This document shows positions 1-64,000 of a stretch of DNA of 64,000 nucleotides, in pieces. The stretch lies in assembly GCF_004214935.1 (NCBI RefSeq), contig NZ_SFCC01000022.1, positions 1-64,000 of the forward strand. The letters run 5' to 3'. The stretch is from Amycolatopsis suaedae (lineage in GTDB: Bacteria > Actinomycetota > Actinomycetes > Mycobacteriales > Pseudonocardiaceae). Positions within the stretch are counted from its first letter, which is position 1; every line of letters begins with the position of its first letter. The position numbers and the translations under genes were made by a program. The notes beneath the pieces are model-generated. The model was not told the DNA's origin and made no database searches. It worked only from the letters and a program-made list of their open reading frames with translations.

Positions 1-38
1 CCCGCACGCCCACCCACCAACACAAGATCAACAACTAC

Positions 39-79
39 CACCTGGATCCACCGACAAACCACATCGGTGGATCCAGGTG
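39..79. terminator. Perfect 16-bp hairpin downstream of the Nei-type gene
   Basis: Arms at 39-54 and 64-79 are exact reverse complements (CACCTGGATCCACCGA and its complement) around a 9-nt loop. It lies just past the stop of the minus-strand glycosylase, so it probably ends that transcript. There is no T tract, which is usual for high-GC actinobacterial terminators. What lies beyond the left edge is unknown, so it may serve a convergent gene as well. Confidence 0.6.
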
Positions 80-82
80 AGA

Positions 83-106
83 CGTGGTGAAGGTGGCCTT
101 CACGTG
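83..106. repeat. Palindromic repeat with GTGAAGGTGGCCTTCAC core
   Basis: This is one copy of a small palindrome family whose other copies lie at 10371-10390, 10511-10536, 10676-10694 and 10869-10892, with a related longer hairpin at 16091-16137. The core GTGAAGGTGGCCTTCAC forms a 7-bp stem around TGG, and the flanks are CACGTG-like. This copy supplies the stop codon of the adjacent glycosylase gene (TGA at 102-100, read on the minus strand). Confidence 0.65.
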
Positions 107-909
107 CTCTGGCAGACCGGGCACCAGTACAGGTTGCGGCCGGCCAGGTCGGCGTGCGCCACCGGCGTGCCGCAGACCAGGCACGGCTGGCCGGTGCGGC
201 GGTAGACGTAGACCTCGCCGCCGTGCCGGTCCACCCGTGGCGCGCGGCCGGTGACCTCGGGCAGGTGCTCGTCGGCCACCGTGTCGATACGGCCGGTACG
301 CACCCCGGCACGCATCAGGCCGACCAGGTCGGCCCAGATGTCCTTCCACACCGTCTCGTCCAGCGCCCGCCCGGGCACCGTCGGCGCGATGCCATGCCGG
401 AACAGCACCTCGGCGCGGTAGACGTTGCCCACCCCGGCCAGCACGGACTGGTCCATCAGCAACGCGGCGATGCTGGTGCGGGAGCGGGAGATCCGCCGCC
501 ACGCCCGGTCCGGGTCGGCGTCGCGGCGCAGCGGGTCCGGGCCCAGCCGGTCCACGATGGCCGCGACCTCCGGCGGGGTGAGCAGCTCGCACCGGTTCGG
601 CCCACGCAGGTCGGTCCAGTGCGTCGCACCGGCCAGCCGCAGCCGCACCTGGCCGACCGGCTCGGCCTCCGGCAGCCGCTGCTCGGCGAACGTCCCGTAC
701 AGACCCAGATGGATGTGCACCGTCCCCAGTGGACCGTAGTCGTGGAACAGGTGCTTGCCGTACGCCTCGGCGGACACCATGACCTGACCGTCCAGAATGG
801 ACGCCTCGCGGGCGAACCTGCCCTGCGGGCTGGAGACGCCGACCGGCGCGCCCGCGTAGCGGCGCTTGTGCAGCCGCGCCAGCCGGTGCAGCGTGTGCCC
901 CTCGGGCAC
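100..909 (-). CDS. Fpg/Nei-family DNA glycosylase (Nei1-like)
   Basis: A 269-residue base-excision repair enzyme that removes oxidised bases and nicks the abasic site in the cytoplasm. The GTG start gives the family N-terminus M-PEGHT, where Pro2 is the Schiff-base nucleophile and Glu3 the general acid. A helix-two-turn-helix region reads QSVLAGVGNVYRAEVLF. The C-terminal zinc finger has Cys243, Cys246, Cys263 and Cys266. Full family length. It starts 2 nt after the rpiB stop, so the two are probably co-translated; the same pair occurs in mycobacteria as Rv2465c-Rv2464c. Its stop codon lies inside a palindromic repeat. Substrate preference cannot be read from the sequence. Confidence 0.93.
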   Translation of the reverse strand: MPEGHTLHRLARLHKRRYAGAPVGVSSPQGRFAREASILDGQVMVSAEAYGKHLFHDYGPLGTVHIHLGLYGTFAEQRLPEAEPVGQVRLRLAGATHWTDLRGPNRCELLTPPEVAAIVDRLGPDPLRRDADPDRAWRRISRSRTSIAALLMDQSVLAGVGNVYRAEVLFRHGIAPTVPGRALDETVWKDIWADLVGLMRAGVRTGRIDTVADEHLPEVTGRAPRVDRHGGEVYVYRRTGQPCLVCGTPVAHADLAGRNLYWCPVCQST

Positions 910-911
910 GG

Positions 912-1385
912 TCAGCCCTGCGGCAGCGGCGGCGGGGTGCCGGTGCGCTCGTAGTCGGTCAGCTGCCCGACCCGGCGCGCGTGCCGCTCGTCCGGCGAGA
1001 CCGGGGTGGCCAGGAACGCGTCGACGATCGCGGTCGCCTCCTCCTGACTGTGCATCCGCGCGCCGACGCCGATGAGCTGGGCGTGGTTGTGCTCGCGGGT
1101 CAGCTGGGCGGTCTCGACGCTCCACGCCAGGCCCGCCCTCGCGCCGGGCACCTTGTTGGCGGCGATCTGCTCGCCGTTGCCGGAGCCGCCGATCACGATG
1201 CCGAGGCTGCCCTCGTCGGCCACCACCCGGCGGGCGGTCTCCACGCAGTACGCCGGGTAGTCGTCGGCGGCGTCGTAGACGGCCGGGCCGACGTCGGTCA
1301 CCTCGTGGCCCTGCTCGCGCAGGTGCTTCACCAGGTGGTTCTTCAGGTCGAATCCGGCATGGTCGGAGCCAAGGTAGACACGCAC
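912..1385 (-). CDS. rpiB: Ribose-5-phosphate isomerase B
   Basis: 157 residues. It interconverts ribose 5-phosphate and ribulose 5-phosphate in the non-oxidative pentose phosphate pathway. The GTG start gives the classic N-terminus M-RVYLGSDHAGF. The active-site loop reads GGSGNGEQIAANK: the actinobacterial type, with Ser where E. coli RpiB has Cys, and Glu as the base. HNHAQLIGVGARMH is the phosphate-binding region. The long open frame upstream of this start is not used, since homologues begin here. First gene of a two-gene operon with the glycosylase. Confidence 0.96.
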   Translation of the reverse strand: MRVYLGSDHAGFDLKNHLVKHLREQGHEVTDVGPAVYDAADDYPAYCVETARRVVADEGSLGIVIGGSGNGEQIAANKVPGARAGLAWSVETAQLTREHNHAQLIGVGARMHSQEEATAIVDAFLATPVSPDERHARRVGQLTDYERTGTPPPLPQG

Positions 1386-1469
1386 GGTGAGCAGTGTGCC
1401 ATCCGTCCGGCCCAGGTCCGGCAGCGCCCGAATAATGATGTGGTGGACATCATCGACCTCGAAGAGATC

Positions 1470-2204
1470 ATGGGCCAGCACGGGCACGGCATCCGGGTGG
1501 AATGGGGTGCCGAGGGGGTGACCGCGCTCGCCGCCGAGTGCGCCGTGCTGGTGGTGGTCGATGTCCTGTCCTTCAGCACCACCGTCGACATCACGCTGGG
1601 CCGGGGCGCGCACGTGCTTCCGGTGCGCTGGCGCGACGACGCGGCGCTGGAGGCTGCCAAGCGGGCCGGGGCGGTGCCGGCCGGCGAGTGGGAGTGGAGC
1701 CTGCGGCCGGCGTCGGTCGTGCAGATCCCGGCGGGAACGCTGCTGGCCCTGCCCTCCCCCAACGGCGCGACGCTCACCGTCGCCGCCGCCCGGACCGGCA
1801 GGCACGTCTTCGCCGGCTGCCTGCGCAACGCCAAGGCCGTCGCCGCCGCGGCACACGCGCTGGCCGGGGACGAGCCGGTCGGCGTGGTGCCCGCGGGCGA
1901 GCGCTGGCGCAAGGACGGCACCCTGCGCCCCAGCGCGGAGGACCTGATCGGCGCCGGTGCCATCGTCGACGCGCTGCAGTCCGCGGGCGCCCGCCGCCCG
2001 TCGGTCGAGGCCGCGCTGGCGGCGCGGGCCTACCGGGCCGCGGGCCCGGACGTCGGCGCCGTGGTCACCGGGTCGTCCTCGGGCAAGGAGCTGCTGTCCG
2101 CCGGGCACGTCCGCGACGTCGACCTCGCCATCGCCGTCAACACCTCCACCGTCGCGCCCTATCTCGACGGCGGCGTCTTCGTCGACCTGAGGGAGGCCGA
2201 ATGA
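1470..2204 (+). CDS. ComB-like 2-phosphosulfolactate phosphatase family protein
   Basis: 244 residues. The fold family is 2-phosphosulfolactate phosphatase (ComB), a Mg-dependent acid phosphatase known from coenzyme M synthesis. Family motifs visible are VVVDVLSFSTTVD near the N-terminus, LPSPNGATLT around residue 95 and a C-terminal GSSSGKELL. The ATG at 1470 is preceded by GAAGAG; an in-frame GTG at 1440 lacks a ribosome site. Actinobacteria do not make coenzyme M, so the true substrate is unknown. It overlaps the next gene by ATGA, so the pair is translationally coupled. Divergent from rpiB. Confidence 0.8.
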   Translation: MGQHGHGIRVEWGAEGVTALAAECAVLVVVDVLSFSTTVDITLGRGAHVLPVRWRDDAALEAAKRAGAVPAGEWEWSLRPASVVQIPAGTLLALPSPNGATLTVAAARTGRHVFAGCLRNAKAVAAAAHALAGDEPVGVVPAGERWRKDGTLRPSAEDLIGAGAIVDALQSAGARRPSVEAALAARAYRAAGPDVGAVVTGSSSGKELLSAGHVRDVDLAIAVNTSTVAPYLDGGVFVDLREAE

Positions 2205-3022
2205 CCGGCGGCCGCTGGCTGGAACTGGCGCCGGGCGTGTACGCCCGCCGCTACACCGAGCTGGACCTGACGGTCGGGCTGGTGGTCGGCGACCGGGAAT
2301 GCCTGGTGATCGACACCCGCGGCGACCACGTGCAGGGCAGGGAACTGGCCGGCGCCGTCCGCGCCGTCACCCCGCTGCCCTGGCAGGTGGCGCTCACCCA
2401 CGCCCACTTCGACCACAGCTTCGGCACCGTGGCGTTCCTGCCCTGCCCGGTGTGGGCACACCCCGGCTGCCGGGAGGAACTGAGCATCGACGGCGACCGC
2501 GCCCGCGCGAAGTGGGCGGGCACCTACCGCGAGCAGGGACGTCAGGACATCGCCGACGCCATCACCGCCACCCGCATCGCCCTGCCGGACCGGATGGTCA
2601 CCGGCCGGGCGAGCGTGGACCTCGGCGGCCGCACGGTGACCCTGTGGCACCCCGGCGCCGGGCACACCCGGCACGACCTGGTGGTGCACGTGCCCGACAC
2701 CGGCACGGTGTTCGCCGGCGACCTGCTGGAGCGCGGCGAGGACACCGGCGACTACACCGAGTTCTCCTTCAACGACACCACCTCACTGGCCGACTGGCCG
2801 GTCAGCCTGGACGCCGTGCTCGCGCTCGGCCCGGTGACCGTGGTGCCCGGCCACGGCGATCCGGCCGGCCCCGAGCTGCTCGTCCGGCAGCGCGACACGC
2901 TGGCCAGGCTGGCGGCGCTGCGTGCCGACGTCACCGCGGGCAGGCTCACCGAGGACGAGGCCGTCGCCGCCGCCCCGCTGCCCGCGGCGGCGGCCCGCGC
3001 CGCGTTCGCCACCGCCCGGTGA
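2201..3022 (+). CDS. MBL-fold metallo-hydrolase
   Basis: 273 residues of the metallo-beta-lactamase superfamily. The zinc signature THAHFDH places His67, His69, Asp71 and His72. Further ligands are the His of PGAGHTRHD, the Asp of FAGDLLERG and the His of VVPGHGDP. No signal peptide, so cytoplasmic. The ATG overlaps the stop of the ComB-like gene (ATGA), which suggests a shared pathway. Length and motifs resemble glyoxalase-II-like and MBL esterase proteins, not secreted class B lactamases. Substrate unknown. Confidence 0.85.
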   Translation: MTGGRWLELAPGVYARRYTELDLTVGLVVGDRECLVIDTRGDHVQGRELAGAVRAVTPLPWQVALTHAHFDHSFGTVAFLPCPVWAHPGCREELSIDGDRARAKWAGTYREQGRQDIADAITATRIALPDRMVTGRASVDLGGRTVTLWHPGAGHTRHDLVVHVPDTGTVFAGDLLERGEDTGDYTEFSFNDTTSLADWPVSLDAVLALGPVTVVPGHGDPAGPELLVRQRDTLARLAALRADVTAGRLTEDEAVAAAPLPAAAARAAFATAR

Positions 3023-3031
3023 CGACGTGCC

Positions 3032-3865
3032 TCACCGGGTACGCAGTCCGTCCAGCGCCGACCGGCTCTCCTCGTCCGCGGCGCGGTAGATCACCAGCAA
3101 CTGGTCCGGGTCCTGAAGTGGCGTGAGCGTTTCGAAGTCCACCGTGACCTTGCCGAGCTCCGGGTGGCGAAGCACCTTGCGTCCGCGGGCGTTGACCTTG
3201 ACGTCGCGCTCACCCCACAGCCGGGCGAACTCCTCGTCACGGGTGATGAATTCGGCGATGAGGTCGCTCAGCGCCTGATCCTCCGGGTGCGCCGCCCACG
3301 CGGCACGCAGGTGCGCGACCCCCTCCCGCACCACGCGTTCCCGGTCGGCGTACAGCTCACGCACCCCCGGATGCATCAGGCACAACCACATCGCGTTGCG
3401 CTGCGACGGCGGCAGCGTGCCGAAATCCAGGAGCAACCGCGCCATCTCGCCGTTCCAGGCCAGGATGTCGTAGCGGTGGTTCATCAGCATGGCCGGCAGC
3501 GGCGACAGGCCGGCGACCAGCCGGACCAGTGACGGCGCCGCCGTCGTGGCGAGCTTGTCCGCGTCGCGGGGACGCTGCCGGGCCAGTCCGAAGAGGTAGG
3601 CACGCTCGTCGGGAGCCAGGCGCAGTGCCCGGGCCAGCGCCTCCACCACGTCCGCTGACGGCCGCAGCCCACGGGCCTGTTCCAGCCGCACGATGTAGTC
3701 GGTGCTGACCCCGGCCAGTTCGGCGACCTCCTCGCGGCGCAGTCCCGGGGTCCGCCGGGCCCGCCGGCGTGAGGGCAGGCCGAAGTCGCTCGGATCGAGC
3801 CGCTCGCGCCGGGTCCGCAGGAACGCGGCCAGCTCCTGTGTCACGTCCACGGTGCCGGAGACCAT
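3032..3865 (-). CDS. XRE-family regulator with MmyB-like ligand-binding domain
   Basis: 277 residues. An N-terminal Cro/C1 helix-turn-helix spans about residues 38-95 (GLRREEVAELAGVSTDYIVRLE). The C-terminal part has the MmyB-like PAS-type layout common in actinobacterial regulators (PAMLMNHRYDILAWN, later a DPDQLLVIYRA end). This architecture usually controls a divergent short-chain or aldo/keto reductase. Here the divergent gene 116 bp away is an aldo/keto reductase, its likely target. The start at 3865 lacks a strong ribosome site; a downstream GTG (VDVTQE) is possible. Confidence 0.88.
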   Translation of the reverse strand: MVSGTVDVTQELAAFLRTRRERLDPSDFGLPSRRRARRTPGLRREEVAELAGVSTDYIVRLEQARGLRPSADVVEALARALRLAPDERAYLFGLARQRPRDADKLATTAAPSLVRLVAGLSPLPAMLMNHRYDILAWNGEMARLLLDFGTLPPSQRNAMWLCLMHPGVRELYADRERVVREGVAHLRAAWAAHPEDQALSDLIAEFITRDEEFARLWGERDVKVNARGRKVLRHPELGKVTVDFETLTPLQDPDQLLVIYRAADEESRSALDGLRTR

Positions 3866-3981
3866 GGCTGGTCCAACCGCCAGGCTAGGACTGGTGTTCC
3901 CAGGAAACTCCTTCTCTTACCTCCGGCTCGCCGTGGCCGCAGGCTGGTGCCCGACGACGATCACGAGCACAGGAGGACCTG

Positions 3982-5046
3982 ATGGCGCTCACCCTCGACA
4001 CCTACCGGCTGCTGGGCCGCTCCGGGCTGCGGGTCTCCCCGCTCGCCCTGGGTACGGCGACGTTCGGCACCGAGTGGGGCTGGGGCGCGGGTAAGGACGA
4101 CGCGCGCACGCTGTTCGACAGCTACGTCGGGCGCGGCGGCAACTTCATCGACACCGCCAGCACCTACACCGACGGCAGCTCCGAGCGCATGCTGGGCGAG
4201 TTCACCCGTGGCCACCGCGAAAGCCTGGTGCTGGCGACGAAGTACACGACGTTGCGCCGCCCCGGCGACCCGAACTCCGGGGGCGCCCACCGCAAGAGCC
4301 TGATGGCGTCGGTGGAGGCCAGCCTGCGGCAGCTGGACACCGACTACGTCGATCTGCTCTTCCTGCACGTGTGGGACTTCACGACCTCGGCCGAGGAGAT
4401 CCTGCGCGGCATGGACGACCTGGTCCGGCAGGGCAAGGTCCTGTACGTGGCGATGTCCAACGCTCCGGCCTGGGAGATCTCGCGCCTGCAGGCGATCGCC
4501 GACCTGCGCGGCTGGTCACCGCTGGTCGCGCTGCAGATCGACTACAGCCTGCTCAACCGGGCCGGGGAACGCGACCTGATCCCGATGGCACAGGCGCTGG
4601 GCCTGGGGGTGACGCCGTACTCGCCGCTGGGTGGCGGCGTGCTCACCGGCAAGTACAGCCGCGACGACCTGACGACGACCGGCTCCGCTGACAGCAACCG
4701 CAAGAGCTTCAACGCCGGACTGGGCATGGTCACCGAACGCGCCCTCACCATCGCCGACGTCGTGCGGGAGATCGCCGGGGAGGTGGGCAGCACCCCCGCC
4801 CAGGTCGCACTGGCCTGGACCCTGCGCAACCCGGCCGTGACGGCACCCGTCATCGGCGCCCGCACCCCCGCGCAACTGGTGGAGAACCTGGGCGCCCTGG
4901 AGATCGACCTCACCACCGGTCAGCTTGCCCGCCTCGACCAGGTCAGTGCGATCGACCTCGGCTACCCGCACGACCTGCTCGCCAGTGACCACATCCGCGC
5001 CGTGACCGCGGGCGGGCTGACGATCGCGCCGAGGACCGTCAGTTAG
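3982..5046 (+). CDS. Aldo/keto reductase
   Basis: 354 residues, NADPH-dependent carbonyl reductase of the AKR superfamily (TIM barrel, cytoplasmic). The catalytic tetrad is visible: Asp57 (NFIDTAS), Tyr62, Lys87 (LATKY) and His129 (LFLHVWD). The C-terminal cofactor region includes VIGARTPAQLVENL. A strong AGGAGG sits 7 nt before the ATG. It diverges from the MmyB-type XRE regulator, which probably controls it. The physiological substrate is not evident. Confidence 0.92.
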   Translation: MALTLDTYRLLGRSGLRVSPLALGTATFGTEWGWGAGKDDARTLFDSYVGRGGNFIDTASTYTDGSSERMLGEFTRGHRESLVLATKYTTLRRPGDPNSGGAHRKSLMASVEASLRQLDTDYVDLLFLHVWDFTTSAEEILRGMDDLVRQGKVLYVAMSNAPAWEISRLQAIADLRGWSPLVALQIDYSLLNRAGERDLIPMAQALGLGVTPYSPLGGGVLTGKYSRDDLTTTGSADSNRKSFNAGLGMVTERALTIADVVREIAGEVGSTPAQVALAWTLRNPAVTAPVIGARTPAQLVENLGALEIDLTTGQLARLDQVSAIDLGYPHDLLASDHIRAVTAGGLTIAPRTVS

Positions 5047-5121
5047 CGGACAACTGGGACCCCTCCCCGTCCGGCGGGCCTAGATTCGATCCCGTACAGG
5101 CAGTCGAATCCCGGAGGACCC

Positions 5122-6222
5122 GTGCGGCCCAACCTGAAGCGCGAGGTCGAGCAGATCGCCGAGGACGCCGCGCAGGCGGTGCTGGCCGGCAGCGACCTCG
5201 ACAAACGGATCACCAAGGCCGTCTCGACGGCCGTGCGCCGGACGACCACCCGGCCCGACGTCGCCGAGGTGCGCCGCATCGCCGAACCCGCCGCGCGCAC
5301 CGTCGCCCAGGCCGCGGCGGAACGGGCGCTGGAGGACGCGCGACGGTCGCTGGAACGCAGCGTCGACCAGGCGCACCGGGAGATCCGCCGGATGGCGTCG
5401 GAGGAGACGGCCAAGGCGCTGGCCAACTTCGTGCCGCCGACGGTGACCGTGACGCTGCCCGCGGGCACGGCGGTCACCGTCGCCGGGGAGGCCCACCAGG
5501 TGCTGCCCGATGTGCTGCTCGCGCTCAGCGCACGCTGTCACGTGCTGCTGGTCGGCCCCGCGGGCACTGGAAAGTCGATGATGGCCAAGCAGATCGCGGA
5601 CACACTCGGCATCCCGTTCCAGGCGCTGTCGCTGGGGCCGACGACGCCGATGTCGAAGGTGTTCGGCTACTTCGACGCCCACGGCAACTACCACGACACG
5701 CCGTTCCGGCGGGCGTTCGAGCACGGCGGCGTGATGCTGCTGGACGAGCTGGACAACGGCCACCCCGGCCTGCTCGCCGAGCTGAACCAGGCGCTGGCAC
5801 TGGGCACCTGCGCGTTCGCCGACCGGATGGTGACCGCACACGAGGACTTCCGCCTGATCGCCACCGCCAACACCTACGGCACGGGCGGCGACCGGCAGTA
5901 TGTCGGCAGGCAGGCACTGGACGCCGCGACGCTGGACCGCTTCCTGGTCATCGACGTCCCCATCGACGAGCGGCTGGAGCTGCGGCTGGCGGTCCTGCAC
6001 GCACCGGACAAGGAGAAGCAGGTGCGCCAGCTGGTGAAGCGGGTGCGGGAACTGCGGGCGCTGGCCGCCGACAAGCAGCTTCCGGTGGCGTTCTCGCCAC
6101 GCACCTGCATCGACGGGGCGAAACTGCTGGCCGCGGGCGCCACCATGCAGCAGGTGCTGGCCTGGCGGGTCACCCGGGGCCTGTCCGCGGCGCACCGCAC
6201 CGCGCTGGGGCTGGAGTCGTGA
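5122..6222 (+). CDS. AAA+ ATPase, MoxR/CobS-like (phage-type)
   Basis: 366 residues. The first 115 or so are Ala/Glu/Arg-rich and probably coiled-coil. The AAA_5-type domain follows, with Walker A GPAGTGKS at 145-152, Walker B VMLLDE at 204-209 and a sensor segment IATANTYG near 248. The arrangement GGDRQYVGRQALDAATLDRF resembles CobS-like ATPases carried by actinobacteriophages more than housekeeping MoxR (recalled, not searched). GTG start after GGAGGACCC. The next gene overlaps by GTGA, so the two proteins probably work together, as AAA/partner chaperone pairs do. Confidence 0.8.
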   Translation: MRPNLKREVEQIAEDAAQAVLAGSDLDKRITKAVSTAVRRTTTRPDVAEVRRIAEPAARTVAQAAAERALEDARRSLERSVDQAHREIRRMASEETAKALANFVPPTVTVTLPAGTAVTVAGEAHQVLPDVLLALSARCHVLLVGPAGTGKSMMAKQIADTLGIPFQALSLGPTTPMSKVFGYFDAHGNYHDTPFRRAFEHGGVMLLDELDNGHPGLLAELNQALALGTCAFADRMVTAHEDFRLIATANTYGTGGDRQYVGRQALDAATLDRFLVIDVPIDERLELRLAVLHAPDKEKQVRQLVKRVRELRALAADKQLPVAFSPRTCIDGAKLLAAGATMQQVLAWRVTRGLSAAHRTALGLES

Positions 6223-7085
6223 GGGACCCGTACCGGATCCCGCCGATGCTGTCCTGGCAGGAGTTCCTGGACGCCGTCGCCAGGGAACCGGTGATCGACA
6301 ACGGGTCCGGCCGCGCCGAGCGCGACGACGACTGGGCAGGCGCCGGCTGGGACGAGGCGCGGCGGCTGGCCGTCGACGGCTGGCACGTGCCGCTGGAGGG
6401 CGCCGGGATCACCGTCGGCCTGCTGCGCGAGCGCGCCGGGCTCGGCGCCGAGGTCACCATGCTGGAACCGCACTGGGACGTCACCGGCGCCGAGGTCGAC
6501 ATCGGCGCCTACCTGGCAGGCGTGCCGGAGTGCATGGTCGACGCCGTGCCGCGGCGCACGTCGACCCGCGGCCGGGTGGTCACGTTCCTGATCCCGGGCA
6601 CGTACTCGCACCGCGTACCGCACGAGTGGATCATCAACCGCGGCCTGGCGCTGGCCACGCTGTGCGCGGCCATCATCGAGGCCGGGCACAGCGTGGAGAT
6701 CTGGTCCGGGTGGGCCTGCAAGCTGGGCCGCAGGCGGGTCACCGCGACGGCGCGGGTGATCTCCGCGGGCGAGCCGCTGGACGTCGGCAGGCTCATCTTC
6801 GCCGCCGCCCACCCGGCCATGCTGCGCAGGCTGTGGTTCTCGGTGTGGGACGGCTGGCACGCCGACTCGGCGACCGAGCTGGCCGATGGCACCTACGGCC
6901 AGCCGCCCTACGACTGCCGGGCCGAGGACCTCCCGCCGGAGATCACCGACCCGTACGTCTTCCCGTTCCTGGAGGAAACCGACACCCAGTGGACCGACCT
7001 GGACGTGGCGCTGTCCTGGTGCCGGGCCATGTTCGCCGACCTGGGCCTGGTGACCGGCGAATCCTGGGAGCTCAGTCGAAGTTGA
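6219..7085 (+). CDS. Hypothetical partner protein of the AAA+ ATPase (DUF7192-like?)
   Basis: 288 residues, no signal peptide or membrane span. Recognisable stretches are [11 protein letters not shown] at the N-terminus, [16 protein letters not shown] in the middle and [18 protein letters not shown] in the C-terminal half. From memory these resemble a phage protein family (DUF7192-like) found beside CobS-like ATPases; I could not check this. GTG start overlaps the ATPase stop (GTGA). The 3' end overlaps the convergent nitroreductase gene by 14 bp. Function unknown; by context it could be a substrate or adaptor subunit of the ATPase. Confidence 0.7.
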
Positions 7086-7674
7086 GTTCGTCGGTGCGGG
7101 TGCGCTTGAGCTCGAAGAAGTTCGGGAAGCCTGCCAGCAGGCGGGCGCCGTCGAACATCTTCAGCGCGTCCTCGCCGCGGGGGATCGAGGTCAGCACCGG
7201 GCCGAAGAACGCCACACCGTCGATGTGGATGGTCGGCGTGCCCACGTCCATGCCCACCGGGTCCATGCCCTCGTGGTGGCTCTTGCGCAGCGCCTCGTCG
7301 TACTCGGTGGAGTCGGCGACGGCGGCCAGCTCGGCAGGGGCACCGATGGCGGCCAGCGACTCGGCGATCACCGCGTCCCGGTCCTTGTTGCCCTGGTTGT
7401 GGAAACGGGTGCCGAACTCGGTGTAGTAGTCGCGCACCGCCTGCTGACCGAGCTTCTCGCCGAGGGCGATCGCCACCCGCACCGGGCCCCAGCCCTGGCT
7501 CAGCAGCGCCTTGTACTGCTCGGGCAGTTCCTCGCGGCCCTCGTTGAGCACGGACAGGCTCATGACGCGGAACGTCAGGTCGATGTCGCGGTGCTTCTCG
7601 ACCTCCAGGATCCAGCGGGAGGTGATCCAGGCGTACGGGCAGATGGGGTCGAAATAGAAGTCGACCTTGGTCAC
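7072..7674 (-). CDS. Mycothiol-dependent nitroreductase / DsbA-family protein (Rv2466c-like)
   Basis: 200 residues, thioredoxin fold with a helical insertion, cytoplasmic. In mycobacteria the orthologue Rv2466c uses mycothiol to reduce disulfides and nitro-compounds. The N-terminus reads [15 protein letters not shown]. Cys12 is the only active-site cysteine, because the motif is CPYA where the M. tuberculosis protein has CPWC. The cis-Pro loop is [10 protein letters not shown]. The GTG at 7674 follows GGGAG and matches homologue starts; upstream frame is discarded. Convergent with the AAA+ partner gene and divergent from pepN, as in mycobacteria. Confidence 0.9.
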
Positions 7675-7798
7675 GGCAGTGGCTCCCTGTCGGTATCGCG
7701 ATTGTTCTCGCGTCAACACTCGCACGGCGGCCGTTGTTCCGGCGCCGACATGATTGGATGCCCTGCAGAACTGACAACCGATACCAACAGAGGTGCTC

Positions 7799-10366
7799 GT
7801 GGCCGCCCCCAACCTGACCCGCGACGAAGCCAAGCAGCGTGCCGACCTGCTCGAGGTCGAGTCCTACGACATCGAGCTCGACCTGACCGACGGAGCGGGT
7901 GGCCCGGGTGAGAAGACCTTCGCCTCGACCACCACCGCGCGGTTCCGGGCGCTGACACCGGGCACCGACTCGTGGATCGACCTGGTGGCCGAGCAGGTCA
8001 CCGCCGCCACGCTGAACGGCACCGCGCTGGACGTCACCGGCTACGCCGAGGAGAAGGGCATCGCCCTGCCCGCCCTGGCCGAGTCGAACGAGCTGCGGGT
8101 CGAGGCCGTCTGCCGGTACATGAACACCGGCGAGGGCCTGCACCGGTTCGTCGACCCGGTCGACGACGGCGTGTACCTGTACACCCAGTTCGAGACGGCC
8201 GACGCCAAGCGCATGTTCGCCTGCTTCGACCAGCCCGACCTCAAGGCGGTCTACCGGCTGACCGTGGTGGCGCCGAAGGACTGGAAGGTCATCTCGAACG
8301 CGCTCGTCGAGTCGGCCGAGGAGACGCCGGAGGGCGCGGTGCGGACGGTGTTCGCCACCTCCGAGCGCATGTCGACCTACCTGGTGGCGCTGATCGCCGG
8401 GCCGTACGCGGAGTGGCGCGACGAGTACTCCGACAGCCACCGCACGATCCCGCTGGGCATCTACTGCCGTGCCTCGCTGGCCGAGCACATGGACGCCGAC
8501 CGGCTGTTCACCGAGACCAAGCAGGGTTTCGGCTTCTACCACGAGAAGTTCGCCACGCCGTACCCGTTCAGCAAGTACGACCAGCTGTTCGTGCCGGAGT
8601 TCAACGCGGGCGCGATGGAGAACGCCGGCGCGGTCACCTTCCTCGAGGACTACGTGTTCCGCAGCAGGGTGACCCGCTACGCCTACGAGCGCCGCGCCGA
8701 GACGCTGCTGCACGAGATGGCGCACATGTGGTTCGGCGATCTGGTGACCATGCGGTGGTGGGACGACCTGTGGCTGAACGAGTCGTTCGCCACCTTCGCC
8801 AGCGTGCTGGCCCAGGCCGAGGCCACCGAGTACACCGGCGCGTGGACCAGCTTCGCCAACATCGAGAAGTCCTGGGCCTACCGGCAGGACCAGCTCCCGT
8901 CGACGCACCCGATCGCGGCCGACATCGTCGACCTGCACGCGGTCGAGGTGAACTTCGACGGCATCACCTATGCCAAGGGCGCCAGCGTGCTCAAGCAGCT
9001 GGTGGCCTACGTGGGACTGGACAACTTCCTCGCCGGGCTGCGGGTGTACTTCGGCAAGCACGCCTGGGGCAACGCGACGCTGGCCGACCTGCTGGCCGCG
9101 CTGGAGGAGGCGTCCGGCCGCGACCTGTCCTGGTGGAGCGCGCAGTGGCTGGAGACCACCGGGCTGAACTCGCTGAGCCCGCGGTTCGAGGTGGGCGCCG
9201 ACGGCCGGTTCACCTCGTTCGCCGTGGTGCAGGGCGGCGCCAAGCCGGGTGCCGGTGAGCTGCGCACGCACCGGACGGCGATCGGCGTCTACGACGAGGA
9301 CGCGAACGGCAAGCTCGTGCGCACCCACCGGGTCGAGCTGGACGTCACCGGCGAGCGCACCGAGGTCCCGGACCTGGTCGGGGTGGCGGCGGGCAAGCTG
9401 GTGCTGGTCAACGACGACGACCTGACCTACTGCACGATGCGGCTGGACAGCGGGTCACTGGTGACGCTGATCGACCGGATCGCCGACATCGTCGAGCCGC
9501 TGCCGCGGACGCTGTGCTGGTCGGCCGCCTGGGAGATGACCCGTGAGGCCGAGCTGAAGGCCCGCGACTTCGTCACCCTGATCAGCCGCGGCATCCACGC
9601 CGAGAGCGAGGTGGGGGTCGTGCAGCGGCTGCTGCTGCAGGCGCAGACCGCGCTCAACTCCTACGCCGACCCGGAGTGGGCGGCGGAGAAGGGCTGGCCG
9701 GACTTCAGCGCCCGGCTGCTGGAGCTGGCGCGGGGCGCGGAGGCCGGCTCGGATCACCAGCTGGCGTTCGTCAACGCGCTGGCCGGCTCGGTGCTGGACG
9801 AGGAGGCGCTGACCGTGCTGGCCGGCTGGCTGGACGGTTCGGCGCCGCTGCCGGGCCTGACCGTCGACACGGACCTGCGCTGGCGGCTGCTGCAGGCGCT
9901 GGTGGCACACGGCCGGTTCGGTGACGCGGAGATCGACGCCGAGGTGGCCCGCGACGACACGGCGGCGGGCAGGCGGCACGCCGAGCGGGCGCGGGCGCTG
10001 CGGCCGACCGAGGAAGCCAAGGCGCAGGCCTGGCAGCGGGCGGTGTTCGACGACGAGCTGCCCAACGCCGTCGGCGACGCGATCATCGCCGGCTTCTCCC
10101 ACCCCGGCCAGAAGGCGCTGCTCGGCGGGTACGTGTCGACCTACTTCGAGCAGATCGCCGACGCGTGGCAGCGGCGGTCCATCGAGCGTGCCCAGCCGAT
10201 CGCGGTGGGCCTGTTCCCGTCGTGGGCGGTCGAGGCCGCCACCGTCGAGGCGGCCGACGCCTGGCTGGCGCAGGAGCACCCGGCGGCGCTGCGGCGCATG
10301 GTCTCCGAGGGCCGCGCCGGGATCGTCCGCGCGCTGGCGGCCCGGGAGTTCGACCAGCAGGCCTGA
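7799..10366 (+). CDS. pepN: Aminopeptidase N (M1 metallopeptidase)
   Basis: 855 residues, full length for actinobacterial PepN. A zinc enzyme of the cytoplasm that removes N-terminal residues from peptides. Exopeptidase motif GAMEN at 271-275; zinc site HEMAH at 305-309 with Glu328 in WLNESFA. A long alpha-helical C-terminal domain (ERAP1_C-like) covers about 520-840. I chose the GTG at 7799 ([15 protein letters not shown]), which has AGAGG 5 nt before it, over the GTG at 7793. Divergent from the nitroreductase gene. It is followed by a cluster of hairpins that probably ends the transcript. Confidence 0.96.
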
Positions 10367-10370
10367 CAGC

Positions 10371-10390
10371 ACGTGAAGGGGGCCCTCACG
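10371..10390. repeat. Palindromic repeat copy, variant core
   Basis: The core GTGAAGGGGGCCCTCAC, behind a CACGTG, lies 5 bp past the pepN stop. It is a divergent member of the family found at 83-106. Its position suggests a role in ending or protecting the pepN transcript. Confidence 0.6.
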
Positions 10391-10412
10391 GCAACATCGG
10401 AGCCAGGCGTGA

Positions 10413-10457
10413 GCAAGGGAGCTTTACTAGCGAAGAAGGGTAGTAAAGCTCCCTTGC
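10413..10457. terminator. 17-bp perfect hairpin, candidate terminator
   Basis: The arm GCAAGGGAGCTTTACTA (10413-10429) is exactly complementary to 10441-10457, with an 11-nt purine-rich loop. It lies about 45 bp past the pepN stop. Its core GGGAGCTTTACT is less GC-rich than its surroundings. It may be a bidirectional terminator or a dispersed repeat element. Confidence 0.65.
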
Positions 10458-10510
10458 TGCCTTACGGGTGTGGCCGGTGGGGCTGGTGAGGCCGTGATGT
10501 CCGGCGGAAG

Positions 10511-10536
10511 CACGTGAACGCCACCTTCACCACGTG
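10511..10536. repeat. Palindromic repeat copy
   Basis: CACGTG at both ends enclose the reverse-orientation core GTGAACGCCACCTTCAC, with one stem substitution relative to the copies at 83-106 and 10869-10892. It lies in the middle of the pepN to DUF5130 interval. Confidence 0.65.
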
Positions 10537-10675
10537 AGGCGTCGGGCCCCGGCAAAGTCGGCGCTGGCGGCCCGGCGGCGTGAGGTGACGGGTGGCTGGT
10601 GATGCGGTTGTGACACCTGGTGCGGCTGGGACATACGGGTTCGGGTGAAGGCCGAGTTCCTGTCGTCTCCTGTGA

Positions 10676-10694
10676 TGAAGGTGGCCTTCACGTG
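10676..10694. repeat. Palindromic repeat copy, truncated on one side
   Basis: TGAAGGTGGCCTTCACGTG is identical to the right part of the 83-106 copy. The left CGTGG flank is replaced by unrelated sequence. Confidence 0.6.
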
Positions 10695-10797
10695 CTTTCG
10701 TGACCCGGTGTCGCGGCCTCGGTGACCTCAGTGGTCACAGCAGGCTCAGCAGCTCCACCGGTCACCACGAACGAGACCACCCCGGCCACCGGCGAAC

Positions 10798-10820
10798 TCC
10801 CCCAATGCCACATTGGGGGA
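10798..10820. terminator. 10-bp perfect hairpin
   Basis: TCCCCCAATG and CATTGGGGGA flank a CCA loop. It lies 84 bp past the stop of the minus-strand DUF5130 gene and is a plausible terminator for the ctaJ-DUF5130 transcript. It could instead be a dispersed repeat. Confidence 0.5.
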
Positions 10821-10868
10821 CACGCGACAAAGCCACCCACACCCGACTTCGCCGGGGCCCTGACGCCT

Positions 10869-10892
10869 CACGTGGTGAAGGTGGCCTTCACG
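10869..10892. repeat. Palindromic repeat copy next to the DUF5130 stop
   Basis: It has the same core GTGAAGGTGGCCTTCAC and CACGTG left flank as the copy at 83-106. It ends 12 bp from the DUF5130 stop codon. Like the copy at the glycosylase stop, it sits at the 3' end of a minus-strand gene. Confidence 0.65.
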
Positions 10893-10903
10893 AACGTCGT
10901 GGC

Positions 10904-11389
10904 CTACTTGGGCGGCTGGCCTGCCTGGTCGGTCAGCATGCGCAGGCCGCTGACCAGGCCGCCGACGAGGTCGCCCTCCTTGAAGGACGCGACCATGCTC
11001 ATCACCGCGAGCTTCGCGCCGCGGTCGGACAGCCGCAGGCGGGCCTCGTCGCCGGTGACGACCTCGATGATCCGCTGCCCGGGCGACACGGCGATCAGCA
11101 CCGCGTCCGCGGCCCGCTCGCCCAGCGAGTCGTGCATGGCCTCGGCGACCGCGCGGGTGTCGTCACCAGCGAGCTCACCGAGGTAGATGCTGAAGTCCAG
11201 CCCGGTCTCCCGGCTGGCCAGCGTCAGCGCCTCGTCGAGCCGGGCGAGCTGCTTGGTCGTGAACGGGACGTCCGGGGCGGCGGGCTCGTACATCCTCGCC
11301 GCCGAGATCCGGCCGCTGTTGGTGCGCGCGGAGCCGTACTCGAGTTCGGCGTCGTCCGCCTCGGGGCGGATCAGCTCACCAGTTGCCAC
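10904..11389 (-). CDS. DUF5130 family protein (Rv2468c-like)
   Basis: 161 residues, no signal peptide or clear membrane helix. The body (LDEALTLASRETGLDFSIYL, then AVLIAVSPGQRIIEVVTG) has the look of a TPM-like fold. It is the conserved neighbour of pepN in mycobacteria (Rv2468c). Function unknown. I prefer the GTG at 11389 because GGGAGG lies 5 nt before it; a GTG at 11395 would run into that ribosome site. It overlaps the 3' end of ctaJ, so the two are probably co-translated. Confidence 0.85.
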   Translation of the reverse strand: MATGELIRPEADDAELEYGSARTNSGRISAARMYEPAAPDVPFTTKQLARLDEALTLASRETGLDFSIYLGELAGDDTRAVAEAMHDSLGERAADAVLIAVSPGQRIIEVVTGDEARLRLSDRGAKLAVMSMVASFKEGDLVGGLVSGLRMLTDQAGQPPK

Positions 11390-11618
11390 GGGCACCTCCC
11401 TTGACCGACCCGGTCACGGCGCTCGCACCGGCGGACTGCCGCTGCTCGCCCACGCCTGCCGGGTTCGCGGTCCACCACAGCGGTGCGTGCTCCCACGGCT
11501 GGCCGGGGCGGTACCGCGTGACACCGCCGTTCCTCGACCGCAGGGTGACCACACTGACCAGGCCGTAGATGGCCAGCGGGATACCCGCGAAGACCACGAT
11601 CGTCTCGAGCATGTTCAC
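11376..11618 (-). CDS. ctaJ: Cytochrome aa3 oxidase accessory subunit CtaJ
   Basis: 80 residues. In mycobacteria CtaJ is a small membrane subunit of the bcc-aa3 respiratory supercomplex. One membrane helix covers about residues 5-24 (VVFAGIPLAIYGLVSVV). It is followed by a YRPGQPWEHAPLWW segment, like the mycobacterial WTHAPILW region, and ends in GGARGNW, close to the conserved GGxxGKW-type C-terminus. The GTG start lies 6 nt after TAGGCT, suggesting a leaderless transcript. First gene of the ctaJ-DUF5130 pair. Assignment rests on the terminal motif and synteny. Confidence 0.82.
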   Translation of the reverse strand: MNMLETIVVFAGIPLAIYGLVSVVTLRSRNGGVTRYRPGQPWEHAPLWWTANPAGVGEQRQSAGASAVTGSVKGGARGNW

Positions 11619-11624
11619 GCGCGC

Positions 11625-11630
11625 AGCCTA
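11625..11630 (-). promoter_or_regulatory. Candidate -10 box for leaderless ctaJ
   Basis: TAGGCT (minus strand) ends 6 nt before the ctaJ GTG, and no ribosome site precedes that start. TAnnnT at this distance is the usual sign of a leaderless actinobacterial message. Confidence 0.5.
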
Positions 11631-11893
11631 GCGGACGGCACGGGTGACGCCGTGAGGCGGCAGGCGCGCTGGGCAACCGATTACCCGGGGTCCCCCGCTT
11701 GGCTCCGCGACGACTGGCACGAATGGTCCGACGGCATGCGCGCGAAAGGTCGCAACGCAGGGTACGTGCGGCGGCACCGCACGCTGCCGTCTTGTCCGAT
11801 GACTGAAATGCTCGTAGGTTTTTCACCTGTACGGGCCTTGCGCCTCGCTCCCCCACCCGAGTCCGTCACGTACCGGTCCCAGGAGGACGTCCC

Positions 11894-12214
11894 ATGCTCA
11901 GCCTCACCCCACCCAGCCAGGCGACCTTCGACTTCACTTCGTCACCGACCGCACTCCTTGAGATGACGTCCGAGCGCGGCACCCGGGTGACCCGCGGTAC
12001 TCGTGTCACCGCGGGTACACGAGTCACCGCCGGAACCCGCGTCACCCGTGGCACCCGGGTGACCCGCGGTACCCGGGTGACCGCCGGAACCCGCGTGACC
12101 CGCGGCACCAGGGTCACCCGTGGCACTCGCGTCACGGCAGGCACCCGCGTCACCCGTGGCACTCGCGTCACGCGCGGCACTCGGGTCACCTGCGGCACCC
12201 GCGTCACCGGCTGA
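11894..12214 (+). CDS. Hexapeptide-repeat protein (13 x GTRVTx), unknown
   Basis: 106 residues. A 28-residue non-repetitive start (MLSLTPPSQATFDF..LEMTSER) runs into 13 perfect tandem GTRVTx units up to the stop. The sixth residue reads R,A,A,R,R,A,R,R,A,R,R,C,G. The gene has AGGAGG 7 nt before its ATG, one of the best ribosome sites in the window. Codons vary freely (Arg as CGG, CGT, CGA, CGC and AGG) while residues do not, which suggests selection on the protein. Extremely basic (one to two Arg per unit), with beta-prone TRVT; the single Cys is in unit 12. No signal peptide or membrane span. No known family recognised. Convergent with the HNH gene across a shared hairpin. Confidence 0.75.
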   Translation: MLSLTPPSQATFDFTSSPTALLEMTSERGTRVTRGTRVTAGTRVTAGTRVTRGTRVTRGTRVTAGTRVTRGTRVTRGTRVTAGTRVTRGTRVTRGTRVTCGTRVTG

Positions 12215-12240
12215 CGACAACCGAAGAGCAGTCCTCCGGC

Positions 12241-12269
12241 CGCCCCAGCCGCGTCACGCGGCTGGGGCG
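12241..12269. terminator. Bidirectional 13-bp hairpin with the HNH stop codon as its loop
   Basis: CGCCCCAGCCGCG (12241-12253) is exactly complementary to 12257-12269. The 3-nt loop TCA is the HNH gene's stop codon on the other strand. It lies 26 bp past the stop of the repeat gene, so it can end transcripts from both directions. Confidence 0.7.
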
Positions 12270-12907
12270 CCGAGGTATTGGTGCCAGAGCGGGTCGGCGT
12301 CGGTCGAGTGCGCCAGCAACCGCCAGTGCGGGCCGTGCGGGGCCCTCGGCACCGTCGGCAGCCGCCAGCCCAGCTCGGACAGCAGCGAGTCCGCCTTGCG
12401 GTGGTTGCAGCGGGCACAGCACGCCACGCAGTTCTGCCAGCTGTGCTCGCCGCCGCGGCTGCGCGGGATCACGTGGTCGATCGTCTCGGCCCGCGCCCCG
12501 CAGTAGACGCAGCGGTAGCGGTCGCGGTGCATGAGACCGGCCCGCGTCAGCGGAACCTGCGCCCGGTACGGGACGCGCACGTACGTGCTCAGCCGGATCA
12601 CCGACGGTACCGGCACGCTGACCGTGGCCGCGTGCAGCGCCAGCCCGGCGGGGTCGCCGTGGACGACCTCCGCCTTGCCGCAGACGACCAGCACCACGGC
12701 GCGCCGCAGCGGCAGCGCGGTGAGCGGTTCGAACGTGGCGTTGAGCAGCAGCACGCGACGCCGGCCAGCCGTCGCCGGATCCCGGCCCCGCCGGTGTGCG
12801 TGGGACCGGCTGACCCGGCCACTCGCAGACGACGCGTGCAGGGCCTTCTCCGGCGCCTGGCCGTCACGGCCGGGGGCGCCGAAGAGGATCGGTTGTCGGT
12901 CTGGCAC
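12254..12907 (-). CDS. HNH endonuclease-domain protein (Rv2469c-like)
   Basis: 217 residues. The HNH region spans about 125-170: CVYCGARAETIDHVIPRSRGG, followed by CVACCARCNHRKAD. It keeps the zinc-binding CxxC pairs, the catalytic His of IDHVIPRS and the Asn-His of RCNHRKA. This family sits between pepN/ctaJ and the globin in mycobacteria; its cellular role is unknown. I chose the GTG at 12907 because GGAGG lies 7 nt before it. An in-frame GTG at 12943 adds 12 Gly-rich residues but has no ribosome site. Confidence 0.9.
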   Translation of the reverse strand: MPDRQPILFGAPGRDGQAPEKALHASSASGRVSRSHAHRRGRDPATAGRRRVLLLNATFEPLTALPLRRAVVLVVCGKAEVVHGDPAGLALHAATVSVPVPSVIRLSTYVRVPYRAQVPLTRAGLMHRDRYRCVYCGARAETIDHVIPRSRGGEHSWQNCVACCARCNHRKADSLLSELGWRLPTVPRAPHGPHWRLLAHSTDADPLWHQYLGAPAA

Positions 12908-13107
12908 TCGACCACCTCCACCGGTGCTGCCATAGTCGACCACAGATCACACCCCGAGCGCACGTGTGTTAGTGCACGTGTCACAGACCCGTACCCCGCG
13001 TGCCGGTACGGTGGCGCCCGCAACCGAAACAGTCGTCGTCGCGGCTGAATGCCGGACGACCGTGGCATGAACCCAGGGAAAACGCCGAAAAGGAGTGCTA
13101 CGCAGCC

Positions 13108-14100
13108 GTGTTGCAACAGCAACCCAGCCCACCGGCACAGCCGACCCCGTGCATCCACGACGCCGACACCTGGTGCTCGTCGATCTACCGGCTGACCGGC
13201 AACGAGTGGCTGGCCGAGTCGGCGAGCTGGCTGATCGAGAAACCGGCGAAGATCCTGCTGATCGTCGTCATCGCGGTCGTGGTGCGGCTGCTGGTCCGCA
13301 AGCTGATCGACCGGCTCACCCGCCTGCCCGGCGACAGCGCCAAGCTCCCCGCCCTGCTCGGCCCGCTGCGGGAACGCGCGCCGGAGATCCTCGGACCGCT
13401 GGTGATGGAGCGGCGCAGGCAGCGGGCGAAGACGATCGGCTCGGTGCTGAAGTCGGTGACCACGCTGGTCGTCTACGGGCTGGCGTTCGCCCTCGTGCTC
13501 GACCAGCTCGGCGTCAACCTGACCCCGATCATCGCGTCGGCGGGCATCGTCGGTGTGGCACTCGGTTTCGGTGCGCAGAACCTGGTGCGGGACTTCCTGT
13601 CCGGCATGTTCATGATGCTGGAGGACCAGTACGGCGTCGGTGACGTCGTCGACGTGGGCGAGGCCGTCGGCACGGTCGAGGCCGTCGGGCTGCGCATCAC
13701 GACCCTGCGTGACATCAACGGCACCGTCTGGTACGTCCGCAACGGCGAGGTGCTGCGCGTCGGGAACTCCAGCCAGGGCTACGCCGTCGCGGTCGTCGAC
13801 GTCCCGCTGAGCTACAACAGCGACGTCGACCGGGCCACGACGCTGCTGTCCGAGGTGGCCACCGAGGCGATGGGCGTCGACTCGATCGCCGCCGACGTCC
13901 TGGAGGACCCGGAGGTGCTCGGCGTCGAGGCCGTCACCCCGGAAGGCATCCAGCTGCGGCTGACGATCAAGGTCCGGCCCGGCAGGCAGTGGGCGGTCCA
14001 GCGGGCACTGCGGGCCCGGATCATGAGCGCGCTCGAGGATGCGGGCTTCGAGCCGCCGCTGGGGCGGTTCTTCAACAACACCCCGCCGTCTTCGGCATGA
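13108..14100 (+). CDS. MscS-family mechanosensitive channel
   Basis: 330 residues. A hydrophobic helix lies near residues 40-60 ([15 protein letters not shown]) and further helices near 110-160. The pore-lining region carries the MscS-like [23 protein letters not shown] pattern at about 145-170. The cytoplasmic beta domain ([23 protein letters not shown]) follows. Releases solutes from the inner membrane under osmotic downshock. The GTG at 13108 follows AAGGAG with a rather long 12-nt spacing. Only 10 bp separates it from glbO, so they probably share a transcript. Confidence 0.9.
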
Positions 14101-14110
14101 TGGAGTCGTG

Positions 14111-14503
14111 GTGAGCAGCGAGACCGAGGCGCAGAACTTCTTCGAGGCCGTCGGCGGTGAGCCGACGTTCCGCGCCATCGTGGCCAGGTTCTACCAGGAG
14201 GTGGCCACCGACGAGGTGCTGCGGCCGCTGTACCCGGAGGACGACCTGGGCCCGGCCGAGGAGCGGCTGCGGCTGTTCCTCATGCAGTACTGGGGCGGCC
14301 CGCACACCTACTCCGAACAGCGCGGGCATCCGCGGCTGCGGATGCGGCACGCGCCGTTCTCGATCGGCCCGATCGAACGGGACGCCTGGCTGCGTGCCAT
14401 GCGGGTGGCCGTCGACGAGGCCGGCCTGCCCGAGCCGCTGCGCCAGCAGCTGTGGAACTACCTGGAGATGGCAGCGCACAGCCTGATGAACAGCTGGGCG
14501 TGA
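14111..14503 (+). CDS. glbO: Group II truncated hemoglobin
   Basis: 130 residues, a 2-on-2 globin of the GlbO type that binds O2 and may aid respiration or peroxide and NO chemistry at the membrane. Diagnostic residues are [20 protein letters not shown], then [24 protein letters not shown], which contains the proximal-His region and the group-II Trp environment. The GTG at 14111 has GGAG 5 nt before it. It lies between the channel and the alpha-glucosidase; the globin/glucosidase order matches Rv2470-Rv2471. Confidence 0.95.
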
Positions 14504-14507
14504 CACG

Positions 14508-16085
14508 GTGAGCACAGCCAGCCCGTGGTGGCACGACGCCGTCTTCTACCAGGTCTACGTCCGCTCGTTCGCCGACTCCGACGGTGACGGCGTCGGCGAC
14601 CTGGAGGGCATCCGCAGCAGGCTCGGCTACCTCGAACTGCTCGGGGTGGACGCGCTGTGGCTGACGCCGTTCTACCGCTCCCCCATGGCCGACCACGGCT
14701 ACGACATCGCCGACGCGCGGGACGTCGACCCGCTGTTCGGCGACCTCGCCGCGTTCGACGCGCTGGTCGCCGAGGCCCACGAGCGCGGCATCAAGGTGAC
14801 CATCGACCTGGTGCCCAACCACACCAGCGTGCGGCACGAGTGGTTCACCGCGGCACTGACCGCGTTGCCGGGCAGCCCGGAGCGGGAGCGCTACATCTTC
14901 CGCGAGGGCCTCGGGCTGGCCGGTGAGATCCCGCCGAACAACTGGGTCAGCGCGTTCGGCGGTCCGGCCTGGACCCGGGTGCCGGACGGCCAGTGGTACC
15001 TGCACCTGTTCGCGCCCGAGCAGCCGGACCTGAACTGGACCAACCCCGAGGTGCACGCCGACCTGGAGCGCACCATGCGGTTCTGGCTGGACCGCGGCGT
15101 CGACGGGTTCCGCATCGACGTCGCCCACGGGATGGCCAAGCCGCCCGGACTGCCCGACATGGACCTGCGGGCCGCCGAAGCCGGGTCGCTGATCAGCGGC
15201 GAGCAGATCCCGGACCCGCGTTTCGACAACGACGGCGTCCACGACATCCACCAGATGATCCGCAAGGTCCTCGACGACTACCCGGACACCATGGCGGTCG
15301 GCGAGATCTGGGTGACCGACGAGCAGCGGCTGGCCCGCTACCTGCGGCCGGACGAGCTGCACCTGGCGTTCAACTTCCGCCTCGTGCTGACCCATTTCGA
15401 CGCCGACGCGATGCGCACGGCCATCGAGCGGTCGCTGGCCGTCGCGCAGGCCGCCGGGGTGCCCGCCACCTGGACGCTGGGCAACCACGACGTGTGGCGG
15501 CAGGTCAGCCGCTACGGCGGCGGCGAGCAGGGCGTGCGCAGGGCGCGGGCGATGGCGCTGGTGGAGCTGGCGCTGCCCGGCGTGGTCTACCTGTACAACG
15601 GCGAGGAACTGGGCCTGGACAACGTCGAGCTGCCCGAGGAGGCGCTGACCGACCCCCGGGCCCGCACCGCCGGGGCACACAGCGGCCGCGACGGCTGCCG
15701 GGTGCCGCTGCCGTGGGAGGGCCAGGAACCACCGTTCGGCTTCACCGAGGGCGAGCGGACCTGGCTGCCGATGCCGCCGGAGTGGGCGGAGCTGACCGTC
15801 GAGGCCCAGCTGGAGGACACCGATTCGACGCTGTCGCTGTACCGGCGCGCCCTGGAACTGCGGGCGAAGCATCCGGCGTTCGCCGGGGACGAGGTCGAGT
15901 GGTACGGCGCGCCAGCGGGCTGTTTCGCGCTGCGGCGGCACGCCGGCGGGCTGATCTGCGCGCTGAACACGTCGGCCGCGCCGGTGGACCTGCCGCCCGG
16001 TGAGGTGCTGCTGTCCAGCGTGCCGCTGCTGGAGGGCCGCCTGCTGCCGCCGGACTCCGCGGCCTGGCTGGTCCGTCCCTCCTGA
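14508..16085 (+). CDS. GH13 alpha-glucosidase/alpha-amylase family enzyme
   Basis: 525 residues, cytoplasmic, no signal peptide. All four GH13 regions are present: DLVPNHT at 100-106, GFRIDVAH with nucleophile Asp204, GEIW with acid/base Glu266, and NHD with Asp328. The N-terminus (WWHDAVFYQVYVRSFADSDGDGVGDLEGI) is typical of oligo-alpha-glucosidases. Orthologue by position of M. tuberculosis aglA (Rv2471). Likely acts on intracellular maltodextrins or sucrose/trehalose-like disaccharides; specificity is not readable. GTG start 4 bp after the glbO stop. Confidence 0.93.
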   Translation: MSTASPWWHDAVFYQVYVRSFADSDGDGVGDLEGIRSRLGYLELLGVDALWLTPFYRSPMADHGYDIADARDVDPLFGDLAAFDALVAEAHERGIKVTIDLVPNHTSVRHEWFTAALTALPGSPERERYIFREGLGLAGEIPPNNWVSAFGGPAWTRVPDGQWYLHLFAPEQPDLNWTNPEVHADLERTMRFWLDRGVDGFRIDVAHGMAKPPGLPDMDLRAAEAGSLISGEQIPDPRFDNDGVHDIHQMIRKVLDDYPDTMAVGEIWVTDEQRLARYLRPDELHLAFNFRLVLTHFDADAMRTAIERSLAVAQAAGVPATWTLGNHDVWRQVSRYGGGEQGVRRARAMALVELALPGVVYLYNGEELGLDNVELPEEALTDPRARTAGAHSGRDGCRVPLPWEGQEPPFGFTEGERTWLPMPPEWAELTVEAQLEDTDSTLSLYRRALELRAKHPAFAGDEVEWYGAPAGCFALRRHAGGLICALNTSAAPVDLPPGEVLLSSVPLLEGRLLPPDSAAWLVRPS

Positions 16086-16090
16086 CACAG

Positions 16091-16137
16091 CTGAAGGCCC
16101 CTTTCACCACGTGCGACGTGGCGAAAGGGGCCTTCAG
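16091..16137. terminator. 22-bp hairpin between convergent genes
   Basis: The arms 16091-16112 and 16116-16137 pair over 22 bp with one mismatch around a GCG loop. The GTGG-flanked GAAAGGGGCCTTCAG arm is related to the shorter palindrome family at 83-106 and 10.4-10.9 kb. It sits between the convergent GH13 and LVIVD genes and probably terminates both. Confidence 0.75.
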
Positions 16138-16143
16138 GTGCGC

Positions 16144-17571
16144 TTACCTGCGCCCGTAGTGGGGCTGGGTCTGCGGGTTGAACTCGTCGAACCGGACGCC
16201 CTTGGCCGGGTTGGTGCGCCGGTCCCGCAGGTCCAGCACGTCCAGGCCCTTCTGGATGTCCGAGGAGTAGATGTAGCCGTTGTAGTAGTACGCCGACCAC
16301 GATCCACCGGTGATGTTCTGCGTGGCCGACAGCGGGCCCCGCTCCCAGAACGCGATCTCCTGCGGGTTGGCCGAGTCGGTGAAGTCCCACACCGACACGC
16401 CGCCCTGGTACCACGCCTGGACCATGATGTCGCGGCCCTGCACCGGGATCAGCGATCCGTTGTGCGCCACGCAGTTCTCGGTGGCGGCGTTCTCCCGCGG
16501 GATCTTGAAGTAGCTGCGGAACTCCAGCTTGCGGTCGTCACCGCTGCCGGTGATGTCGTAGATGCCGTCGGCGCCGCGGTTCGGGCCGAACTTGGGCAGG
16601 CAGGTCGCCAGGCCGCCACCGCCGAGCTCGTCGGTGAAGATGACCTTGGTGCCCTCGTTGTTGAACGTGGCCGAGTGCCAGAACGCGAAGTTCACGTTGT
16701 CCTGCACCCGCTCGATCACCCGCGGCTTGAGCCGGTCGGAGATGTCGATGAGCACGCCGTCGCCCATGCAGGCGCCCGCCATCAGGTTCTTGTCCGGGTA
16801 CGACGTCAGGTCGTGGCAGCCGGTGGTCGCCGAACGGCGTGTGCCGTCGGGGTTGGTGCCGCCCACGTTGCCGCCGTCCGGGAACAGCACCGGGGTGGCG
16901 ACCAGCGCGGCCTTGGCCGGGTCGTCGGTCGGGATCTTGACGATCGAGACCTTGTCGTGCGGCGGCTGGCAGTGCGGCAGCTCCGGCGCCGGGGCGTAGG
17001 AGGAGATGTAGAGGTAGAGCGACTTGCTCGCCTCGTCGGGCAGCAGCGTGTGGGTGTGCGAGCCGCAGTCGGTGCGCACGGCGGAGACGTACTTCGGGTG
17101 GGCCAGGTCGCTGATGTCGAAGACCTTGATGCCCTCCCACGCCGTCGGGTCCTGGCCCGGCTTGGGCTGGCTGGTGCAGGAGTCGTCACTGCGCGGGGTG
17201 TCGGTGGACAGGAACAGCAGGTTGCCGCTGACCGACACGTCGTTCTGCGAGCCCGGGCACAGCACCTGGCTGACGATCTCCGGCTTGCGCGGGTTCTTGA
17301 CGTCGTAGATCACGAAGCCGTCGTAGTTGCCGACGATCGCGTGTCCCTTGGTGAACGCGATGTCGGTGCCGAAGGCGGACTGCGTGTTGAACGGCGCCTG
17401 CTTCGGGATGTTGGCGATCTGGCTGATGTTCGGACTGGACACGATCGCGTCGACCGGCGGGATCGCGTTCGACTGGGCCGTCGCGGCCGGGGCGGCCACG
17501 GCGGTCACGGTGGCGACTGCGGCCGCGGCCAGCACGGAGAACACGCGGCGAGTCCGGGATGATCTCGTCAC
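16144..17571 (-). CDS. Secreted LVIVD-repeat beta-propeller protein
   Basis: 475 residues with a Sec signal peptide (RRVFSVLAAAAVATVTAVAAPAATA, cleavage near residue 32). The mature part carries LVIVD-type repeats (GHAIVGNYDGFVIYDVKNP, WEGIKVFDISDLAHP, DGVLIDISD, GGVSVWDFTDSANP, KGLDVLDLRD) and is probably a beta propeller. Several Cys pairs fit an extracytoplasmic location. Function unknown. GTG start with GAGGGGAA upstream. Divergent from a DUF305 lipoprotein across 134 bp; both products are exported, so a shared surface role is plausible. Confidence 0.85.
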   Translation of the reverse strand: MTRSSRTRRVFSVLAAAAVATVTAVAAPAATAQSNAIPPVDAIVSSPNISQIANIPKQAPFNTQSAFGTDIAFTKGHAIVGNYDGFVIYDVKNPRKPEIVSQVLCPGSQNDVSVSGNLLFLSTDTPRSDDSCTSQPKPGQDPTAWEGIKVFDISDLAHPKYVSAVRTDCGSHTHTLLPDEASKSLYLYISSYAPAPELPHCQPPHDKVSIVKIPTDDPAKAALVATPVLFPDGGNVGGTNPDGTRRSATTGCHDLTSYPDKNLMAGACMGDGVLIDISDRLKPRVIERVQDNVNFAFWHSATFNNEGTKVIFTDELGGGGLATCLPKFGPNRGADGIYDITGSGDDRKLEFRSYFKIPRENAATENCVAHNGSLIPVQGRDIMVQAWYQGGVSVWDFTDSANPQEIAFWERGPLSATQNITGGSWSAYYYNGYIYSSDIQKGLDVLDLRDRRTNPAKGVRFDEFNPQTQPHYGRR

Positions 17572-17705
17572 TGCACACTTCCCCTCTGCAGAGCTACTCG
17601 ACCGGCATTATTGCCGCCCGAGCAGCACCAGAGATAGCGACCAACGGCGGAAACCCGAACTTCGGCCGTTGACTTCTCACCACGTGAGCGGGTTCGCTGT
17701 CGTCC

Positions 17706-18347
17706 ATGGGTCGTCGTGTGGGGCGTGCCGCGTTCGCGGCGCTGCCGTTGGTGTTCCTGGTCGCGTGTACGGACGAGCCGCCCGCCCCGCCGCCGGACCA
17801 GAACGCGGCGGTGATCGTTCCCGGCAAGCCGGGCGAACCGGGCACGGTGGTGCCGTCCCAGGACGCCGCCAAGCACCAGCAGACGCCGCAGCCGAACGAC
17901 GCCGACGTCAACTACATGACGATGATGATCCCGCACCACCAGCAGGCCATCGTGATGACCGACCTGGTCGCCGACCACGACGCGGGCCCGGTGGTGCGCG
18001 CCATCGCCGGCCGGATCGCGGCGGCGCAGGGTGCGGAGATCACCGTCATGACCCAGTGGCTGACCGGCTATGGCAAGGCGCCGGACGCGCACGCCCACCA
18101 CGGTGACCACGCCATGCCGGGAATGGCCACGCCCCAGCAGCTGGACGCGCTGCGCGCGGCCCGCGGGCCGGAGTTCGACCGCCAGTTCCTGGCGCTGATG
18201 ATCACCCACCACGAGGGCGCGGTGACCATGGCACGCCAGCAGCTGGCCCAGGGCGTCGAGCCGAGGGCGCAGGAGATGGCGCAGGACGTCATCACCGGGC
18301 AGACCGCGGAGATCGAGCGGATGCGCGCGGCGCAGCAGCCCGGGTAG
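17706..18347 (+). CDS. DUF305 lipoprotein
   Basis: 213 residues. Lipobox LVAC places the lipidated Cys at residue 21. After a Pro-rich linker, two ferritin-like DUF305 motifs appear: NYMTMMIPHHQQAI, and FLALMITHHEGAV with a HAHHGDHAMPGM stretch between them. The His/Met-rich motifs suggest metal, probably copper, binding at the outer membrane face; this is inference from composition. Divergent from the LVIVD protein and 8 bp upstream of the GrpB gene. Confidence 0.88.
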   Translation: MGRRVGRAAFAALPLVFLVACTDEPPAPPPDQNAAVIVPGKPGEPGTVVPSQDAAKHQQTPQPNDADVNYMTMMIPHHQQAIVMTDLVADHDAGPVVRAIAGRIAAAQGAEITVMTQWLTGYGKAPDAHAHHGDHAMPGMATPQQLDALRAARGPEFDRQFLALMITHHEGAVTMARQQLAQGVEPRAQEMAQDVITGQTAEIERMRAAQQPG

Positions 18348-18355
18348 GGCGTGCT

Positions 18356-18943
18356 GTGTCGCGCGCCGTCATCGTGGACTACGACCCGGCCTGGCCGGTC
18401 CGGGCGCAGGGACTCCTGGACGAGGTCCGGTCGAGGTTCGCATCCCTCCCCGGGTCGGACCGCTTCGTCTACGAGCACATCGGCTCCACCGCGGTACCCG
18501 GCCTCGCCGCGAAGCCGTTCATCGACCTGCAGGTGCGCATGCCGTCGCTGCCGAGCCTGGCCGAACTCGCCGATGTTCTCGCGCCGACGCCCTTCGTTCC
18601 CGAGCACGGCGCGCGACCGGATTCCCCGGGGGTGCACCGGGACACGCCGCGGCCCGGTGATGACGCCGATCCGGCACGCTACGAGAAGCGGCTCTTCTTC
18701 TCTGCTGCGGACGCGGCGATCCTGCACGTCCGCCGGGCCGACTCCCCGTTCGCCGGGTTCGTCGCCGAGTTCCGGGACTGGCTGCGGCACCACCCCGCCC
18801 AGGCACGTCGCTACGAGCAGATCAAGCGTGCGCTGGCCGAGCGGCACGCGGACGCCGCGGACTACGACGACTACACCCGCGCCAAGTCCGCGTTCCTCGA
18901 CGAGATCCAGCCGGCGATGCGCGAGTGGGTGCGGCACCGCTGA
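18356..18943 (+). CDS. GrpB-family protein (nucleotidyltransferase-like fold)
   Basis: 195 residues of the GrpB/UPF0157 family. Characteristic segments are VIVDYDPAWPVRAQGLLDEV at the N-terminus and YEHIGSTAVPGLAAKPFIDLQV at 42-63, which is the nucleotidyltransferase-like GSTAVPG..D signature. The C-terminus YDDYTRAKSAFLDEI is also typical. Biochemical function is not established for most members. GTG start 8 bp after the DUF305 stop, so possibly co-transcribed. Confidence 0.88.
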   Translation: MSRAVIVDYDPAWPVRAQGLLDEVRSRFASLPGSDRFVYEHIGSTAVPGLAAKPFIDLQVRMPSLPSLAELADVLAPTPFVPEHGARPDSPGVHRDTPRPGDDADPARYEKRLFFSAADAAILHVRRADSPFAGFVAEFRDWLRHHPAQARRYEQIKRALAERHADAADYDDYTRAKSAFLDEIQPAMREWVRHR

Positions 18944-18949
18944 GGGGGC

Positions 18950-19228
18950 TCAGCCCTGGCCGCCGCCCGCGTCGAAGCCCGCGTCGAACCCGGCCTCGTA
19001 GCCCTCGTCGTAGTCGTCGTCGAGCACGCTGCTCGCCACCCAGCCCGCCACCGCGGCGGCCTGCAGGTAGGGCGCCACCCGTCCCACCGTCCGCCGCCAC
19101 CGGGCGGGCTCGTGCACCACCGGTTCCGGCGGCAGGTGGCCGGCGGGCCGGTCCTGACGCCACGGCGTCTCCTCGGCCCGGACGCCCTCCAGCCACTCGG
19201 CTGTCGGGTCCGGCTCTCGTGTCGTCAT
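18950..19228 (-). CDS. Small hypothetical protein
   Basis: 92 residues starting at the ATG at 19228, which is preceded by AGGGG. The first half is polar (TTREPDPTAEWLEGV). A single hydrophobic stretch (APYLQAAAVAGWVASSVL) could be a membrane helix near residues 52-70. The tail is acidic and glycine-rich, with a repeated G-x-D-A-G-F pattern (YEAGFDAGFDAG). No family recognised. Last of a minus-strand run that continues from the thioesterase; convergent with grpB. Confidence 0.65.
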   Translation of the reverse strand: MTTREPDPTAEWLEGVRAEETPWRQDRPAGHLPPEPVVHEPARWRRTVGRVAPYLQAAAVAGWVASSVLDDDYDEGYEAGFDAGFDAGGGQG

Positions 19229-19289
19229 GCCCCTACGATGACACCCCGCGAGCCCGGGATCCATCGCCGAGCCTGCCGTAAGACTTCCG

Positions 19290-19925
19290 TCAGAACAGCA
19301 GCGGCAGCAGCGCGTGCCTGCGGCGCACCACCGCGCCGTAGCGGGCGTCCATCCGCAGCCACGAGTCCGTGGCCGTCACCCGCACCACGTCCTCGCTGAT
19401 CGACGAATCGACAAAACCCATCCCGGACAGCGCGAACAGGCAGCGCATCTGCACCTTGACCTCGAAGTCGCCGCCGCTGACGGTGAGCACCGCCTGGTCC
19501 ATCAGCGACGCCGGCGGGGTGCCGTGCGGTCCCGCGTTGTCGCGGGCCAGCGCGACGCCGCGGTCGGCCAGGTCGGACACCACGTCCACCGGCAGGTCGT
19601 CGACCGCCTGCCAGCGGCCGGGCGCGGGCAGTTCCGAGCGCCACAGCAGGTCCCTCGGCGGGCCGGGGTCCATGACCGGCCCGCCCGCGACCGTCAGCGC
19701 CGCCAGCAGTTCGCTGCCCGACACGGTGAGGTCGGCGGGGCTGACCTCACCGTGCACCGCGCGGGTGGCCAGCACGTCGAACGGGGTCGCCACCCACGCC
19801 TCGACGACGCCGGGCTCGCGCATCCGCAGCCGGACGGCCGCCTGGCCGTCCAGCCGCACCGCGCGGGCCACGAACGCGCCCAGCGTCTCCCTGTCACCCG
19901 CGTCCGGGATCCGTAACTCGGTCAT
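19290..19925 (-). CDS. Conserved hypothetical protein (Rv2474c-like)
   Basis: 211 residues, no signal peptide or membrane span. It contains ARAVRLDGQAAVRLRM near the N-terminus and LMDQAVLTVSGGDFEVKVQMRCLFALSGMGF in the C-terminal half. By position it is the orthologue of M. tuberculosis Rv2474c, a protein of unknown function. Its ATG overlaps the thioesterase stop (ATGA), so translation is coupled to the thioesterase and glutamate dehydrogenase upstream. Confidence 0.8.
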   Translation of the reverse strand: MTELRIPDAGDRETLGAFVARAVRLDGQAAVRLRMREPGVVEAWVATPFDVLATRAVHGEVSPADLTVSGSELLAALTVAGGPVMDPGPPRDLLWRSELPAPGRWQAVDDLPVDVVSDLADRGVALARDNAGPHGTPPASLMDQAVLTVSGGDFEVKVQMRCLFALSGMGFVDSSISEDVVRVTATDSWLRMDARYGAVVRRRHALLPLLF

Positions 19926-20347
19926 CCACCGCTCCCCAGCCGTTCGGTCAGGAACGACCGCTCCGTCTCACTGAGCCGCCGCGGGGTGCCACTGGCCAGG
20001 TCGTACGGCGCCAGCACGGTCCGCGCGGTGACGGCCGGCTTGGCCGTCTCCTCGGGCCCGCCGAACACGCGGTAGTCGATGGTGAACGACGCGTGCCTGC
20101 ACTCCCGCAGCGACAGCTGCATCAGGACGTCCTGGTCGCCCACCACGATCGGTGCGCGGTAGGACACGGCCAGGTCGACGACCACCACACCCTTGGCCAG
20201 CTCACGCCCGGCCTCGCTGCGGAACAGCAGCGCGACCCTGGCCTCCTCGAGCAGCGTGACCATGTTGGCGTGGTTGATGTGGCCGAACACGTCCATGTCC
20301 GACCACCGTGGGCGGACAAGACAAGAGTAGCCGCGAAACTCCGTCAT
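19922..20347 (-). CDS. Hotdog-fold acyl-CoA thioesterase (Rv2475c-like)
   Basis: 141 residues, 4-hydroxybenzoyl-CoA-thioesterase type hotdog fold. The signature WSDMDVFGHINHANMVTLLEEAR carries the catalytic Asp of this class at residues 16-38. Hydrolyses acyl-CoA thioesters; substrate unknown. The ATG overlaps the glutamate dehydrogenase stop by one base (TGATG) and the 3' end overlaps the next gene by ATGA, so three genes are translationally chained. Confidence 0.9.
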   Translation of the reverse strand: MTEFRGYSCLVRPRWSDMDVFGHINHANMVTLLEEARVALLFRSEAGRELAKGVVVVDLAVSYRAPIVVGDQDVLMQLSLRECRHASFTIDYRVFGGPEETAKPAVTARTVLAPYDLASGTPRRLSETERSFLTERLGSGG

Positions 20348-23300
20348 CAACGCACCGTGCTGCGCATCTGCCTGGCCGCCACGGACAGGGTCGCCAGATC
20401 GAGCCGCCCGGACTTGGTGATCTCGTCCAGCGACACCCGGGCCCGCGCCAGCCGCGAGGCGTTGGCCCGCTCCCACTGCGCGATCTTCTCCTCGGGGCTG
20501 TCCTCGGAGTCGCTGTGCCGCAACGCGTCGAGCGTGATGCCCCGCAGCGACGCGTACAGGTCGTCCCGCAGCGCCAGCCTGGCCAGCGCGTGCCAGCGGT
20601 TGCCCCGCTCCAGCGCGCTGATCGAGTTGAGCATCTTGTCGACGTTGAGGTGGTCCGACATCGTGTAGTACAACTCGGCGGCTTCCCGCGGGCTGCGCTC
20701 GATGTCCAGGCCGACCTCGCGTTCGGCCAGCTCGGCGACCTCGGTGATGTCGAGCAGCCCGTAGGTGTGCAGCAGGACCGCGACCCGGCTCGCCAGCTCG
20801 CCCGGCACACCGGAGCCGGTGAGCTTGTCGACGTATGCGGCGACCGCCTCCCGCTCCCGGCCCCGCAGCAGGTCGCCGACCTGCGGGATCAGCTGCGCGA
20901 CGGTGGAGCCGAACCGGTTGATCTCGGCGCCGACGGCCAGCGGCTGCGGCCGGTTGGTGAGGAACCAGCGGGCGGCCCGGTCGAGCAGGCGCCTGGTCTC
21001 CAGCATCATCTCGTCGGCGACGTCGGTGGGCACCACGTTGTCCAGTGCCTCGATGTCGCGCCACAGCGACGGCAGGTCGAACACGGAGGTGACCACGGCG
21101 TAGGCACGCACGGCGTCGGTCGCCTCGGCGTTCATCTCCTCGGCCAGCCGGAACGCGAACGAGATGCCCGCGCCGTCGACGACCTCGTTGACCAGCAGGG
21201 TGGTGATGATCTGCCGGTGCAGCGGGTGACCGGCGACGGACTCGCCGAACCGCTCGCGCAGCGGCGTCGGGAAGTACTCCGGCAGCCTGCTGGCGAACAC
21301 CTCGGCGTCAGGCAGCTCGCTGGCCAGCAGCTCGTCCTTCAGGTCCAGCTTGACGTGGGCCAGCAGCGTGGCCAGCTCCGGCGAGGACAGCCCGGTGCCC
21401 GCCTTGTCCATGGCCTTGAACTCGGCCCTGCTGGGCAGCGCCTCCAGCTCCCGGTCCAGCTTGCCCGCGGCCTCCAGTGCGTCGACGAGCCGCTGGTGCA
21501 CCGACAGCATCGGCCCGGCGTGTGCCCTGCTGATGCCGAGCACGGCGTTCTGCCGGTAGTTGTCGGCCAGCACGAGGTCGGCGACCTCGTCGGTCATCTC
21601 GCCGAGCAGCTCGTTGCGCCGCTGCCTGTCCAGTTCACCCGCGGCGACCTGCTGGTCGAGCAGGATCTTGATGTTGACCTCGTGGTCGGAGCAGTCCACG
21701 CCGGCCGAGTTGTCCAGGGCGTCGGTGTTGACCTTGCCGCCCGCCCTGGCGAACTCGATGCGGCCGAGCTGGGTCAGGCCCAGGTTGCCGCCCTCGCCGA
21801 TCACCTTGACCCGCAGCTGCGAGCCGTTGACCCGCACGGCGTCGTTGGCCTTGTCACCCGCGTCGGCGTGGCTCTCGCCCGACGCCTTGACGTAGGTGCC
21901 GATGCCGCCGTTCCACAGCAGGTCGACCGGGGCCAGCAGGATGGCCTTCATCAGGTCCGCGGGCGCGAGCGTGGTGACCTTCTCGTCCAGCCCCAGCGCC
22001 GCACGGACCTGCGGGCTGATCGGGATGGTCTTCGCGCTGCGCGGGAAGATGCCACCGCCCTCGCTGATCAGCGAGCGGTCGTAGTCGTCCCACGACGAGC
22101 GCGGCAGCTCGAACAGCCTGCGCCGTTCCGCGTAGGAGGAGGCGGCGTCGGGGTCCGGGTCGAGGAAGATGTGCAGGTGGTTGAACGCGGCCACCAGCCG
22201 GATGTGCTCGGACAGCAGCATGCCGTTGCCGAACACGTCACCGGCCATGTCGCCGATGCCGACCACGGTGAACTCCTCGGTCTGGGTGTCCACACCCAGC
22301 TCGCGGAAGTGCCGCTTGACGCTCTCCCACGCACCGCGGGCGGTGATGCCCATGGCCTTGTGGTCGTAGCCAACCGAGCCGCCGGAGGCGAACGCGTCGC
22401 CGAGCCAGAAGCCGTAGCTGGCCGCGACCTCGTTGGCGATGTCGGAGAACGTGGCGGTGCCCTTGTCGGCGGCGACCACGAGGTAGGAGTCGTCGCCGTC
22501 GTGGCGGACCACGCCGGGCGCGGGCACGGTGGCGCCGTCGACCAGGTTGTCGGTGAGGTCGAGCAGCCCGGAGATGAACATCCGGTAGCAGGCGATGCCC
22601 TCGGTCAGCTGCGCGTCACGGTCCACCCCCGGGTCGCCGGTGGGGGCCGGCGGACGCTTCACGACGAACCCGCCCTTGGCGCCGACCGGCACGATGACGG
22701 CGTTCTTCACCGCCTGTGCCTTGACCAGGCCGAGGATCTCGGTGCGGAAGTCCTCCTGGCGGTCCGACCAGCGCAGGCCGCCGCGGGCGACCGAGCCGAA
22801 CCGCAGGTGGACGCCCTCGACCCGGGGCGAGTAGACGAAGATCTCGTACTTCGGCCGCGGCTCGGGCAGCTCCGGCACGGCCTGCGGGTCCAGCTTGAAC
22901 GCGAGGTAGGGGCGTGGCTTGCCGTCCTCGCCGGTGACCGCGTAGTTGGTCCGCAGCGTCGCCTTGATCAACGCCATCAGCCTGCGCAGGATCCGGTCCT
23001 CGTCGAGGCTGCGCACGTCGTCGATGAGCGCGCTGATCTCGTCGTACTGCGACCGGCACTGCGCCGCACGCTGCTCGGCCGAGCATTCCGGGTCGAACCG
23101 GGTCTCGAACAGCCGGACCAGCGCCGTGGCGATGTCGGTGTGCGCGAGCACCGCGTTCTCGATGTAGCCCTGGGAGTACGGGCTGCCGGCCTGGCGCAGG
23201 TAGCGGGCGTAGGCCCGCAGCACTGCCGCCTGCCGCCAGGTCAGCCCGCCCCGCAGCACCAGGCCGTTGAAGCCGTCGACCTCGCACTCGCCGTGCCAGG

Positions 23301-25329
23301 CCGCGGCGAAGGCCTCCTGGAACCGGACGCGCAGATCGGCGTCCTGGCCGTCCCGGGCGGCCTTGGACAGGTGCTCCAGCACCTGCGGGTCGATCCGCAG
23401 GCCGAAGTCGTAGATCCAGGACCGGGTGCCGTCGGCGCGGTAGAGCTCGTAGGGCCGTTCGTCGACCACCTCGACGCCGGTGTTCTGCAGCAGCGGCAGC
23501 ACCTTGGACAGCGTGGTGCCCTCGCCGAGCAGGTACATCTTGAACCGGCGCTCCCCCGGCGCGGCGCCGGCGGGCACGTAGAACGACATGGCGAGGTCGT
23601 TCTCGCCGGTCAGCGCGGACAGCCGGTTCAGGTCGGCGAGCCCTTCCTCGGCGCTGAAGTCCTCCTTGTACGCCTCGGGGAACACGCCGGCCAGCCGCTG
23701 GCCCTGCTCGCTGGCGGACTCCTCGGCGGCGATGCCGCCGTCGCGTCCCCTCCGCTCGGCGAGGATGGCCTCCACCATGAGGTCGTCCCAGCTGCGCACG
23801 GCGTCGTTGAGCCGCTCCTGGATCCGCAGGATGTCCGGGTCCATGGCGCTGCTCGGGTCGGTGTGCACGGTGAAGTGCACCTGCGCCAGCAGGGTCTCGC
23901 CGATGCGGGTGCCGAACTCCAGGTGGGTGCCTTCCAGTTCCTCCAGCAGCACCTCCTGCATCGCCAGGCGGGAGCGGGTGGTGTAGCGGTCACGGGGCAG
24001 GAAGACCAGGCAGGAGTAGAAGCGGCCGTAGGTGTCGCGGCGCAGGAACAGCCGCAGCCTGCGGCGGTCGGACAGCGTGATGGCGCCGGTGGCGGTCGAG
24101 TAGAGCGAGTCGACGTCGGCGGAGAACAGGTCGGCCCTCGGCCAGTTCTGCAGGACCTCCAGCATGCGCTGGCCCGAGTAGGACTCCATCGGGAAACCGG
24201 CGCGGTGGATGACCTCGCGCACGCGCCGCTCGACCATCGGGATGTCGAGGACGTTCTCGTGCAGCGCGGTGGTGGTGAACATGCCGAGGAAACGATGCTC
24301 GCCGGTGACGTTGGCGTCGGCGTCGAACGTCTTGACGCCCACGTAGTACGGGTAGACCGGGCGGTGCACCGTCGACGGCGCGCTGGCCTGGGTCAGCACC
24401 AGCAGGGTCGGCTCCAGTGCGGCGGCCGCGCTGTCCGGGCCCGCGGTGAGGCTGCGGGCGGCGAGGCTGTCCTGGCGCAGCACGCCGAGACCGGACGCGA
24501 GCACCGCCCGCAGCGCGGGGGTGTCGGTCTCCGGCTCTGGGTTGTCGACCAGTTCGTAGCGGCGGTAGCCGAGGAAGGTGAAGTGTCCGTCGGCCAGCCA
24601 GCGCAGCAGCTTGGCGCCGTCGGTGACCTCCTGCTGGTCCGGCAGCGGGGGCGGCGCGCTGGACAGCCACTCGGCGAGGTTGCGAGCGGCCTCGGCCATC
24701 TTGTCGGCGTCCTCGACGACCTCGCGCACGTCGCCGAGCACGGAGGTGAGGCGGTTGTCCAGCTCGCGGGCGCGGTTGGGGTCGGTGATGAGGTCGACCT
24801 CGACGTACATCCACGACTCGGCGGCGGCGCCCTCCGGCGGCTCATCCGCGCTGGCTTCGGGGTGGACGTCACGCAGTTCGCCGGTGAGGTCGCGGCGCAC
24901 GACGACGATGGGGTGCACGATGCGCTGGACCTGCGCACCGATGCGGGCGAGTTCGGCGGCCACCGAGTCGACCAGGTAGGGCATGTCGTCGGTGACCAGC
25001 TGGATGACGGTGGCCTCGCGGGTCCAGCCGTCCTCGGCGGGGGTGGGGTTGAGCAGGCGCACGGCGGGGCGGCCGGGCATGCGGTGCTGGGCCAGTTCCA
25101 GGTGGGCGCGGACGGCGCCGACCAGGTCGACCGGGTCGTCGCCGAGGATCTCCTCGGCCGGGATGTGGCGGTAGTAGAGGCGGATCAACTCGGCGATGTC
25201 GGGGGCGTGCGCCGCGGCCGCGTCGATCAGGTCGTCTCGGATCTGCTCGGGGCTAGCCGTTCTGCGACGTCCGGTGGCCTGCGGGGTCCCCGCCTCGGCC
25301 ACGCTCGCTGAAGACCCGGTCGAGCTCAT
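20347..25329 (-). CDS. gdh: Large NAD-dependent glutamate dehydrogenase
   Basis: 1660 residues, the very large (about 180 kDa) bacterial NAD-GDH class, like Rv2476c. Oxidises glutamate to 2-oxoglutarate and ammonia. An N-terminal regulatory half holds ACT-like segments. The catalytic domain follows, with the Lys-rich PVGAKGGFVVKRPPAP and VRFGSVARGGLRWSDRQEDFRTE motifs near residues 830-920. A nucleotide-binding region contains VVGIGDMAGDVFGNGML. Start set at the ATG at 25329 (SSTGSSASVAE) with GGAG 11 nt upstream. In mycobacteria this enzyme is held inactive by GarA; no garA is in the window. Confidence 0.96.
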   Translation of the reverse strand: MSSTGSSASVAEAGTPQATGRRRTASPEQIRDDLIDAAAAHAPDIAELIRLYYRHIPAEEILGDDPVDLVGAVRAHLELAQHRMPGRPAVRLLNPTPAEDGWTREATVIQLVTDDMPYLVDSVAAELARIGAQVQRIVHPIVVVRRDLTGELRDVHPEASADEPPEGAAAESWMYVEVDLITDPNRARELDNRLTSVLGDVREVVEDADKMAEAARNLAEWLSSAPPPLPDQQEVTDGAKLLRWLADGHFTFLGYRRYELVDNPEPETDTPALRAVLASGLGVLRQDSLAARSLTAGPDSAAAALEPTLLVLTQASAPSTVHRPVYPYYVGVKTFDADANVTGEHRFLGMFTTTALHENVLDIPMVERRVREVIHRAGFPMESYSGQRMLEVLQNWPRADLFSADVDSLYSTATGAITLSDRRRLRLFLRRDTYGRFYSCLVFLPRDRYTTRSRLAMQEVLLEELEGTHLEFGTRIGETLLAQVHFTVHTDPSSAMDPDILRIQERLNDAVRSWDDLMVEAILAERRGRDGGIAAEESASEQGQRLAGVFPEAYKEDFSAEEGLADLNRLSALTGENDLAMSFYVPAGAAPGERRFKMYLLGEGTTLSKVLPLLQNTGVEVVDERPYELYRADGTRSWIYDFGLRIDPQVLEHLSKAARDGQDADLRVRFQEAFAAAWHGECEVDGFNGLVLRGGLTWRQAAVLRAYARYLRQAGSPYSQGYIENAVLAHTDIATALVRLFETRFDPECSAEQRAAQCRSQYDEISALIDDVRSLDEDRILRRLMALIKATLRTNYAVTGEDGKPRPYLAFKLDPQAVPELPEPRPKYEIFVYSPRVEGVHLRFGSVARGGLRWSDRQEDFRTEILGLVKAQAVKNAVIVPVGAKGGFVVKRPPAPTGDPGVDRDAQLTEGIACYRMFISGLLDLTDNLVDGATVPAPGVVRHDGDDSYLVVAADKGTATFSDIANEVAASYGFWLGDAFASGGSVGYDHKAMGITARGAWESVKRHFRELGVDTQTEEFTVVGIGDMAGDVFGNGMLLSEHIRLVAAFNHLHIFLDPDPDAASSYAERRRLFELPRSSWDDYDRSLISEGGGIFPRSAKTIPISPQVRAALGLDEKVTTLAPADLMKAILLAPVDLLWNGGIGTYVKASGESHADAGDKANDAVRVNGSQLRVKVIGEGGNLGLTQLGRIEFARAGGKVNTDALDNSAGVDCSDHEVNIKILLDQQVAAGELDRQRRNELLGEMTDEVADLVLADNYRQNAVLGISRAHAGPMLSVHQRLVDALEAAGKLDRELEALPSRAEFKAMDKAGTGLSSPELATLLAHVKLDLKDELLASELPDAEVFASRLPEYFPTPLRERFGESVAGHPLHRQIITTLLVNEVVDGAGISFAFRLAEEMNAEATDAVRAYAVVTSVFDLPSLWRDIEALDNVVPTDVADEMMLETRRLLDRAARWFLTNRPQPLAVGAEINRFGSTVAQLIPQVGDLLRGREREAVAAYVDKLTGSGVPGELASRVAVLLHTYGLLDITEVAELAEREVGLDIERSPREAAELYYTMSDHLNVDKMLNSISALERGNRWHALARLALRDDLYASLRGITLDALRHSDSEDSPEEKIAQWERANASRLARARVSLDEITKSGRLDLATLSVAARQMRSTVR

Positions 25330-25436
25330 GTCAGGCAACTCTCCACTCCCGTGCGACGTGCGGCCGGCACGACGGTGTGCCAGCCACCGCACACACTAGT
25401 GTGTTTGCACCGCTTGGAAATACGAGGCCGCCGACC

Positions 25437-27551
25437 TCACAGGTCGTGCTGCTGCCTGCCGCTGTAGGAGTTCTCGTTGCGGTGGGAACGCCCGTTGACC
25501 GGGCTGGGCGTGCCCACCTCGGGGCTCTGGTCGCCCAGCCGTTTGACGAGCGCGGCGGCACTGGCGGTACCGGCGCGATGCTCGGCCAGCGCGAGCGCCA
25601 GGAGGTCGGCCAGCCCGGCGTCGGGCGGCGGATCCTCGGCGGGAACGACGAAGTCCGCGGGCGGCGGCGGGTCGAAGGTGGGCTCCCCGGCCGGCAGCGG
25701 CGCGCCTTCCAGTTCCTCGAACGGCGCCAGCGACGGTGGCAACCGCAGCCGCGGCAGCCAGCTGTCCTGGGCCGGTTCGGGTGCGGGTTCGGGGGACGGG
25801 GGCGGCGCGGGCTCGGAGCGGTCGACCGGCGAGCGGTCCGACGGCTTCTCGGCCCGCCTGCGGCCGCCGGTGCCCGCACCGGTGCTGATGCCCAGGCGGT
25901 CGAGGACGGACTGGGCCGCCACCGAACCGTGCTCGGAGTCGTGCCGGGTACGGCGGGACACCGGGGCCGGCTCGGGTTCGGGTGCCGGTGGCTCGGGCGG
26001 GAGGACCGGCGGCGCGGGCGGTGCCGCGGACACCACGGGCAGGGACGGCACGGTCATCTCGGCGGCGCTCGGCGCCGGGGCCCGCGGTGCCTCGACGGGG
26101 GATGGCGACGGCAGCGGGTCCAGCCGCGGTTCCGGCAGCGGCGGCGGGGCCGGTGGCCGGGCGACCGGGGTTTCGAACGGCGGCGGAGCCGCGGGCGCCG
26201 GGGGCCTCGGCGCGGGCGCCACCGGGACCTCGGGCCGCGGGGGCGCGGCGGGCGCCTGGCGCGCGGCCGCGGGGACGGGTGGCAGCGACAGCGACACGCT
26301 CGGCGGCGCGGACGCCACGAGCGGCGGCGCCGAGGGCACGGCCGGGACCGGCGCCGCCTGGGGTTCCGGCGTGGACGGCACAGGGGGCGCGGGGGCCGCG
26401 GGGGGCGCAGGCGGCACCGAGACCGGTGCGGGCGCCGAGTGCGGCGGGGGTGCGGGCGGTGCGGCGGCGAGCACCTCGCCCAGTTCGACCGGAGCCTGTG
26501 CGCCGCCGCCGAACTCCCCGGTCAGCACTCCGCAGGCCTGCCTGCGGATGCGGGCGTGCGTGTGCTCGGCCGCGCGGGACCGGTGCAGGCAGGAGATGGC
26601 TTCCGACGGCCTGCCGAGCTTCTCCTCGACGTGTGCCAGCTCCAGCCACAGCCGCGCCGCCAGCGCGCCGCGACCGTGCCGTTCGACGTCGTGCACGGCC
26701 GTCCGCAGCAGTTCGGCCGCCGCCTCCGCCTCGCCGGCGGGCAGGTGGATCCGGGTGGCCACGGCCAGCCGCAGCCAGCCGAGCGGGCCGACGACCGTCG
26801 CGCGCGGCGGCACGTCGAGCAACGTCTCGGCGATTTCCAGGGCCAGCTCGATGTCGCCCCGGTCGAGCAGCGTGCACACCAGCTGCAGCACGAGCCGCGA
26901 CCGGGCCAGCCCGCCGTCGGCCTCGCGATCCTCGAGCTGGTCGAGGAACCCGATGCCGGTGCGGGCGGCGTCGGCGGCGCCGGTCAGGTCGCCGTGCCTG
27001 CGCCGGTGCGCGGCCACCGCGATGCGCAGGCTCGCCCGGTGCAGCAGCCGCGCGTCGGCGTCGGACTGCTCGTCGGACAGGCACAGCCGGTCGGCCTCGA
27101 GCAGTGTCCTGTCGAGTTCGGTCTTGCGACCGAGCTCGGCCAGGCAGCCCACCAGGTGCGCCATCGCCGTGGCACGCAGTACCGCGGGCAGGCCGTGCTG
27201 CCCGAGCACCGGCCGCAGCGCGGCCAGCCCGGTCAGCGGCACGCCGACACTGCGCGCGCACACCGCGAGGTCGGTGCGCAGCCGCGCGGCCAGCTGCGGC
27301 CGTCCGGCGTCCTCGGCGGCTCGCAGCGCCGCCACGGCGCGCGCGGTGGTACCGGCCCGGTCACCCAGCCGCACGCGGGCACTCACCACGAGCCCTTCCG
27401 CCCGCAGCCACAACTCCCCCGACCCGGCGTGCTCGGCGAGGACGGCACCCCGCTCGCCCAGCACGACGGCCAGCTCCGGGGCGCGCATCAGCAGCTCCGT
27501 GGCCTGGTCGAGAAGTCGCTCGACCGGCCTGGTTCTGTCGGTGGCTACCAC
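25437..27551 (-). CDS. TPR-like protein with long Pro/Ala-rich linker
   Basis: 704 residues. Residues 1-350 are helical and repeat-like (ERLLDQATELLMRAPELAVVL and similar Ala/Leu/Arg helices), resembling tetratricopeptide arrays. Residues about 355-560 are a low-complexity Pro/Ala linker (PPAPPPHSAPAPVSVPP). The C-terminal part is acidic and Pro-rich, ending with LADLLALALAEHRAGTASAAALVKRLGDQ. No signal peptide. It follows ettA by 22 bp, so likely co-transcribed. GTG start with GGAG 6 nt upstream. Function unknown; probably a scaffold or regulator. Confidence 0.75.
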   Translation of the reverse strand: MVATDRTRPVERLLDQATELLMRAPELAVVLGERGAVLAEHAGSGELWLRAEGLVVSARVRLGDRAGTTARAVAALRAAEDAGRPQLAARLRTDLAVCARSVGVPLTGLAALRPVLGQHGLPAVLRATAMAHLVGCLAELGRKTELDRTLLEADRLCLSDEQSDADARLLHRASLRIAVAAHRRRHGDLTGAADAARTGIGFLDQLEDREADGGLARSRLVLQLVCTLLDRGDIELALEIAETLLDVPPRATVVGPLGWLRLAVATRIHLPAGEAEAAAELLRTAVHDVERHGRGALAARLWLELAHVEEKLGRPSEAISCLHRSRAAEHTHARIRRQACGVLTGEFGGGAQAPVELGEVLAAAPPAPPPHSAPAPVSVPPAPPAAPAPPVPSTPEPQAAPVPAVPSAPPLVASAPPSVSLSLPPVPAAARQAPAAPPRPEVPVAPAPRPPAPAAPPPFETPVARPPAPPPLPEPRLDPLPSPSPVEAPRAPAPSAAEMTVPSLPVVSAAPPAPPVLPPEPPAPEPEPAPVSRRTRHDSEHGSVAAQSVLDRLGISTGAGTGGRRRAEKPSDRSPVDRSEPAPPPSPEPAPEPAQDSWLPRLRLPPSLAPFEELEGAPLPAGEPTFDPPPPADFVVPAEDPPPDAGLADLLALALAEHRAGTASAAALVKRLGDQSPEVGTPSPVNGRSHRNENSYSGRQQHDL

Positions 27552-27573
27552 GGCATACTCCGTGCGCTGCGGG

Positions 27574-29250
27574 TCAGTCGCGGGTCAGCTTGCGGTGGGT
27601 TACCCGGTGCGGGCGGGCAGCCTCTGGGCCCATCCGCTCGATCTTGTTCTTCTCGTAGCCCTCGAAGTTGCCCTCGAACCAGAACCACTTGGCGGGGTCC
27701 TCGTCGGTACCTTCCCACGCCAGGATGTGCGTGGCCACCCTGTCCAGGAACCACCGGTCGTGCGAGATCACCACCGCGCAGCCGGGGAACTGCTCCAGCG
27801 CGTTCTCCAGCGAGCCCAGCGTCTCCACGTCCAGGTCGTTGGTCGGCTCGTCCAGCAGGATCAGGTTGCCGCCCTGCTTGAGGGTGAGCGCCAGGTTCAG
27901 GCGGTTGCGCTCACCACCGGACAGCACGCCGGCCGGCTTCTGCTGGTCGGGCCCCTTGAACCCGAACGCGCTGACGTAGGCACGGGAAGGCATCTCGGTC
28001 TGCCCGACGTGGATGTAGTCCAGCTTGTCCGAAACCACCTCCCATACCGTCTTGTCCGGGTCGATCCCGGCCCGACTCTGGTCCACATAGGACAGTTTGA
28101 CCGTCTCGCCGATCTTCACGTCGCCCTCGTCGGGCTTCTCCAGGCCGACGATCGTCTTGAACAGCGTGGTCTTGCCTACGCCGTTCGGCCCGATCACGCC
28201 GACGATGCCGTTGCGGGGCAGGTTGAACGACAGCCCGTCGATGAGCACCCGGTCGTCGAAGCCCTTGCGCAGGTCGTCGACCTCGACCACCACGTTGCCC
28301 AGCCGCGGACCGGGCGGGATCTGGATCTCCTCGAAGTCGAGCTTGCGGGTCTTCTCGGCCTCGGCGGCCATCTCCTCGTAGCGGTCGAGCCGGGCGCGGG
28401 ACTTGGTCTGCCGGGCCTTGGCGTTGGAGCGCACCCACTCCAGCTCGGTCTTCAGGCGCTTGGCGAGCTTGGCGTCCTTCTTGCCCTGCACCTCCAGCCG
28501 CTCACGCTTCTTCTCCAGGTAAGTCGAGTAGTTGCCCTCGTACCCGACCACGCGGCCGCGGTCGAGTTCCATGATCCACTCGGCCACGTTGTCCAGGAAG
28601 TACCGGTCGTGGGTCACGGCCAGCACGGCGCCCGGGTAGCTCGCCAGGAACTGCTCCAGCCACAGCACGCTCTCGGCGTCCAGGTGGTTGGTGGGCTCGT
28701 CGAGAAGCAGCAGGTCGGGCTTGGACAGCAGCAGCTTGCACAGCGCGACCCGGCGGCGCTCGCCACCGGACAGATGCGTGACGGGCTCGTCCGGCGGCGG
28801 GCAGCGCAACGCGTCCATGGCCTGCTCCAGCTGGGAGTCCAGCTCCCACGCGTCGGCGTGGTCGAGATCCTCCTGGAGCTTGCCCATCTCCTCCATCAGC
28901 GCGTCGCTGTAGTCGGTGGCCATCAGCTCGGCGATCTCGTTGAAGCGGTCGAGCTTCACCTTGATGTCGCCGAGGCCCTCCTCGACGTTGCCGCGAACGG
29001 TCTTCTCCTCGTTCAGCGGCGGCTCCTGCAGCAGGATGCCGACGGACGCACCGGGCTGGAGGAACGCCTCCCCGTTGCTCGGCTGGTCGAGCCCGGCCAT
29101 GATCTTCAGAACGGTCGACTTGCCCGCACCGTTCGGGCCCACGACGCCGATCTTGGCGCCCGGGTAGAAGGCGGTGCTGACGTCGTCGAGGATGACCTTG
29201 TCCCCGACGGTCTTGCGCACCTTTTTCATGGTGTAGATGAACTCGGCCAT
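27574..29250 (-). CDS. ettA: Energy-dependent translational throttle protein EttA (ABC-F)
   Basis: 558 residues, soluble ABC-F ATPase acting at the ribosomal E site. Two nucleotide-binding domains: Walker A GPNGAGKS near 39-46 with signature LSGGERRR, and GPNGVGKT near 350-357 with LSGGERNR. Both Walker B motifs read LLLDEPTN-H/D-LD. The linker between them holds the arm and P-site tRNA interaction motif. Orthologue of Rv2477c. It could affect drug response, but the full EttA length and synteny favour the housekeeping role. Confidence 0.96.
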   Translation of the reverse strand: MAEFIYTMKKVRKTVGDKVILDDVSTAFYPGAKIGVVGPNGAGKSTVLKIMAGLDQPSNGEAFLQPGASVGILLQEPPLNEEKTVRGNVEEGLGDIKVKLDRFNEIAELMATDYSDALMEEMGKLQEDLDHADAWELDSQLEQAMDALRCPPPDEPVTHLSGGERRRVALCKLLLSKPDLLLLDEPTNHLDAESVLWLEQFLASYPGAVLAVTHDRYFLDNVAEWIMELDRGRVVGYEGNYSTYLEKKRERLEVQGKKDAKLAKRLKTELEWVRSNAKARQTKSRARLDRYEEMAAEAEKTRKLDFEEIQIPPGPRLGNVVVEVDDLRKGFDDRVLIDGLSFNLPRNGIVGVIGPNGVGKTTLFKTIVGLEKPDEGDVKIGETVKLSYVDQSRAGIDPDKTVWEVVSDKLDYIHVGQTEMPSRAYVSAFGFKGPDQQKPAGVLSGGERNRLNLALTLKQGGNLILLDEPTNDLDVETLGSLENALEQFPGCAVVISHDRWFLDRVATHILAWEGTDEDPAKWFWFEGNFEGYEKNKIERMGPEAARPHRVTHRKLTRD

Positions 29251-29313
29251 GTACGCGATCGTAGAGATGCGTCACCGCGGCCTCGACGCCGGTCACCTCG
29301 TGTCCGCGTGTCG

Positions 29314-29757
29314 TCACGCCGCCACCGCCCGCTGAGCTGCTGTGTCCGGCTCGCTCACCGTCGCCTGCCCGGCGCTGGCCTGCGGTGGCGACGGCCGTCC
29401 GCGCCGCCGGAGAACAGCGGTCGCCCTGCCCAGATCCGGGCCGACGGCCAGAGCCTCAAGCTCAGGTACACCCCGAGAGTTCCCGCACTCACCGGCGGTT
29501 CCGAGGTGCAACCTGCCCAGCACGATGACCGGGTCGTCCTGGCGCAGCGACGCGTACACCGCGTCGCCCAGCCTGCGCCAGCAGGTGACCCTGGTGACCA
29601 GGAACCGCCCGGGCACCCATCTGCCCGCCTGTTTGTCGAACCTGCGTTCTTCACTGCGCATCCGGAACACGGTGACCTCGTGCTCGCCGATCATCTCCCT
29701 CGTCAGCTCGCTCACCACGGTCCCGACGACCGTCACATGTGTCTCCCCCACTGCCAT
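29314..29757 (-). CDS. Single-stranded DNA-binding-like OB-fold protein (Rv2478c-like)
   Basis: 147 residues. The N-terminal 110 form an SSB-like OB fold (VTVVGTVVSELTREM, FRMRSEERRFDK, WVPGRFLVTRVTCWRRLGDAVYASLRQDDPVIVLGRLH). The tail is short and lacks the acidic DDxPF-type end of housekeeping SSB. This is the SsbB-like paralogue found upstream of ettA in actinobacteria, perhaps used in recombination or competence-like functions. The ATG at 29757 has GAGAGG upstream. Confidence 0.88.
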   Translation of the reverse strand: MAVGETHVTVVGTVVSELTREMIGEHEVTVFRMRSEERRFDKQAGRWVPGRFLVTRVTCWRRLGDAVYASLRQDDPVIVLGRLHLGTAGECGNSRGVPELEALAVGPDLGRATAVLRRRGRPSPPQASAGQATVSEPDTAAQRAVAA

Positions 29758-29882
29758 GGGTCCTCTCCCCTCCGGCGCGGCAACTCCTCCTGAACCGAGG
29801 ATGCGCCGAAGCGGTGCCGCGGCGGGAGAGGCAATTCGCGAACCTGTGGACAACCGGGGGGCTGTGGACAACCCGCGGGCCG

Positions 29883-31883
29883 TCAGTCGGGGGTGCGCTT
29901 GCCTTCCGACAGCTGCTTGAGCATGGCGTTGTAGGCCGCCAGGTCCGCGTCGCCGGTGGCGTCCTCGCGCCGGTCCCTGCGCCGCGCCTCGCGTTCGTCG
30001 GCCCTGGCCCACTGCACCAGCAGCGCCAGCAGGACCAGCAGCACCGGCACCTCGCCCGCCGCCCAGGCGATGCCGCCGCCGAGGCGCTGCTCGGTGAGCA
30101 GGTCATCGGTCCACGGCAGCCGCAGCGAGAGGTAGAACTGCTCGCCCACCACGGTCTGCATGTTCATCAGGATCACGCCGAAGAACGCGTGGAACGGCAT
30201 CGAGGCGAACATCATCCCGAGCCGGCCCAGCGGCGGCAGCCTGCGTGGCGCCGGGTCGACGCCGACCAGCGGCCAGTAGAAGACGTAGCCGGCGAGCAGG
30301 AAGTGCGCGTTCATCGCCAGGTGCGCCCAGTGGTAGTTGAGCGCGCTGTCGAAAAGGCCGGAGAAGTACAGGACGTAGAACGACCCGACGAACAACGCCA
30401 GCGCCACCACCGGGTGCGTCAGCACCTTCGACACCCGCGAGTGCACCAACGCGAGCAGCCACTCCCTCGGTCCGGGCGGCGCCTCCTTGCCCGCGGGCGG
30501 CAGGGCCCGCAGCGCCAGCGTCACCGGACCGCCGAGCACCAGCAGCACCGGGATCACCATGGACAGCAACATGTGGCTGCCCATGTGGACGCTGAACATC
30601 GCGGGGGCGTAGCGGCCGATCCCCGACGACGTGGCCACGAGCAGCACCGCGCACCCGGACAGCCAGGCCACCGTGCGGCCGACCGGCCACGCGTCACCGC
30701 GCGCCCGCAGCCTGCGCACGCCGAGGACGTAGAGAACGGCCAGCACGAGCGCCGCCGTGCCGTAGACCAGGTCGAACCGCCAGTCGAACAGCAGGCGTGC
30801 CAGCGTGGGCGGGCCGTCGAGCGTGTACCCGATGAGCAGCTCGGTGTTGGACGGCTGCTGCCCGGACACCTCGCGTGGCGGTGGCGTCCGCGCCAGGGCC
30901 GTCGCCAGCCCGATGGTCACGAACATGATCAGGACCTCGACACCGGCCAGCCGTACCAGCTGGCCGCCGCCCCGTCCCTCGGCCAGCGCCCGCACGGCCG
31001 TCCTGCGCTGCTGGTAGCCGAACACCCCGAGGACTCCCAGCGCGACGACCTTGGCCAGCACGAGCAGGCCGTAGTCGCTGCCGAACAGTTCGGCGGGGGT
31101 GACCCGGACCAGTGCGTTGACCAGGCCGGACAGTGCCATCACGATCCAGCAGGCCAGTGCGATGGCGGAGAACCTGCGGGCGGCCAGCGGGAGGTGCTCG
31201 CCACGACGCCAGCCCAGCGCGAGCAGTGCGACCAGGCCGCCCACCCAGAGCGCGGCGGCGACCAGGTGGAACAGCAGGCTGTTGGTGGCGACGTCGTGCG
31301 CGCCGCCGCTGGCCGAGTGCCCGGTCACCGCGACCGGGACGAGGCCGCCGATCGCCAGCAGGCACAGCGTGGCCGTCCAGCCCCAGGACAGCGCGAGCCG
31401 GCAGCCCAGTGCGAGCAGCAGCGCGATCACGGCGGTGAACACCCAGGCCTTGGGCTGTTCGATCGCCTCGACCAGCGTGAGCAGGGCCTGCGGGCGGAGC
31501 AGGTCGGTGACCGGCTGGCCGGCCGCGTCGGCCGCGGTGAAGTACACCGACGCGACCGACGCGACGAACCACGCCCAGGCGGCGACCCCGGCGGTGCGCA
31601 GCGCGGCGTAGCCGTCCTTGGACAACACACCGGAACGCTGCGGGGGAACCAGGAACGCGGCCAGCAGCAGCGAGCCGACGCACACCACCGACGCCGCTTC
31701 GGCGAGCACGCGGACCACCGTGATGCCGTAGCGGGTGACCACGCCGGGATCGGACAGCCCGGCCACGACCGCTCCCGCGCCGCCGGTGAGGGCCACCAGG
31801 CCGGTGGCGACGACGGCGGCCAGCACCACGGAGACCGACAGCAACGGCAGCAGACGGGTGGAGCGTCGGGGGGTCTCGGTCAC
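29883..31883 (-). CDS. CopD-CtaG fusion membrane protein
   Basis: 666 residues with many membrane helices. The N-terminal half (to about 340) is CopD-like, with GHSASGGAHDVATNSLLFHLVAAALWVGG, where His residues may bind copper. The C-terminal half (about 360-620) is caa3_CtaG-like, with MFSVHMGSHMLLSMVIPVLLVLGGP and ALNYHWAHLAMNAHFLLAGYVFYW. It probably moves copper for cytochrome oxidase assembly or copper handling at the membrane. The same fusion exists in mycobacteria (Rv0102-like, recalled). TACCCT lies 6 nt before the GTG, so the message may be leaderless. Confidence 0.9.
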   Translation of the reverse strand: MTETPRRSTRLLPLLSVSVVLAAVVATGLVALTGGAGAVVAGLSDPGVVTRYGITVVRVLAEAASVVCVGSLLLAAFLVPPQRSGVLSKDGYAALRTAGVAAWAWFVASVASVYFTAADAAGQPVTDLLRPQALLTLVEAIEQPKAWVFTAVIALLLALGCRLALSWGWTATLCLLAIGGLVPVAVTGHSASGGAHDVATNSLLFHLVAAALWVGGLVALLALGWRRGEHLPLAARRFSAIALACWIVMALSGLVNALVRVTPAELFGSDYGLLVLAKVVALGVLGVFGYQQRRTAVRALAEGRGGGQLVRLAGVEVLIMFVTIGLATALARTPPPREVSGQQPSNTELLIGYTLDGPPTLARLLFDWRFDLVYGTAALVLAVLYVLGVRRLRARGDAWPVGRTVAWLSGCAVLLVATSSGIGRYAPAMFSVHMGSHMLLSMVIPVLLVLGGPVTLALRALPPAGKEAPPGPREWLLALVHSRVSKVLTHPVVALALFVGSFYVLYFSGLFDSALNYHWAHLAMNAHFLLAGYVFYWPLVGVDPAPRRLPPLGRLGMMFASMPFHAFFGVILMNMQTVVGEQFYLSLRLPWTDDLLTEQRLGGGIAWAAGEVPVLLVLLALLVQWARADEREARRRDRREDATGDADLAAYNAMLKQLSEGKRTPD

Positions 31884-31910
31884 CCCACGAGGGTAGGCCG
31901 CCCGATCGGA

Positions 31911-33080
31911 TTACCCGACGGGAGTCCGCTCCCTGTCCCCGGCACGCATCGCGGCGACGGCCGACGGCGCGATGCACGAGGCGATCAGCGCGACCACCAC
32001 GAACGACGTCGACATCGAGGTCACCTGCGCGATCCCGCCGATCAGCGGCGGCCCGGCGAGGAAACCGGTGTAGGCGATGGCTGTGACGAAGGCGATCTCG
32101 CGCTCCCCGCCACCGCCGTCGGCACGCCTGCCCGCCTCGCCTGCCAGCCCGAGCGCGACCGGGAACGACGCGGCCAGGCCGATTCCGGCGAGACCGAAGC
32201 CGATGAACCCGGCCACCGGTGCCGTGACGAGCGCGGCCAGCAGCAGGCCGGCTCCGGCGGTGACCGCGCTCACCACGAGCATCCGGCGGGCGCCGAACCG
32301 GCGCTGGATCCAGCTGCCCGCGAGCCGGGTGGCGGCCATGGTCAGGGAGAACACCGAGAACGCCAGCGCCGCGGCGGCATCGGTCAGGCCGTGCTCGGTC
32401 ACCAGCAACAGTGCCGACCAGTCGGTGCTCGCGCCCTCGGCGATCGCCGAGCACAGCGCGATGCCGGCGAGCAGCCACAGCACCGGGCGGCGCGCGGGTG
32501 CGCGGCCGGTGTGCTGTGCGGCCTCGGTCCTCGGCGCGGCGCCGGGCAGTCCGCGGACCACCACCAGCAGCACGACGACGGCCACGACCGCGGCGACGGT
32601 CAGGTGCCTGGCCGGTGACCAGCCGTGGGACGCGGCGAAGCCGGCCGCCGCGGAGCCGACCAGCCCGCCGACGCTGAACCCGGCGTGGAACAGCGGCATG
32701 ATCGCCTTGCCGACCCCGCGTTCGACGACCACGGCGCCGATGTTCATCGCGACGTCGACCACGCCCACGGTGAAACCGAGCAGGAACAGCGCGATACCCA
32801 GCCAGAGCAGCGACGGCGCGGCACCGATGGCGGGCAGGATCGCGCACGCGGCCAGCACGGAGACGAGCAGAACGGTGCGCGGGCCGTAGCGCTCGACCAG
32901 CCGGCCCGAGAGCAGCGCCGCTACCAGCAGGCCGACGCTGGCACCGAGGATGGCCAGGCTCAGCGGGCCCGGCTCGGCCTCGACCTGGACGGCCAGTGCA
33001 GGCACCCGGGGTGCCCATGAACCCAGCGCCGCTCCGTTGAGCGCGAACACGGTGAACACCGCGACACGTGCGGAGACCAC
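31911..33080 (-). CDS. MFS transporter
   Basis: 389 residues, about 12 membrane helices; the conserved loop 2-3 pattern reads GRLVERYGPRTVLL. The GTG at 33080 is preceded by AAGGGG, while frame upstream of it lacks membrane character. Substrate unknown; no sugar-specific features. It faces a LacI regulator across a 76-bp promoter region holding a central-CG palindrome, so it is probably repressed by that regulator. Confidence 0.88.
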   Translation of the reverse strand: MVSARVAVFTVFALNGAALGSWAPRVPALAVQVEAEPGPLSLAILGASVGLLVAALLSGRLVERYGPRTVLLVSVLAACAILPAIGAAPSLLWLGIALFLLGFTVGVVDVAMNIGAVVVERGVGKAIMPLFHAGFSVGGLVGSAAAGFAASHGWSPARHLTVAAVVAVVVLLVVVRGLPGAAPRTEAAQHTGRAPARRPVLWLLAGIALCSAIAEGASTDWSALLLVTEHGLTDAAAALAFSVFSLTMAATRLAGSWIQRRFGARRMLVVSAVTAGAGLLLAALVTAPVAGFIGFGLAGIGLAASFPVALGLAGEAGRRADGGGGEREIAFVTAIAYTGFLAGPPLIGGIAQVTSMSTSFVVVALIASCIAPSAVAAMRAGDRERTPVG

Positions 33081-33116
33081 TCCACCACCCCTTTCGATCT
33101 CGTTGCCCCAGAATGT

Positions 33117-33130
33117 CTTAAGCGCTTCAG
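33117..33130. promoter_or_regulatory. LacI-type operator
   Basis: CTTAAGCGCTTCAG has a perfect AAGCGCTT core with a central CG, the hallmark of LacI-family operators. It lies between the divergent MFS gene (33080) and LacI gene (33157), well placed to repress both. Confidence 0.7.
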
Positions 33131-33143
33131 AACGTCCAGTGGT

Positions 33144-33149
33144 TAATAT
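33144..33149 (+). promoter_or_regulatory. -10 box of leaderless LacI-family gene
   Basis: TAATAT ends 7 nt before the LacI ATG, with no ribosome site in between. Transcription probably starts at the A of the start codon. Confidence 0.65.
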
Positions 33150-33156
33150 TCGCCCC

Positions 33157-34248
33157 ATGTCAGCGGGCCGGAGACCGGGGCGAGGGCGTCCGACACTGGA
33201 CGACGTCGCCGAGGCCGTCGGCGTGTCGAGGGCGACGGTGTCCAACGCCTACAACCGGCCCGACCAGCTGTCGTCCGCGCTGCGTGACGAGGTGCTGCGG
33301 GCCGCGCGGCGCCTGGGTTACCCCGGCCCGAACCCGACGGCGCGCAGCCTGGCCACCAGCCGTTCCGGTGCCATCGCGTTCATGGTCGACACCGGGCTGT
33401 CGGCGGCGTTCTCGGATCCCGCGCTGTCGATCACCCTGGACGCGCTGGCGTCGGCGGTCGATCCGGAGGGGCACGCCCTGCTGTTGCTGCCCGGCGGCGA
33501 CGACGGCGGTCCGCGGGCCGACCGGGTCCTGGCCGCGCAGGCCGATCTCGCCGTCGCCTACTCCCTCGCCGACGGCGCGCCCGCGCTGCGGGCCGTGCGG
33601 GACCGGTCGCTGCCGCTCGTGGTGATCGACCAGCCGGTGGTGACGGGGGCGGCGATCGTCAGTACCGACGACCGCGGTGGCGGGCTGGCGGCCGCGCGGC
33701 ACCTCACCGCGCTCGGCCACCGCCGGGTGGGCGTGCTGTCCGCCCAGTGCCTGTCCACGCCGCGAGGCGGTCCGTTGCCGCTGGCCGTGGCGCGGGAGTC
33801 ACGGTTCCGGGACAACCGGGAGCGGCTGGAGGGGTACCTGACGGCGCTGGCCGAGGCCGGCGTGGCGCCGGAGAGCGTGCCGATCTGGGAGACCTCGGGC
33901 ATGGACAAGGACACCGCCATCGAGGCCGCGCTCGAACTGCTGAGCACGCACCCGCGCCCGACGGCCCTGCTGTGCATGTCGGACGAGCTGGCGATGGCCG
34001 CGCTGGCCGCGGCACGGCAGCTCGGGATCGCGGTCCCCGGCCAGCTGTCGCTGGTGGGTTTCGACGACACCCCGCCCGCCCGGTGGACCGATCCTCCGTT
34101 GACGACGGTCCGCCAGGACCTGGTGGGCAAGGGACGGCGCGCGGGCGAGCTGGCTCTGCACCTGCTGGCAGGCAACCGGCCACCTGCGGAGACGGTGCTG
34201 GACGTCGAACTGGTGGTCCGCGAGTCGACGGCGCGAGTACCAGCCTGA
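33157..34248 (+). CDS. LacI-family transcriptional regulator
   Basis: 363 residues. The N-terminal helix-turn-helix and hinge (TLDDVAEAVGVSRATVSNAYNRPDQL, about 13-38) includes the VSNAYNRP segment. The periplasmic-binding-like effector domain follows (LPLVVIDQPV, GHRRVGVLS, and the C-terminal VPGQLSLVGFDDTP..TTVRQD). Effector not deducible. It probably represses the divergent MFS gene through the palindrome at 33117-33130. The start lies 7 nt after TAATAT. Confidence 0.93.
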   Translation: MSAGRRPGRGRPTLDDVAEAVGVSRATVSNAYNRPDQLSSALRDEVLRAARRLGYPGPNPTARSLATSRSGAIAFMVDTGLSAAFSDPALSITLDALASAVDPEGHALLLLPGGDDGGPRADRVLAAQADLAVAYSLADGAPALRAVRDRSLPLVVIDQPVVTGAAIVSTDDRGGGLAAARHLTALGHRRVGVLSAQCLSTPRGGPLPLAVARESRFRDNRERLEGYLTALAEAGVAPESVPIWETSGMDKDTAIEAALELLSTHPRPTALLCMSDELAMAALAAARQLGIAVPGQLSLVGFDDTPPARWTDPPLTTVRQDLVGKGRRAGELALHLLAGNRPPAETVLDVELVVRESTARVPA

Positions 34249-34424
34249 CCGCCTTACCGCAACCGGCTTCTGCATTCTGTGGACAACTTCCACTCCCCCG
34301 AGTGAAGAGCTTCTACTTATCCACAGACGTAAAATTGCGGGCTGACAAACCGTTTCCCCATCCGGCATCGTGGAACACATCGAACCCACCGACACCGGGT
34401 CCGCGACAAAGGGGGAACACCGCA

Positions 34425-34808
34425 ATGATCCGTTATCTTTCTCTGCGCAAGAACCTGCCGAGAATTCTGGTGCTGAGCGCGCTCGGGCTGCTGACCGCCG
34501 CGGGGGTGGCGCACGCGTCGTCCAGTGGTTCCGCCGTCTGCGACCGTGGCCAGTTCTGCGTATGGAGCGGGGAGTTCTACGTCGACCAGGCACATCGGCT
34601 CGACCTGCGCACCGCCAACCCGGAGGAGTGCCTGCCGCTGCCGGAGGGATTCGACGGCCATTCCTTCGTCAACAGAATGGACCGCCACGTAACCGTGTAC
34701 GAGGACAGGGAATGCGCGACCGAGGGGGATTTCACGACCTATCCCGGAGGCGGCACATACGTACCACAGGCGCCCTTTGTCGTACGGGCGATCCAGATCT
34801 GGAACTGA
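34425..34808 (+). CDS. Secreted peptidase inhibitor I36-like protein
   Basis: 127 residues with a signal peptide (cleavage near residue 32, AGVAHA-SS). The mature 95 residues contain CDRGQFCVWSGEFY near the start and HVTVYEDRECAT near the end: a paired-Cys beta-sheet layout like the peptidase inhibitor family I36 (Streptomyces SMI type). Likely an extracellular protease inhibitor, or simply a secreted beta/gamma-crystallin-like domain. GGGGGAA ribosome site upstream. Stand-alone gene followed by a hairpin. Confidence 0.75.
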   Translation: MIRYLSLRKNLPRILVLSALGLLTAAGVAHASSSGSAVCDRGQFCVWSGEFYVDQAHRLDLRTANPEECLPLPEGFDGHSFVNRMDRHVTVYEDRECATEGDFTTYPGGGTYVPQAPFVVRAIQIWN

Positions 34809-35194
34809 CTCCGGCCTAGAGCAGGCCGAGCAGCCGTCGTATCCCGCGGCTCTACCAGACGGCGGCTGTGTACGGCCGTCCGCGGTCACGCGTAACCCCG
34901 ACTGCGCGTGACCGCGGGCCCGGCCCGGCGGCAGGGGGTGTGACCGTGCCCAGGTGCGGTCACCGCCGGGCAGGCGCCCCGGACGGGTGGATGTGGCGCG
35001 ATACCCGGTTTCCCTGGCTCAGCACGACGACCAGCGGAAACGCCGCGTCCGGCCCGTCCGGGGTCGCCCCGGTGGGTGTTTAACGACCCAACCGAAACAC
35101 GAGGGTGAAACGATCCGGCCGCTTCGGGCGATCGAGTGATTGACGGTGACTAAGCTGCGGGGCGTGACCACGCCCCGCGGTGGCGTCGGCGTAG
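34809..35194. other. Intergenic region between the I36-like gene and tRNA-Arg
   Basis: I see no convincing gene in these 386 bp. A perfect 13-bp hairpin at 34880-34917 probably ends the upstream transcript. The rest presumably holds the tRNA promoter. Short open frames here lack ribosome sites and protein-like composition. Confidence 0.6.
34880..34917 (+). terminator. 13-bp hairpin after the I36-like gene
   Basis: CCGCGGTCACGCG (34880-34892) pairs exactly with 34905-34917 around a 12-nt loop, about 70 bp past the stop. No T tract. Confidence 0.55.
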
Positions 35195-35268
35195 GCCCTC
35201 GTAGCTCAGCTGGATAGAGCAAGAGCCTTCTAATCTCTAGGTCGCAGGTTCAAGTCCTGCCGGGGGCA
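35195..35268 (+). tRNA. tRNA-Arg (anticodon UCU)
   Basis: A cloverleaf can be drawn. The acceptor GCCCTCG pairs with CGGGGGC (one G-T pair). The D arm is GCTC/GAGC. The anticodon loop CTTCTAA carries TCT at 35229-35231. The T arm is GCAGG-TTCAAGT-CCTGC. The discriminator is A, and CCA is not encoded. It would read AGA and AGG, rare codons here. The anticodon stem has a C-T mismatch at the pair next to the loop (35226 and 35234), unusual but tolerable. Confidence 0.9.
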
Positions 35269-35394
35269 CGTCGCAGCAGGTCGGAGCCGGTTCGTCCGGC
35301 TCCGGCTCTGACCTGCCCCACGCTTAACCCCCACTTTCGGCTCCGGGATCACCGAACGCTAGGACGATAAATGGAGACCCCCGTCCGTTTGGCA

Positions 35395-35400
35395 TAGAGT
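35395..35400 (+). promoter_or_regulatory. -10 box of leaderless TetR gene
   Basis: TAGAGT ends 7 nt before the ATG at 35408, which favours that start over the GTG at 35399 that overlaps the box. Confidence 0.55.
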
Positions 35401-35407
35401 GAGACGA

Positions 35408-36100
35408 ATGAGCGCCGAGGTATCCCACCCACCGGCCAGCTCCGGCGTCCGCACCGCAGAGACGGCGGGCCTACGGGCCGACGCGCAGCAGAACCGCGAC
35501 CGCATCGTCGAGGTCGCCCGCACCCTGTTCGCCGAACGGGGGCTCGACGTGCCGATGGCCGCGATCGCCCGGCACGCCGGGGTCGGTGTCGCCACGCTCT
35601 ACCGTCGTTTCCCCACAAAGGACTCACTGGTCACCGAGGTGTTCGCCGACCAGTTCGCGGCCTGCGTGTCGGTCGTGGACGAGGCGCTGGCCGATCCGGA
35701 CCCGTGGCGGGGATTTCGCACTTTCCTCGAAACGGTGTGCGCCATGCAGGCCGCGGACCGGGGTTTCAGCGCCGCGGTCTGCGCCGCGCTGCCCGATCTG
35801 GTCAACGTCGAACACGAACGCGACCGAGCCCTGCGTGGTTTCACCGAACTGACCAAGCGTGCCAAGGAAAGCGGACGGCTGCGCGCCGACTTCGTGCCGG
35901 AGGACCTGACCCTGCTGCTCATGGCCAACGGCGGCATCATCGCCGCCACCGCCGAACAGGCCTCGGCCGCGTCCCGGCGGCTCGTCGCCTACCTGCTGGA
36001 CGCGTTGCGCACCGACCAGGCCCCTCCTGGCAGGGCCTTGCCGCCACCCGTCCCGCTCAGCCTGCGGGACGTCCTGTCGCCGAATCCCGGCACTCGCTGA
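35408..36100 (+). CDS. TetR-family transcriptional regulator
   Basis: 230 residues. The HTH is at about 28-75 (NRDRIVEVARTLFAERGLDVPMAAIARHAGVGVATLYRRFPTK, quoted in part). The C-terminal ligand domain is of the TetR_C type seen in many actinobacterial repressors (FRTFLETVCAMQAADRGF). Ligand and target unknown. The NCS1 permease 123 bp downstream on the same strand is a possible target. Confidence 0.92.
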   Translation: MSAEVSHPPASSGVRTAETAGLRADAQQNRDRIVEVARTLFAERGLDVPMAAIARHAGVGVATLYRRFPTKDSLVTEVFADQFAACVSVVDEALADPDPWRGFRTFLETVCAMQAADRGFSAAVCAALPDLVNVEHERDRALRGFTELTKRAKESGRLRADFVPEDLTLLLMANGGIIAATAEQASAASRRLVAYLLDALRTDQAPPGRALPPPVPLSLRDVLSPNPGTR

Positions 36101-36223
36101 CCGGAGGGCACATCAGGTCACATCGACCCAGCAGCTCCTGAATCTGGGACGGAACATCCCATTCAGCCACCCCGTGCGCCGGTTCTACGGTTTCCGGAAC
36201 CAGGCGACGGCGGAGGTGCGCGA

Positions 36224-37795
36224 GTGGACAGGGTGACCGAGGTCGAGCAGCACGGGATCAACCCGATTCCGCCGGCCGAGCAGACCTCGCGCCCGCGCGA
36301 CCTGTTCCGGCTGTGCTTCGGCGGGGCCAACACCTTCTCCACGATCATCCTCGGCACGCTGCCGATCGCCTACGGGCTCAGTTTCTGGCAGGCCGCGTCC
36401 GCGACCGCGGCAGGCGTGCTCATCGGCGCCCTCGTGCTGGCGCCGATGGCGCTGTTCGGCCCGGTGACCCGCACCAACAACGCGGTGTCGTCCGGAGCCC
36501 ACTTCGGCGTCGTGGGCCGTTGCGTCGGCTCGTTCCTGTCGCTGCTGACGGCCATCGCCTTCTTCGCCATCTCCGTGTGGGTCAGCGGCGACGCCGTGAC
36601 CGGCATGGCCAGGCGGCTGTTCGGCATCGACGGCGGCCAGATCCTGCGCGCGGTGTCCTACGCCGTCATCGCGGTCGCGGTGCTCGTCGTCTGCATCTAC
36701 GGCTACCGGTTCATGCTCGCGGTCAACCGGATCGCGGTCGTGCTCGGCACCACCATCATGCTGCTCGGGATCATCGCCTACGCCGGGCGGTTCGACCCCG
36801 GCTTCGCGGGCACCGGCGTGTACGCGCTCGGCGAACTCTGGCCGACCTGGATCCTGGCCCTGCTCACCACGATGGCCAACCCGATCTCGTTCGGCGCCTT
36901 CCTCGGCGACTGGTCCCGCTACATCCCGGCGACCCACAGCAGACGGTCGCTGCTCGCCGCGCCCCTGCTGGCGCAGCTGGCGACGCTGCTGCCGTTCGGG
37001 TTCGGCATGGCCACCGCAACACTCGTCGCCGACCCCGGTGACTACATCACCGGCCTGACCGAGATCTCCCCGCTCTGGTACGCACTGCCGCTCATCGTGG
37101 TCGCGCTCATCGGCGGGCTGTCCACCGGAACGACGGCGCTGTACGGAACCGGCCTGGACTTCAGCTCGATCTTCACCCGGCTCAGCCGGGTGCAGGCCAC
37201 GGTCCTCGTCGGCTCGCTCGCGGTGGTGTTCATCTTCGCCGGCAGCTTCGCGCTCGACATGGTCACCAGCATCAACGCGTTCGCCACGCTGATCGTGCTG
37301 TGCACCTCGCCGTGGATGGTGATCATGATGATCGGCTACTGGACCCGGCGGGGCTTCTACGACGTCGACGACCTGCAGGTGTTCAACGAAGGACGGCGCG
37401 GCGGCCGGTACTGGTTCAGCCGCGGCGTGAACTGGCGCGCGATGGGCGCCTGGCTGCCGGCGACCGCGCTCGGCCTGCTGACGGCGAACACACCGATGAT
37501 CGCCGGGCCGCTGCGCGACATCGCCGGCGGCGTGGACGTCAGCATGGTGGTGACCCTCGCCACCGCCGCACTTCTCTATCCCGTGCTGCTCACGCTGTTT
37601 CCCGAACCCGGCGCCGTTTTCGGCCCGGCCGGGCCGCGCGCCGTCCGCTCCTCCGGCGCCGGACTCAGTGCGCGCCGACGGCCACCGGCCGGCGGGCCCG
37701 CGGCCCGTCCAGCAGACCACGGCGAGCGAGTTCGGGACGCACACCTTCGGCGAACCAGTACGCCTCCTCCAGATGCGGGTAGCCGGAGAGGATGA
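36224..37795 (+). CDS. NCS1-family cytosine/purine-type permease
   Basis: 523 residues with about 12 membrane helices. NCS1 features are LCFGGANTFSTIILGTLPI in helix 1, FGVVGRCVGSF, and the cytoplasmic GDWSRYIP motif in the middle. Probably imports a nucleobase or related heterocycle with H+ or Na+. GTG start after GGAGG with 7-nt spacing. The last 45 or so residues are Arg/Pro-rich, lie antisense to the 3' end of ssuD, and look unlike a normal NCS1 tail. The functional protein may effectively end near residue 470. Confidence 0.88.
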   Translation: MDRVTEVEQHGINPIPPAEQTSRPRDLFRLCFGGANTFSTIILGTLPIAYGLSFWQAASATAAGVLIGALVLAPMALFGPVTRTNNAVSSGAHFGVVGRCVGSFLSLLTAIAFFAISVWVSGDAVTGMARRLFGIDGGQILRAVSYAVIAVAVLVVCIYGYRFMLAVNRIAVVLGTTIMLLGIIAYAGRFDPGFAGTGVYALGELWPTWILALLTTMANPISFGAFLGDWSRYIPATHSRRSLLAAPLLAQLATLLPFGFGMATATLVADPGDYITGLTEISPLWYALPLIVVALIGGLSTGTTALYGTGLDFSSIFTRLSRVQATVLVGSLAVVFIFAGSFALDMVTSINAFATLIVLCTSPWMVIMMIGYWTRRGFYDVDDLQVFNEGRRGGRYWFSRGVNWRAMGAWLPATALGLLTANTPMIAGPLRDIAGGVDVSMVVTLATAALLYPVLLTLFPEPGAVFGPAGPRAVRSSGAGLSARRRPPAGGPAARPADHGERVRDAHLRRTSTPPPDAGSRRG

Positions 37796-38807
37796 ACTCG
37801 TCGATCCCGAGCGAGTGGTACTCCTCGATCAGGTCGGCCACCTCGCCGTGACTGCCGACCAGCGCGGTGCCCGCGCCGCCGCGGACGAGCCCGACGCCCG
37901 CCCACAGGCTGGGGTAGATCTCCAGGCCACGCACGCCGCGGTCGAGCCCGCCCTGGTGCAGGGCGACCATGCGGCGCTGGCCGACGGACTCGCTGGCGGC
38001 CAGCTGCCGTTGCGCGGACCGGACCTGCTCGGGCTCGAGCGCGTCGAGCAGCCGCTGCGCCTCGGCCCATGCCTGGTCGGCGGTGTCCCGGCTGATGGTG
38101 TGCAGCCGGACACCGAACCGCACCTGACGCCCGGCGGCCTCGGCCCTGGCCGCGACCCTGCCGATCTTCTCCGCCACCTGCGCGGGCGGCTCGCCCCAGG
38201 TGAGGTAGACGTCGGCATGCCTGGCCGCCACCGGCAGCGCCGCGTCCGAGGACCCGCCGAAGTAGATTCCCGGCAGCGGGTCGGGCGGCGCGAGCACCGT
38301 GGCGCCGGAGACCCGCAGATGGTCGCCGTCGAAGTCGAACGGCTGCCCGCTCCACACACCGCGGACGATGGTGAGGAACTCGTCGGTCCTGGCGTAGCGG
38401 GCGTCGTGGTCGTGCCAGTCGCCGAACCGGCGCTGCTCGACGGCGTCGCCACCGGTCACGACGTTGAGCAGCAGACGGCCACCGGACAGCCGCTGGTAGG
38501 TCGCGGCCATCTGCGCCGCCAGTGTCGGCGAGACGACCCCGGGCCGGAACGCGACGAGGAACTTCAGCGTCGAGGTTTCCCGGATCAGGGCCGCGGTGGT
38601 CAGCCAGGCGTCCTCACACCAGGTGCCGGTGGGGGTCAGCACACCTTCGAACCCCAGCTGCTCCGCGGCGCGGGCGATCTGCGCGAGGTAGCCGATGTCC
38701 GGCTGCCGTGCGGCTGCCGGGCCGAGGGACCGGTTGGCGTGGAAGCGTTCCACGATCGTCCGGCTGTCGCCGGACGTGGGCAGGAACCAGTGCAGGCGCA
38801 ATGCCAT
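37665..38807 (-). CDS. ssuD: FMNH2-dependent alkanesulfonate monooxygenase
   Basis: 380 residues, the normal SsuD length. A luciferase-like monooxygenase that cleaves the C-S bond of alkanesulfonates to sulfite and aldehyde. SsuD segments visible are LHWFLPTSGDSR at the N-terminus, LKFLVAFRPGVVSPTLAAQMAATYQRLSGGR (quoted in part), NVVTGGD, and GIDEFILSGYPHLEEAYWFAEGV near the end. The ATG at 38807 comes 4 bp after the ssuA stop. Last gene of ssuC-B-A-D. No flavin reductase (SsuE) gene is nearby. Confidence 0.93.
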   Translation of the reverse strand: MALRLHWFLPTSGDSRTIVERFHANRSLGPAAARQPDIGYLAQIARAAEQLGFEGVLTPTGTWCEDAWLTTAALIRETSTLKFLVAFRPGVVSPTLAAQMAATYQRLSGGRLLLNVVTGGDAVEQRRFGDWHDHDARYARTDEFLTIVRGVWSGQPFDFDGDHLRVSGATVLAPPDPLPGIYFGGSSDAALPVAARHADVYLTWGEPPAQVAEKIGRVAARAEAAGRQVRFGVRLHTISRDTADQAWAEAQRLLDALEPEQVRSAQRQLAASESVGQRRMVALHQGGLDRGVRGLEIYPSLWAGVGLVRGGAGTALVGSHGEVADLIEEYHSLGIDEFILSGYPHLEEAYWFAEGVRPELARRGLLDGPRARRPVAVGAH

Positions 38808-38811
38808 GGGA

Positions 38812-39825
38812 TCATCCCCTGATCTTGTCGAGGTCCTGGGCGTACCGGCGGTCCACCAGCGCGGCGAAGTCCACTCTGGACGGAAGCACACCGTCCGCGT
38901 GGAAGGTGTCGGCCAGCTCCTGCTCGGAGGCGACCACCGCGTCGTCGAGCGGCACCGGCAGGTCCGGGCCCCTGGCGACGGCGGCGCGGGCGACGCCGAT
39001 ATCGAGTCCGGTCTCCTTCGCCCAGGTCGCCGCCCATTCGTCGCGGTGACCGTCGGCCCACCTCTCCGCCCTGGCGTGCCGGGTGACGAAGTCGCGGATC
39101 GCGGTGTTGCGCCCGGCGTCGGACAGCGCGGACGTTCCCGCCGCCAGGAACGACAGGCCGTTGGCCGTGCCGTTGCCGTCGGCCAGCACGCGTGCACCCG
39201 CCTCCAGCAGTGCCTGGCTCGTGTACGGGTCCCAGGCGGCCCACGCGTCGATCTGCTTCTGCCGGAACGCGCCGTAGGCGTCGGCCGGCTGCAGGAAGGA
39301 CAGCTTGACGTCCTGTTTGGACAGACCCGCCTTACGCAGGTTCAGCAGCACCTGACCGTGCGCCGAACTCCCCTTCGCCACCCCGATCGTCCTGCCCCGG
39401 AGGTCGGCCACGGTGCGCAGCGGCGAGTCCTTCGGTACGAGAATCGCGTCGCTCTCGGCGTTGCCGCGCGAGGTGGCGACGACCGAGATCTTCGCGCCGG
39501 CCGCCGCGGCGAAGATCGGCGGGGTGTTGCCGACCCTGCCGACGTCGGCACCGCCCGCCGAGACGGCCTCGAGCAGCGGCGGGCCGGAGGTGAACGTCGA
39601 CCACTCGATCCGGTACGGCACGTCGGCGAGCAGCCCGGCCGCGGTGAGCAGCGCCTTGGAACCGCCCTTCTGGTCGGCGACCCGCAGCGTGACCCCTGCC
39701 AGCTCGGCGGCACCGACCGGGGCGGGCACCCCGGTCGTCGCCGGCCCGGCCTGGCCCCCGCAGGCCACCAGCACCGCGGCGGTCAGCAGCCCTGCCGCCG
39801 CCCTGATCGTCCTAAGCGGTCGCAC
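38812..39825 (-). CDS. ssuA: Aliphatic sulfonate ABC transporter, substrate-binding lipoprotein
   Basis: 337 residues. The signal peptide ends in lipobox LVAC with lipid Cys22. It is a type-II periplasmic-binding fold (VADLRGRTIGVAKGSSAHGQVLLNLRKAGL, quoted in part, plus DAWAAWDPYTSQAL), typical of SsuA/TauA. Delivers alkanesulfonates to SsuBC. Overlaps the 3' end of ssuB by 14 bp. Confidence 0.92.
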   Translation of the reverse strand: MRPLRTIRAAAGLLTAAVLVACGGQAGPATTGVPAPVGAAELAGVTLRVADQKGGSKALLTAAGLLADVPYRIEWSTFTSGPPLLEAVSAGGADVGRVGNTPPIFAAAAGAKISVVATSRGNAESDAILVPKDSPLRTVADLRGRTIGVAKGSSAHGQVLLNLRKAGLSKQDVKLSFLQPADAYGAFRQKQIDAWAAWDPYTSQALLEAGARVLADGNGTANGLSFLAAGTSALSDAGRNTAIRDFVTRHARAERWADGHRDEWAATWAKETGLDIGVARAAVARGPDLPVPLDDAVVASEQELADTFHADGVLPSRVDFAALVDRRYAQDLDKIRG

Positions 39826-40543
39826 GTTCGGTCACTCCCAATCCGTTCAGCACCCGGGTTCGCACCTCGGCGTGGTCGGCGGCCCGGCGGGGCCGGGGCC
39901 GCGTCAGGACGTGTTCGGCCGCGATCGCGCCCCGGTCGAGGATCAACACCCGGTCGGCCAGCAGCAACGCCTCGTCGACGTCATGCGTGACCAGCAGGAC
40001 GCTGGGCCGGTGCCGCTGCCACAGGTCGACCACCAGTTCGTGCATGGCGATCCGGGTGAGCGCGTCCAGCGCGCCGAACGGCTCGTCGAGAAGGAGCAGT
40101 TCCGGTTCCCTGACCAGCGCCCTGGCCAGCGAGAGCCGCTGCGCCTCGCCGCCGGAGAGGGTGCGTGGCCAGGCGTCACCGAGTTCTTCCAGACGGACCT
40201 CGGCGAGCGCCCGGTCGGCCAGTGCCCGGTCGTTGCCGCGGTGCCGCCCGCCGGTGTGCAGGCCCAGCACGACGTTGCGCCACACCCGCCGCCACGGCAG
40301 CAGCCTGGGTTGCTGGAACGCCACCGACACGGTGCCGCGCACGGTGACCTCGCCCTCGACGGCGGCGTCCAGTCCGGCCAGCACGCGCAGCAGCGTCGAC
40401 TTGCCCGACCCACTGCGTCCCAGCAGCGCGACGAACTCCCCTGCCGCGATGTCGACGTCCAGTCCGGAAAGGACGGTCCGATCACCGAAGCGTTTCCGGA
40501 GACCCCGGACTTCGACGGTGCCGCCCGTCACGCCGTGCGCCAT
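39812..40543 (-). CDS. ssuB: Aliphatic sulfonate ABC transporter, ATP-binding protein
   Basis: 243 residues. Walker A GRSGSGKST near 44, Q-loop FQQPRLLPW, signature LSGGEAQR, Walker B LLLLDEPFGALD, and H-loop VTHDVDEA. This is the nitrate/sulfonate/taurine subclass. It begins 16 bp inside the permease gene, so it is translationally coupled; a GTG 12 bp downstream (VTGGTV) is an alternative start. Confidence 0.93.
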   Translation of the reverse strand: MAHGVTGGTVEVRGLRKRFGDRTVLSGLDVDIAAGEFVALLGRSGSGKSTLLRVLAGLDAAVEGEVTVRGTVSVAFQQPRLLPWRRVWRNVVLGLHTGGRHRGNDRALADRALAEVRLEELGDAWPRTLSGGEAQRLSLARALVREPELLLLDEPFGALDALTRIAMHELVVDLWQRHRPSVLLVTHDVDEALLLADRVLILDRGAIAAEHVLTRPRPRRAADHAEVRTRVLNGLGVTERATA

Positions 40544-41355
40544 CGCAGCACCCTTCGTTCCAGCAGGCGGACCAGTGCGTCGGTGACCAGGCCGAGCGTC
40601 GCGTACACGATGAGACCGACCACGATCACGTCGGTGCGCAGGAACTCCCTGGCATTGTTGATCAGGTACCCGAGCCCGGCGTCGGCGTTGACGGTCTCCC
40701 CCACGATCAGCGCGAGCCAGGCGATCCCCAGCGACTGCCGCAGCCCGACCAGTGCCTGCGGCACCGCGGACGGCAGGATGACGTGCCGGAGCCGTTCCAG
40801 CCGGGTGTAACCGAGGGCGGTGGTCGCCTCGACCAGCTGGCTTTCGGTGTTGCGAATGCCGGCGTGCACGTTGAGGTAGAGCGGGAACGCCACGCCGAGC
40901 GCCACCAGGATGATCTTGGGCTGCTCGCCGATGCCGAACCACAGGATCAGCAGCGGGATCAACCCGAGAAACGGCAGGGTACGCAGCATCTGGACCGGCG
41001 GGTCGATCAGCACGTCGGCCCACCTGGACAGCCCCGCGACGATGCCCAGCAGCACTGCGATTCCGGCGCCCAGCAGGAAACCCAGCCCCACCCTGCCGAT
41101 CGACACGGCGAACGCCTGACCCAGTTCACCGGAGCGCGCCGTCTCCACGCCCGCCTGGAGCACGGTCCACGGCGAACTCAGCTTGTCCGGCGACAGCAAG
41201 CCGGTCGAGCTGGCCACCTGCCACAGCACGAGCAGGGCGACGGGACTGATCCACCTGCGCAGATCCGGCAGCCGGATCCGGCTACGCTCCGGCGTTCCCG
41301 GCTCGGTGACGGGGTCCTGCGACCGCACTGGGGGGTCCTGGACGGAAACGGACAC
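40528..41355 (-). CDS. ssuC: Aliphatic sulfonate ABC transporter, permease
   Basis: 275 residues with about six membrane helices. The EAA-type loop VEATTALGYTRLERLRHVILPSAVPQ is the ATPase contact in BPD_transp_1 permeases. First gene of the operon. GTG start after GGAGAGG. The 160 bp upstream carries an inverted repeat (CCCACATC/GATGTGGG), a possible regulatory site. Confidence 0.93.
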   Translation of the reverse strand: MSVSVQDPPVRSQDPVTEPGTPERSRIRLPDLRRWISPVALLVLWQVASSTGLLSPDKLSSPWTVLQAGVETARSGELGQAFAVSIGRVGLGFLLGAGIAVLLGIVAGLSRWADVLIDPPVQMLRTLPFLGLIPLLILWFGIGEQPKIILVALGVAFPLYLNVHAGIRNTESQLVEATTALGYTRLERLRHVILPSAVPQALVGLRQSLGIAWLALIVGETVNADAGLGYLINNAREFLRTDVIVVGLIVYATLGLVTDALVRLLERRVLRWRTA

Positions 41356-41426
41356 GAGCCTCTCCGTTCGAATCGGTCTCGGTTCGGCCCGAAGCTACAA
41401 GCGCCCGCCCCGCTCGGGAACGCCGT

Positions 41427-41458
41427 CCCACATCCTGACGCCGGCACCACGATGTGGG
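41427..41458. promoter_or_regulatory. Inverted repeat upstream of ssuC
   Basis: CCCACATC (41427-41434) and GATGTGGG (41451-41458) are exact complements separated by 16 nt, about 75-105 bp before the ssuC start. It could be a regulator site for the sulfonate operon or a terminator of the upstream hydrolase gene. The sequence does not decide. Confidence 0.4.
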
Positions 41459-41514
41459 CGGTGTTGACACAGCCCGGCCGGACGCCCCACTGTCCACACA
41501 GGACGCGCGTCGGG

Positions 41515-42243
41515 TCAGACGCCGAAACGCGTCAGCAGGGCGCGGACGGCGGCCGGGTCCTCGACATGGGCGTTGTGCCCGAGACCGGCGAGGCTGACCG
41601 CGTCCGGGTCGAGTTCACGCAGCTGCCCGGGACGGCTCATCGGGTCGGTCTCGCCTGCCGCCAGCACGACCGGGCACCGCGCGGTGGCGAGCAGCGCGGG
41701 CATGTCCGGCGCGCCGACGCCGAACACGGGCGGGTCCAGCGCGAGGCGCCAGCCGTCCTCGGTCCGGCGAAGCCCGGCGGGGTCGGCCGGCGCGATGCCG
41801 AGCAGGCCGGAGACCTTGAGGTAGGCCTGTACGGCCTGCTCCCTGGTCTCGAAAACACGCACCGGACGGGCCGCGAACGCCGCCGCGCGGGCCAGGTCGT
41901 CCTGGCTCCACTCCACCTTCACGCCGAGGGCCAGTACGCCTGCGACGTCGACGTCGTACCTGCCGGACGCGAGTTCGAGCGCGAGCACGCCGCCCAGCGA
42001 ATGCCCGGCGACGACCAGCGGGCCGGTGCCCGGCAGCGCCCGCGCCAGCGCCGCCGCGACGGTCTGGAAGCTGTACCGCGGCAGGGGCGAGGACGTGCCG
42101 TGGCCGGGCAGGTCGGGCACCAGGACACGCCGGCCGAGCAGGCCGGACAACGGCTCCCACACGGCGCCGGTCGCGCCCAGCCCGTGCAGGAGGAGAACGG
42201 CCGGCTCACCCTCGCCTGCGGTGCGCATGTTCAGCGTGTCCAT
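41515..42243 (-). CDS. Alpha/beta-hydrolase
   Basis: 242 residues. Oxyanion region LLLHGLGATGAVW at about 17-29, nucleophile elbow GHSLGG near 82-87, acid Asp in AAGETDPMS, and His in LGHNAHVEDP near the end. Cytoplasmic, substrate unknown. Divergent from the P450 across 45 bp, so the two may be controlled together. An ATG 15 bp downstream (MRTAGEG) is another possible start. Confidence 0.88.
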   Translation of the reverse strand: MDTLNMRTAGEGEPAVLLLHGLGATGAVWEPLSGLLGRRVLVPDLPGHGTSSPLPRYSFQTVAAALARALPGTGPLVVAGHSLGGVLALELASGRYDVDVAGVLALGVKVEWSQDDLARAAAFAARPVRVFETREQAVQAYLKVSGLLGIAPADPAGLRRTEDGWRLALDPPVFGVGAPDMPALLATARCPVVLAAGETDPMSRPGQLRELDPDAVSLAGLGHNAHVEDPAAVRALLTRFGV

Positions 42244-42276
42244 CCGGGCAGCCTGCCCGAGACCGCCCCGCGCGGC

Positions 42277-42282
42277 TAGGGT
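42277..42282 (+). promoter_or_regulatory. -10 box of leaderless P450 gene
   Basis: TAGGGT ends 6 nt before the P450 GTG, and there is no ribosome site. Confidence 0.5.
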
Positions 42283-42288
42283 CGGTTC

Positions 42289-43551
42289 GTGGGAATCACC
42301 GATCCGGACACCTACCTGCGGGGTGTCCCCTACGACGAGCTGGCGCGGCTGCGGCACGCATCGCCGGTGGTCCGCGTCGACGACTTCTGGGCCGTGCTGC
42401 GGCACGCCGACGTACGGCGGGTGCTGCGTGATCCGCGCGTGTTCTCCTCGCAGCTCGGCGGGACGCAGATCCGCGACCCGGCCACCGACGGCGACCTGGC
42501 CTACGTCCGCCGGATGATGCTCAACATGGACCCGCCCGAGCACGGCAGGCTACGCGGGCTGCTCACCAAGGCGTTCACGCCGCGCGCCGTCGCGAAGCTG
42601 ACCGAGCAGATCGACTCGCAGGCACGGATGCTCGTCGCCGCCGTCGCCGGCCGGGGCGAGTGCGACTTCGCGAAGGTCGCCGCCGACCTGCCGCTGCTCA
42701 CCCTCGCCGCGGTGTTCGGGGTGCCGGAACAGGACCGGCGGCTGATGTACGACTGGAGCAACCGCGTGATCGGCTACCAGGACGCCGAGTACGCGGTCAG
42801 CGCGACCGTGGACGCTTCCTCGGTGACCGGCCTCGCGCGGGCGGCGCTCGCCCTGCGCCCGTCTCCCGGCCCGGACGGCTCGATGCCGGATCCGCGCACC
42901 CGCGCCGGGATGCCGGACCTCTACGCGTACGCGAACGCCCTCGGCGACTACAAGCGCTCGCACCCGGGCGACGACGTGATGAGCAACCTGATGCGGCACG
43001 TCGGCGACGACGGCGGCCGCGTCTCGCTCGCCGAGTTCGAGAATCTCTTCTGGCTGTTCTCCGTGGCGGGTAACGAAACCCTGCGCAACGGCCTGCCCGG
43101 CGGGATGCTGGCGCTGCTGACCCATCCCGGGCAGTACCGGCGGCTGCTGGCCGACCGGTCGCTGCTGCCGTCTGCGGTCGAGGAGATGCTGCGCTGGTGG
43201 ACGCCGGTGATGCACTTCCGCCGAACGGCCACCACCGACGTCCGGCTGTCCGGTGTGGACATCCGGGCCGGTGACAAGGTCGTGGTCTGGTTCTCCTCGG
43301 CCAACCGCGACCCCGCGGTGTTCGCCGATCCGGACGCCTTCGACGTGGCCCGGTCCCCGAACGACCACCTGACCTTCGGTCACGGCCCGCACTTCTGCCT
43401 CGGCGCGCACCTGGCCCGGGTCCAGCTGCGGGCGATGTTCGGCGCGGTGCTCGACCTGCTCGGCGAGGTGTCGCTCGCCGGCGAGCCGGTACGGCTGCGG
43501 TCGAACTTCCAGAACGGCCTCAAGTCCCTGCCCATCCGGTGGTCCCGCTGA
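42289..43551 (+). CDS. Cytochrome P450
   Basis: 420 residues, soluble bacterial class. I-helix A-G-N-E-T at 260-264 (Glu variant of the acid/alcohol pair), ExxR at Glu299-Arg302, and heme loop FGHGPHFCLGAH with Cys370 as thiolate ligand. The MNMDPPEH-type C-helix region and overall pattern resemble CYP124/125-like enzymes acting on lipids or terpenoids; this is a guess. It needs ferredoxin partners not present in the window. Its 3' end overlaps the convergent PLP-enzyme gene by 32 bp. Confidence 0.95.
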   Translation: MGITDPDTYLRGVPYDELARLRHASPVVRVDDFWAVLRHADVRRVLRDPRVFSSQLGGTQIRDPATDGDLAYVRRMMLNMDPPEHGRLRGLLTKAFTPRAVAKLTEQIDSQARMLVAAVAGRGECDFAKVAADLPLLTLAAVFGVPEQDRRLMYDWSNRVIGYQDAEYAVSATVDASSVTGLARAALALRPSPGPDGSMPDPRTRAGMPDLYAYANALGDYKRSHPGDDVMSNLMRHVGDDGGRVSLAEFENLFWLFSVAGNETLRNGLPGGMLALLTHPGQYRRLLADRSLLPSAVEEMLRWWTPVMHFRRTATTDVRLSGVDIRAGDKVVVWFSSANRDPAVFADPDAFDVARSPNDHLTFGHGPHFCLGAHLARVQLRAMFGAVLDLLGEVSLAGEPVRLRSNFQNGLKSLPIRWSR

Positions 43552-44548
43552 CGATGCGGTCGACCGGGGACCGAGCCCAGCGCATGCGGGACCAGGGCAG
43601 CGCCAGATCGTCCAGTGTGGACACCTGCCGGGGGCTGAGGCTGTCGGCGGGCGGGGCGTCCCGGTGGCGGGCGAAGACGGAGTCGACGTAGCGGTGACCG
43701 GTGTCGGCGGCGATGAACAGCACCGTGCGGGCATCGTCGTGGCGGCGTTCCCAGCGTGCGGCGAGGTAGGCCGCGCCGGTCGACAGGCCCGCGAAGACCG
43801 CGTGCCTGCGCAGCAGGTCCACGCTGCCGGCCAGGGCGGCGGTGAAGCCGACCCAGTGGATGGTGTCGTACAGGGTGTGGTCGACGTTGCCGAACGGGAT
43901 GGAGCTGCCGATCCCGGCGATGATGATGTCCGGGTCGGACACGGCCTCACTGCGGAAGGTGACGCTGCCGAACGGCTGCACTCCCGCGAGGGCGACGTCG
44001 GGTGAGCGCTCGCGCAGGTAGGTGGCCAGCGCTCCGGTGGAGGCCCCCGAGCCGACCCCGCCGACGACGGTGAGCGGACCGTCCACCTCACCGGCGACCC
44101 GCTCGGCGATCGCGCGGTAGCCGAGGTAGTGGATGTCGTCGTGGTACTGGCGCATCCAGTGGTAGCCGGGGTTGTCCCGCAGGATTTCCCGCACCCTCGC
44201 CACCCGGCGGCTCTGGTCGAGCTTGAGGCTGGCCGAGGGCTCCATCTGTTCGAGGTGGGCGCCGAGGACGGCCAGCTGGGTGCGCAGCGTGTGGTCGACG
44301 GTGGTGGACCCGACGATGTGGCAGCGCATGCCGTAGCGGTGGCAGGCCAGCGCGAGCGCGTAGGCGTAGATGCCGCTGGAGGAGTCCAGCAGCGTGTCGC
44401 CGGGCCGCACCCTGCCGGTGCCGAGCAGATGCTCGACCGCGGCCAGCGCGGAGACGACCTTCATCGTCTCAAACCGCAGGCAGACGAGTCCGTCGTCCAG
44501 GCGCACCAGGTCCGGCCGGCCGATCGCCTCGGCGATGTGGTCGTCCAC
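43520..44548 (-). CDS. Cysteine-synthase-like PLP enzyme of a putative metallophore operon
   Basis: 342 residues, fold type II PLP enzyme. The likely Schiff-base Lys is Lys30 in FETMKVVSAL. The substrate loop reads LDSSSGIYAYALA, where cysteine synthases usually have SSGNxG. The phosphate-binding loop is VGSGASTGAL. Such enzymes perform beta-replacement on O-acetyl- or O-phosphoserine; SbnA, which makes N-(1-carboxy-2-carboxyethyl)-2,3-diaminopropionate for staphyloferrin B, is a distant model. GTG start with GAAGGGA upstream. It overlaps the kinase gene by 80 bp. Product unknown. Confidence 0.85.
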   Translation of the reverse strand: MDDHIAEAIGRPDLVRLDDGLVCLRFETMKVVSALAAVEHLLGTGRVRPGDTLLDSSSGIYAYALALACHRYGMRCHIVGSTTVDHTLRTQLAVLGAHLEQMEPSASLKLDQSRRVARVREILRDNPGYHWMRQYHDDIHYLGYRAIAERVAGEVDGPLTVVGGVGSGASTGALATYLRERSPDVALAGVQPFGSVTFRSEAVSDPDIIIAGIGSSIPFGNVDHTLYDTIHWVGFTAALAGSVDLLRRHAVFAGLSTGAAYLAARWERRHDDARTVLFIAADTGHRYVDSVFARHRDAPPADSLSPRQVSTLDDLALPWSRMRWARSPVDRIVSGTTGWAGT

Positions 44549-45452
44549 GTTTGTCGTCCCTTCTGGTGCTGAACAGCCGGGTGACCGGGATGTCGTGCCT
44601 GCGCAGCGCGCGCACGCACCGCCGCAGCCTGCCGTCGAGACCGGCCGCGTCCGGGTCGAAGAGCACGCCCGCGACGTTGCCGCTGTGCGCCACCTGGACA
44701 CCGGCGGCGCCGCTGCGCCCCGCGATGGCGACCAGATCGGTGAACTCCGCCTTGGGCAGGACGCGCTGGTTGTAGCGGGCACTGTCGGTGCTGACCCTGC
44801 CGAGCAGGACGACGTCGGAGTCGGCGATTGCCCGGCGCAGCCGCGCCCGCAGCCGCTCGAAGTCACGCACGTCGTCCTCGCGGAAGACGTGTGGCGCGAT
44901 GCCCAGCGTGTCCACCGGGCGCCCGCCGCCGGTCAGGCAGCTGACCACGACGGCGGACGGCAGGGCGTGCCCGAGGTCCTCCAGCACGCGGCCTTCCCGC
45001 TGGGCGAACAGCCTCGGCCGGTCGTCGAGCATGAGCGGGTCGCAGGCGGTCTCGGCCCGCACCGTCAGCCGGGCCACCGTCGCCGGCGGCAGCGTGACGG
45101 CGTAACTCGCCGCCACGGCGCGGATCGTGGCGATGATGTCGCTTGTGGACGATCCCATGCCCAGGCCGAGCGGGATGTCGCTGTGCAGCCGCAGCAGCCC
45201 GCCGCACTCGCGCCGGCCGGTCAGCCGTGCGCACTCGGCGACCGCCAGCACGGCCGCGCCGGCCGCCTTGGTCCGGCCGGCGGGGCTGACGGTGACCCGC
45301 CGTCCCGGCAGCGGGGTGAACTCGGCCCGGGTGCCGGGGCCGGCCATCGGCAGGGTGACCAGCCCGCGGCACGGCCGTCCGTCGGCGTCGAGGAAGACGC
45401 CCTGCAGAATCTCGCCGTGGTGACAGCAGGCATGTCCGATGCCAACGCTCAT
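44469..45452 (-). CDS. GHMP-family kinase, PduX (L-threonine kinase)-like
   Basis: 327 residues. Residues 7-17 read HACCHHGEILQG, as in PduX-like kinases. GHMP motif 2 PLGLGMGSSTSD lies around 98-109 and binds the ATP phosphates. VQVAHSGNVAGVLFD near 270 matches the C-terminal motif 3 area. By family it phosphorylates the hydroxyl of an amino acid such as Thr or Ser, which could feed the neighbouring PLP enzyme with an O-phospho-amino acid (inference). ATG overlaps the upstream stop (ATGA). The C-terminal 27 residues are Arg-rich and overlap the next gene. Confidence 0.82.
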   Translation of the reverse strand: MSVGIGHACCHHGEILQGVFLDADGRPCRGLVTLPMAGPGTRAEFTPLPGRRVTVSPAGRTKAAGAAVLAVAECARLTGRRECGGLLRLHSDIPLGLGMGSSTSDIIATIRAVAASYAVTLPPATVARLTVRAETACDPLMLDDRPRLFAQREGRVLEDLGHALPSAVVVSCLTGGGRPVDTLGIAPHVFREDDVRDFERLRARLRRAIADSDVVLLGRVSTDSARYNQRVLPKAEFTDLVAIAGRSGAAGVQVAHSGNVAGVLFDPDAAGLDGRLRRCVRALRRHDIPVTRLFSTRRDDKRGRPHRRGDRPAGPGAPGRRTRLPAV

Positions 45453-46255
45453 GCGCCGGTCTCCGCGCGGTAGCGGTAGAGCGTGGTGGGCTCGGCGCTG
45501 AACTGCGAGAACGGGAACGGCTCGGCGGAAAGGGCGCTCACCCCGGCGCCGAGAAAGGCGCGGGCGACGGCGCTGCCGGACTGCGCGTAGACGATCAGCG
45601 GAACCGCCCGCTTCACGCACCGCCGCAGGATCTCGTCGAAGCTGCCGTTGCTCAGCGTCATCCCGGTGGCGACGACCACGTCGGCGACGTCGAGCACCTC
45701 GGCCATCGAGTCGGTGACCGGGTCGCCCCACTGGGTGGTGCGGAGGTTGAGGTCGCACGGCAGGCAGTCGCCGCCACGTTCCCGGATGGCCGCCACCAGC
45801 GGGTTGACCACGCCGATCAGCCCGACCTTGGCGCCGGGTTCGATGCCGAGCAGTCCCGCGACAGCCGCGTCCCGCGCCACCGCCCGGGTTTCCGGCGTTC
45901 CGGCGGGCAGTTCCACCCGCTCCGCGCGCGGGTCGTCCCGGTGCGGCAGCGCCTGGCCGAGGTAGGCGTCCAGCGCGGCGATGCGCAGCGGCAGCGGGCC
46001 TTCGCGCAGCAGCGTGTCGAGCGTGCTGCCGGAGGCGCCGGAACAGATCGCCGGGTCGACCTCCCCGGCCTCGAACGCGCAGCCGCCGAACGCCTGTCCA
46101 CATCGGACAAGCAGGTACTGGTTGCGGTAGGTGACGCCGCCACCGGCCAGCCGGGTCCCGTGGTGCAGCCAGAACACGCTGGTGGCCACCAGGTCGGCGG
46201 CCGGGGTGCCGTGCCTGCCGTCGAGGACGTCGGCGACGAGCTGGTCGACGCTCAC
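45449..46255 (-). CDS. DUF4213/DUF364 Rossmann-like protein (putative heavy-metal chelation)
   Basis: 268 residues. An N-terminal enolase-like DUF4213 portion (LVATSVFWLHHGTRLAGG, GTLDTLLREG-type helix) is followed by a Rossmann-like DUF364 half: KVGLIGVVNPLVAAIRERG, then DVADVVVATGMTLSNGSFDEIL. The family is annotated as putative heavy-metal chelation, with no proven reaction. Several Cys lie at RCGQAFGGCAFEAGEVDPAICSG (quoted in part). GTG start overlaps the methyltransferase stop. Central member of the divergent metal-box operon. Confidence 0.82.
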   Translation of the reverse strand: MSVDQLVADVLDGRHGTPAADLVATSVFWLHHGTRLAGGGVTYRNQYLLVRCGQAFGGCAFEAGEVDPAICSGASGSTLDTLLREGPLPLRIAALDAYLGQALPHRDDPRAERVELPAGTPETRAVARDAAVAGLLGIEPGAKVGLIGVVNPLVAAIRERGGDCLPCDLNLRTTQWGDPVTDSMAEVLDVADVVVATGMTLSNGSFDEILRRCVKRAVPLIVYAQSGSAVARAFLGAGVSALSAEPFPFSQFSAEPTTLYRYRAETGA

Positions 46256-46974
46256 GCGGCGGCTCCCCGGTGAAAGCGGAACAGGTAGGTCAGCACCCCG
46301 TCGTGCCAGTCGTGCCGCAACCGCACCTCGGGGGTGAACCCGTGATCCACGGCGTGGCCGACGATCGCGCGCAGGTCCGCGGTGTTGGAGGCGATGACGA
46401 ACACCTCACCGCCCGGGGCGAGCAGGTCACGCCCGGCGAGCTGGGCGAAGAACCGCTCCAGCAGCGGCGCGCCGAGGCACACGTTGCGCACGACGTCGGC
46501 GTCCTCGCTGACGACCTGGCTGACCGCGGGCGGGTTGAAGGTCACCACGTCGAGCGGGCGGCCGTCGGGGAAGCCGTCGAAGACGTCGGCGACCAGCGGG
46601 ACGAACTCGGTGCCCTCGGCCGGCCCGACCAGCCGGTCGTAGTGCCGCGTGGTGGCGGCGACGCTGTCCGGGTGGACGTCGAGGGCGTACACCTCGCGGG
46701 CGCCACGCAGTCCGGCGACGACCGCCTCGACGCCGAGCCCGGCGCCCATCGCGGCGTAGCGGCGGCCCCGGACGTCGATCTCGCCGTCGAGCAGCCGCTG
46801 GTGGATCATCCGGCTGGTCTCGCCGGGCAGGAACACCCCGGGCGGGACGTCGAACACCCACCCGTTCCACTCGTAGCGGCGAACGCTGTGCAGATCGGCC
46901 TTCGGCTGGTTGAGCGCGATGATCTGCTCGGGGGGCAACGGTGGTGGCAGCTCGTCGAGCAACACCTTGTCCAC
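46252..46974 (-). CDS. Class I SAM-dependent methyltransferase, first gene of the metal-box operon
   Basis: 240 residues. SAM motif I AMGAGLGVEAVVAGLRGA, acidic motif II VYALDVHPDS, and motif IV VVTFNPPA, as in PrmC/L11-type N- or O-methyltransferases. The FDVPPGVFLPGETS segment before motif I is also typical of that group. I chose the GTG at 46974, with AAGGGA 6 nt upstream, over a TTG at 46998. The start lies about 45 bp from a perfect Fur/Zur-type palindrome. Target small molecule unknown. Confidence 0.85.
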   Translation of the reverse strand: MDKVLLDELPPPLPPEQIIALNQPKADLHSVRRYEWNGWVFDVPPGVFLPGETSRMIHQRLLDGEIDVRGRRYAAMGAGLGVEAVVAGLRGAREVYALDVHPDSVAATTRHYDRLVGPAEGTEFVPLVADVFDGFPDGRPLDVVTFNPPAVSQVVSEDADVVRNVCLGAPLLERFFAQLAGRDLLAPGGEVFVIASNTADLRAIVGHAVDHGFTPEVRLRHDWHDGVLTYLFRFHRGAAA

Positions 46975-47016
46975 AAAGGGTCCCTTCCGTGGTGGCAATC
47001 GACCGGGATACTACAA

Positions 47017-47033
47017 ACGATAATCATTATCGT
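47017..47033. promoter_or_regulatory. Fur/Zur-family box in a divergent promoter
   Basis: ACGATAATCATTATCGT is a perfect 8-1-8 palindrome. Its GATAAT-N-ATTATC core equals the Fur-superfamily 7-1-7 core. It is AT-rich in a 70 % GC region and sits midway between the methyltransferase (46974) and the MFS gene (47085). It most likely controls both under iron or zinc. A weaker similar stretch (ACGGTTTTCATTT, 47061-47073) follows it. Confidence 0.75.
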
Positions 47034-47084
47034 CTAGGTAGACCCCGAGAAGTAACGACAACGGTTTTCATTTAAGGTGTGCGC

Positions 47085-48296
47085 ATGCTGCGTGACTTCG
47101 CCTTCCTGCGCCTGTGGGCGGGCACCACCGCGTCCGGACTGGCGACCTGGGCGTTGCCCTTCGTGCTCGGTCTCGCCGTGCTGGACCGCACGTTGAGCGC
47201 CGGCGGCCTCGGGCTGGTCCTGGCCACGAGGACGGTCGGCTTCCTGGCGGCGGTGCCGGTCAGCGGGGTTCTGGCCGACCGGTACTCCCGGCGCGCGGTG
47301 GTGTTCTGGTCGAGCGCCGCCGCCGCGGTCGCCGCACCGGTGATCGCGGCCGGGCTGGGCTGGTCGGTGCCGCTGATGGCCGTCGCGGCCGCGGTGGCCG
47401 GGGCAGGCCAGGGCGCGTGCCGTCCCGCGTTCCAGGCGCTGACCGCCGAGGTCGTCGAGGAGTCGCGCAGGCAACGGGCCAACGCCGCGATCACCCTGGC
47501 CGTGCGGGTCACCACGCTGGTCGCGCCCGCCACGGCCGCCCTGCTGGCCACCGTCCTCGACACGCGGGCACTGCTGATCGGCATCGGCCTGCTCTGGCTG
47601 GCCGCCGCGCTGCTGCCGCCGGCGGGAACGGCCACGCCACCGGTCGGCGAGCGCACCCGGGTCGCGTTCGTCGCCGAGTTCGCCGACGGTGTCCGCGAGG
47701 CCCGCAGGCACCCGTGGTTCCTCGCCGGGCTGGGCGCGCTGACCGCCGTGATCGCCACCGGCTACTCGGCGACCGGGGTCGTGCTGCCGCTGGTCAGCCG
47801 GGACACCTACGGCAGCGAGGCCGTCCTGGCCGGCGCGACCACGGCCTACATCGTCGGCGCGCTCGCCGGGGCGCTGGTCGTCGCGCGGTGGCGTCCCCGC
47901 GCACAGGGCTGGGCTGCCCTGTCCGGCCTGGCACTGTACGGATTCGCCCCACTCAGCCTCCTGCTCCCAGTGCACCCTGCGGTGGTGATCGCCGCCTACG
48001 TGCTGGCCGGGATCGGGATCGAACTGTTCAACGTCCCGTGGTTCACCGCGATCCAGCGCGAGGTCGACCCCGGCAAGCTCGCCCGGGTGTCCTCATTGGA
48101 CTTCCTGCTGTCCTACGGCCTCGCTCCCCTCGGCCTCGCGCTCATCGCTCCCGCCGTCGACGCCTTCGGCGCCCCGGCCGTCCTCGGTGCCTGCGCGCTC
48201 GTCTGCTTCGCCGCGCCGGCCGCCGCCGCGCTCGTCCCCAGCGCCCGCGGGTTCTCCCGCCCCGCCGAAGCGTGCCGGTCTACCGTGCAGCAATGA
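47085..48296 (+). CDS. MFS transporter, EntS-like (MFS_3), putative metallophore exporter
   Basis: 403 residues, about 12 membrane helices. The N-terminus FLRLWAGTTASGLATWALPF and the loop GVLADRYSRRAVVF are characteristic of the MFS_3/EntS group, which includes enterobactin exporters. The ATG at 47085 has AAGG 7 nt upstream; a GTG at 47079 is less likely. It faces the methyltransferase operon across the Fur/Zur-type box, so I infer that it exports the operon's product. Macrolide-efflux-type MFS is the alternative. Confidence 0.87.
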   Translation: MLRDFAFLRLWAGTTASGLATWALPFVLGLAVLDRTLSAGGLGLVLATRTVGFLAAVPVSGVLADRYSRRAVVFWSSAAAAVAAPVIAAGLGWSVPLMAVAAAVAGAGQGACRPAFQALTAEVVEESRRQRANAAITLAVRVTTLVAPATAALLATVLDTRALLIGIGLLWLAAALLPPAGTATPPVGERTRVAFVAEFADGVREARRHPWFLAGLGALTAVIATGYSATGVVLPLVSRDTYGSEAVLAGATTAYIVGALAGALVVARWRPRAQGWAALSGLALYGFAPLSLLLPVHPAVVIAAYVLAGIGIELFNVPWFTAIQREVDPGKLARVSSLDFLLSYGLAPLGLALIAPAVDAFGAPAVLGACALVCFAAPAAAALVPSARGFSRPAEACRSTVQQ

Positions 48297-48417
48297 GACC
48301 GGAGCCCGGGCAGGGTGCTGCGGAATCGCTGAGGACCGGTGTCGAATCCGGGACGGGCCGTTCGTGGAGGGGGTGAGCGGTCGCCACGGGGCGCCGCCAG
48401 GACCACGCGGAGTTGAG

Positions 48418-49251
48418 ATGTCGCACCCGGAACCCGTAGCCCGCCGCATGTACGACCTGATCGAGCCCATCGGCCTGGTGCCCTACTTCGCCGACGAGTC
48501 GGACGAGGCCCTGATCGCGCTGGGCCTGCGTAACCAGTGGGACGCCTACTTCGCCGGCCGGGCCGCGCCGTTCGGCCGGGCGATGCCGGCCGAGGCGGTG
48601 CACGCGATCTTCTACAACTTCGCCCCCGGCGAGGTGGCACGCCACATCCCGCGGATCTGGGACCTGACCACGCCCGAAGCCGCGCTGGCCGCGCGCGAAC
48701 GGGGCTGTGTGGCGGGGCTGCGGCGGATCCTCGGGGACCTCGCCGACGCCCCGGGCGTCGCGCGCGCCGGGGACCTCCTGCTCAGGGCGGCGACCAGCGC
48801 ACCCGTGGAGGGCCGCGCCCTCTTCGCCGCCCTGCGCACGATCCCGGTGCCGCGCGAGCCCGTGGCCCGGCTGTGGCACGCGGCCACGCTGCTGCGCGAG
48901 CACCGCGGCGACGGCCATGTCGTGGCGCTGGTGGCCGAGGGCGTCGGCGGGACGGAGGCCCATGTGCTCCACGCCCTGTCCGTCGATCTGCCCGCGAAGG
49001 AGTTCGGCCGGGTACACCACCTTCCCGCCGCGCAGCTGGACGCGGTCATCGACGGCATGCGCGCCCGCGGCCTCATCGGGGCCGACGGCTGGCTCACCGA
49101 CGCGGGCCGGGCCACCAAGCAGCGGGTCGAGGCGCTGACCGACCGGCTCGCGGAGGTGCCCTACAACGCCCTGAGCCCCGGCGAGCTCGACGGTCTGGCC
49201 ACCGACCTCGAACCGCTCTCGGCTGCCATCCGGAGGGTCATTCCCTGGTAG
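48418..49251 (+). CDS. SCO6745-family protein
   Basis: 277 residues, soluble, mostly helical. It contains VARRMYDLIEPIGLVPYFADES at the N-terminus, YFAGRAAPFGRAMPAEAVHAIFYNF in the first third, and a C-terminal half with a winged-helix-like segment (LIGADGWLTDAGRATKQRVEALTDRLAEVPY, quoted in part). This family is common in actinobacteria (SCO6745-like) and may be a helix-turn-helix protein; function unproven. ATG with GGAG 5 nt upstream. Convergent with the hydrolase. Confidence 0.8.
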   Translation: MSHPEPVARRMYDLIEPIGLVPYFADESDEALIALGLRNQWDAYFAGRAAPFGRAMPAEAVHAIFYNFAPGEVARHIPRIWDLTTPEAALAARERGCVAGLRRILGDLADAPGVARAGDLLLRAATSAPVEGRALFAALRTIPVPREPVARLWHAATLLREHRGDGHVVALVAEGVGGTEAHVLHALSVDLPAKEFGRVHHLPAAQLDAVIDGMRARGLIGADGWLTDAGRATKQRVEALTDRLAEVPYNALSPGELDGLATDLEPLSAAIRRVIPW

Positions 49252-49252
49252 C

Positions 49253-50050
49253 TCAGGGCGTGAAGAAGCCGGCGAGCAGGCCGCCCAGGATCTTCGGATC
49301 GGCGATGTGAGTCTGGCCTTCGACGATCCGGCGTTCCGCCTTCGGGACCGCCGCGGCGATCGCGTCGGCGGCGTTGTCGAAGAAGCCCGGCTGAAGGCCG
49401 CCCATGTGCGGATCGGCGACTCCACCGGTCGCCACCAGCACCGGCTGCGTGATGGTCGCCAGCCGGGCGACCGGTGGACGCCCGTCGCCCAGGCAGGCCG
49501 CGTCGTAGGCGAGCGTGTGCGCGAGCCCTTCCAGTCCGGGCCAGAACGACGACGCGCGTGCTCCCGCGATGTCGTCGTCGGAGGAGCCGGCCAGCCGCAT
49601 GAACAGTTCGACCGCCTCGCCGCGCCTGCCCTCGGCGAGCACCGCGGTCAGCCGGTCGACGTAGGCCGACCAGTGCGGCGCCATGGCGTCGTCCAGGTAC
49701 GGAACCTCGTAGACCGCGATCCTGTCCACGGCGAGCCCGGCGGCGGCCGCCTCGAGTGCCAGCGCGCCGCCGGACGACGCCCCGAACAGGTGCGCCGATC
49801 CGCCCGCCTCGCCGATCAGCGCGGCGATGTCGTCGATCTCGCGTTCCACCGCGTACGGGGCGGTGTCGCCACTGTCGCCCCGGCCGCGGCGCGCGTAGTT
49901 GTAGACGGTGAACCGCCCCGCCAGCTCGGGCACGAGCGCGGCGTTCTCCGAGCCGTCGTCGAGCCCGCCGCCCACCAGGATGACCGCCGGACCGGTCCCG
50001 CTGCGCCGGTACGCGATCGACGTTCCGTCCTTCGACGTCACAGAAGTCAT
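49253..50050 (-). CDS. Alpha/beta-hydrolase
   Basis: 265 residues. Oxyanion segment VILVGGGLDDGS, nucleophile elbow GASSGG near residue 95, and catalytic His in EGQTHIADP near the end. Resembles small haloperoxidase/esterase-like hydrolases. The ATG at 50050 follows GAGAGGGG. It lies 27 bp after an MFS gene, at the end of the run that starts with the DGPF/ECF42 genes. Confidence 0.88.
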   Translation of the reverse strand: MTSVTSKDGTSIAYRRSGTGPAVILVGGGLDDGSENAALVPELAGRFTVYNYARRGRGDSGDTAPYAVEREIDDIAALIGEAGGSAHLFGASSGGALALEAAAAGLAVDRIAVYEVPYLDDAMAPHWSAYVDRLTAVLAEGRRGEAVELFMRLAGSSDDDIAGARASSFWPGLEGLAHTLAYDAACLGDGRPPVARLATITQPVLVATGGVADPHMGGLQPGFFDNAADAIAAAVPKAERRIVEGQTHIADPKILGGLLAGFFTP

Positions 50051-50077
50051 ACCCAACCCCTCTCAAGTGCTCCTACC

Positions 50078-51502
50078 TTAGGGGAGGCCGGCTCCCGGCC
50101 GACGACTCCGTGAACCAGGAAGTCGGCGTGCGGGCCGGAATCCGGCGGCCGCGACGATCGCCCCGAGCGCGGCGAGAACGCCGATGGCGCCGAGTGCCGC
50201 GTGGAAACCGCCGAGCCCGCTGCCCGCGACGAGCACCGCCGACACCGCGGCGACGCCCGCCGCACCACCGATCTCCCGCATCGTCTCGATCAGTCCCGAC
50301 GCGAGTCCCGATTCCGCTTCGGTGACGCCGGACAGCGCGCCGATCTGCACCGAGGGCCCGCAGAGCCCGAAGCCGAGTCCGGCGAGCAGGAAGGCGGGAA
50401 GCAGATCGGTGAGGTAGTCGGCGCCTGCCGGAACCCGGGTCAGCCACACCATCGCGGCGGTCAGCAGGGACAGGCCCACGACCAGCAGGCAGCGGACACT
50501 CACCGCCGCCGTGAGGCGGCCGACCGCCGACGCCGTCGCGAACTCCGTCATCGTCGTGGCCAGCCAGGCCAGGCCCGTCTCGGTCGCCGAGTAGCCGAGT
50601 TCCTGCTGCATGAGCAGCGAGCCGAGGAAGATGAAGGAGAAGAACGCACCGAACGCCAGAAACGCGGTGACGTTCGCGACGACGAGCGGGCGGTTGCGCA
50701 GCACGCGGCCCGGCACGAGCGGCGCCGGGGCGCGTTTCTCGATCCACCCGAACGCCGCCAGCAGCACTCCGGCCGCGACGAACCACGCCAGCGTCGAGCC
50801 CGTGGTCCAGCCATGGGTGGACGCGTGGTGCAGTGCGTAGACGAAGGCCAGCAGCCCGGCGGTCGCCGCGCCCGCCCCCGCGAGGTCGAGCCGCCCCGAA
50901 CGCCTCGCGGCCCGGTCGGCCGCGAGACCGGTCGCGGCGAGCACGATGAGCACGATGCCCGCGGGCACGTTGATGAAGAACGCCCATCGCCAGCCCGGGC
51001 CGGCGGCGATGAGACCGCTGGCGACGACGCCCACCGTCCCGGCCAGACCGCCGACGGCGCCGAAGATCCCGAGGGCCCGGTTGCGTTCCCGGCCTTCCCG
51101 GAACGTGACGGCCACCAGCGACAACGCTGCCGGTGCGATGAGCGCACCGCCCAGTCCCTGCAGGCCGCGGGCGGTGATCAGCACGCCGCCGTGGTGCGCC
51201 ACGCCTGCCAGCAACGACGCCGCGGTGAACAGGCCGAGACCGGCCAGCAGGACGCGGCGGCGCCCCAGCAGATCGGTGACCCGGCCACCGGCGAGGAGGA
51301 ATCCGCCGAGCAGCAGGCCGTAGGCGACGACGACCCACTGCACACTGCTCTGGCTGACCCGGAGGTCACGCTGGATCGACGGCAGGGCCACGTTCACGAT
51401 GGCGATGTCGAGGCCCACCATCGCCTGGGCAGCGCATGCCAGCACCAGCACGAGCGTCGGGTGCGACGGCGCCTGCGTCCGGCGCGATGCGGTCATGGAC
51501 AT
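50078..51502 (-). CDS. MFS drug-efflux transporter, DHA2 (EmrB/QacA) type
   Basis: 474 residues and about 14 membrane helices. Motif D1 is LDIAIVNVALPSIQ in helix 1, motif A GGRVTDLLGRRRVLLAG, and motif C is around GPGWRWAFFINVPAG. Exports hydrophobic compounds with the proton gradient. ATG with AAAGGA upstream. It follows the SRPBCC gene by 27 bp and precedes the hydrolase by 27 bp, so likely one operon. Confidence 0.93.
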   Translation of the reverse strand: MSMTASRRTQAPSHPTLVLVLACAAQAMVGLDIAIVNVALPSIQRDLRVSQSSVQWVVVAYGLLLGGFLLAGGRVTDLLGRRRVLLAGLGLFTAASLLAGVAHHGGVLITARGLQGLGGALIAPAALSLVAVTFREGRERNRALGIFGAVGGLAGTVGVVASGLIAAGPGWRWAFFINVPAGIVLIVLAATGLAADRAARRSGRLDLAGAGAATAGLLAFVYALHHASTHGWTTGSTLAWFVAAGVLLAAFGWIEKRAPAPLVPGRVLRNRPLVVANVTAFLAFGAFFSFIFLGSLLMQQELGYSATETGLAWLATTMTEFATASAVGRLTAAVSVRCLLVVGLSLLTAAMVWLTRVPAGADYLTDLLPAFLLAGLGFGLCGPSVQIGALSGVTEAESGLASGLIETMREIGGAAGVAAVSAVLVAGSGLGGFHAALGAIGVLAALGAIVAAAGFRPARRLPGSRSRRPGAGLP

Positions 51503-51529
51503 GGTCGGTTCCTTTCGGCTCGCGGCGGA

Positions 51530-52024
51530 TCAGCGGCGGTAGCCGGGAATCGGCTGGCCGGTGCCGGTGGTGATCAGCTGCGGCAGGCTCTTGGTGATGT
51601 AGAAGGTCCAGCCGCGTGAGCACGCTTCGAAGCACGCGGATCCGGCCGCGGTGAGCCCTTCGTGGACGAACCGCAGCGTGGTGCCGTCCGCACCCGTGGT
51701 GATGTCGAAGACGGCGTCGGTGCCGGTCCACTCGCCGTGGTCGTCGATGAAGCTGAGGTAGGAGTCCACGCAGTGCCAGACCACCCGCCTGCCGGGCACG
51801 ACCTCGGTGAGCTGGAAGCGGGCGAACCGGATGCCGCCGCTGCCCTGGGCGGCCTCGCCGGGGTGGGCGCTGTCGTCGGTGAAGACGAACTCGTCGTACA
51901 GGGCGGCCGAGTCGCCGATGAGGTTCTCGGTCCACCAGCCCCGCACGTTGGTGATGGCCTGGAAGACCTCCTCCGGCGTCCGGTCGACGGTCATGGTGGC
52001 GGTCAGGTACTCGGTGTTCGACAT
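51530..52024 (-). CDS. SRPBCC/AHSA1-family protein
   Basis: 164 residues, START-like helix-grip fold. Features are TMTVDRTPEEVFQAITNVRGWWTENL at the N-terminus (quoted in part), GRRVVWHCVDSYLSFID in the core, and a C-terminal helix GWTFYITKSLPQLI. Binds a hydrophobic ligand in this fold class. It lies downstream of an ECF42 sigma factor, a common neighbourhood for SRPBCC genes. An AT-rich palindrome (TCGAAAAATTTCGA, 52098-52111) in the 117-bp gap may be its promoter or operator. Confidence 0.88.
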   Translation of the reverse strand: MSNTEYLTATMTVDRTPEEVFQAITNVRGWWTENLIGDSAALYDEFVFTDDSAHPGEAAQGSGGIRFARFQLTEVVPGRRVVWHCVDSYLSFIDDHGEWTGTDAVFDITTGADGTTLRFVHEGLTAAGSACFEACSRGWTFYITKSLPQLITTGTGQPIPGYRR

Positions 52025-52097
52025 CGTCGCTGCCTCTCTCGGTCTGGGTGGTTTTCGCCCCACCGACGGAGGAGGCCGCGCGGAATCGACATCGATC

Positions 52098-52111
52098 TCG
52101 AAAAATTTCGA
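52098..52111. promoter_or_regulatory. AT-rich palindrome before the SRPBCC gene
   Basis: TCGAAAAATTTCGA is a 6-2-6 inverted repeat in an otherwise GC-rich region, 74 bp before the SRPBCC start. Candidate operator or promoter element; no regulator can be assigned. Confidence 0.4.
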
Positions 52112-52141
52112 AAACTTCGGCGGCGACCGACTTTTCGCTGG

Positions 52142-53359
52142 TCAGAGCGCGGAAAGCCGGCCCTTCAGGTAGCGGCGCTCGGCGTCGGTCGGCGCCAGTT
52201 CCAACGCCTCCTCGTAGGCCGTGGCGGCCTCGGCGAGGCGACCGTCCCGGCGGAGCAGGTCGGCGCGGGTCGCGGGCAGCAGGTAGTAGCCGTCGAGCCT
52301 GCCTGACCCGGCGAGTTCGTCGACGAGCGCGAGTCCGGCGGCGACACCGTCGGCCATCGCGATCGCCACGGCCCGGTTGAGATCCACCACGGGTGACGGT
52401 GCCAGCCGTGCGAGTTCGGCGTAGAGGGCGGCGATCTGCGGCCAGTCTGTCGTTTCCGCGTCCGGCGCGGTGGCGTGGCAGGCGGCGATCGCGGCCTGCA
52501 CCTGATACGGCCCGGTGCGCCGCATGGCCAGTGCCTCGTCCAGCAGCGCCTCACCTTCGGCGATCAGCGCGCGATCCCAGCGGGACCGGTCCTGGTTCTC
52601 CAGCGTGACCAGCACGCCACCGTCCGTGCGGCTCGCCCGGCGGGCCTCCAGCAGCAGCATCAACGCCAGCAGGCCGCGTGCCTCGGGTTCGGCTGGCATC
52701 AGCCGGACCAGCGTGCGGGCGAGGTGGATTCCCTCGGCGGCCAGCGCCCTGCGTTCGTCCTGTTCGTCGTAGCCCTCGTTGAAGATCAGGTACAGCACCG
52801 CGAGGACGCCGGTCAGCCGCTCCGGGAGGAGTTCCGCCGGCGGGACCCGGTACGGGATGCCGGCCTCGACGATCTTGCGCTTGGCACGCACCAGGCGTTG
52901 CGCCATCGTCGGCTCGGCGGTCAGGAAGGCCCTGGCGATCTCCCCCGTGGTCAGCCCCGCCAGCGTGCGCAGGGTGAGTGCGACGCGGGCGGGAAAGGGC
53001 AGCGCCGGGTGGCAGCAGGTGAAGATCAGCCGCAGCCGCTCGTCCGGGATCTCCTGCGCCACCGGCTCGACCGGAGCCCGCTCCAGCACGGCGAGCTGGC
53101 GCAGCTTCGCCGCGCCGGTGGTGTCCCGGCGAAGCCGGTCGGTCGCCCGGTGCCGGGCAGCCGTGGTCAGCCACGCACCCGGGCGATCCGGGACGCCGTC
53201 GCGCCCCCACGTCGTCAGCGCGGCGGCGAACGCGTCCTGCGCGCAGTCCTCGGCCAGGTCCCAGTTCCCGGTCAGGCCGATCAGTGTGGCGACCACCTGG
53301 CCCCACTCTTCCCGGTACGCCGCGTCGACCGCGGCACGAACCACGTCCGGCGCGGTCAT
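52142..53359 (-). CDS. ECF42-type RNA polymerase sigma factor
   Basis: 405 residues, much longer than an ordinary ECF factor. Sigma region 2 is at about 20-70 (LAEDCAQDAFAAALTTW, PGAWLTTAARHRATDRLRR) and region 4 at about 125-175. A 200-residue TPR-like C-terminal extension follows (LYLIFNEGYDEQ, VVDLNRAVAIAMADG, AATAYEEALELAPTDAERRYL). This layout with a DGPF partner immediately upstream (ATGA overlap) defines the ECF42 group. No anti-sigma factor; the C-terminal extension is thought to control activity. Confidence 0.93.
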   Translation of the reverse strand: MTAPDVVRAAVDAAYREEWGQVVATLIGLTGNWDLAEDCAQDAFAAALTTWGRDGVPDRPGAWLTTAARHRATDRLRRDTTGAAKLRQLAVLERAPVEPVAQEIPDERLRLIFTCCHPALPFPARVALTLRTLAGLTTGEIARAFLTAEPTMAQRLVRAKRKIVEAGIPYRVPPAELLPERLTGVLAVLYLIFNEGYDEQDERRALAAEGIHLARTLVRLMPAEPEARGLLALMLLLEARRASRTDGGVLVTLENQDRSRWDRALIAEGEALLDEALAMRRTGPYQVQAAIAACHATAPDAETTDWPQIAALYAELARLAPSPVVDLNRAVAIAMADGVAAGLALVDELAGSGRLDGYYLLPATRADLLRRDGRLAEAATAYEEALELAPTDAERRYLKGRLSAL

Positions 53360-53691
53360 TCCCACACGGGCCGGACCTCGATGCAGCCCCAGCTCGCGTA
53401 GGGATGCCGCGCCGCCAGCGCGATCGCCTCGTCCAGGTTGGCACAGTCGACGATGTCGATCCCGCCGATGAAGTCCTTCGTCTCGGCGAACGGGCCGTCC
53501 GACACCAGGGTCTCGCCCTCCCGGACACGCACGGTCGTCGCGGTCGCCACCGGGCGCAGCCGCGCGCCGCCGAGGCTGCCACCCAGGCGTTCCACCTCCG
53601 CTCCGTACGCCTGATGTGCCGGGTCCGCCGCGATCTCCTCCATGGACGGCGACACCTTCTCGTCGTCACAGATCAGCAACACGTATTTCAC
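53356..53691 (-). CDS. DGPF/YCII-domain protein, ECF42 partner
   Basis: 111 residues. The N-terminus KYVLLICDDEK and the name-giving motif VSDGPFAETKDFIGGI are those of the DGPF family. Ferredoxin-like fold, possible signal or small-molecule sensor. It overlaps the sigma factor start (ATGA), as in ECF42 loci. The GTG at 53691 is chosen because the family starts with M-KYxLL; no good ribosome site, so possibly leaderless. Confidence 0.9.
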   Translation of the reverse strand: MKYVLLICDDEKVSPSMEEIAADPAHQAYGAEVERLGGSLGGARLRPVATATTVRVREGETLVSDGPFAETKDFIGGIDIVDCANLDEAIALAARHPYASWGCIEVRPVWE

Positions 53692-53698
53692 GACAACA

Positions 53699-54682
53699 CT
53701 ATGCACCCGGTCGCTGGACCTTGGCCGCCCGAAGGTCGCCGACGACCTCGTTGACCATCCGGATGGAGGCCGCATCCAGCACGTTGCCGAACTCGATGAC
53801 CCTCACCCGCCCGTCGAGCCGGGACTTCAGCTCCGGCACCTCACTGGGGATGACGACGAGGTCCAGGCCGTCGATGTCCTCCTCCCCGGTGCCCTGGAGC
53901 ACCCTGACGTTGTCCAGCCCCGACTGGGTCAGCGAATCCCTGATGCTGACCGCCTGGTCCTCGGTGGAGTACCAGATACCGACCGCTCGTCCCGCCGGGA
54001 CGGACGCGATCTCCACCAGCGTCCGCACATGTGGCGCGACGACGATGCCGACCACGTCGGTGCCCTGCCCCCGCCACAGGCCGCGAACCTCGGCGAGGTG
54101 GAAGAACGTGGTCAGCACGAGGTCGGCCTCCTCCTCGGCCGGCTCGAACTCGCCCAGCACCAGCGGCTTCACCGCCAGGCCGATGTGCCCGGCCAGCTCG
54201 TCGGCGAAGTACTTGGCCCGGTCGGCGTTGCACTCGACGAACGAGATCGTGAGCAGATCCCGCTCCGCGCGCATGGCCAGGGCGGTCATCAGCGACTGGA
54301 CCTCGGAGGCGGACAGGCCGAGGGCGACACAGGCCCTGGCCGCCTCGTCCAGGATCGCCTGCGCCCGGTCGTGCGCCGGCGAGCCCGCCCGCGCTCCCCG
54401 CGGTCCCACGACGACGGTGCCACCCCGCCCCCGGCTCTCCACCAGGCCCAGTTCGCCGAGTTCCGAATAGGCGCGGGCGACGGTGTTGCGGTTGAGATTG
54501 AGGTTGTCGGCCAGCAACCGCGCGCTGGGGAGTACGTGACCACCACGCAGGTCGCCGCTTTCGATCAGAAAGGACAACTGGGTGACGATCTGCCGGAAGA
54601 TCGGCACATCGGAATCACGGCTCACCTGAATGTGGTTGTCCACCAACGCTCGTACGCTCCTCGACCTGAATTTCGCGCCCAC
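53699..54682 (-). CDS. GntR-family transcriptional regulator
   Basis: 327 residues. The N-terminal winged HTH spans about 22-95 (VPIFRQIVTQLSFLIESGDL, LPSARLLADNLNLNRNTVARAYSEL). The C-terminal part (about 130-320) is an unassigned domain with alternating beta and helix (DLVLTTFFHLAEVRGL, DGLDLVVIPSEVPEL), perhaps a periplasmic-binding-like sensor. Not the aminotransferase-fused MocR type. It ends only 7 bp before the DGPF gene start on the same strand, so it may be co-transcribed with the ECF42 genes. Confidence 0.85.
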   Translation of the reverse strand: MGAKFRSRSVRALVDNHIQVSRDSDVPIFRQIVTQLSFLIESGDLRGGHVLPSARLLADNLNLNRNTVARAYSELGELGLVESRGRGGTVVVGPRGARAGSPAHDRAQAILDEAARACVALGLSASEVQSLMTALAMRAERDLLTISFVECNADRAKYFADELAGHIGLAVKPLVLGEFEPAEEEADLVLTTFFHLAEVRGLWRGQGTDVVGIVVAPHVRTLVEIASVPAGRAVGIWYSTEDQAVSIRDSLTQSGLDNVRVLQGTGEEDIDGLDLVVIPSEVPELKSRLDGRVRVIEFGNVLDAASIRMVNEVVGDLRAAKVQRPGA

Positions 54683-54826
54683 TCATCGTAGTCGCGGCGG
54701 CCGACGGATTCGCGGAATCAGCTTTCTCCAACCATTCTCACTTCTTTGCCACGCTTTCGGAACCGAATCAAATCAAACGAATGCGCTCCCGGTGAGCAGA
54801 TGATCACCAGCCCGGCCGGACGTCCG

Positions 54827-54832
54827 TAGGAT
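54827..54832 (+). promoter_or_regulatory. -10 box of leaderless VOC gene
   Basis: TAGGAT ends 7 nt before the ATG at 54840. It overlaps an upstream in-frame ATG (54831), which argues against that earlier start. Confidence 0.55.
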
Positions 54833-54839
54833 GCGTTCC

Positions 54840-55220
54840 ATGCTGCGACTCGGGTATCCGGTGATCGGCGTGACCGACCTACAGCGCGCCACGACCTTCT
54901 GGACCTCCGCCCTGAACCTCGTCGCGACCGAGGAGTGGGCAGGCGACCACTGGCGCACACTCGAGCACGCCGACGGCTCGGGCCGGGCCCTGTGCCTGAT
55001 GTACAGCGAGTCGCCGCCGGAACCACGCCCGCGCATCCATCTCGACCTGCTCGTCGACACCGCCGCCGAGCAGGAACAGGAAGTCGCCAGGCTGGTCACA
55101 CTGGGCGCGACCAGGGTGGACTGGGACTCCTACCCGCCTGCGCCGGACTTCGTCGTCTTGGCCGATCCCGACGGCAACCTGTTCTGCGTCATCGACCTCA
55201 GCCACGCGCCGTCCGGCTGA
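54840..55220 (+). CDS. VOC-family (glyoxalase/bleomycin-resistance-like) protein
   Basis: 126 residues, one vicinal-oxygen-chelate unit pair: VIGVTDLQRATTFWTSALN at the start and FVVLADPDGNLFCVIDL at the end, the typical beta-alpha-beta-beta-beta signature. The central RIHLDLLVDT supplies a possible metal-ligand His. Could be a lyase, isomerase or drug-binding protein. Short monocistronic gene facing away from the GntR regulator. Confidence 0.88.
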   Translation: MLRLGYPVIGVTDLQRATTFWTSALNLVATEEWAGDHWRTLEHADGSGRALCLMYSESPPEPRPRIHLDLLVDTAAEQEQEVARLVTLGATRVDWDSYPPAPDFVVLADPDGNLFCVIDLSHAPSG

Positions 55221-55296
55221 CACCGCCGGTCGTCCCCACCCGCTCCCACCGGACGTAGGCTGCACGTGATCATCCGGGCAGCGAGGAGGACGGCGC

Positions 55297-56622
55297 GTGG
55301 AGCAGCGGTCGTTCGACACACCGGCGGGAACCGTCATCGGGCGGGTCGATGCCGACGTGGTGCGGGTGCTCGGCATTCCCTACGCGAGCGCGGACCGGTT
55401 CGGCGTACCGCGTCCGGTGGAGCCGTTCACCGAACCGTTCACTGCGTTCGACCGCGCCCCGGCCGCGCCCCAGCGCCCGTCGGAGCTGCTGACCCAGCTC
55501 ATCGGTGACGACGAGCTCGCTGTGGACGAGCACTGCCAGCGGCTGTCGGTCACCCTGCCCGCCGACCTCGCGGAGGGCGAACGCCTCCCGGTGATGGTGT
55601 GGATCCACGGCGGCTCCTACGTCACCGGTGCCGGCGACCTCGGCGTCTACGACCCCCGTTCGCTGGTCGTGGAGCAGCGCGTGGTGGTCGTGACGGTCAC
55701 CTACCGGCTCGGGGTACTCGGCTTCCTCGGTGACGGCACCGACGTGCCGGCCAACCTCGGCCTGCTCGACCAGCTCGCCGCGTTGCGGTGGGTGCGGGCC
55801 AACATCCCGGCGTTCGGGGGCGACCCCGAGTCGGTGACGCTGTTCGGCCAGTCGGCCGGCGGCGACGCGATCGCGCATCTGATGATCAGCGAGGGCGCCG
55901 ACGGCTTGTTCCAGCGGGTGATCATCCAGAGCGCGCCGCTGGGCATCACCTCCGGGCGGTCGGCCATGACCGCGGCGATGCTCGCGGCGGTGGGCACGCC
56001 GCGGCGCGTCGCCCCGGTCGACGAGGTCGTCGCCCTGCAGGCCGTGGCGGAGAAGTCGGCACGCGGCTTCGGGCTGCCGGGTGGCATGCCGTTCGGCATC
56101 CAGTACGGTCTGGCGCCCGTACCCGACGAGACCGCGCGCGTCGCGGCCTGGCGCGGTGCGGCACGCCGGGTCGACGTGCTCATCGGTCACACCGCGGAAG
56201 AGGCCGCCTTGTTCGCCGCCGCCGTCCCCGTCCTTCCCCGTCTCTTCCAGATCCCGCTGCTCGGCCCGCTGGTGCGCCGACTGGTCACCGCGCCGTTCAC
56301 GCGGAAGATCTACGGCGGGCCCGCGAAGGAGTTCGCCCGCAGGCACCGCGAGGCGGGCGGCCGGGCGGTGCGGTACCGGATGACCTGGCGCCCGCGGGGA
56401 AGCGCGCTCGGAGCCGCCCACATCACCGACATCCCGCTGGTGTTCGGGTCGCGGCAGGCGTGGGACGGCGTCCGGCTGCTCGGGTCGGCCACGTGGGCGG
56501 AGGTCGACCGGCGAGGCAGGCTGATCCGCGAGATCTGGGCCGGTTTCGCCCGCACCGGCAAGGTTCCGGCGGAATCCGCCGACCTGGCCGGAACGATCAC
56601 CTTTCCCGCGGACGGCAGGTAA
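55297..56622 (+). CDS. Type-B carboxylesterase
   Basis: 441 residues. MVWIHGGSYVTGAG forms the oxyanion hole, and the nucleophile elbow FGQSAGG is near residue 187. FGGDPESVTLFGQSAGGD is the family signature, and the His of AAHITDIPLVFG probably completes the triad. Shorter than eukaryotic members but usual for bacterial carboxylesterase/lipase family proteins. No signal peptide. GTG start after GAGGAGG; a TAGGCT further upstream may be its -10. Confidence 0.92.
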   Translation: MEQRSFDTPAGTVIGRVDADVVRVLGIPYASADRFGVPRPVEPFTEPFTAFDRAPAAPQRPSELLTQLIGDDELAVDEHCQRLSVTLPADLAEGERLPVMVWIHGGSYVTGAGDLGVYDPRSLVVEQRVVVVTVTYRLGVLGFLGDGTDVPANLGLLDQLAALRWVRANIPAFGGDPESVTLFGQSAGGDAIAHLMISEGADGLFQRVIIQSAPLGITSGRSAMTAAMLAAVGTPRRVAPVDEVVALQAVAEKSARGFGLPGGMPFGIQYGLAPVPDETARVAAWRGAARRVDVLIGHTAEEAALFAAAVPVLPRLFQIPLLGPLVRRLVTAPFTRKIYGGPAKEFARRHREAGGRAVRYRMTWRPRGSALGAAHITDIPLVFGSRQAWDGVRLLGSATWAEVDRRGRLIREIWAGFARTGKVPAESADLAGTITFPADGR

Positions 56623-56971
56623 CCGGATCGCGGGCGGGCCTGATGTGTCCACTGTGGCCGGCATTCTCGTCCCCTCCTCGTTCGGCCGCACACCGGGAGT
56701 GGCGCGGCTGATCCAGTACAGCCCGCGCCCCAGCCGTCCGGCATCCGACTAACGGATCGGAATGGTGTCGCGAAAGGTGTAGAAATCCGCGGCCGGAAAT
56801 CGACGAAATGTGGATGGCACACCCCCGGCGCATCCGTAGCGTCGTCAGTGTTCGCAGCGGACGCCCTCCGTTGATTGACAACTAAACAGTGTGACCGGCC
56901 TCGTACGGACGTTCGAGCACGGCGGCGGATACCCGCCAGCCGCGGGCGCGCGTCACGGGCACGCTTGTCCC
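56623..56971. other. Intergenic region after the esterase
   Basis: 349 bp with no convincing gene, strong hairpin or repeat. The stretch around 56760-56890 is AT-richer than its surroundings (for example GGAATGGTGTCGCGAAAGG and TTGATTGACAACTAAACAG) and probably carries the promoter of the next gene. Confidence 0.5.
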
Positions 56972-57580
56972 ATGTCGCGCCCCGACACCGCCGTGAAGCT
57001 GTTCCACACGGCCAGTTCCGGCTTCGAGTCGAGACTGCGCCGGATCCGGCCATCGCAGTGGAGTGCGGCGACACCGTGCGCCGCATGGGATGTCCGGCAA
57101 CTGGTCAACCATGTGACGCGGGGCAACCTCAACTACGTCGGCCTGCTCGACGGTGCCACGAGCGCGGATTTCCTGCGGCTGCGCGACGCCGACGCGCTCG
57201 GTGCCGACCCCGTCGGCGCCTACCGCCGGTCGGTCCGGATGTGCGCCGAGGCGTTCGGCCGGCCGGGCGCCCTGGAACAGGTCCTCGACTACCCACTGGG
57301 ACGCCTGCCGGGCAGGCAGGCCATCGCCGTCCGCACCACCGACACGGTCGTCCACACGTGGGATCTCGCCCGGGCGCTGGGTGTCGACGACCGGCTCGAC
57401 CCCGGACTGGTGGCCTGGATCGGCGAGCACCTCGACGAGATCTACGCCGGCCTCCCGGAAACACCGGTGTCGCCGGACACGACCCATCGGTTCTTCGCCG
57501 CGCCCTCCGGCGGGTCCGCGGGCACGCCTCAGGACGAGCTGCTGCGGTTGATGGGCAGAAACACTGGACGACCTAATTAG
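56972..57580 (+). CDS. TIGR03086-type DinB/mycothiol-dependent family protein
   Basis: 202 residues of the maleylpyruvate isomerase-like / DinB_2 superfamily. It has the N-terminal WSAATPCAAWDVRQLVNHVTRG, whose His is one metal ligand, and a second His in TTDTVVHTWDLARALG. A conserved acidic or His residue usually completes the site. Members are metal-binding mycothiol-dependent transferases of mostly unknown substrate. The ATG at 56972 fits the family start; an in-frame GTG at 56891 is less likely. The stop codon overlaps the iron-box palindrome. Confidence 0.85.
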   Translation: MSRPDTAVKLFHTASSGFESRLRRIRPSQWSAATPCAAWDVRQLVNHVTRGNLNYVGLLDGATSADFLRLRDADALGADPVGAYRRSVRMCAEAFGRPGALEQVLDYPLGRLPGRQAIAVRTTDTVVHTWDLARALGVDDRLDPGLVAWIGEHLDEIYAGLPETPVSPDTTHRFFAAPSGGSAGTPQDELLRLMGRNTGRPN

Positions 57581-57596
57581 CTTAGCCTAAGCTAAT
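57574..57596. promoter_or_regulatory. Iron-box-like palindrome (IdeR/DmdR type)
   Basis: An 11-1-11 perfect palindrome. Its central 19 bp, TTAGCTTAGCCTAAGCTAA (57576-57594), match the remembered IdeR/DmdR consensus TTAGGTTAGSCTAACCTAA at 17 of 19 positions. It ends 5 bp before the methyltransferase ATG, where bound repressor would block transcription start. It could instead be the site of a local regulator. Confidence 0.7.
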
Positions 57597-57601
57597 TCCA
57601 C

Positions 57602-58624
57602 ATGGCAGACATCAACGATCGCGCTCACCTCATGCGGCTCGTCATGGGCAACATGGCCAGCCAGACCGTCCGTGCGGCGGTGGAGCTGACGGTGTTCGAC
57701 GCTTTGGGCGAGCACACCAGATCCGCCGCCGAGGTGGCCGCCGAGCTCGACCTCGCCGAACAGCCGGCCACCCGGCTGCTGCGGGCACTGGCCGGGCTCG
57801 GACTGTGCACCGAGCCGGAAGCCGGTACGTTCCGAGCCACACCGGCAGGCGAGCTGCTACGCACCGGCCACGAGCACTCGGTGCACGCGTTCGCCTCGAT
57901 GTTCACCGACCCGGTGATGACCGCCGCATGGGCCGAGCTGCCGTTCTCCGTCCGAACCGGACAGACGGCGTTCGACGAGGTGTTCGGCAAGCCGTTCTTC
58001 GCGCAGCTGCGGGAGGAACCGGAGAAGTCCGCGTTGTTCAACGCCTCCATGCATGACGGCACGGTGGCGGTGGCCGAGACCCTCGCGAGCCATTACGACT
58101 TCAGCGGCTTCGGCACCGCACTGGACATCGGCGGCGGTGACGGCACGCTGCTCGCCCCGGTCCTGCGCGAGCACCCGAACCTGCACGGCGTCGTGTTCGA
58201 CTCCGCCGAAGGCGGCGCACAGGCGCCCGAGCGGCTTGCCGCCGCCGGTGTGGGCGACCGGGCGTCGGTGACGGCAGGAGACTTCTTCAGCGCGGTGCCC
58301 GGCGGCGCCGACGTCTACCTGATCAAGAGCATCCTGCACGACTGGGACGACGACCGCTGCGTCACCATCCTGCGGCACTGCCGCACGGTCATCCCCGACG
58401 ACGGCGTACTGCTGATCATCGAGCCGGTGCTGCCGGAACTGGCCGATCCCGCCTTGGCCGGGCTGTACCTGTCCGACCTGAACATGCTCGTCAACGTCGG
58501 TGGCCGCGAGCGGACCCGCGCCGAGTTCGTTCAGCTGTGCGAGCGCGCCGGTTTCGGCCTGTCCACCGCCGGACCGATCCCGGGCACCGCCTTCTGGCTA
58601 CTGGAGGCTCAGCCGGCGCGGTAG
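57602..58624 (+). CDS. O-methyltransferase-type SAM enzyme, possibly iron-regulated
   Basis: 340 residues. The N-terminal winged-helix dimerisation domain (about 10-90, VRAAVELTVFDALG, AEVAAELDLAEQPATRLLRAL) is followed by a Rossmann SAM domain: TALDIGGGDGTLLAPVL, then DVYLIKSILHDWDDDRCVTIL with the catalytic-type His of the plant/actinobacterial O-methyltransferase family (polyketide and carminomycin 4-O-methyltransferase-like). Substrate probably a phenolic or polyketide hydroxyl. The ATG lies 5 bp after the iron-box-like palindrome. Its 3' end overlaps the convergent AraC gene by 16 bp. Confidence 0.92.
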   Translation: MADINDRAHLMRLVMGNMASQTVRAAVELTVFDALGEHTRSAAEVAAELDLAEQPATRLLRALAGLGLCTEPEAGTFRATPAGELLRTGHEHSVHAFASMFTDPVMTAAWAELPFSVRTGQTAFDEVFGKPFFAQLREEPEKSALFNASMHDGTVAVAETLASHYDFSGFGTALDIGGGDGTLLAPVLREHPNLHGVVFDSAEGGAQAPERLAAAGVGDRASVTAGDFFSAVPGGADVYLIKSILHDWDDDRCVTILRHCRTVIPDDGVLLIIEPVLPELADPALAGLYLSDLNMLVNVGGRERTRAEFVQLCERAGFGLSTAGPIPGTAFWLLEAQPAR

Positions 58625-59529
58625 GCGCTCGGGCTCACGCCGCGGACACGTTTGAAGGCCGAGCTGAAGGCGAAGCCGTCCGCATAGCCGACCTGAGCGG
58701 CGACCGACGCCACCGATGTTCCCTGCCGGCGCAGCAGGTCCGCCGCCAGCGTCATCCGCCAGCCGGTCAGGTAGGCCAGCGGCGGCTCGCCCACCAGTGC
58801 GGTGAACCGGCGGGCGAACGCCGCCCTGGACACGCCGGCGACCCTGGCCAGAGAGACCACCGTCCACGGACGGCCGGGGTCGGCGTGCATCGCGCGCAGG
58901 ACAGGCCCGATCATCGGGTCGCCGAGCGCGGAGTACCACGCCGGGGGCTCGGTGTCCTCGTGCGCGAACCAGGCGCGCAGCGTGCAGACCAGCAGCAGGT
59001 CCAGCAGCCGGTCCAGGACGACCTGCTGCCCCGGTTCGAGCGAGCACACCTCGGTGACGAACAGGTTCAGTTCCAGGCAGGGAACCGAGTCCCCGGACAC
59101 CACCAGCGCCGGGGGAAGTGCGTCCAGCAGCCGCCTGCCGACGTCGCCGGGTGCCCGGTACGCGCCGACGACGAGGCTGGCCCCGCCGCCGGTGGACCGG
59201 GGGCCGGGATCGGCGCTGTCCACCAGGTACTCGCCGGAGGGGGTCGCGGTGCACAGCTGACCCCGGTGCACCGTCGCCCCGGGCGGGCGGCCCGGCTCGT
59301 CGGCGACGACGAACGGCTCCGGGCCGCGGACCACGGCCACGGCGCCGGGGTCGAGCCGCACCGGCTCGCCGTCGGCGGGCAGCACCCAGCCGGAGCCCTC
59401 CAGTGCCGTGCACAGGGTCAGCTCGGCCTCGTGCACGTAGCGCACCGACCAGGGTGGCGTCAGCACCGAGTGGCCCAGCAGCGCGCCGTCGGCCCGTACG
59501 CCGCGAACCAGGTCAGCGAAGGGGTCCAT
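58609..59529 (-). CDS. AraC-family regulator with cupin domain (AraC_binding_2-like)
   Basis: 306 residues. The N-terminal cupin sensor is about 20-180 (LDPGAVAVVRGPEPFVV). The C-terminal double HTH is about 200-300 (TVVSLARVAGVSRAAFARRF, LAYLTGWRMTLAADLLRRQG, VGYADGFAFSSAFKRVRGVSP). Divergent from an NmrA-type reductase 81 bp away, a frequent regulator/target pair in actinobacteria. Start at 59529 taken as the ATG giving M-DPFADL. Confidence 0.93.
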   Translation of the reverse strand: MDPFADLVRGVRADGALLGHSVLTPPWSVRYVHEAELTLCTALEGSGWVLPADGEPVRLDPGAVAVVRGPEPFVVADEPGRPPGATVHRGQLCTATPSGEYLVDSADPGPRSTGGGASLVVGAYRAPGDVGRRLLDALPPALVVSGDSVPCLELNLFVTEVCSLEPGQQVVLDRLLDLLLVCTLRAWFAHEDTEPPAWYSALGDPMIGPVLRAMHADPGRPWTVVSLARVAGVSRAAFARRFTALVGEPPLAYLTGWRMTLAADLLRRQGTSVASVAAQVGYADGFAFSSAFKRVRGVSPSAYRAG

Positions 59530-59610
59530 GACCGCATGGTAGACGAACGGACAGGCAATTGAGCTGATCGATAATGGTTTGTCTCATCATCCCCGGGTTG
59601 ACTGCTCGTC

Positions 59611-60417
59611 ATGACGACAACGACCTTGGTTCTCGGCGGCACCGGCAAGACCGGCCGTCACGTGGTGTCCGGCCTGCGGGCCGCCGGCCACCGGGTACGG
59701 CCCGCTTCCCGCTCCGGTGAGGTGCGCTTCGACTGGGCCGACGAGTCCACCTGGGCAGCCGCGGTGAGCGGCGCCGACGCGGCGTACCTGGTGTTTCCCG
59801 AAGACGACATCACCGGTGCCCGGCCGTTCGTCCGGTTCGCGGTCGAGCACGGCGTGCGGCGGCTGGTGGCACTGTCCGGGCGGGGCATCGAGGAGTACGG
59901 GATGCCCGAACTGACGGACGTGGAGGACGCGGTCCGCGAGTCCGGTGTGGACTGGACGATCCTGCGGCCGAGCTGGTTCAACCAGAACTTTGACCTCGGT
60001 CAGTTCCGTGACTACGTGCTCGCGGGGGACCTGCGGGTGCCGACCGGCGACGGGCGGGAGCCGTTCATCGACGCCGCCGACATCGCCGCGGTCGCCGTGG
60101 CGGCGCTGACCGATCCCCGGCACGCCGGGCAGACCTACGAGCTCACCGGACCCCGCGCGCTGAGCTTCGGCGAGGCGGCGGCGGAGATGGCCAGGGCCTC
60201 GGGGCGCGAGGTGCGCTTCACCGACGTCACCGAGGAGCAGTTCCTGGCCGAGCAGGAGGCCGCCGGGGTTCCGGAGAGCTGGGCGAAGCTGCTGGCCATG
60301 GTGTTCGGCAGGATCCGGCGCGGGGAGCACGAGCCGGTGAGCCCGGACGTCGCCGCCGTGCTCGGGCGCGACCCGGTGGATTTCGCCGACTACGCCACGG
60401 CCGCCTGGAAGCGGTAG
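59611..60417 (+). CDS. NmrA/NAD(P)H-binding-family oxidoreductase
   Basis: 268 residues, atypical short-chain dehydrogenase fold. The nucleotide-binding loop LVLGGTGKTGRHVV (7-20) is an NmrA-like GGTGxTG motif. ALSGRGIEEYG and the LRPSWFNQNF region follow. FIDAADIAAVAVAALTDPRHAGQTYELTGP is the usual C-terminal stretch (quoted in part). May reduce quinones, or sense NADP redox state like NmrA. Likely target of the divergent AraC regulator. Confidence 0.9.
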   Translation: MTTTTLVLGGTGKTGRHVVSGLRAAGHRVRPASRSGEVRFDWADESTWAAAVSGADAAYLVFPEDDITGARPFVRFAVEHGVRRLVALSGRGIEEYGMPELTDVEDAVRESGVDWTILRPSWFNQNFDLGQFRDYVLAGDLRVPTGDGREPFIDAADIAAVAVAALTDPRHAGQTYELTGPRALSFGEAAAEMARASGREVRFTDVTEEQFLAEQEAAGVPESWAKLLAMVFGRIRRGEHEPVSPDVAAVLGRDPVDFADYATAAWKR

Positions 60418-60420
60418 CGC

Positions 60421-62034
60421 TCACAGCGAGCCGTACCGGACCTCGCCTCCCACCAGGGTCGCGGCGACACCGATCCCCGCCAGCTCGGCGGGGTCGGTGC
60501 GCAGCGGGTCCGCGTCGAGCACCACGAGATCGGCCAGCTTGCCGGACTCGACACTGCCGCCGACGTCCTCGCGCCCGCAGGCGTAGGCGGCACCCAGGGT
60601 AGCGGCCCGCAGTGCCTCGGCGACGGTCAGCGCCTCGTCCGGGCCGACCGGCCGGCCACTGGACGAACGGCGCTCCACCATGAACCGCACCGCCCGCAGC
60701 GGCGCCCCCGCGACCACCGGACGGTCCGAGCTGGACGCGATCGGGATGCCGGCGTCGAGCAGGGCCCGGCCGCGGTAGAGCCAGCCGGCTCGTTCGGGCC
60801 CGACGACGTCGGAGTAGTCGTCCCCGTTGTCCCACAGGAACTCCGGCTGCAGCACGGCGATCGCACCGACCGCGGCGAGCCGCGGCAGCTGGTCGGGCCG
60901 CACCATGCCGCAGTGCTCGATCCGGTGCCGGGGATCATCGCGGGGGACGAGGGCCTGCGCCCGCTCCAGCGCGTCGATCGCGATGTCCACCGCGCGGTCA
61001 CCGATGGCGTGCACGGCGAGCTGCCAGCCTGCGGCGTGAGCGTCCACGATGGTCTGCCGCATGACATCGGGATCGTCCTGCAGCTGGCCGCTGCCCGGGT
61101 GACCGGTGTAGGGCTGGGTGAGTGCGGCCGTGCGGGCCATGATCCCGCCGTCCAGCCAGAGTTTCAGTGCCCCGATGCCCAGCGTCGGGTCACCGAGACC
61201 GGTCCGCAGCCCCAGGTCGATGCCCCGGGCGATGCGGTCGTCGGCGTGCGCCGGCAGCGGTCGCAGCGCGTCGGCGGCCACCATGAGCTGCATCCGCACA
61301 CCCAGCCTGCCCTGTTCCCGTGCCGACTGGAACGCGGCCACCTCGGCGGGCGGGTTGCCCAGCAGGCCGCCACCGATGCCGGCCTCCGCACAGGTGGTGA
61401 TGCCCTGGGACAGGCAGATCCGGGCGGAACGCTCGATCGCGTCCACCAGCTCGGTGATCCGGTAGGGCAGCCTGGCGGCACGCACGGCGAGCTGCCCGCG
61501 TTCCAGCAGCAGCCCGGTCGGTTCGCCGTCGGCGTCCCGGTCGACCTCCTCGCCGAGAGCCCGCAGCTCGTCCGGCGGAACCGCGGCCAGCGCGGCGCTG
61601 TTGACCACGCAGGCGTGACCGGACGCGTGCAGCAGCCACAGCAGCCGGTCGCGGGACACGGCGTCCAGCTCCGCTCTGGTGAGGTGCCCGCCGATCGGGC
61701 GCTGGTCGTAGCCGCTGGCCTCGACCCACTCCCCCGGCGCCGCCGCGTCCGCGGCCGCCGCCAGCCTGTCCAGCAGCGCCGCGCGGTCGGTGATGCCGCG
61801 CAGGTCGACCGTGCCGCCGTTGGCCATGCCGGACCAGATCATGTGGGTGTGCGCGTCCACGAAACCGGGCAGGACGCAGGCTCCGCCGAGCCGCACGGTG
61901 CGCCGCGCCGTCAGGCCGTCGAGTTCGTCGTCGACACCGACGATCTGGCCGTTCCAGACGCCGACGCGCCGGGCCGTGGGCCGCCGGGGGTTCATCGTGT
62001 GGACGATGGCGTCGTCGATCAGCAGGTCCAGCAC
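60421..62034 (-). CDS. Amidohydrolase family protein, YtcJ-like
   Basis: 537 residues, amidohydrolase-3 type. FVDAHTHMIWSGM supplies the first metal His pair, ALKLWLDGG the bridging Lys, LAVHAIGDRAVD and RIEHCGMVRPDQL further His ligands, and IASSSDRPV the catalytic Asp. The C-terminus returns to the small beta domain (SGKLADLVVLDADPL). Substrate unknown. The GTG at 62034 with AAAGGG upstream matches the family start. Convergent with the NmrA gene, with stops 3 bp apart. Confidence 0.92.
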   Translation of the reverse strand: MLDLLIDDAIVHTMNPRRPTARRVGVWNGQIVGVDDELDGLTARRTVRLGGACVLPGFVDAHTHMIWSGMANGGTVDLRGITDRAALLDRLAAAADAAAPGEWVEASGYDQRPIGGHLTRAELDAVSRDRLLWLLHASGHACVVNSAALAAVPPDELRALGEEVDRDADGEPTGLLLERGQLAVRAARLPYRITELVDAIERSARICLSQGITTCAEAGIGGGLLGNPPAEVAAFQSAREQGRLGVRMQLMVAADALRPLPAHADDRIARGIDLGLRTGLGDPTLGIGALKLWLDGGIMARTAALTQPYTGHPGSGQLQDDPDVMRQTIVDAHAAGWQLAVHAIGDRAVDIAIDALERAQALVPRDDPRHRIEHCGMVRPDQLPRLAAVGAIAVLQPEFLWDNGDDYSDVVGPERAGWLYRGRALLDAGIPIASSSDRPVVAGAPLRAVRFMVERRSSSGRPVGPDEALTVAEALRAATLGAAYACGREDVGGSVESGKLADLVVLDADPLRTDPAELAGIGVAATLVGGEVRYGSL

Positions 62035-62060
62035 CGGCAGCCCTTTCGCTCGTGTCGCAC

Positions 62061-62066
62061 TACGGT
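62061..62066 (+). promoter_or_regulatory. -10 box of leaderless DinB-type gene
   Basis: TACGGT ends 7 nt before the ATG at 62074, and there is no clear ribosome site. Confidence 0.5.
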
Positions 62067-62073
62067 GACAGGC

Positions 62074-62697
62074 ATGACCGGGGGCGACGTGATGACCTTC
62101 GCCACACAGGAACGCGGCGACTTCGCGGACTTCCTGGACACGCTGACGCCGCGGCAGTGGGAGGCGCAGAGCCTCTGCGCCGGCTGGACGGTCCGTCAGG
62201 TGGTCGCCCACGTGATCAGCTATGACGAGCTGACCTTGCCGAACGTGGTCAGGCGGATCGTCCGGGGCAGGTTCACCCTGGGCAGGATCAACGACATCGG
62301 GATGCGGGAGTACGACCGGGACCCCGGCGAGCTGATCACGCTCCTGCGTGCCCACCAGCGGCCGCGCGGGCTCACCGCCGGGTTCGGCGGCATGATCGGG
62401 CTGCTCGACGCGACGATCCACCAGCAGGACATCCGCCGGCCACTCGGCCTGCCCCGCGAGATCCCGGCCGACCGCCTCCGGACCGCGTTGCGGCTGGTGC
62501 TGCGCGCGCCACCCGTTCGCGCCTACCCACGGGCGCGCGGTCTCACCCTCGTCGCGGAGGACGTGGACTGGAGGTGGGGCTCCGGCCCTGAGGTGCGCGG
62601 TCCCGGCGAGGCTGTGCTGATGGCCGTCGCCGGCCGCGGTCACGCACTCGACGAGCTGTCAGGCCCCGGCAAGGACGTGCTGGCGCGACGCCTCTGA
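62074..62697 (+). CDS. Maleylpyruvate isomerase-like mycothiol-dependent protein
   Basis: 207 residues of the DinB_2/MDMPI_N superfamily. WEAQSLCAGWTVRQVVAHVISYDE (quoted in part) contains the first metal-ligand His, and LLDATIHQQDIRRPLG the His pair typical of this fold. No separate C-terminal MDMPI_C domain is obvious, so it is the short form. Substrate unknown. Divergent from the amidohydrolase; the 3' end overlaps the UvrA-like gene by 39 bp. Confidence 0.85.
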   Translation: MTGGDVMTFATQERGDFADFLDTLTPRQWEAQSLCAGWTVRQVVAHVISYDELTLPNVVRRIVRGRFTLGRINDIGMREYDRDPGELITLLRAHQRPRGLTAGFGGMIGLLDATIHQQDIRRPLGLPREIPADRLRTALRLVLRAPPVRAYPRARGLTLVAEDVDWRWGSGPEVRGPGEAVLMAVAGRGHALDELSGPGKDVLARRL

Positions 62698-64000
62698 CCT
62701 CGCGCGCAGGTGCCGCCCGGTGGGGGTGTCGGCTTCGGCGAGTGCGGCGGGCGGCCCGGTGAACAGCACCCGGCCGCCGTGCCGTCCCGGGCCGGGGCCG
62801 AGGTCGATCACGTGATCGGCGCGGCGCACCACGTCGAGGTCGTGCTCGATCACCACGACCGTCGCTCCACCGTCGACGAGCCGGTCGAACAGCCGCACCA
62901 GCTCGTCCACGTCCCGCGGGTGCAGGCCGGTGGTGGGTTCGTCGAATACGTACACCCCGCCGGGCTTGTCCAGCTCGGCAGCGAGTTTGAGCCGCTGCCG
63001 CTCACCGCCGGACAGCGTGGTCAGCGGCTGCCCGAGGGGCAGGTAGCCCAGCCCGACCTCGACCATCCGGGCCAGGCGGGGATCACCGAAGTGCTCCAGC
63101 GCCTCGGCGGCACTCATCCGGAACACCGTGCCGATGTCGACACCGCGGTAGGTGTGCCGCAGGGCCTCCTCGGTGAACCGGCGGCCCTCGCAACGCTCGC
63201 AGGTCGACACCATCGGGTCGAGGAACGCCAGGTCGGTGTAGATGACGCCGAGCCCGCCGCACTCGGGGCAGCCACCCTCGGCGTTGGGGCTGAACAGCCC
63301 GGGGCCGACGCCGTTCTCCGCGGCGAACTTCGCGCGCAGGGTGTCCAGCACGCCGGTGTAGGTGATCGGTGACGACCGCCGCGATCCCCGCACCGCGCGC
63401 TGGTCGATCACGACCGCGTCCGGCAGGTAGCCGTGCACGAGTGTGCTCTTGCCCGAACCGGCCACCCCGGTAACCGCGGTGAGCACGCCGGTGGGCACGT
63501 CGACGTCGATGTCGCGCAGGTTGTGCCTGCCCGCACCGCGGATCTCGATGACACCGCGGGGCGTCCGGGGTGCCCGCTTGATCGCGCCGGTACGCGGGCG
63601 CGCCGGCGGCGGGCCGGTGTAGGTCACGGTGCCGCCGTCGCGGCCAGCACCGGGCCCCAGGTCCACCACGTGGTCGGCAGCGGCGACGACGTCCTGGTCA
63701 TGCTCGACGACGAGCACGGTGTTCCCCTTGTCCCGCAACGAGAGGAGCATCGACGTCAGCTGGGCGACGTCCTGCGCGTGCAGCCCGGCGCTGGGTTCGT
63801 CGAACACGTACAGCAGGCCGGTGAGCGTGTTGCCGAGGTGGCGGACGGTCTTGACCCGCTGCGACTCACCGCCGGACAGCGTGGTGGTGGCGCGGTCCAT
63901 GCTCAGGTAGCCGAGACCGATCCCGGCGAGCCGGTCCAGCTGAGCGGCGAGCGCGGCCGCCACCGGCTCGGCGGCGCGAGTGTCCAGCCCGCGCAGCACC
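62659..64000 (-). CDS. UvrA-like ABC ATPase, C-terminal part (gene cut by window edge)
   Basis: The last 446 residues are visible; the start lies beyond the right edge. Two ABC signatures [12 protein letters not shown] and [12 protein letters not shown], both with DEP Walker B motifs, and one Walker [10 protein letters not shown] are present. A zinc module has CPECGG and CERCEGRRF. This matches UvrA. The compact second half and stand-alone location suggest the UvrA-like drug-resistance/UvrA2 group rather than the housekeeping repair enzyme, but the missing N-terminal half would be needed to tell. Confidence 0.88.

Follow-up and report, generated by a model that had tools for sequence, protein, structure and literature searches.

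A candidate zinc-metallophore operon with DUF364 and SbnA-like enzymes in Amycolatopsis suaedae and related actinobacteria

Five genes in the stretch of Amycolatopsis suaedae DNA analyzed here (64,000 nucleotides, "the window") raise the question of what they make and which metal controls them. The initial annotation read them as a small metallophore pathway behind a Fur/Zur-type palindrome. We confirmed the arrangement: four overlapping minus-strand genes lie opposite a major facilitator superfamily (MFS) exporter gene, with a perfect 17-bp palindrome between them, and all five genes are intact in the window. The minus-strand genes encode a methyltransferase (46252-46974; the GTG start was picked from an alignment of relatives, and a TTG at 46998 is possible), a DUF364 protein (45449-46255), a GHMP kinase (44469-45452), and an SbnA-like PLP enzyme (43520-44548; GTG start, 342 aa). 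The methyltransferase and DUF364 genes overlap by 4 bp, the DUF364 and kinase genes by 4 bp, and the kinase and PLP enzyme genes by 80 bp. The exporter gene (47085-48296, plus strand) has an ATG start, with a GTG at 47079 as an alternative, and encodes 405 or 403 aa. A P450 gene (42289-43551, plus strand) overlaps the 3' end of the PLP enzyme gene by 32 bp. We rejected the P450 as a tailoring enzyme; only weak matches (30 to 32% identity) were found, in 3 of the best 80 of 253 DUF364 loci from relatives.

Zur-type boxes and a candidate regulator

Box 1 (ACGATAATCATTATCGT, 47017-47033) is a perfect 8-1-8 palindrome of 17 bp located 43 bp upstream of the methyltransferase start. At ≤3 mismatches, matches to the palindrome averaged 0.00 in shuffled windows. 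A second Zur-type box (CGACAACGGTTTTCA, 47056-47070), overlooked in the initial annotation, lies 14 bp upstream of the exporter ATG. Box 1 has one mismatch to the Mycobacterium smegmatis Zur core and box 2 has none.

We found that the looser, published Streptomyces coelicolor Zur motif does not discriminate within the window, because box 1 has 2 mismatches in the 11 specified positions and three other sites score 1. This motif was found at 47 of the best 80 of 253 loci, and one of 20 half-site permutation controls reached 40 of 80. Since the S. coelicolor consensus failed inside the window, we used instead the mycobacterial core, which was not derived from this cluster family, and counted background windows alongside. 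Just two sites in the 64-kb window are within 1 mismatch of this core, and these are boxes 1 and 2. Among relatives, a site with ≤2 mismatches was present upstream of the exporter or methyltransferase gene in 61 of 76 testable loci, compared with 137 of 4267 control windows; the other 15 of the 76 had no such site in the 300-bp region. We also built a score matrix from these loci's own boxes. It is circular for these loci for that reason, and no count in our argument rests on the matrix alone.

The 13-bp core of box 1 (GATAATNATTATC) has one exact copy in the 7.5-Mb genome, plus one site at 1 mismatch. Elsewhere in this genome, comparable boxes precede a gene for a ZnuB-type ABC-3 permease and the L33/S14 ribosomal genes. 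ABC-3 permease and ribosomal-paralogue genes are typical Zur targets. Three further box-like sites (L120, L121, and L122) had no metal-related genes adjoining them in the stretches read. We infer that a FUR-family protein encoded in this genome (G000:C8:26051-26458), directly behind an ArsR-like ORF, is Zur. It is 53% identical to the FUR-family protein encoded beside the cluster in one relative (L056); the next hits to the L056 protein are at 29 and 27%. The genome encodes at least two further FUR-family proteins. We set aside Fur or IdeR control in favor of Zur, as the boxes fit published actinobacterial Zur motifs. Together with the genomic targets and the excess over control windows, this narrows the original "Fur/Zur-type" description to Zur. 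As judged from sequence, predicted zinc control of the operon by Zur is well supported.

Co-conservation of the cluster and its importer

The initial annotation proposed asking whether the genes are kept together elsewhere. We found that they are, in Pseudonocardiales, Streptomyces, and other actinobacteria, and at the sequence level this co-conservation is well supported. We sampled the best 80 of 253 DUF364 loci. The PLP enzyme and DUF364 genes lie on the same strand within 4 kb of each other in 78 of these 80, the exceptions being L076 and L093, which were read over 11.6 and 3.4 kb of contig. The kinase was found in 67 of the 80 best loci, the MFS exporter in 66, a FecCD permease in 72, and a Peripla_BP_2 binding protein in 71. 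Shadow ORFs aside, the commonest family outside the cluster occurs in 9 of the 80.

The methyltransferase was present in only 40 of the best 80 of 253 loci, and the kinase was absent from the stretch read in 13; same-genus genomes were without the kinase in 7 of 7 cases shown. A fixed five-gene pathway, as first proposed, is thus too rigid, because the methyltransferase is dispensable and the kinase is missing in some loci.

No importer is visible in the window because A. suaedae keeps its FecCD operon elsewhere. Orthologues of the FecCD permease, ATPase, and lipoprotein (67, 68, and 54% identity, respectively) form one unlinked operon on another contig (G000:C28), and its box is weak (score, 13.8). 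This importer could carry other cargo. In some relatives, the cluster itself has telling neighbors: both L056 and L091 carry CobW and a gene of the FUR family there, and L046 carries a znuB-type ABC-3 permease.

Predicted enzymes and exporter

The PLP enzyme belongs to fold type II and the cysteine synthase superfamily (PF00291; E value, 9.1e-33). Its best NCBIfam match is SbnA (TIGR03945; 131.6 bits; E value, 3e-38), below the cutoff of 349.95, so on sequence it is a relative of SbnA and not a member of that family. SbnA Arg132, Tyr152, and Ser185 are reported to bind O-phosphoserine (PMC12414870). The PLP lysine, K30 (K31 in alignment A2), is conserved in every one of the 17 sequences of that alignment, as are R115 and Y135, which correspond to SbnA R132 and Y152. 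In contrast, the position of S185 is Gly in 17 of 17. Conservation of the PLP lysine and of two of the three O-phosphoserine residues adds support to the suggested SbnA-like step; the third residue differs. We found no Pfam match to an SbnB-like dehydrogenase among the 9 genes of positions 41518-50056, and none was recognized from sequence among the recurrent families of the best 80 of 253 loci.

The kinase matches PF00288, and its HHGE and GLGMGSS-type motifs are invariant in 15 aligned sequences. We predict that it phosphorylates an amino-acid hydroxyl. It had been called PduX-like, and PduX is a threonine kinase. The label rests on the names of relatives ("propanediol utilization," once "Threonine kinase") and not on the profiles: PduX gave no NCBIfam match, and profiles for mevalonate, homoserine, and other GHMP kinases scored about equally, none near its cutoff.

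The DUF364 protein, 70 to 78% identical to 19 aligned relatives, is at the sequence level the best-conserved component of the cluster. The earlier label of DUF4213/DUF364 holds for DUF364 (PF04016; 47.5 bits against a Pfam gathering cutoff of 23), whereas DUF4213, the N-terminal enolase-like domain, had no Pfam match in the window's protein. Even so, the structural model (pLDDT, 89.9) aligns over its length with its top Foldseek matches, the two solved DUF364 structures PH1506 (3npg) and Dhaf4260 (3l5o), with TM-scores of 0.55 to 0.64, an rmsd of about 6 Å, and 14 to 17% identity. These proteins share the family and overall fold. DUF364 has been labeled "putative heavy-metal chelation" since the 2010 structure, when a role with metal chelates was proposed from genome context (PMC2954201). 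We found no biochemical function given there for Dhaf4260 or PH1506.

The methyltransferase, a SAM-dependent enzyme of the HemK/N6AMT1-like type, carries an NPPA motif. Its model resembles N6AMT1, a gentamicin methyltransferase, and Asc-Orf2, with TYW2 only at rank 48, which suggests that it is probably an N-methyltransferase. The exporter matches PF07690 (E value, 1.3e-33). We dropped the EntS-type assignment made in the initial annotation, since the NCBIfam EntS model scores 26.7 bits against a cutoff of 324 and support at the family level is absent.

A zinc-metallophore model and its alternatives

We consider it likely that the five genes form a zinc starvation operon whose products synthesize and secrete a small zinc metallophore (zincophore) without an NRPS or NIS synthetase. 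The metallophore reading of the initial annotation is kept, on the strength of co-conservation, the Zur-type boxes, and the FecCD importer of most loci, minus its fixed five-gene route and EntS label. According to this model, when zinc is plentiful Zur would occupy both boxes and silence both divergent promoters, and when zinc is scarce Zur would be released. The GHMP kinase would phosphorylate serine (or threonine). The SbnA-like enzyme would eliminate the phosphate to give an aminoacrylate and add an amino-acid amine to it, forming an aminopolycarboxylate. Because no SbnB-like or lyase-like partner was seen, this product would be retained as the chelating backbone. DUF364, as the signature enzyme, may act next, in a joining or hydrolytic reaction, and the methyltransferase may add an optional N-methyl group in some lineages. 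The MFS protein would export the product, and the unlinked lipoprotein/FecCD/ATPase operon would return the metal complex to the cell.

Two alternatives change the metal or the purpose of the operon. The metallophore may serve iron, copper, or several metals, with another FUR-family protein on the boxes. The additional FUR-family proteins in the genome would allow this, ferric siderophores, B12, and haem are the main known cargo of FecCD/Peripla_BP_2 importers, and the binding protein of one relative matches NCBIfam types for F420-0 and for siderophores, B12, or haem, all below cutoff. We think this improbable, as the boxes match published actinobacterial Zur motifs, similar boxes precede the genome's own typical Zur targets, and the neighbors of some relatives are the FUR-family and CobW genes or the ABC-3 permease. 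Zur could also control a zinc-sparing metabolic operon, for example, for cysteine or a cofactor, so that less zinc is needed. Zur regulons do include enzymes and ribosomal proteins (PMC6103462), and the PLP enzyme's superfamily is that of cysteine synthase. However, conservation of an exporter and a FecCD importer (66 and 72, respectively, of the best 80 of 253 loci) suits a compound that is secreted and then re-imported, and there is only a slim chance that the operon is of the zinc-sparing kind.

Two others keep the system and change its chemistry. Phosphorylation of threonine would lead the PLP enzyme to a 2,3-diaminobutyrate-type backbone, as in friulimicin- and pacidamycin-type pathways. 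The names of the kinase's relatives point this way, but its profiles are split among GHMP kinases, and the 13 of the best 80 of 253 loci in which no kinase was read would suit O-phosphoserine drawn from serine synthesis. We regard the threonine route as possible but rather unlikely. Alternatively, the SAM enzyme may transfer an aminocarboxypropyl group, leaving methylthioadenosine and giving a nicotianamine- or staphylopine-like product. Consistently with this, three Streptomyces-type loci (L110 and L116, 2 of the best 80 of 253; L195, 1 of 20) carry a row of methionine-salvage genes, MetK-MtnA-MtnB-ARD, separated by Zur-type boxes from the methyltransferase, PLP enzyme, and DUF364 genes, and NikA-type importers occur in three loci (L086, L100, and L115; 3 of the best 80 of 253). 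However, L110, L116, and L195 each encode an additional SAM enzyme, UbiE-like and absent from the window, which could be the source, and loci with the methyltransferase but without the UbiE-like enzyme have no salvage genes. This second enzyme and the N-methyltransferase-like fold of the window's own enzyme lead us to rate aminocarboxypropyl transfer by the latter as doubtful.

Several known systems come close to the proposed zinc metallophore pathway. One is staphyloferrin B biosynthesis: among NCBIfam families, the PLP enzyme is nearest to SbnA, with the lysine and the R132 and Y152 equivalents kept. The window differs in the Gly at S185, in having no SbnB-like gene or NIS synthetase that we could see, and in predicted zinc rather than iron control. 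As first annotated, no NRPS, NIS synthetase, or opine dehydrogenase was found among the 9 genes scanned around the locus or the recurrent families of the best 80 of 253 loci, and no CntL-like gene was noted in the window or those families. The opine metallophores staphylopine and pseudopaline likewise bind zinc, are small, and require few enzymes, and some type-2 relatives of the cluster carry NikA-type importers, but the enzyme folds differ. EDDS (Amycolatopsis japonicum) and EDHA (Streptomyces) are actinobacterial aminopolycarboxylates that, like the product proposed here, need no NRPS. To our knowledge, their clusters hold neither DUF364 nor a GHMP kinase, which sets them apart. EDDS is under Zur control (PMC6103462), and the EDHA cluster was missed by older antiSMASH (PMC8914351). 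Coelibactin of S. coelicolor, a Zur-controlled zincophore cluster (PMC5472717), is described as a nonribosomal peptide (PMC3430247), whereas the window locus has no NRPS. A literature search, mostly outside subscription journals, recognized no earlier description of the cluster.

It is conceivable, although we put it at somewhat under an even chance, that DUF364 and an SbnA-like enzyme, usually with a dedicated amino-acid kinase, define a widespread actinobacterial class of zinc metallophores. Such a logic would stand apart from the NRPS, NIS, opine, and SbnA/SbnB routes. It would also assign the DUF364 family to a pathway for the first time, and the substrates there could be guessed and assayed. 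If this is right, three to four small enzymes would serve to produce a zinc scavenger in many Streptomyces and Pseudonocardiales, and genome mining based on synthetases would not anticipate the route. Small aminopolycarboxylates such as EDDS are of interest as biodegradable chelators (PMC10311521). The cluster also occurs in culturable Streptomyces, which makes the question directly testable: Streptomyces ambofaciens ATCC 23877 has a DUF364 protein on record that is 77% identical to that of the window.

Conservation of the cluster among relatives

The window, contig 14 of 32 in a 7.5-Mb genome, carries minus-strand genes for a PLP enzyme, a GHMP kinase, a DUF364 protein, and a methyltransferase, with overlaps of 80, 4, and 4 bp, and a divergent MFS exporter gene. 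Using the DUF364 protein as a query against species genomes, we obtained 253 relatives and retained the best 80 for all locus counts, which thus describe close relatives and not distant DUF364 proteins. The DUF364 and PLP genes lay on the same strand within 4 kb of each other in 78/80 loci; the other two loci (L076 and L093) are short stretches (11.6 and 3.4 kb). By tblastn (E up to 1e-15), we found the kinase in 67, MFS in 66, and methyltransferase in just 40 of the 80 loci. The initial annotation had proposed testing the five genes for co-conservation, and this held for the DUF364-PLP pair and largely for the kinase and exporter but not for the methyltransferase. The kinase and methyltransferase occurred together in 30 loci, the kinase without the methyltransferase in 37, the reverse in 10, and neither in 3. 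From these counts, we concluded that the core is DUF364, PLP enzyme, and transport, with the kinase usual and the methyltransferase optional.

The same searches matched an importer: FecCD permease (72/80), Peripla_BP_2 lipoprotein (71/80), and ABC ATPase (75/80, a loose count in a large superfamily). Stricter clustering gave 70 for the permease and 52 for the ATPase and split the lipoprotein into clusters of 40 and 23. Among 20 stretches picked by the methyltransferase, at least 5 of which duplicate loci already named, the methyltransferase, PLP, and DUF364 genes were together in 19. The distribution is patchy: at E up to 1e-20, the kinase matched in 30/249 genomes of the order, own genome counted, and was absent from 7/7 same-genus genomes among the matches listed.

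Among families not belonging to the cluster or its shadow ORFs, the commonest was a TauD-like gene (9/80 loci by clustering, 13/80 by tblastn), which adjoins the cluster in L039 and 12 further loci; a hydroxylating step by this dioxygenase is possible in some lineages. Within the window, a cytochrome P450 gene (42289-43551) is convergent with the PLP gene, and its 3' end overlaps that gene by 32 bp. Immediately 3' of the MFS gene is an SCO6745-family (HTH_67) gene (48418-49251), not recurrent among the 80 loci. ABC ATPase and BPD_transp_1 permease genes (39812-41355) lie upstream of an alpha/beta hydrolase gene; we left this permease out of the cluster because it had a match in only 1/80 loci, at 29% identity.

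Zur-type boxes and probable zinc control

Two candidate Zur-type sites, box 1 (47017-47033), a perfect 8-1-8 palindrome, and box 2 (47056-47070), lie between the methyltransferase and MFS starts. A Zur consensus has been published for Mycobacterium smegmatis (PMC7174638). Its core, which is mycobacterial, matched the 64-kb window at 2, 10, and 60 sites with up to 1, 2, and 3 mismatches, respectively, and both sites in the strictest class fall in the methyltransferase/MFS promoter region. The complete region upstream of MFS or methyltransferase was available for 76 of the 80 loci; 61 of these had a site with up to 2 mismatches there, compared with 137/4267 windows of 320 bp taken elsewhere in these loci, and 15 had none.

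The looser Streptomyces coelicolor motif (tGaNNatSatNNtCa; PMC5472717) occurred no more than 500 bp from a cluster start, with at most 2 mismatches, in 60/80 loci, mostly at MFS (53). It is a weak discriminator: box 1 has 2 mismatches, three window sites unrelated to the cluster have just 1, and 1 of 20 permuted half-sites tried as a control reached 40/80 loci, versus 47 for the true motif. Loci L081, L091, L100, L110, and L115 have no upstream site, yet they have perfect matches near other genes of their clusters. We narrowed the Fur/Zur-type palindrome described initially to a Zur-type box.

A pattern search of the own genome for the box gave 19 sites per strand, versus 5 with a reversed control. 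Among the sites inspected, boxes are found in L146 before an ABC-3 (ZnuB-type) permease gene, from which an ATPase gene diverges, and in L149 before L33/S14 ribosomal genes, both known kinds of Zur target (PMC6103462). In relatives, a FUR-family gene and CobW (L056 and L091) or an ABC-3 permease (L046) adjoin the cluster. A FUR-family protein of the own genome, encoded behind an ArsR-like ORF, is 53% identical to that of L056, and we infer that this protein and those of L056/L091 are Zur. Zur control together with a metallophore role is the best-supported part of our reading and, judged from sequence, is probably correct.

Enzymes, cluster variants, and proposed chemistry

The best NCBIfam family for the PLP enzyme was SbnA, the staphyloferrin B precursor enzyme (131.6 bits; cysteine synthases, below 82), with no model over its cut-off. 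In an alignment of 17 PLP-enzyme sequences, K31, R116, and Y136 (alignment numbering), equivalents of SbnA K47, R132, and Y152, were invariant, but G167 replaces S185. SbnA R132, Y152, and S185 are reported to serve selective O-phosphoserine binding (PMC12414870). The kinase has a GHMP fold and no specific match in Pfam/NCBIfam profile searches. For a DUF364 model built from 20 sequences (pLDDT, 89.9), the first six Foldseek rows were the two solved DUF364 proteins; judging by the pocket and the genomic neighborhood, the authors of the first such structure proposed a metal-chelator enzyme catalyzing condensation or hydrolysis (PMC2954201). The methyltransferase carries an FNPPA motif. Its nearest solved sequences are N6AMT1/HemK, and the nearest folds to its model are N6AMT1/KMT9, a gentamicin methyltransferase, and the carbamoyl N-methyltransferase Asc-Orf2.

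A second cluster type (e.g., L081, L100, L110, L115, and L116) has the order methyltransferase-PLP-(PhyH)-DUF364-MFS, with another kind of MFS and no kinase. A NikA-type SBP_bac_5/Opp importer joins this type in L086, L100, and L115 (3/80). In L110 and L116 (2/80) and in L195, from the methyltransferase-picked set, genes for a UbiE-like SAM enzyme, MetK, MtnA, MtnB, and ARD are divergent to methyltransferase-PLP-DUF364, with Zur-type boxes between the two groups. MetK, MtnA, and MtnB passed NCBIfam cut-offs and ARD that of Pfam. Methionine salvage implies methylthioadenosine release, so these genes may hint at aminocarboxypropyl chemistry in these three relatives; the UbiE-like enzyme, absent from the window, is the likelier methylthioadenosine source.

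The chemistry of the pathway is a proposal. Relative to known kinds, we likewise propose a zinc metallophore cluster with an SbnA-like enzyme, no SbnB partner, and DUF364 added. We recognized no earlier description of such a cluster in the literature searched, which lay mostly outside subscription journals. We tentatively suggest, giving it somewhat less than even weight, that the compound made may belong to a new chemical class.

Import and another Zur-type locus in the own genome

The importer common to most relatives' loci is absent from the window's locus. On contig 28, we found an operon, FecCD gene first, whose products are 67% (FecCD), 68% (ATPase), and 54% (lipoprotein) identical to it over aligned parts. 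In a search of the own genome for FecCD, this permease was the best match, at 63% identity, and the next was 47% identical. A weak Zur-like site lies upstream; on a matrix derived from boxes of these same loci, it scores 13.8, whereas box 1 scores 22.3. This operon suggests that the export-import pair is present in the own genome but split between loci.

Outside the window, at L143:4252-14276 (G000:C26), a perfect Zur-type palindrome precedes an ORF of 63 aa that contains the repeat NALVHNPFA twice and matches no Pfam family. YcaO and nitroreductase-family genes come next, then paired FecCD and ATPase genes, and finally an MFS gene with a further Zur-type box (L143:13002). This locus possibly encodes a Zur-controlled ribosomal-peptide metallophore.
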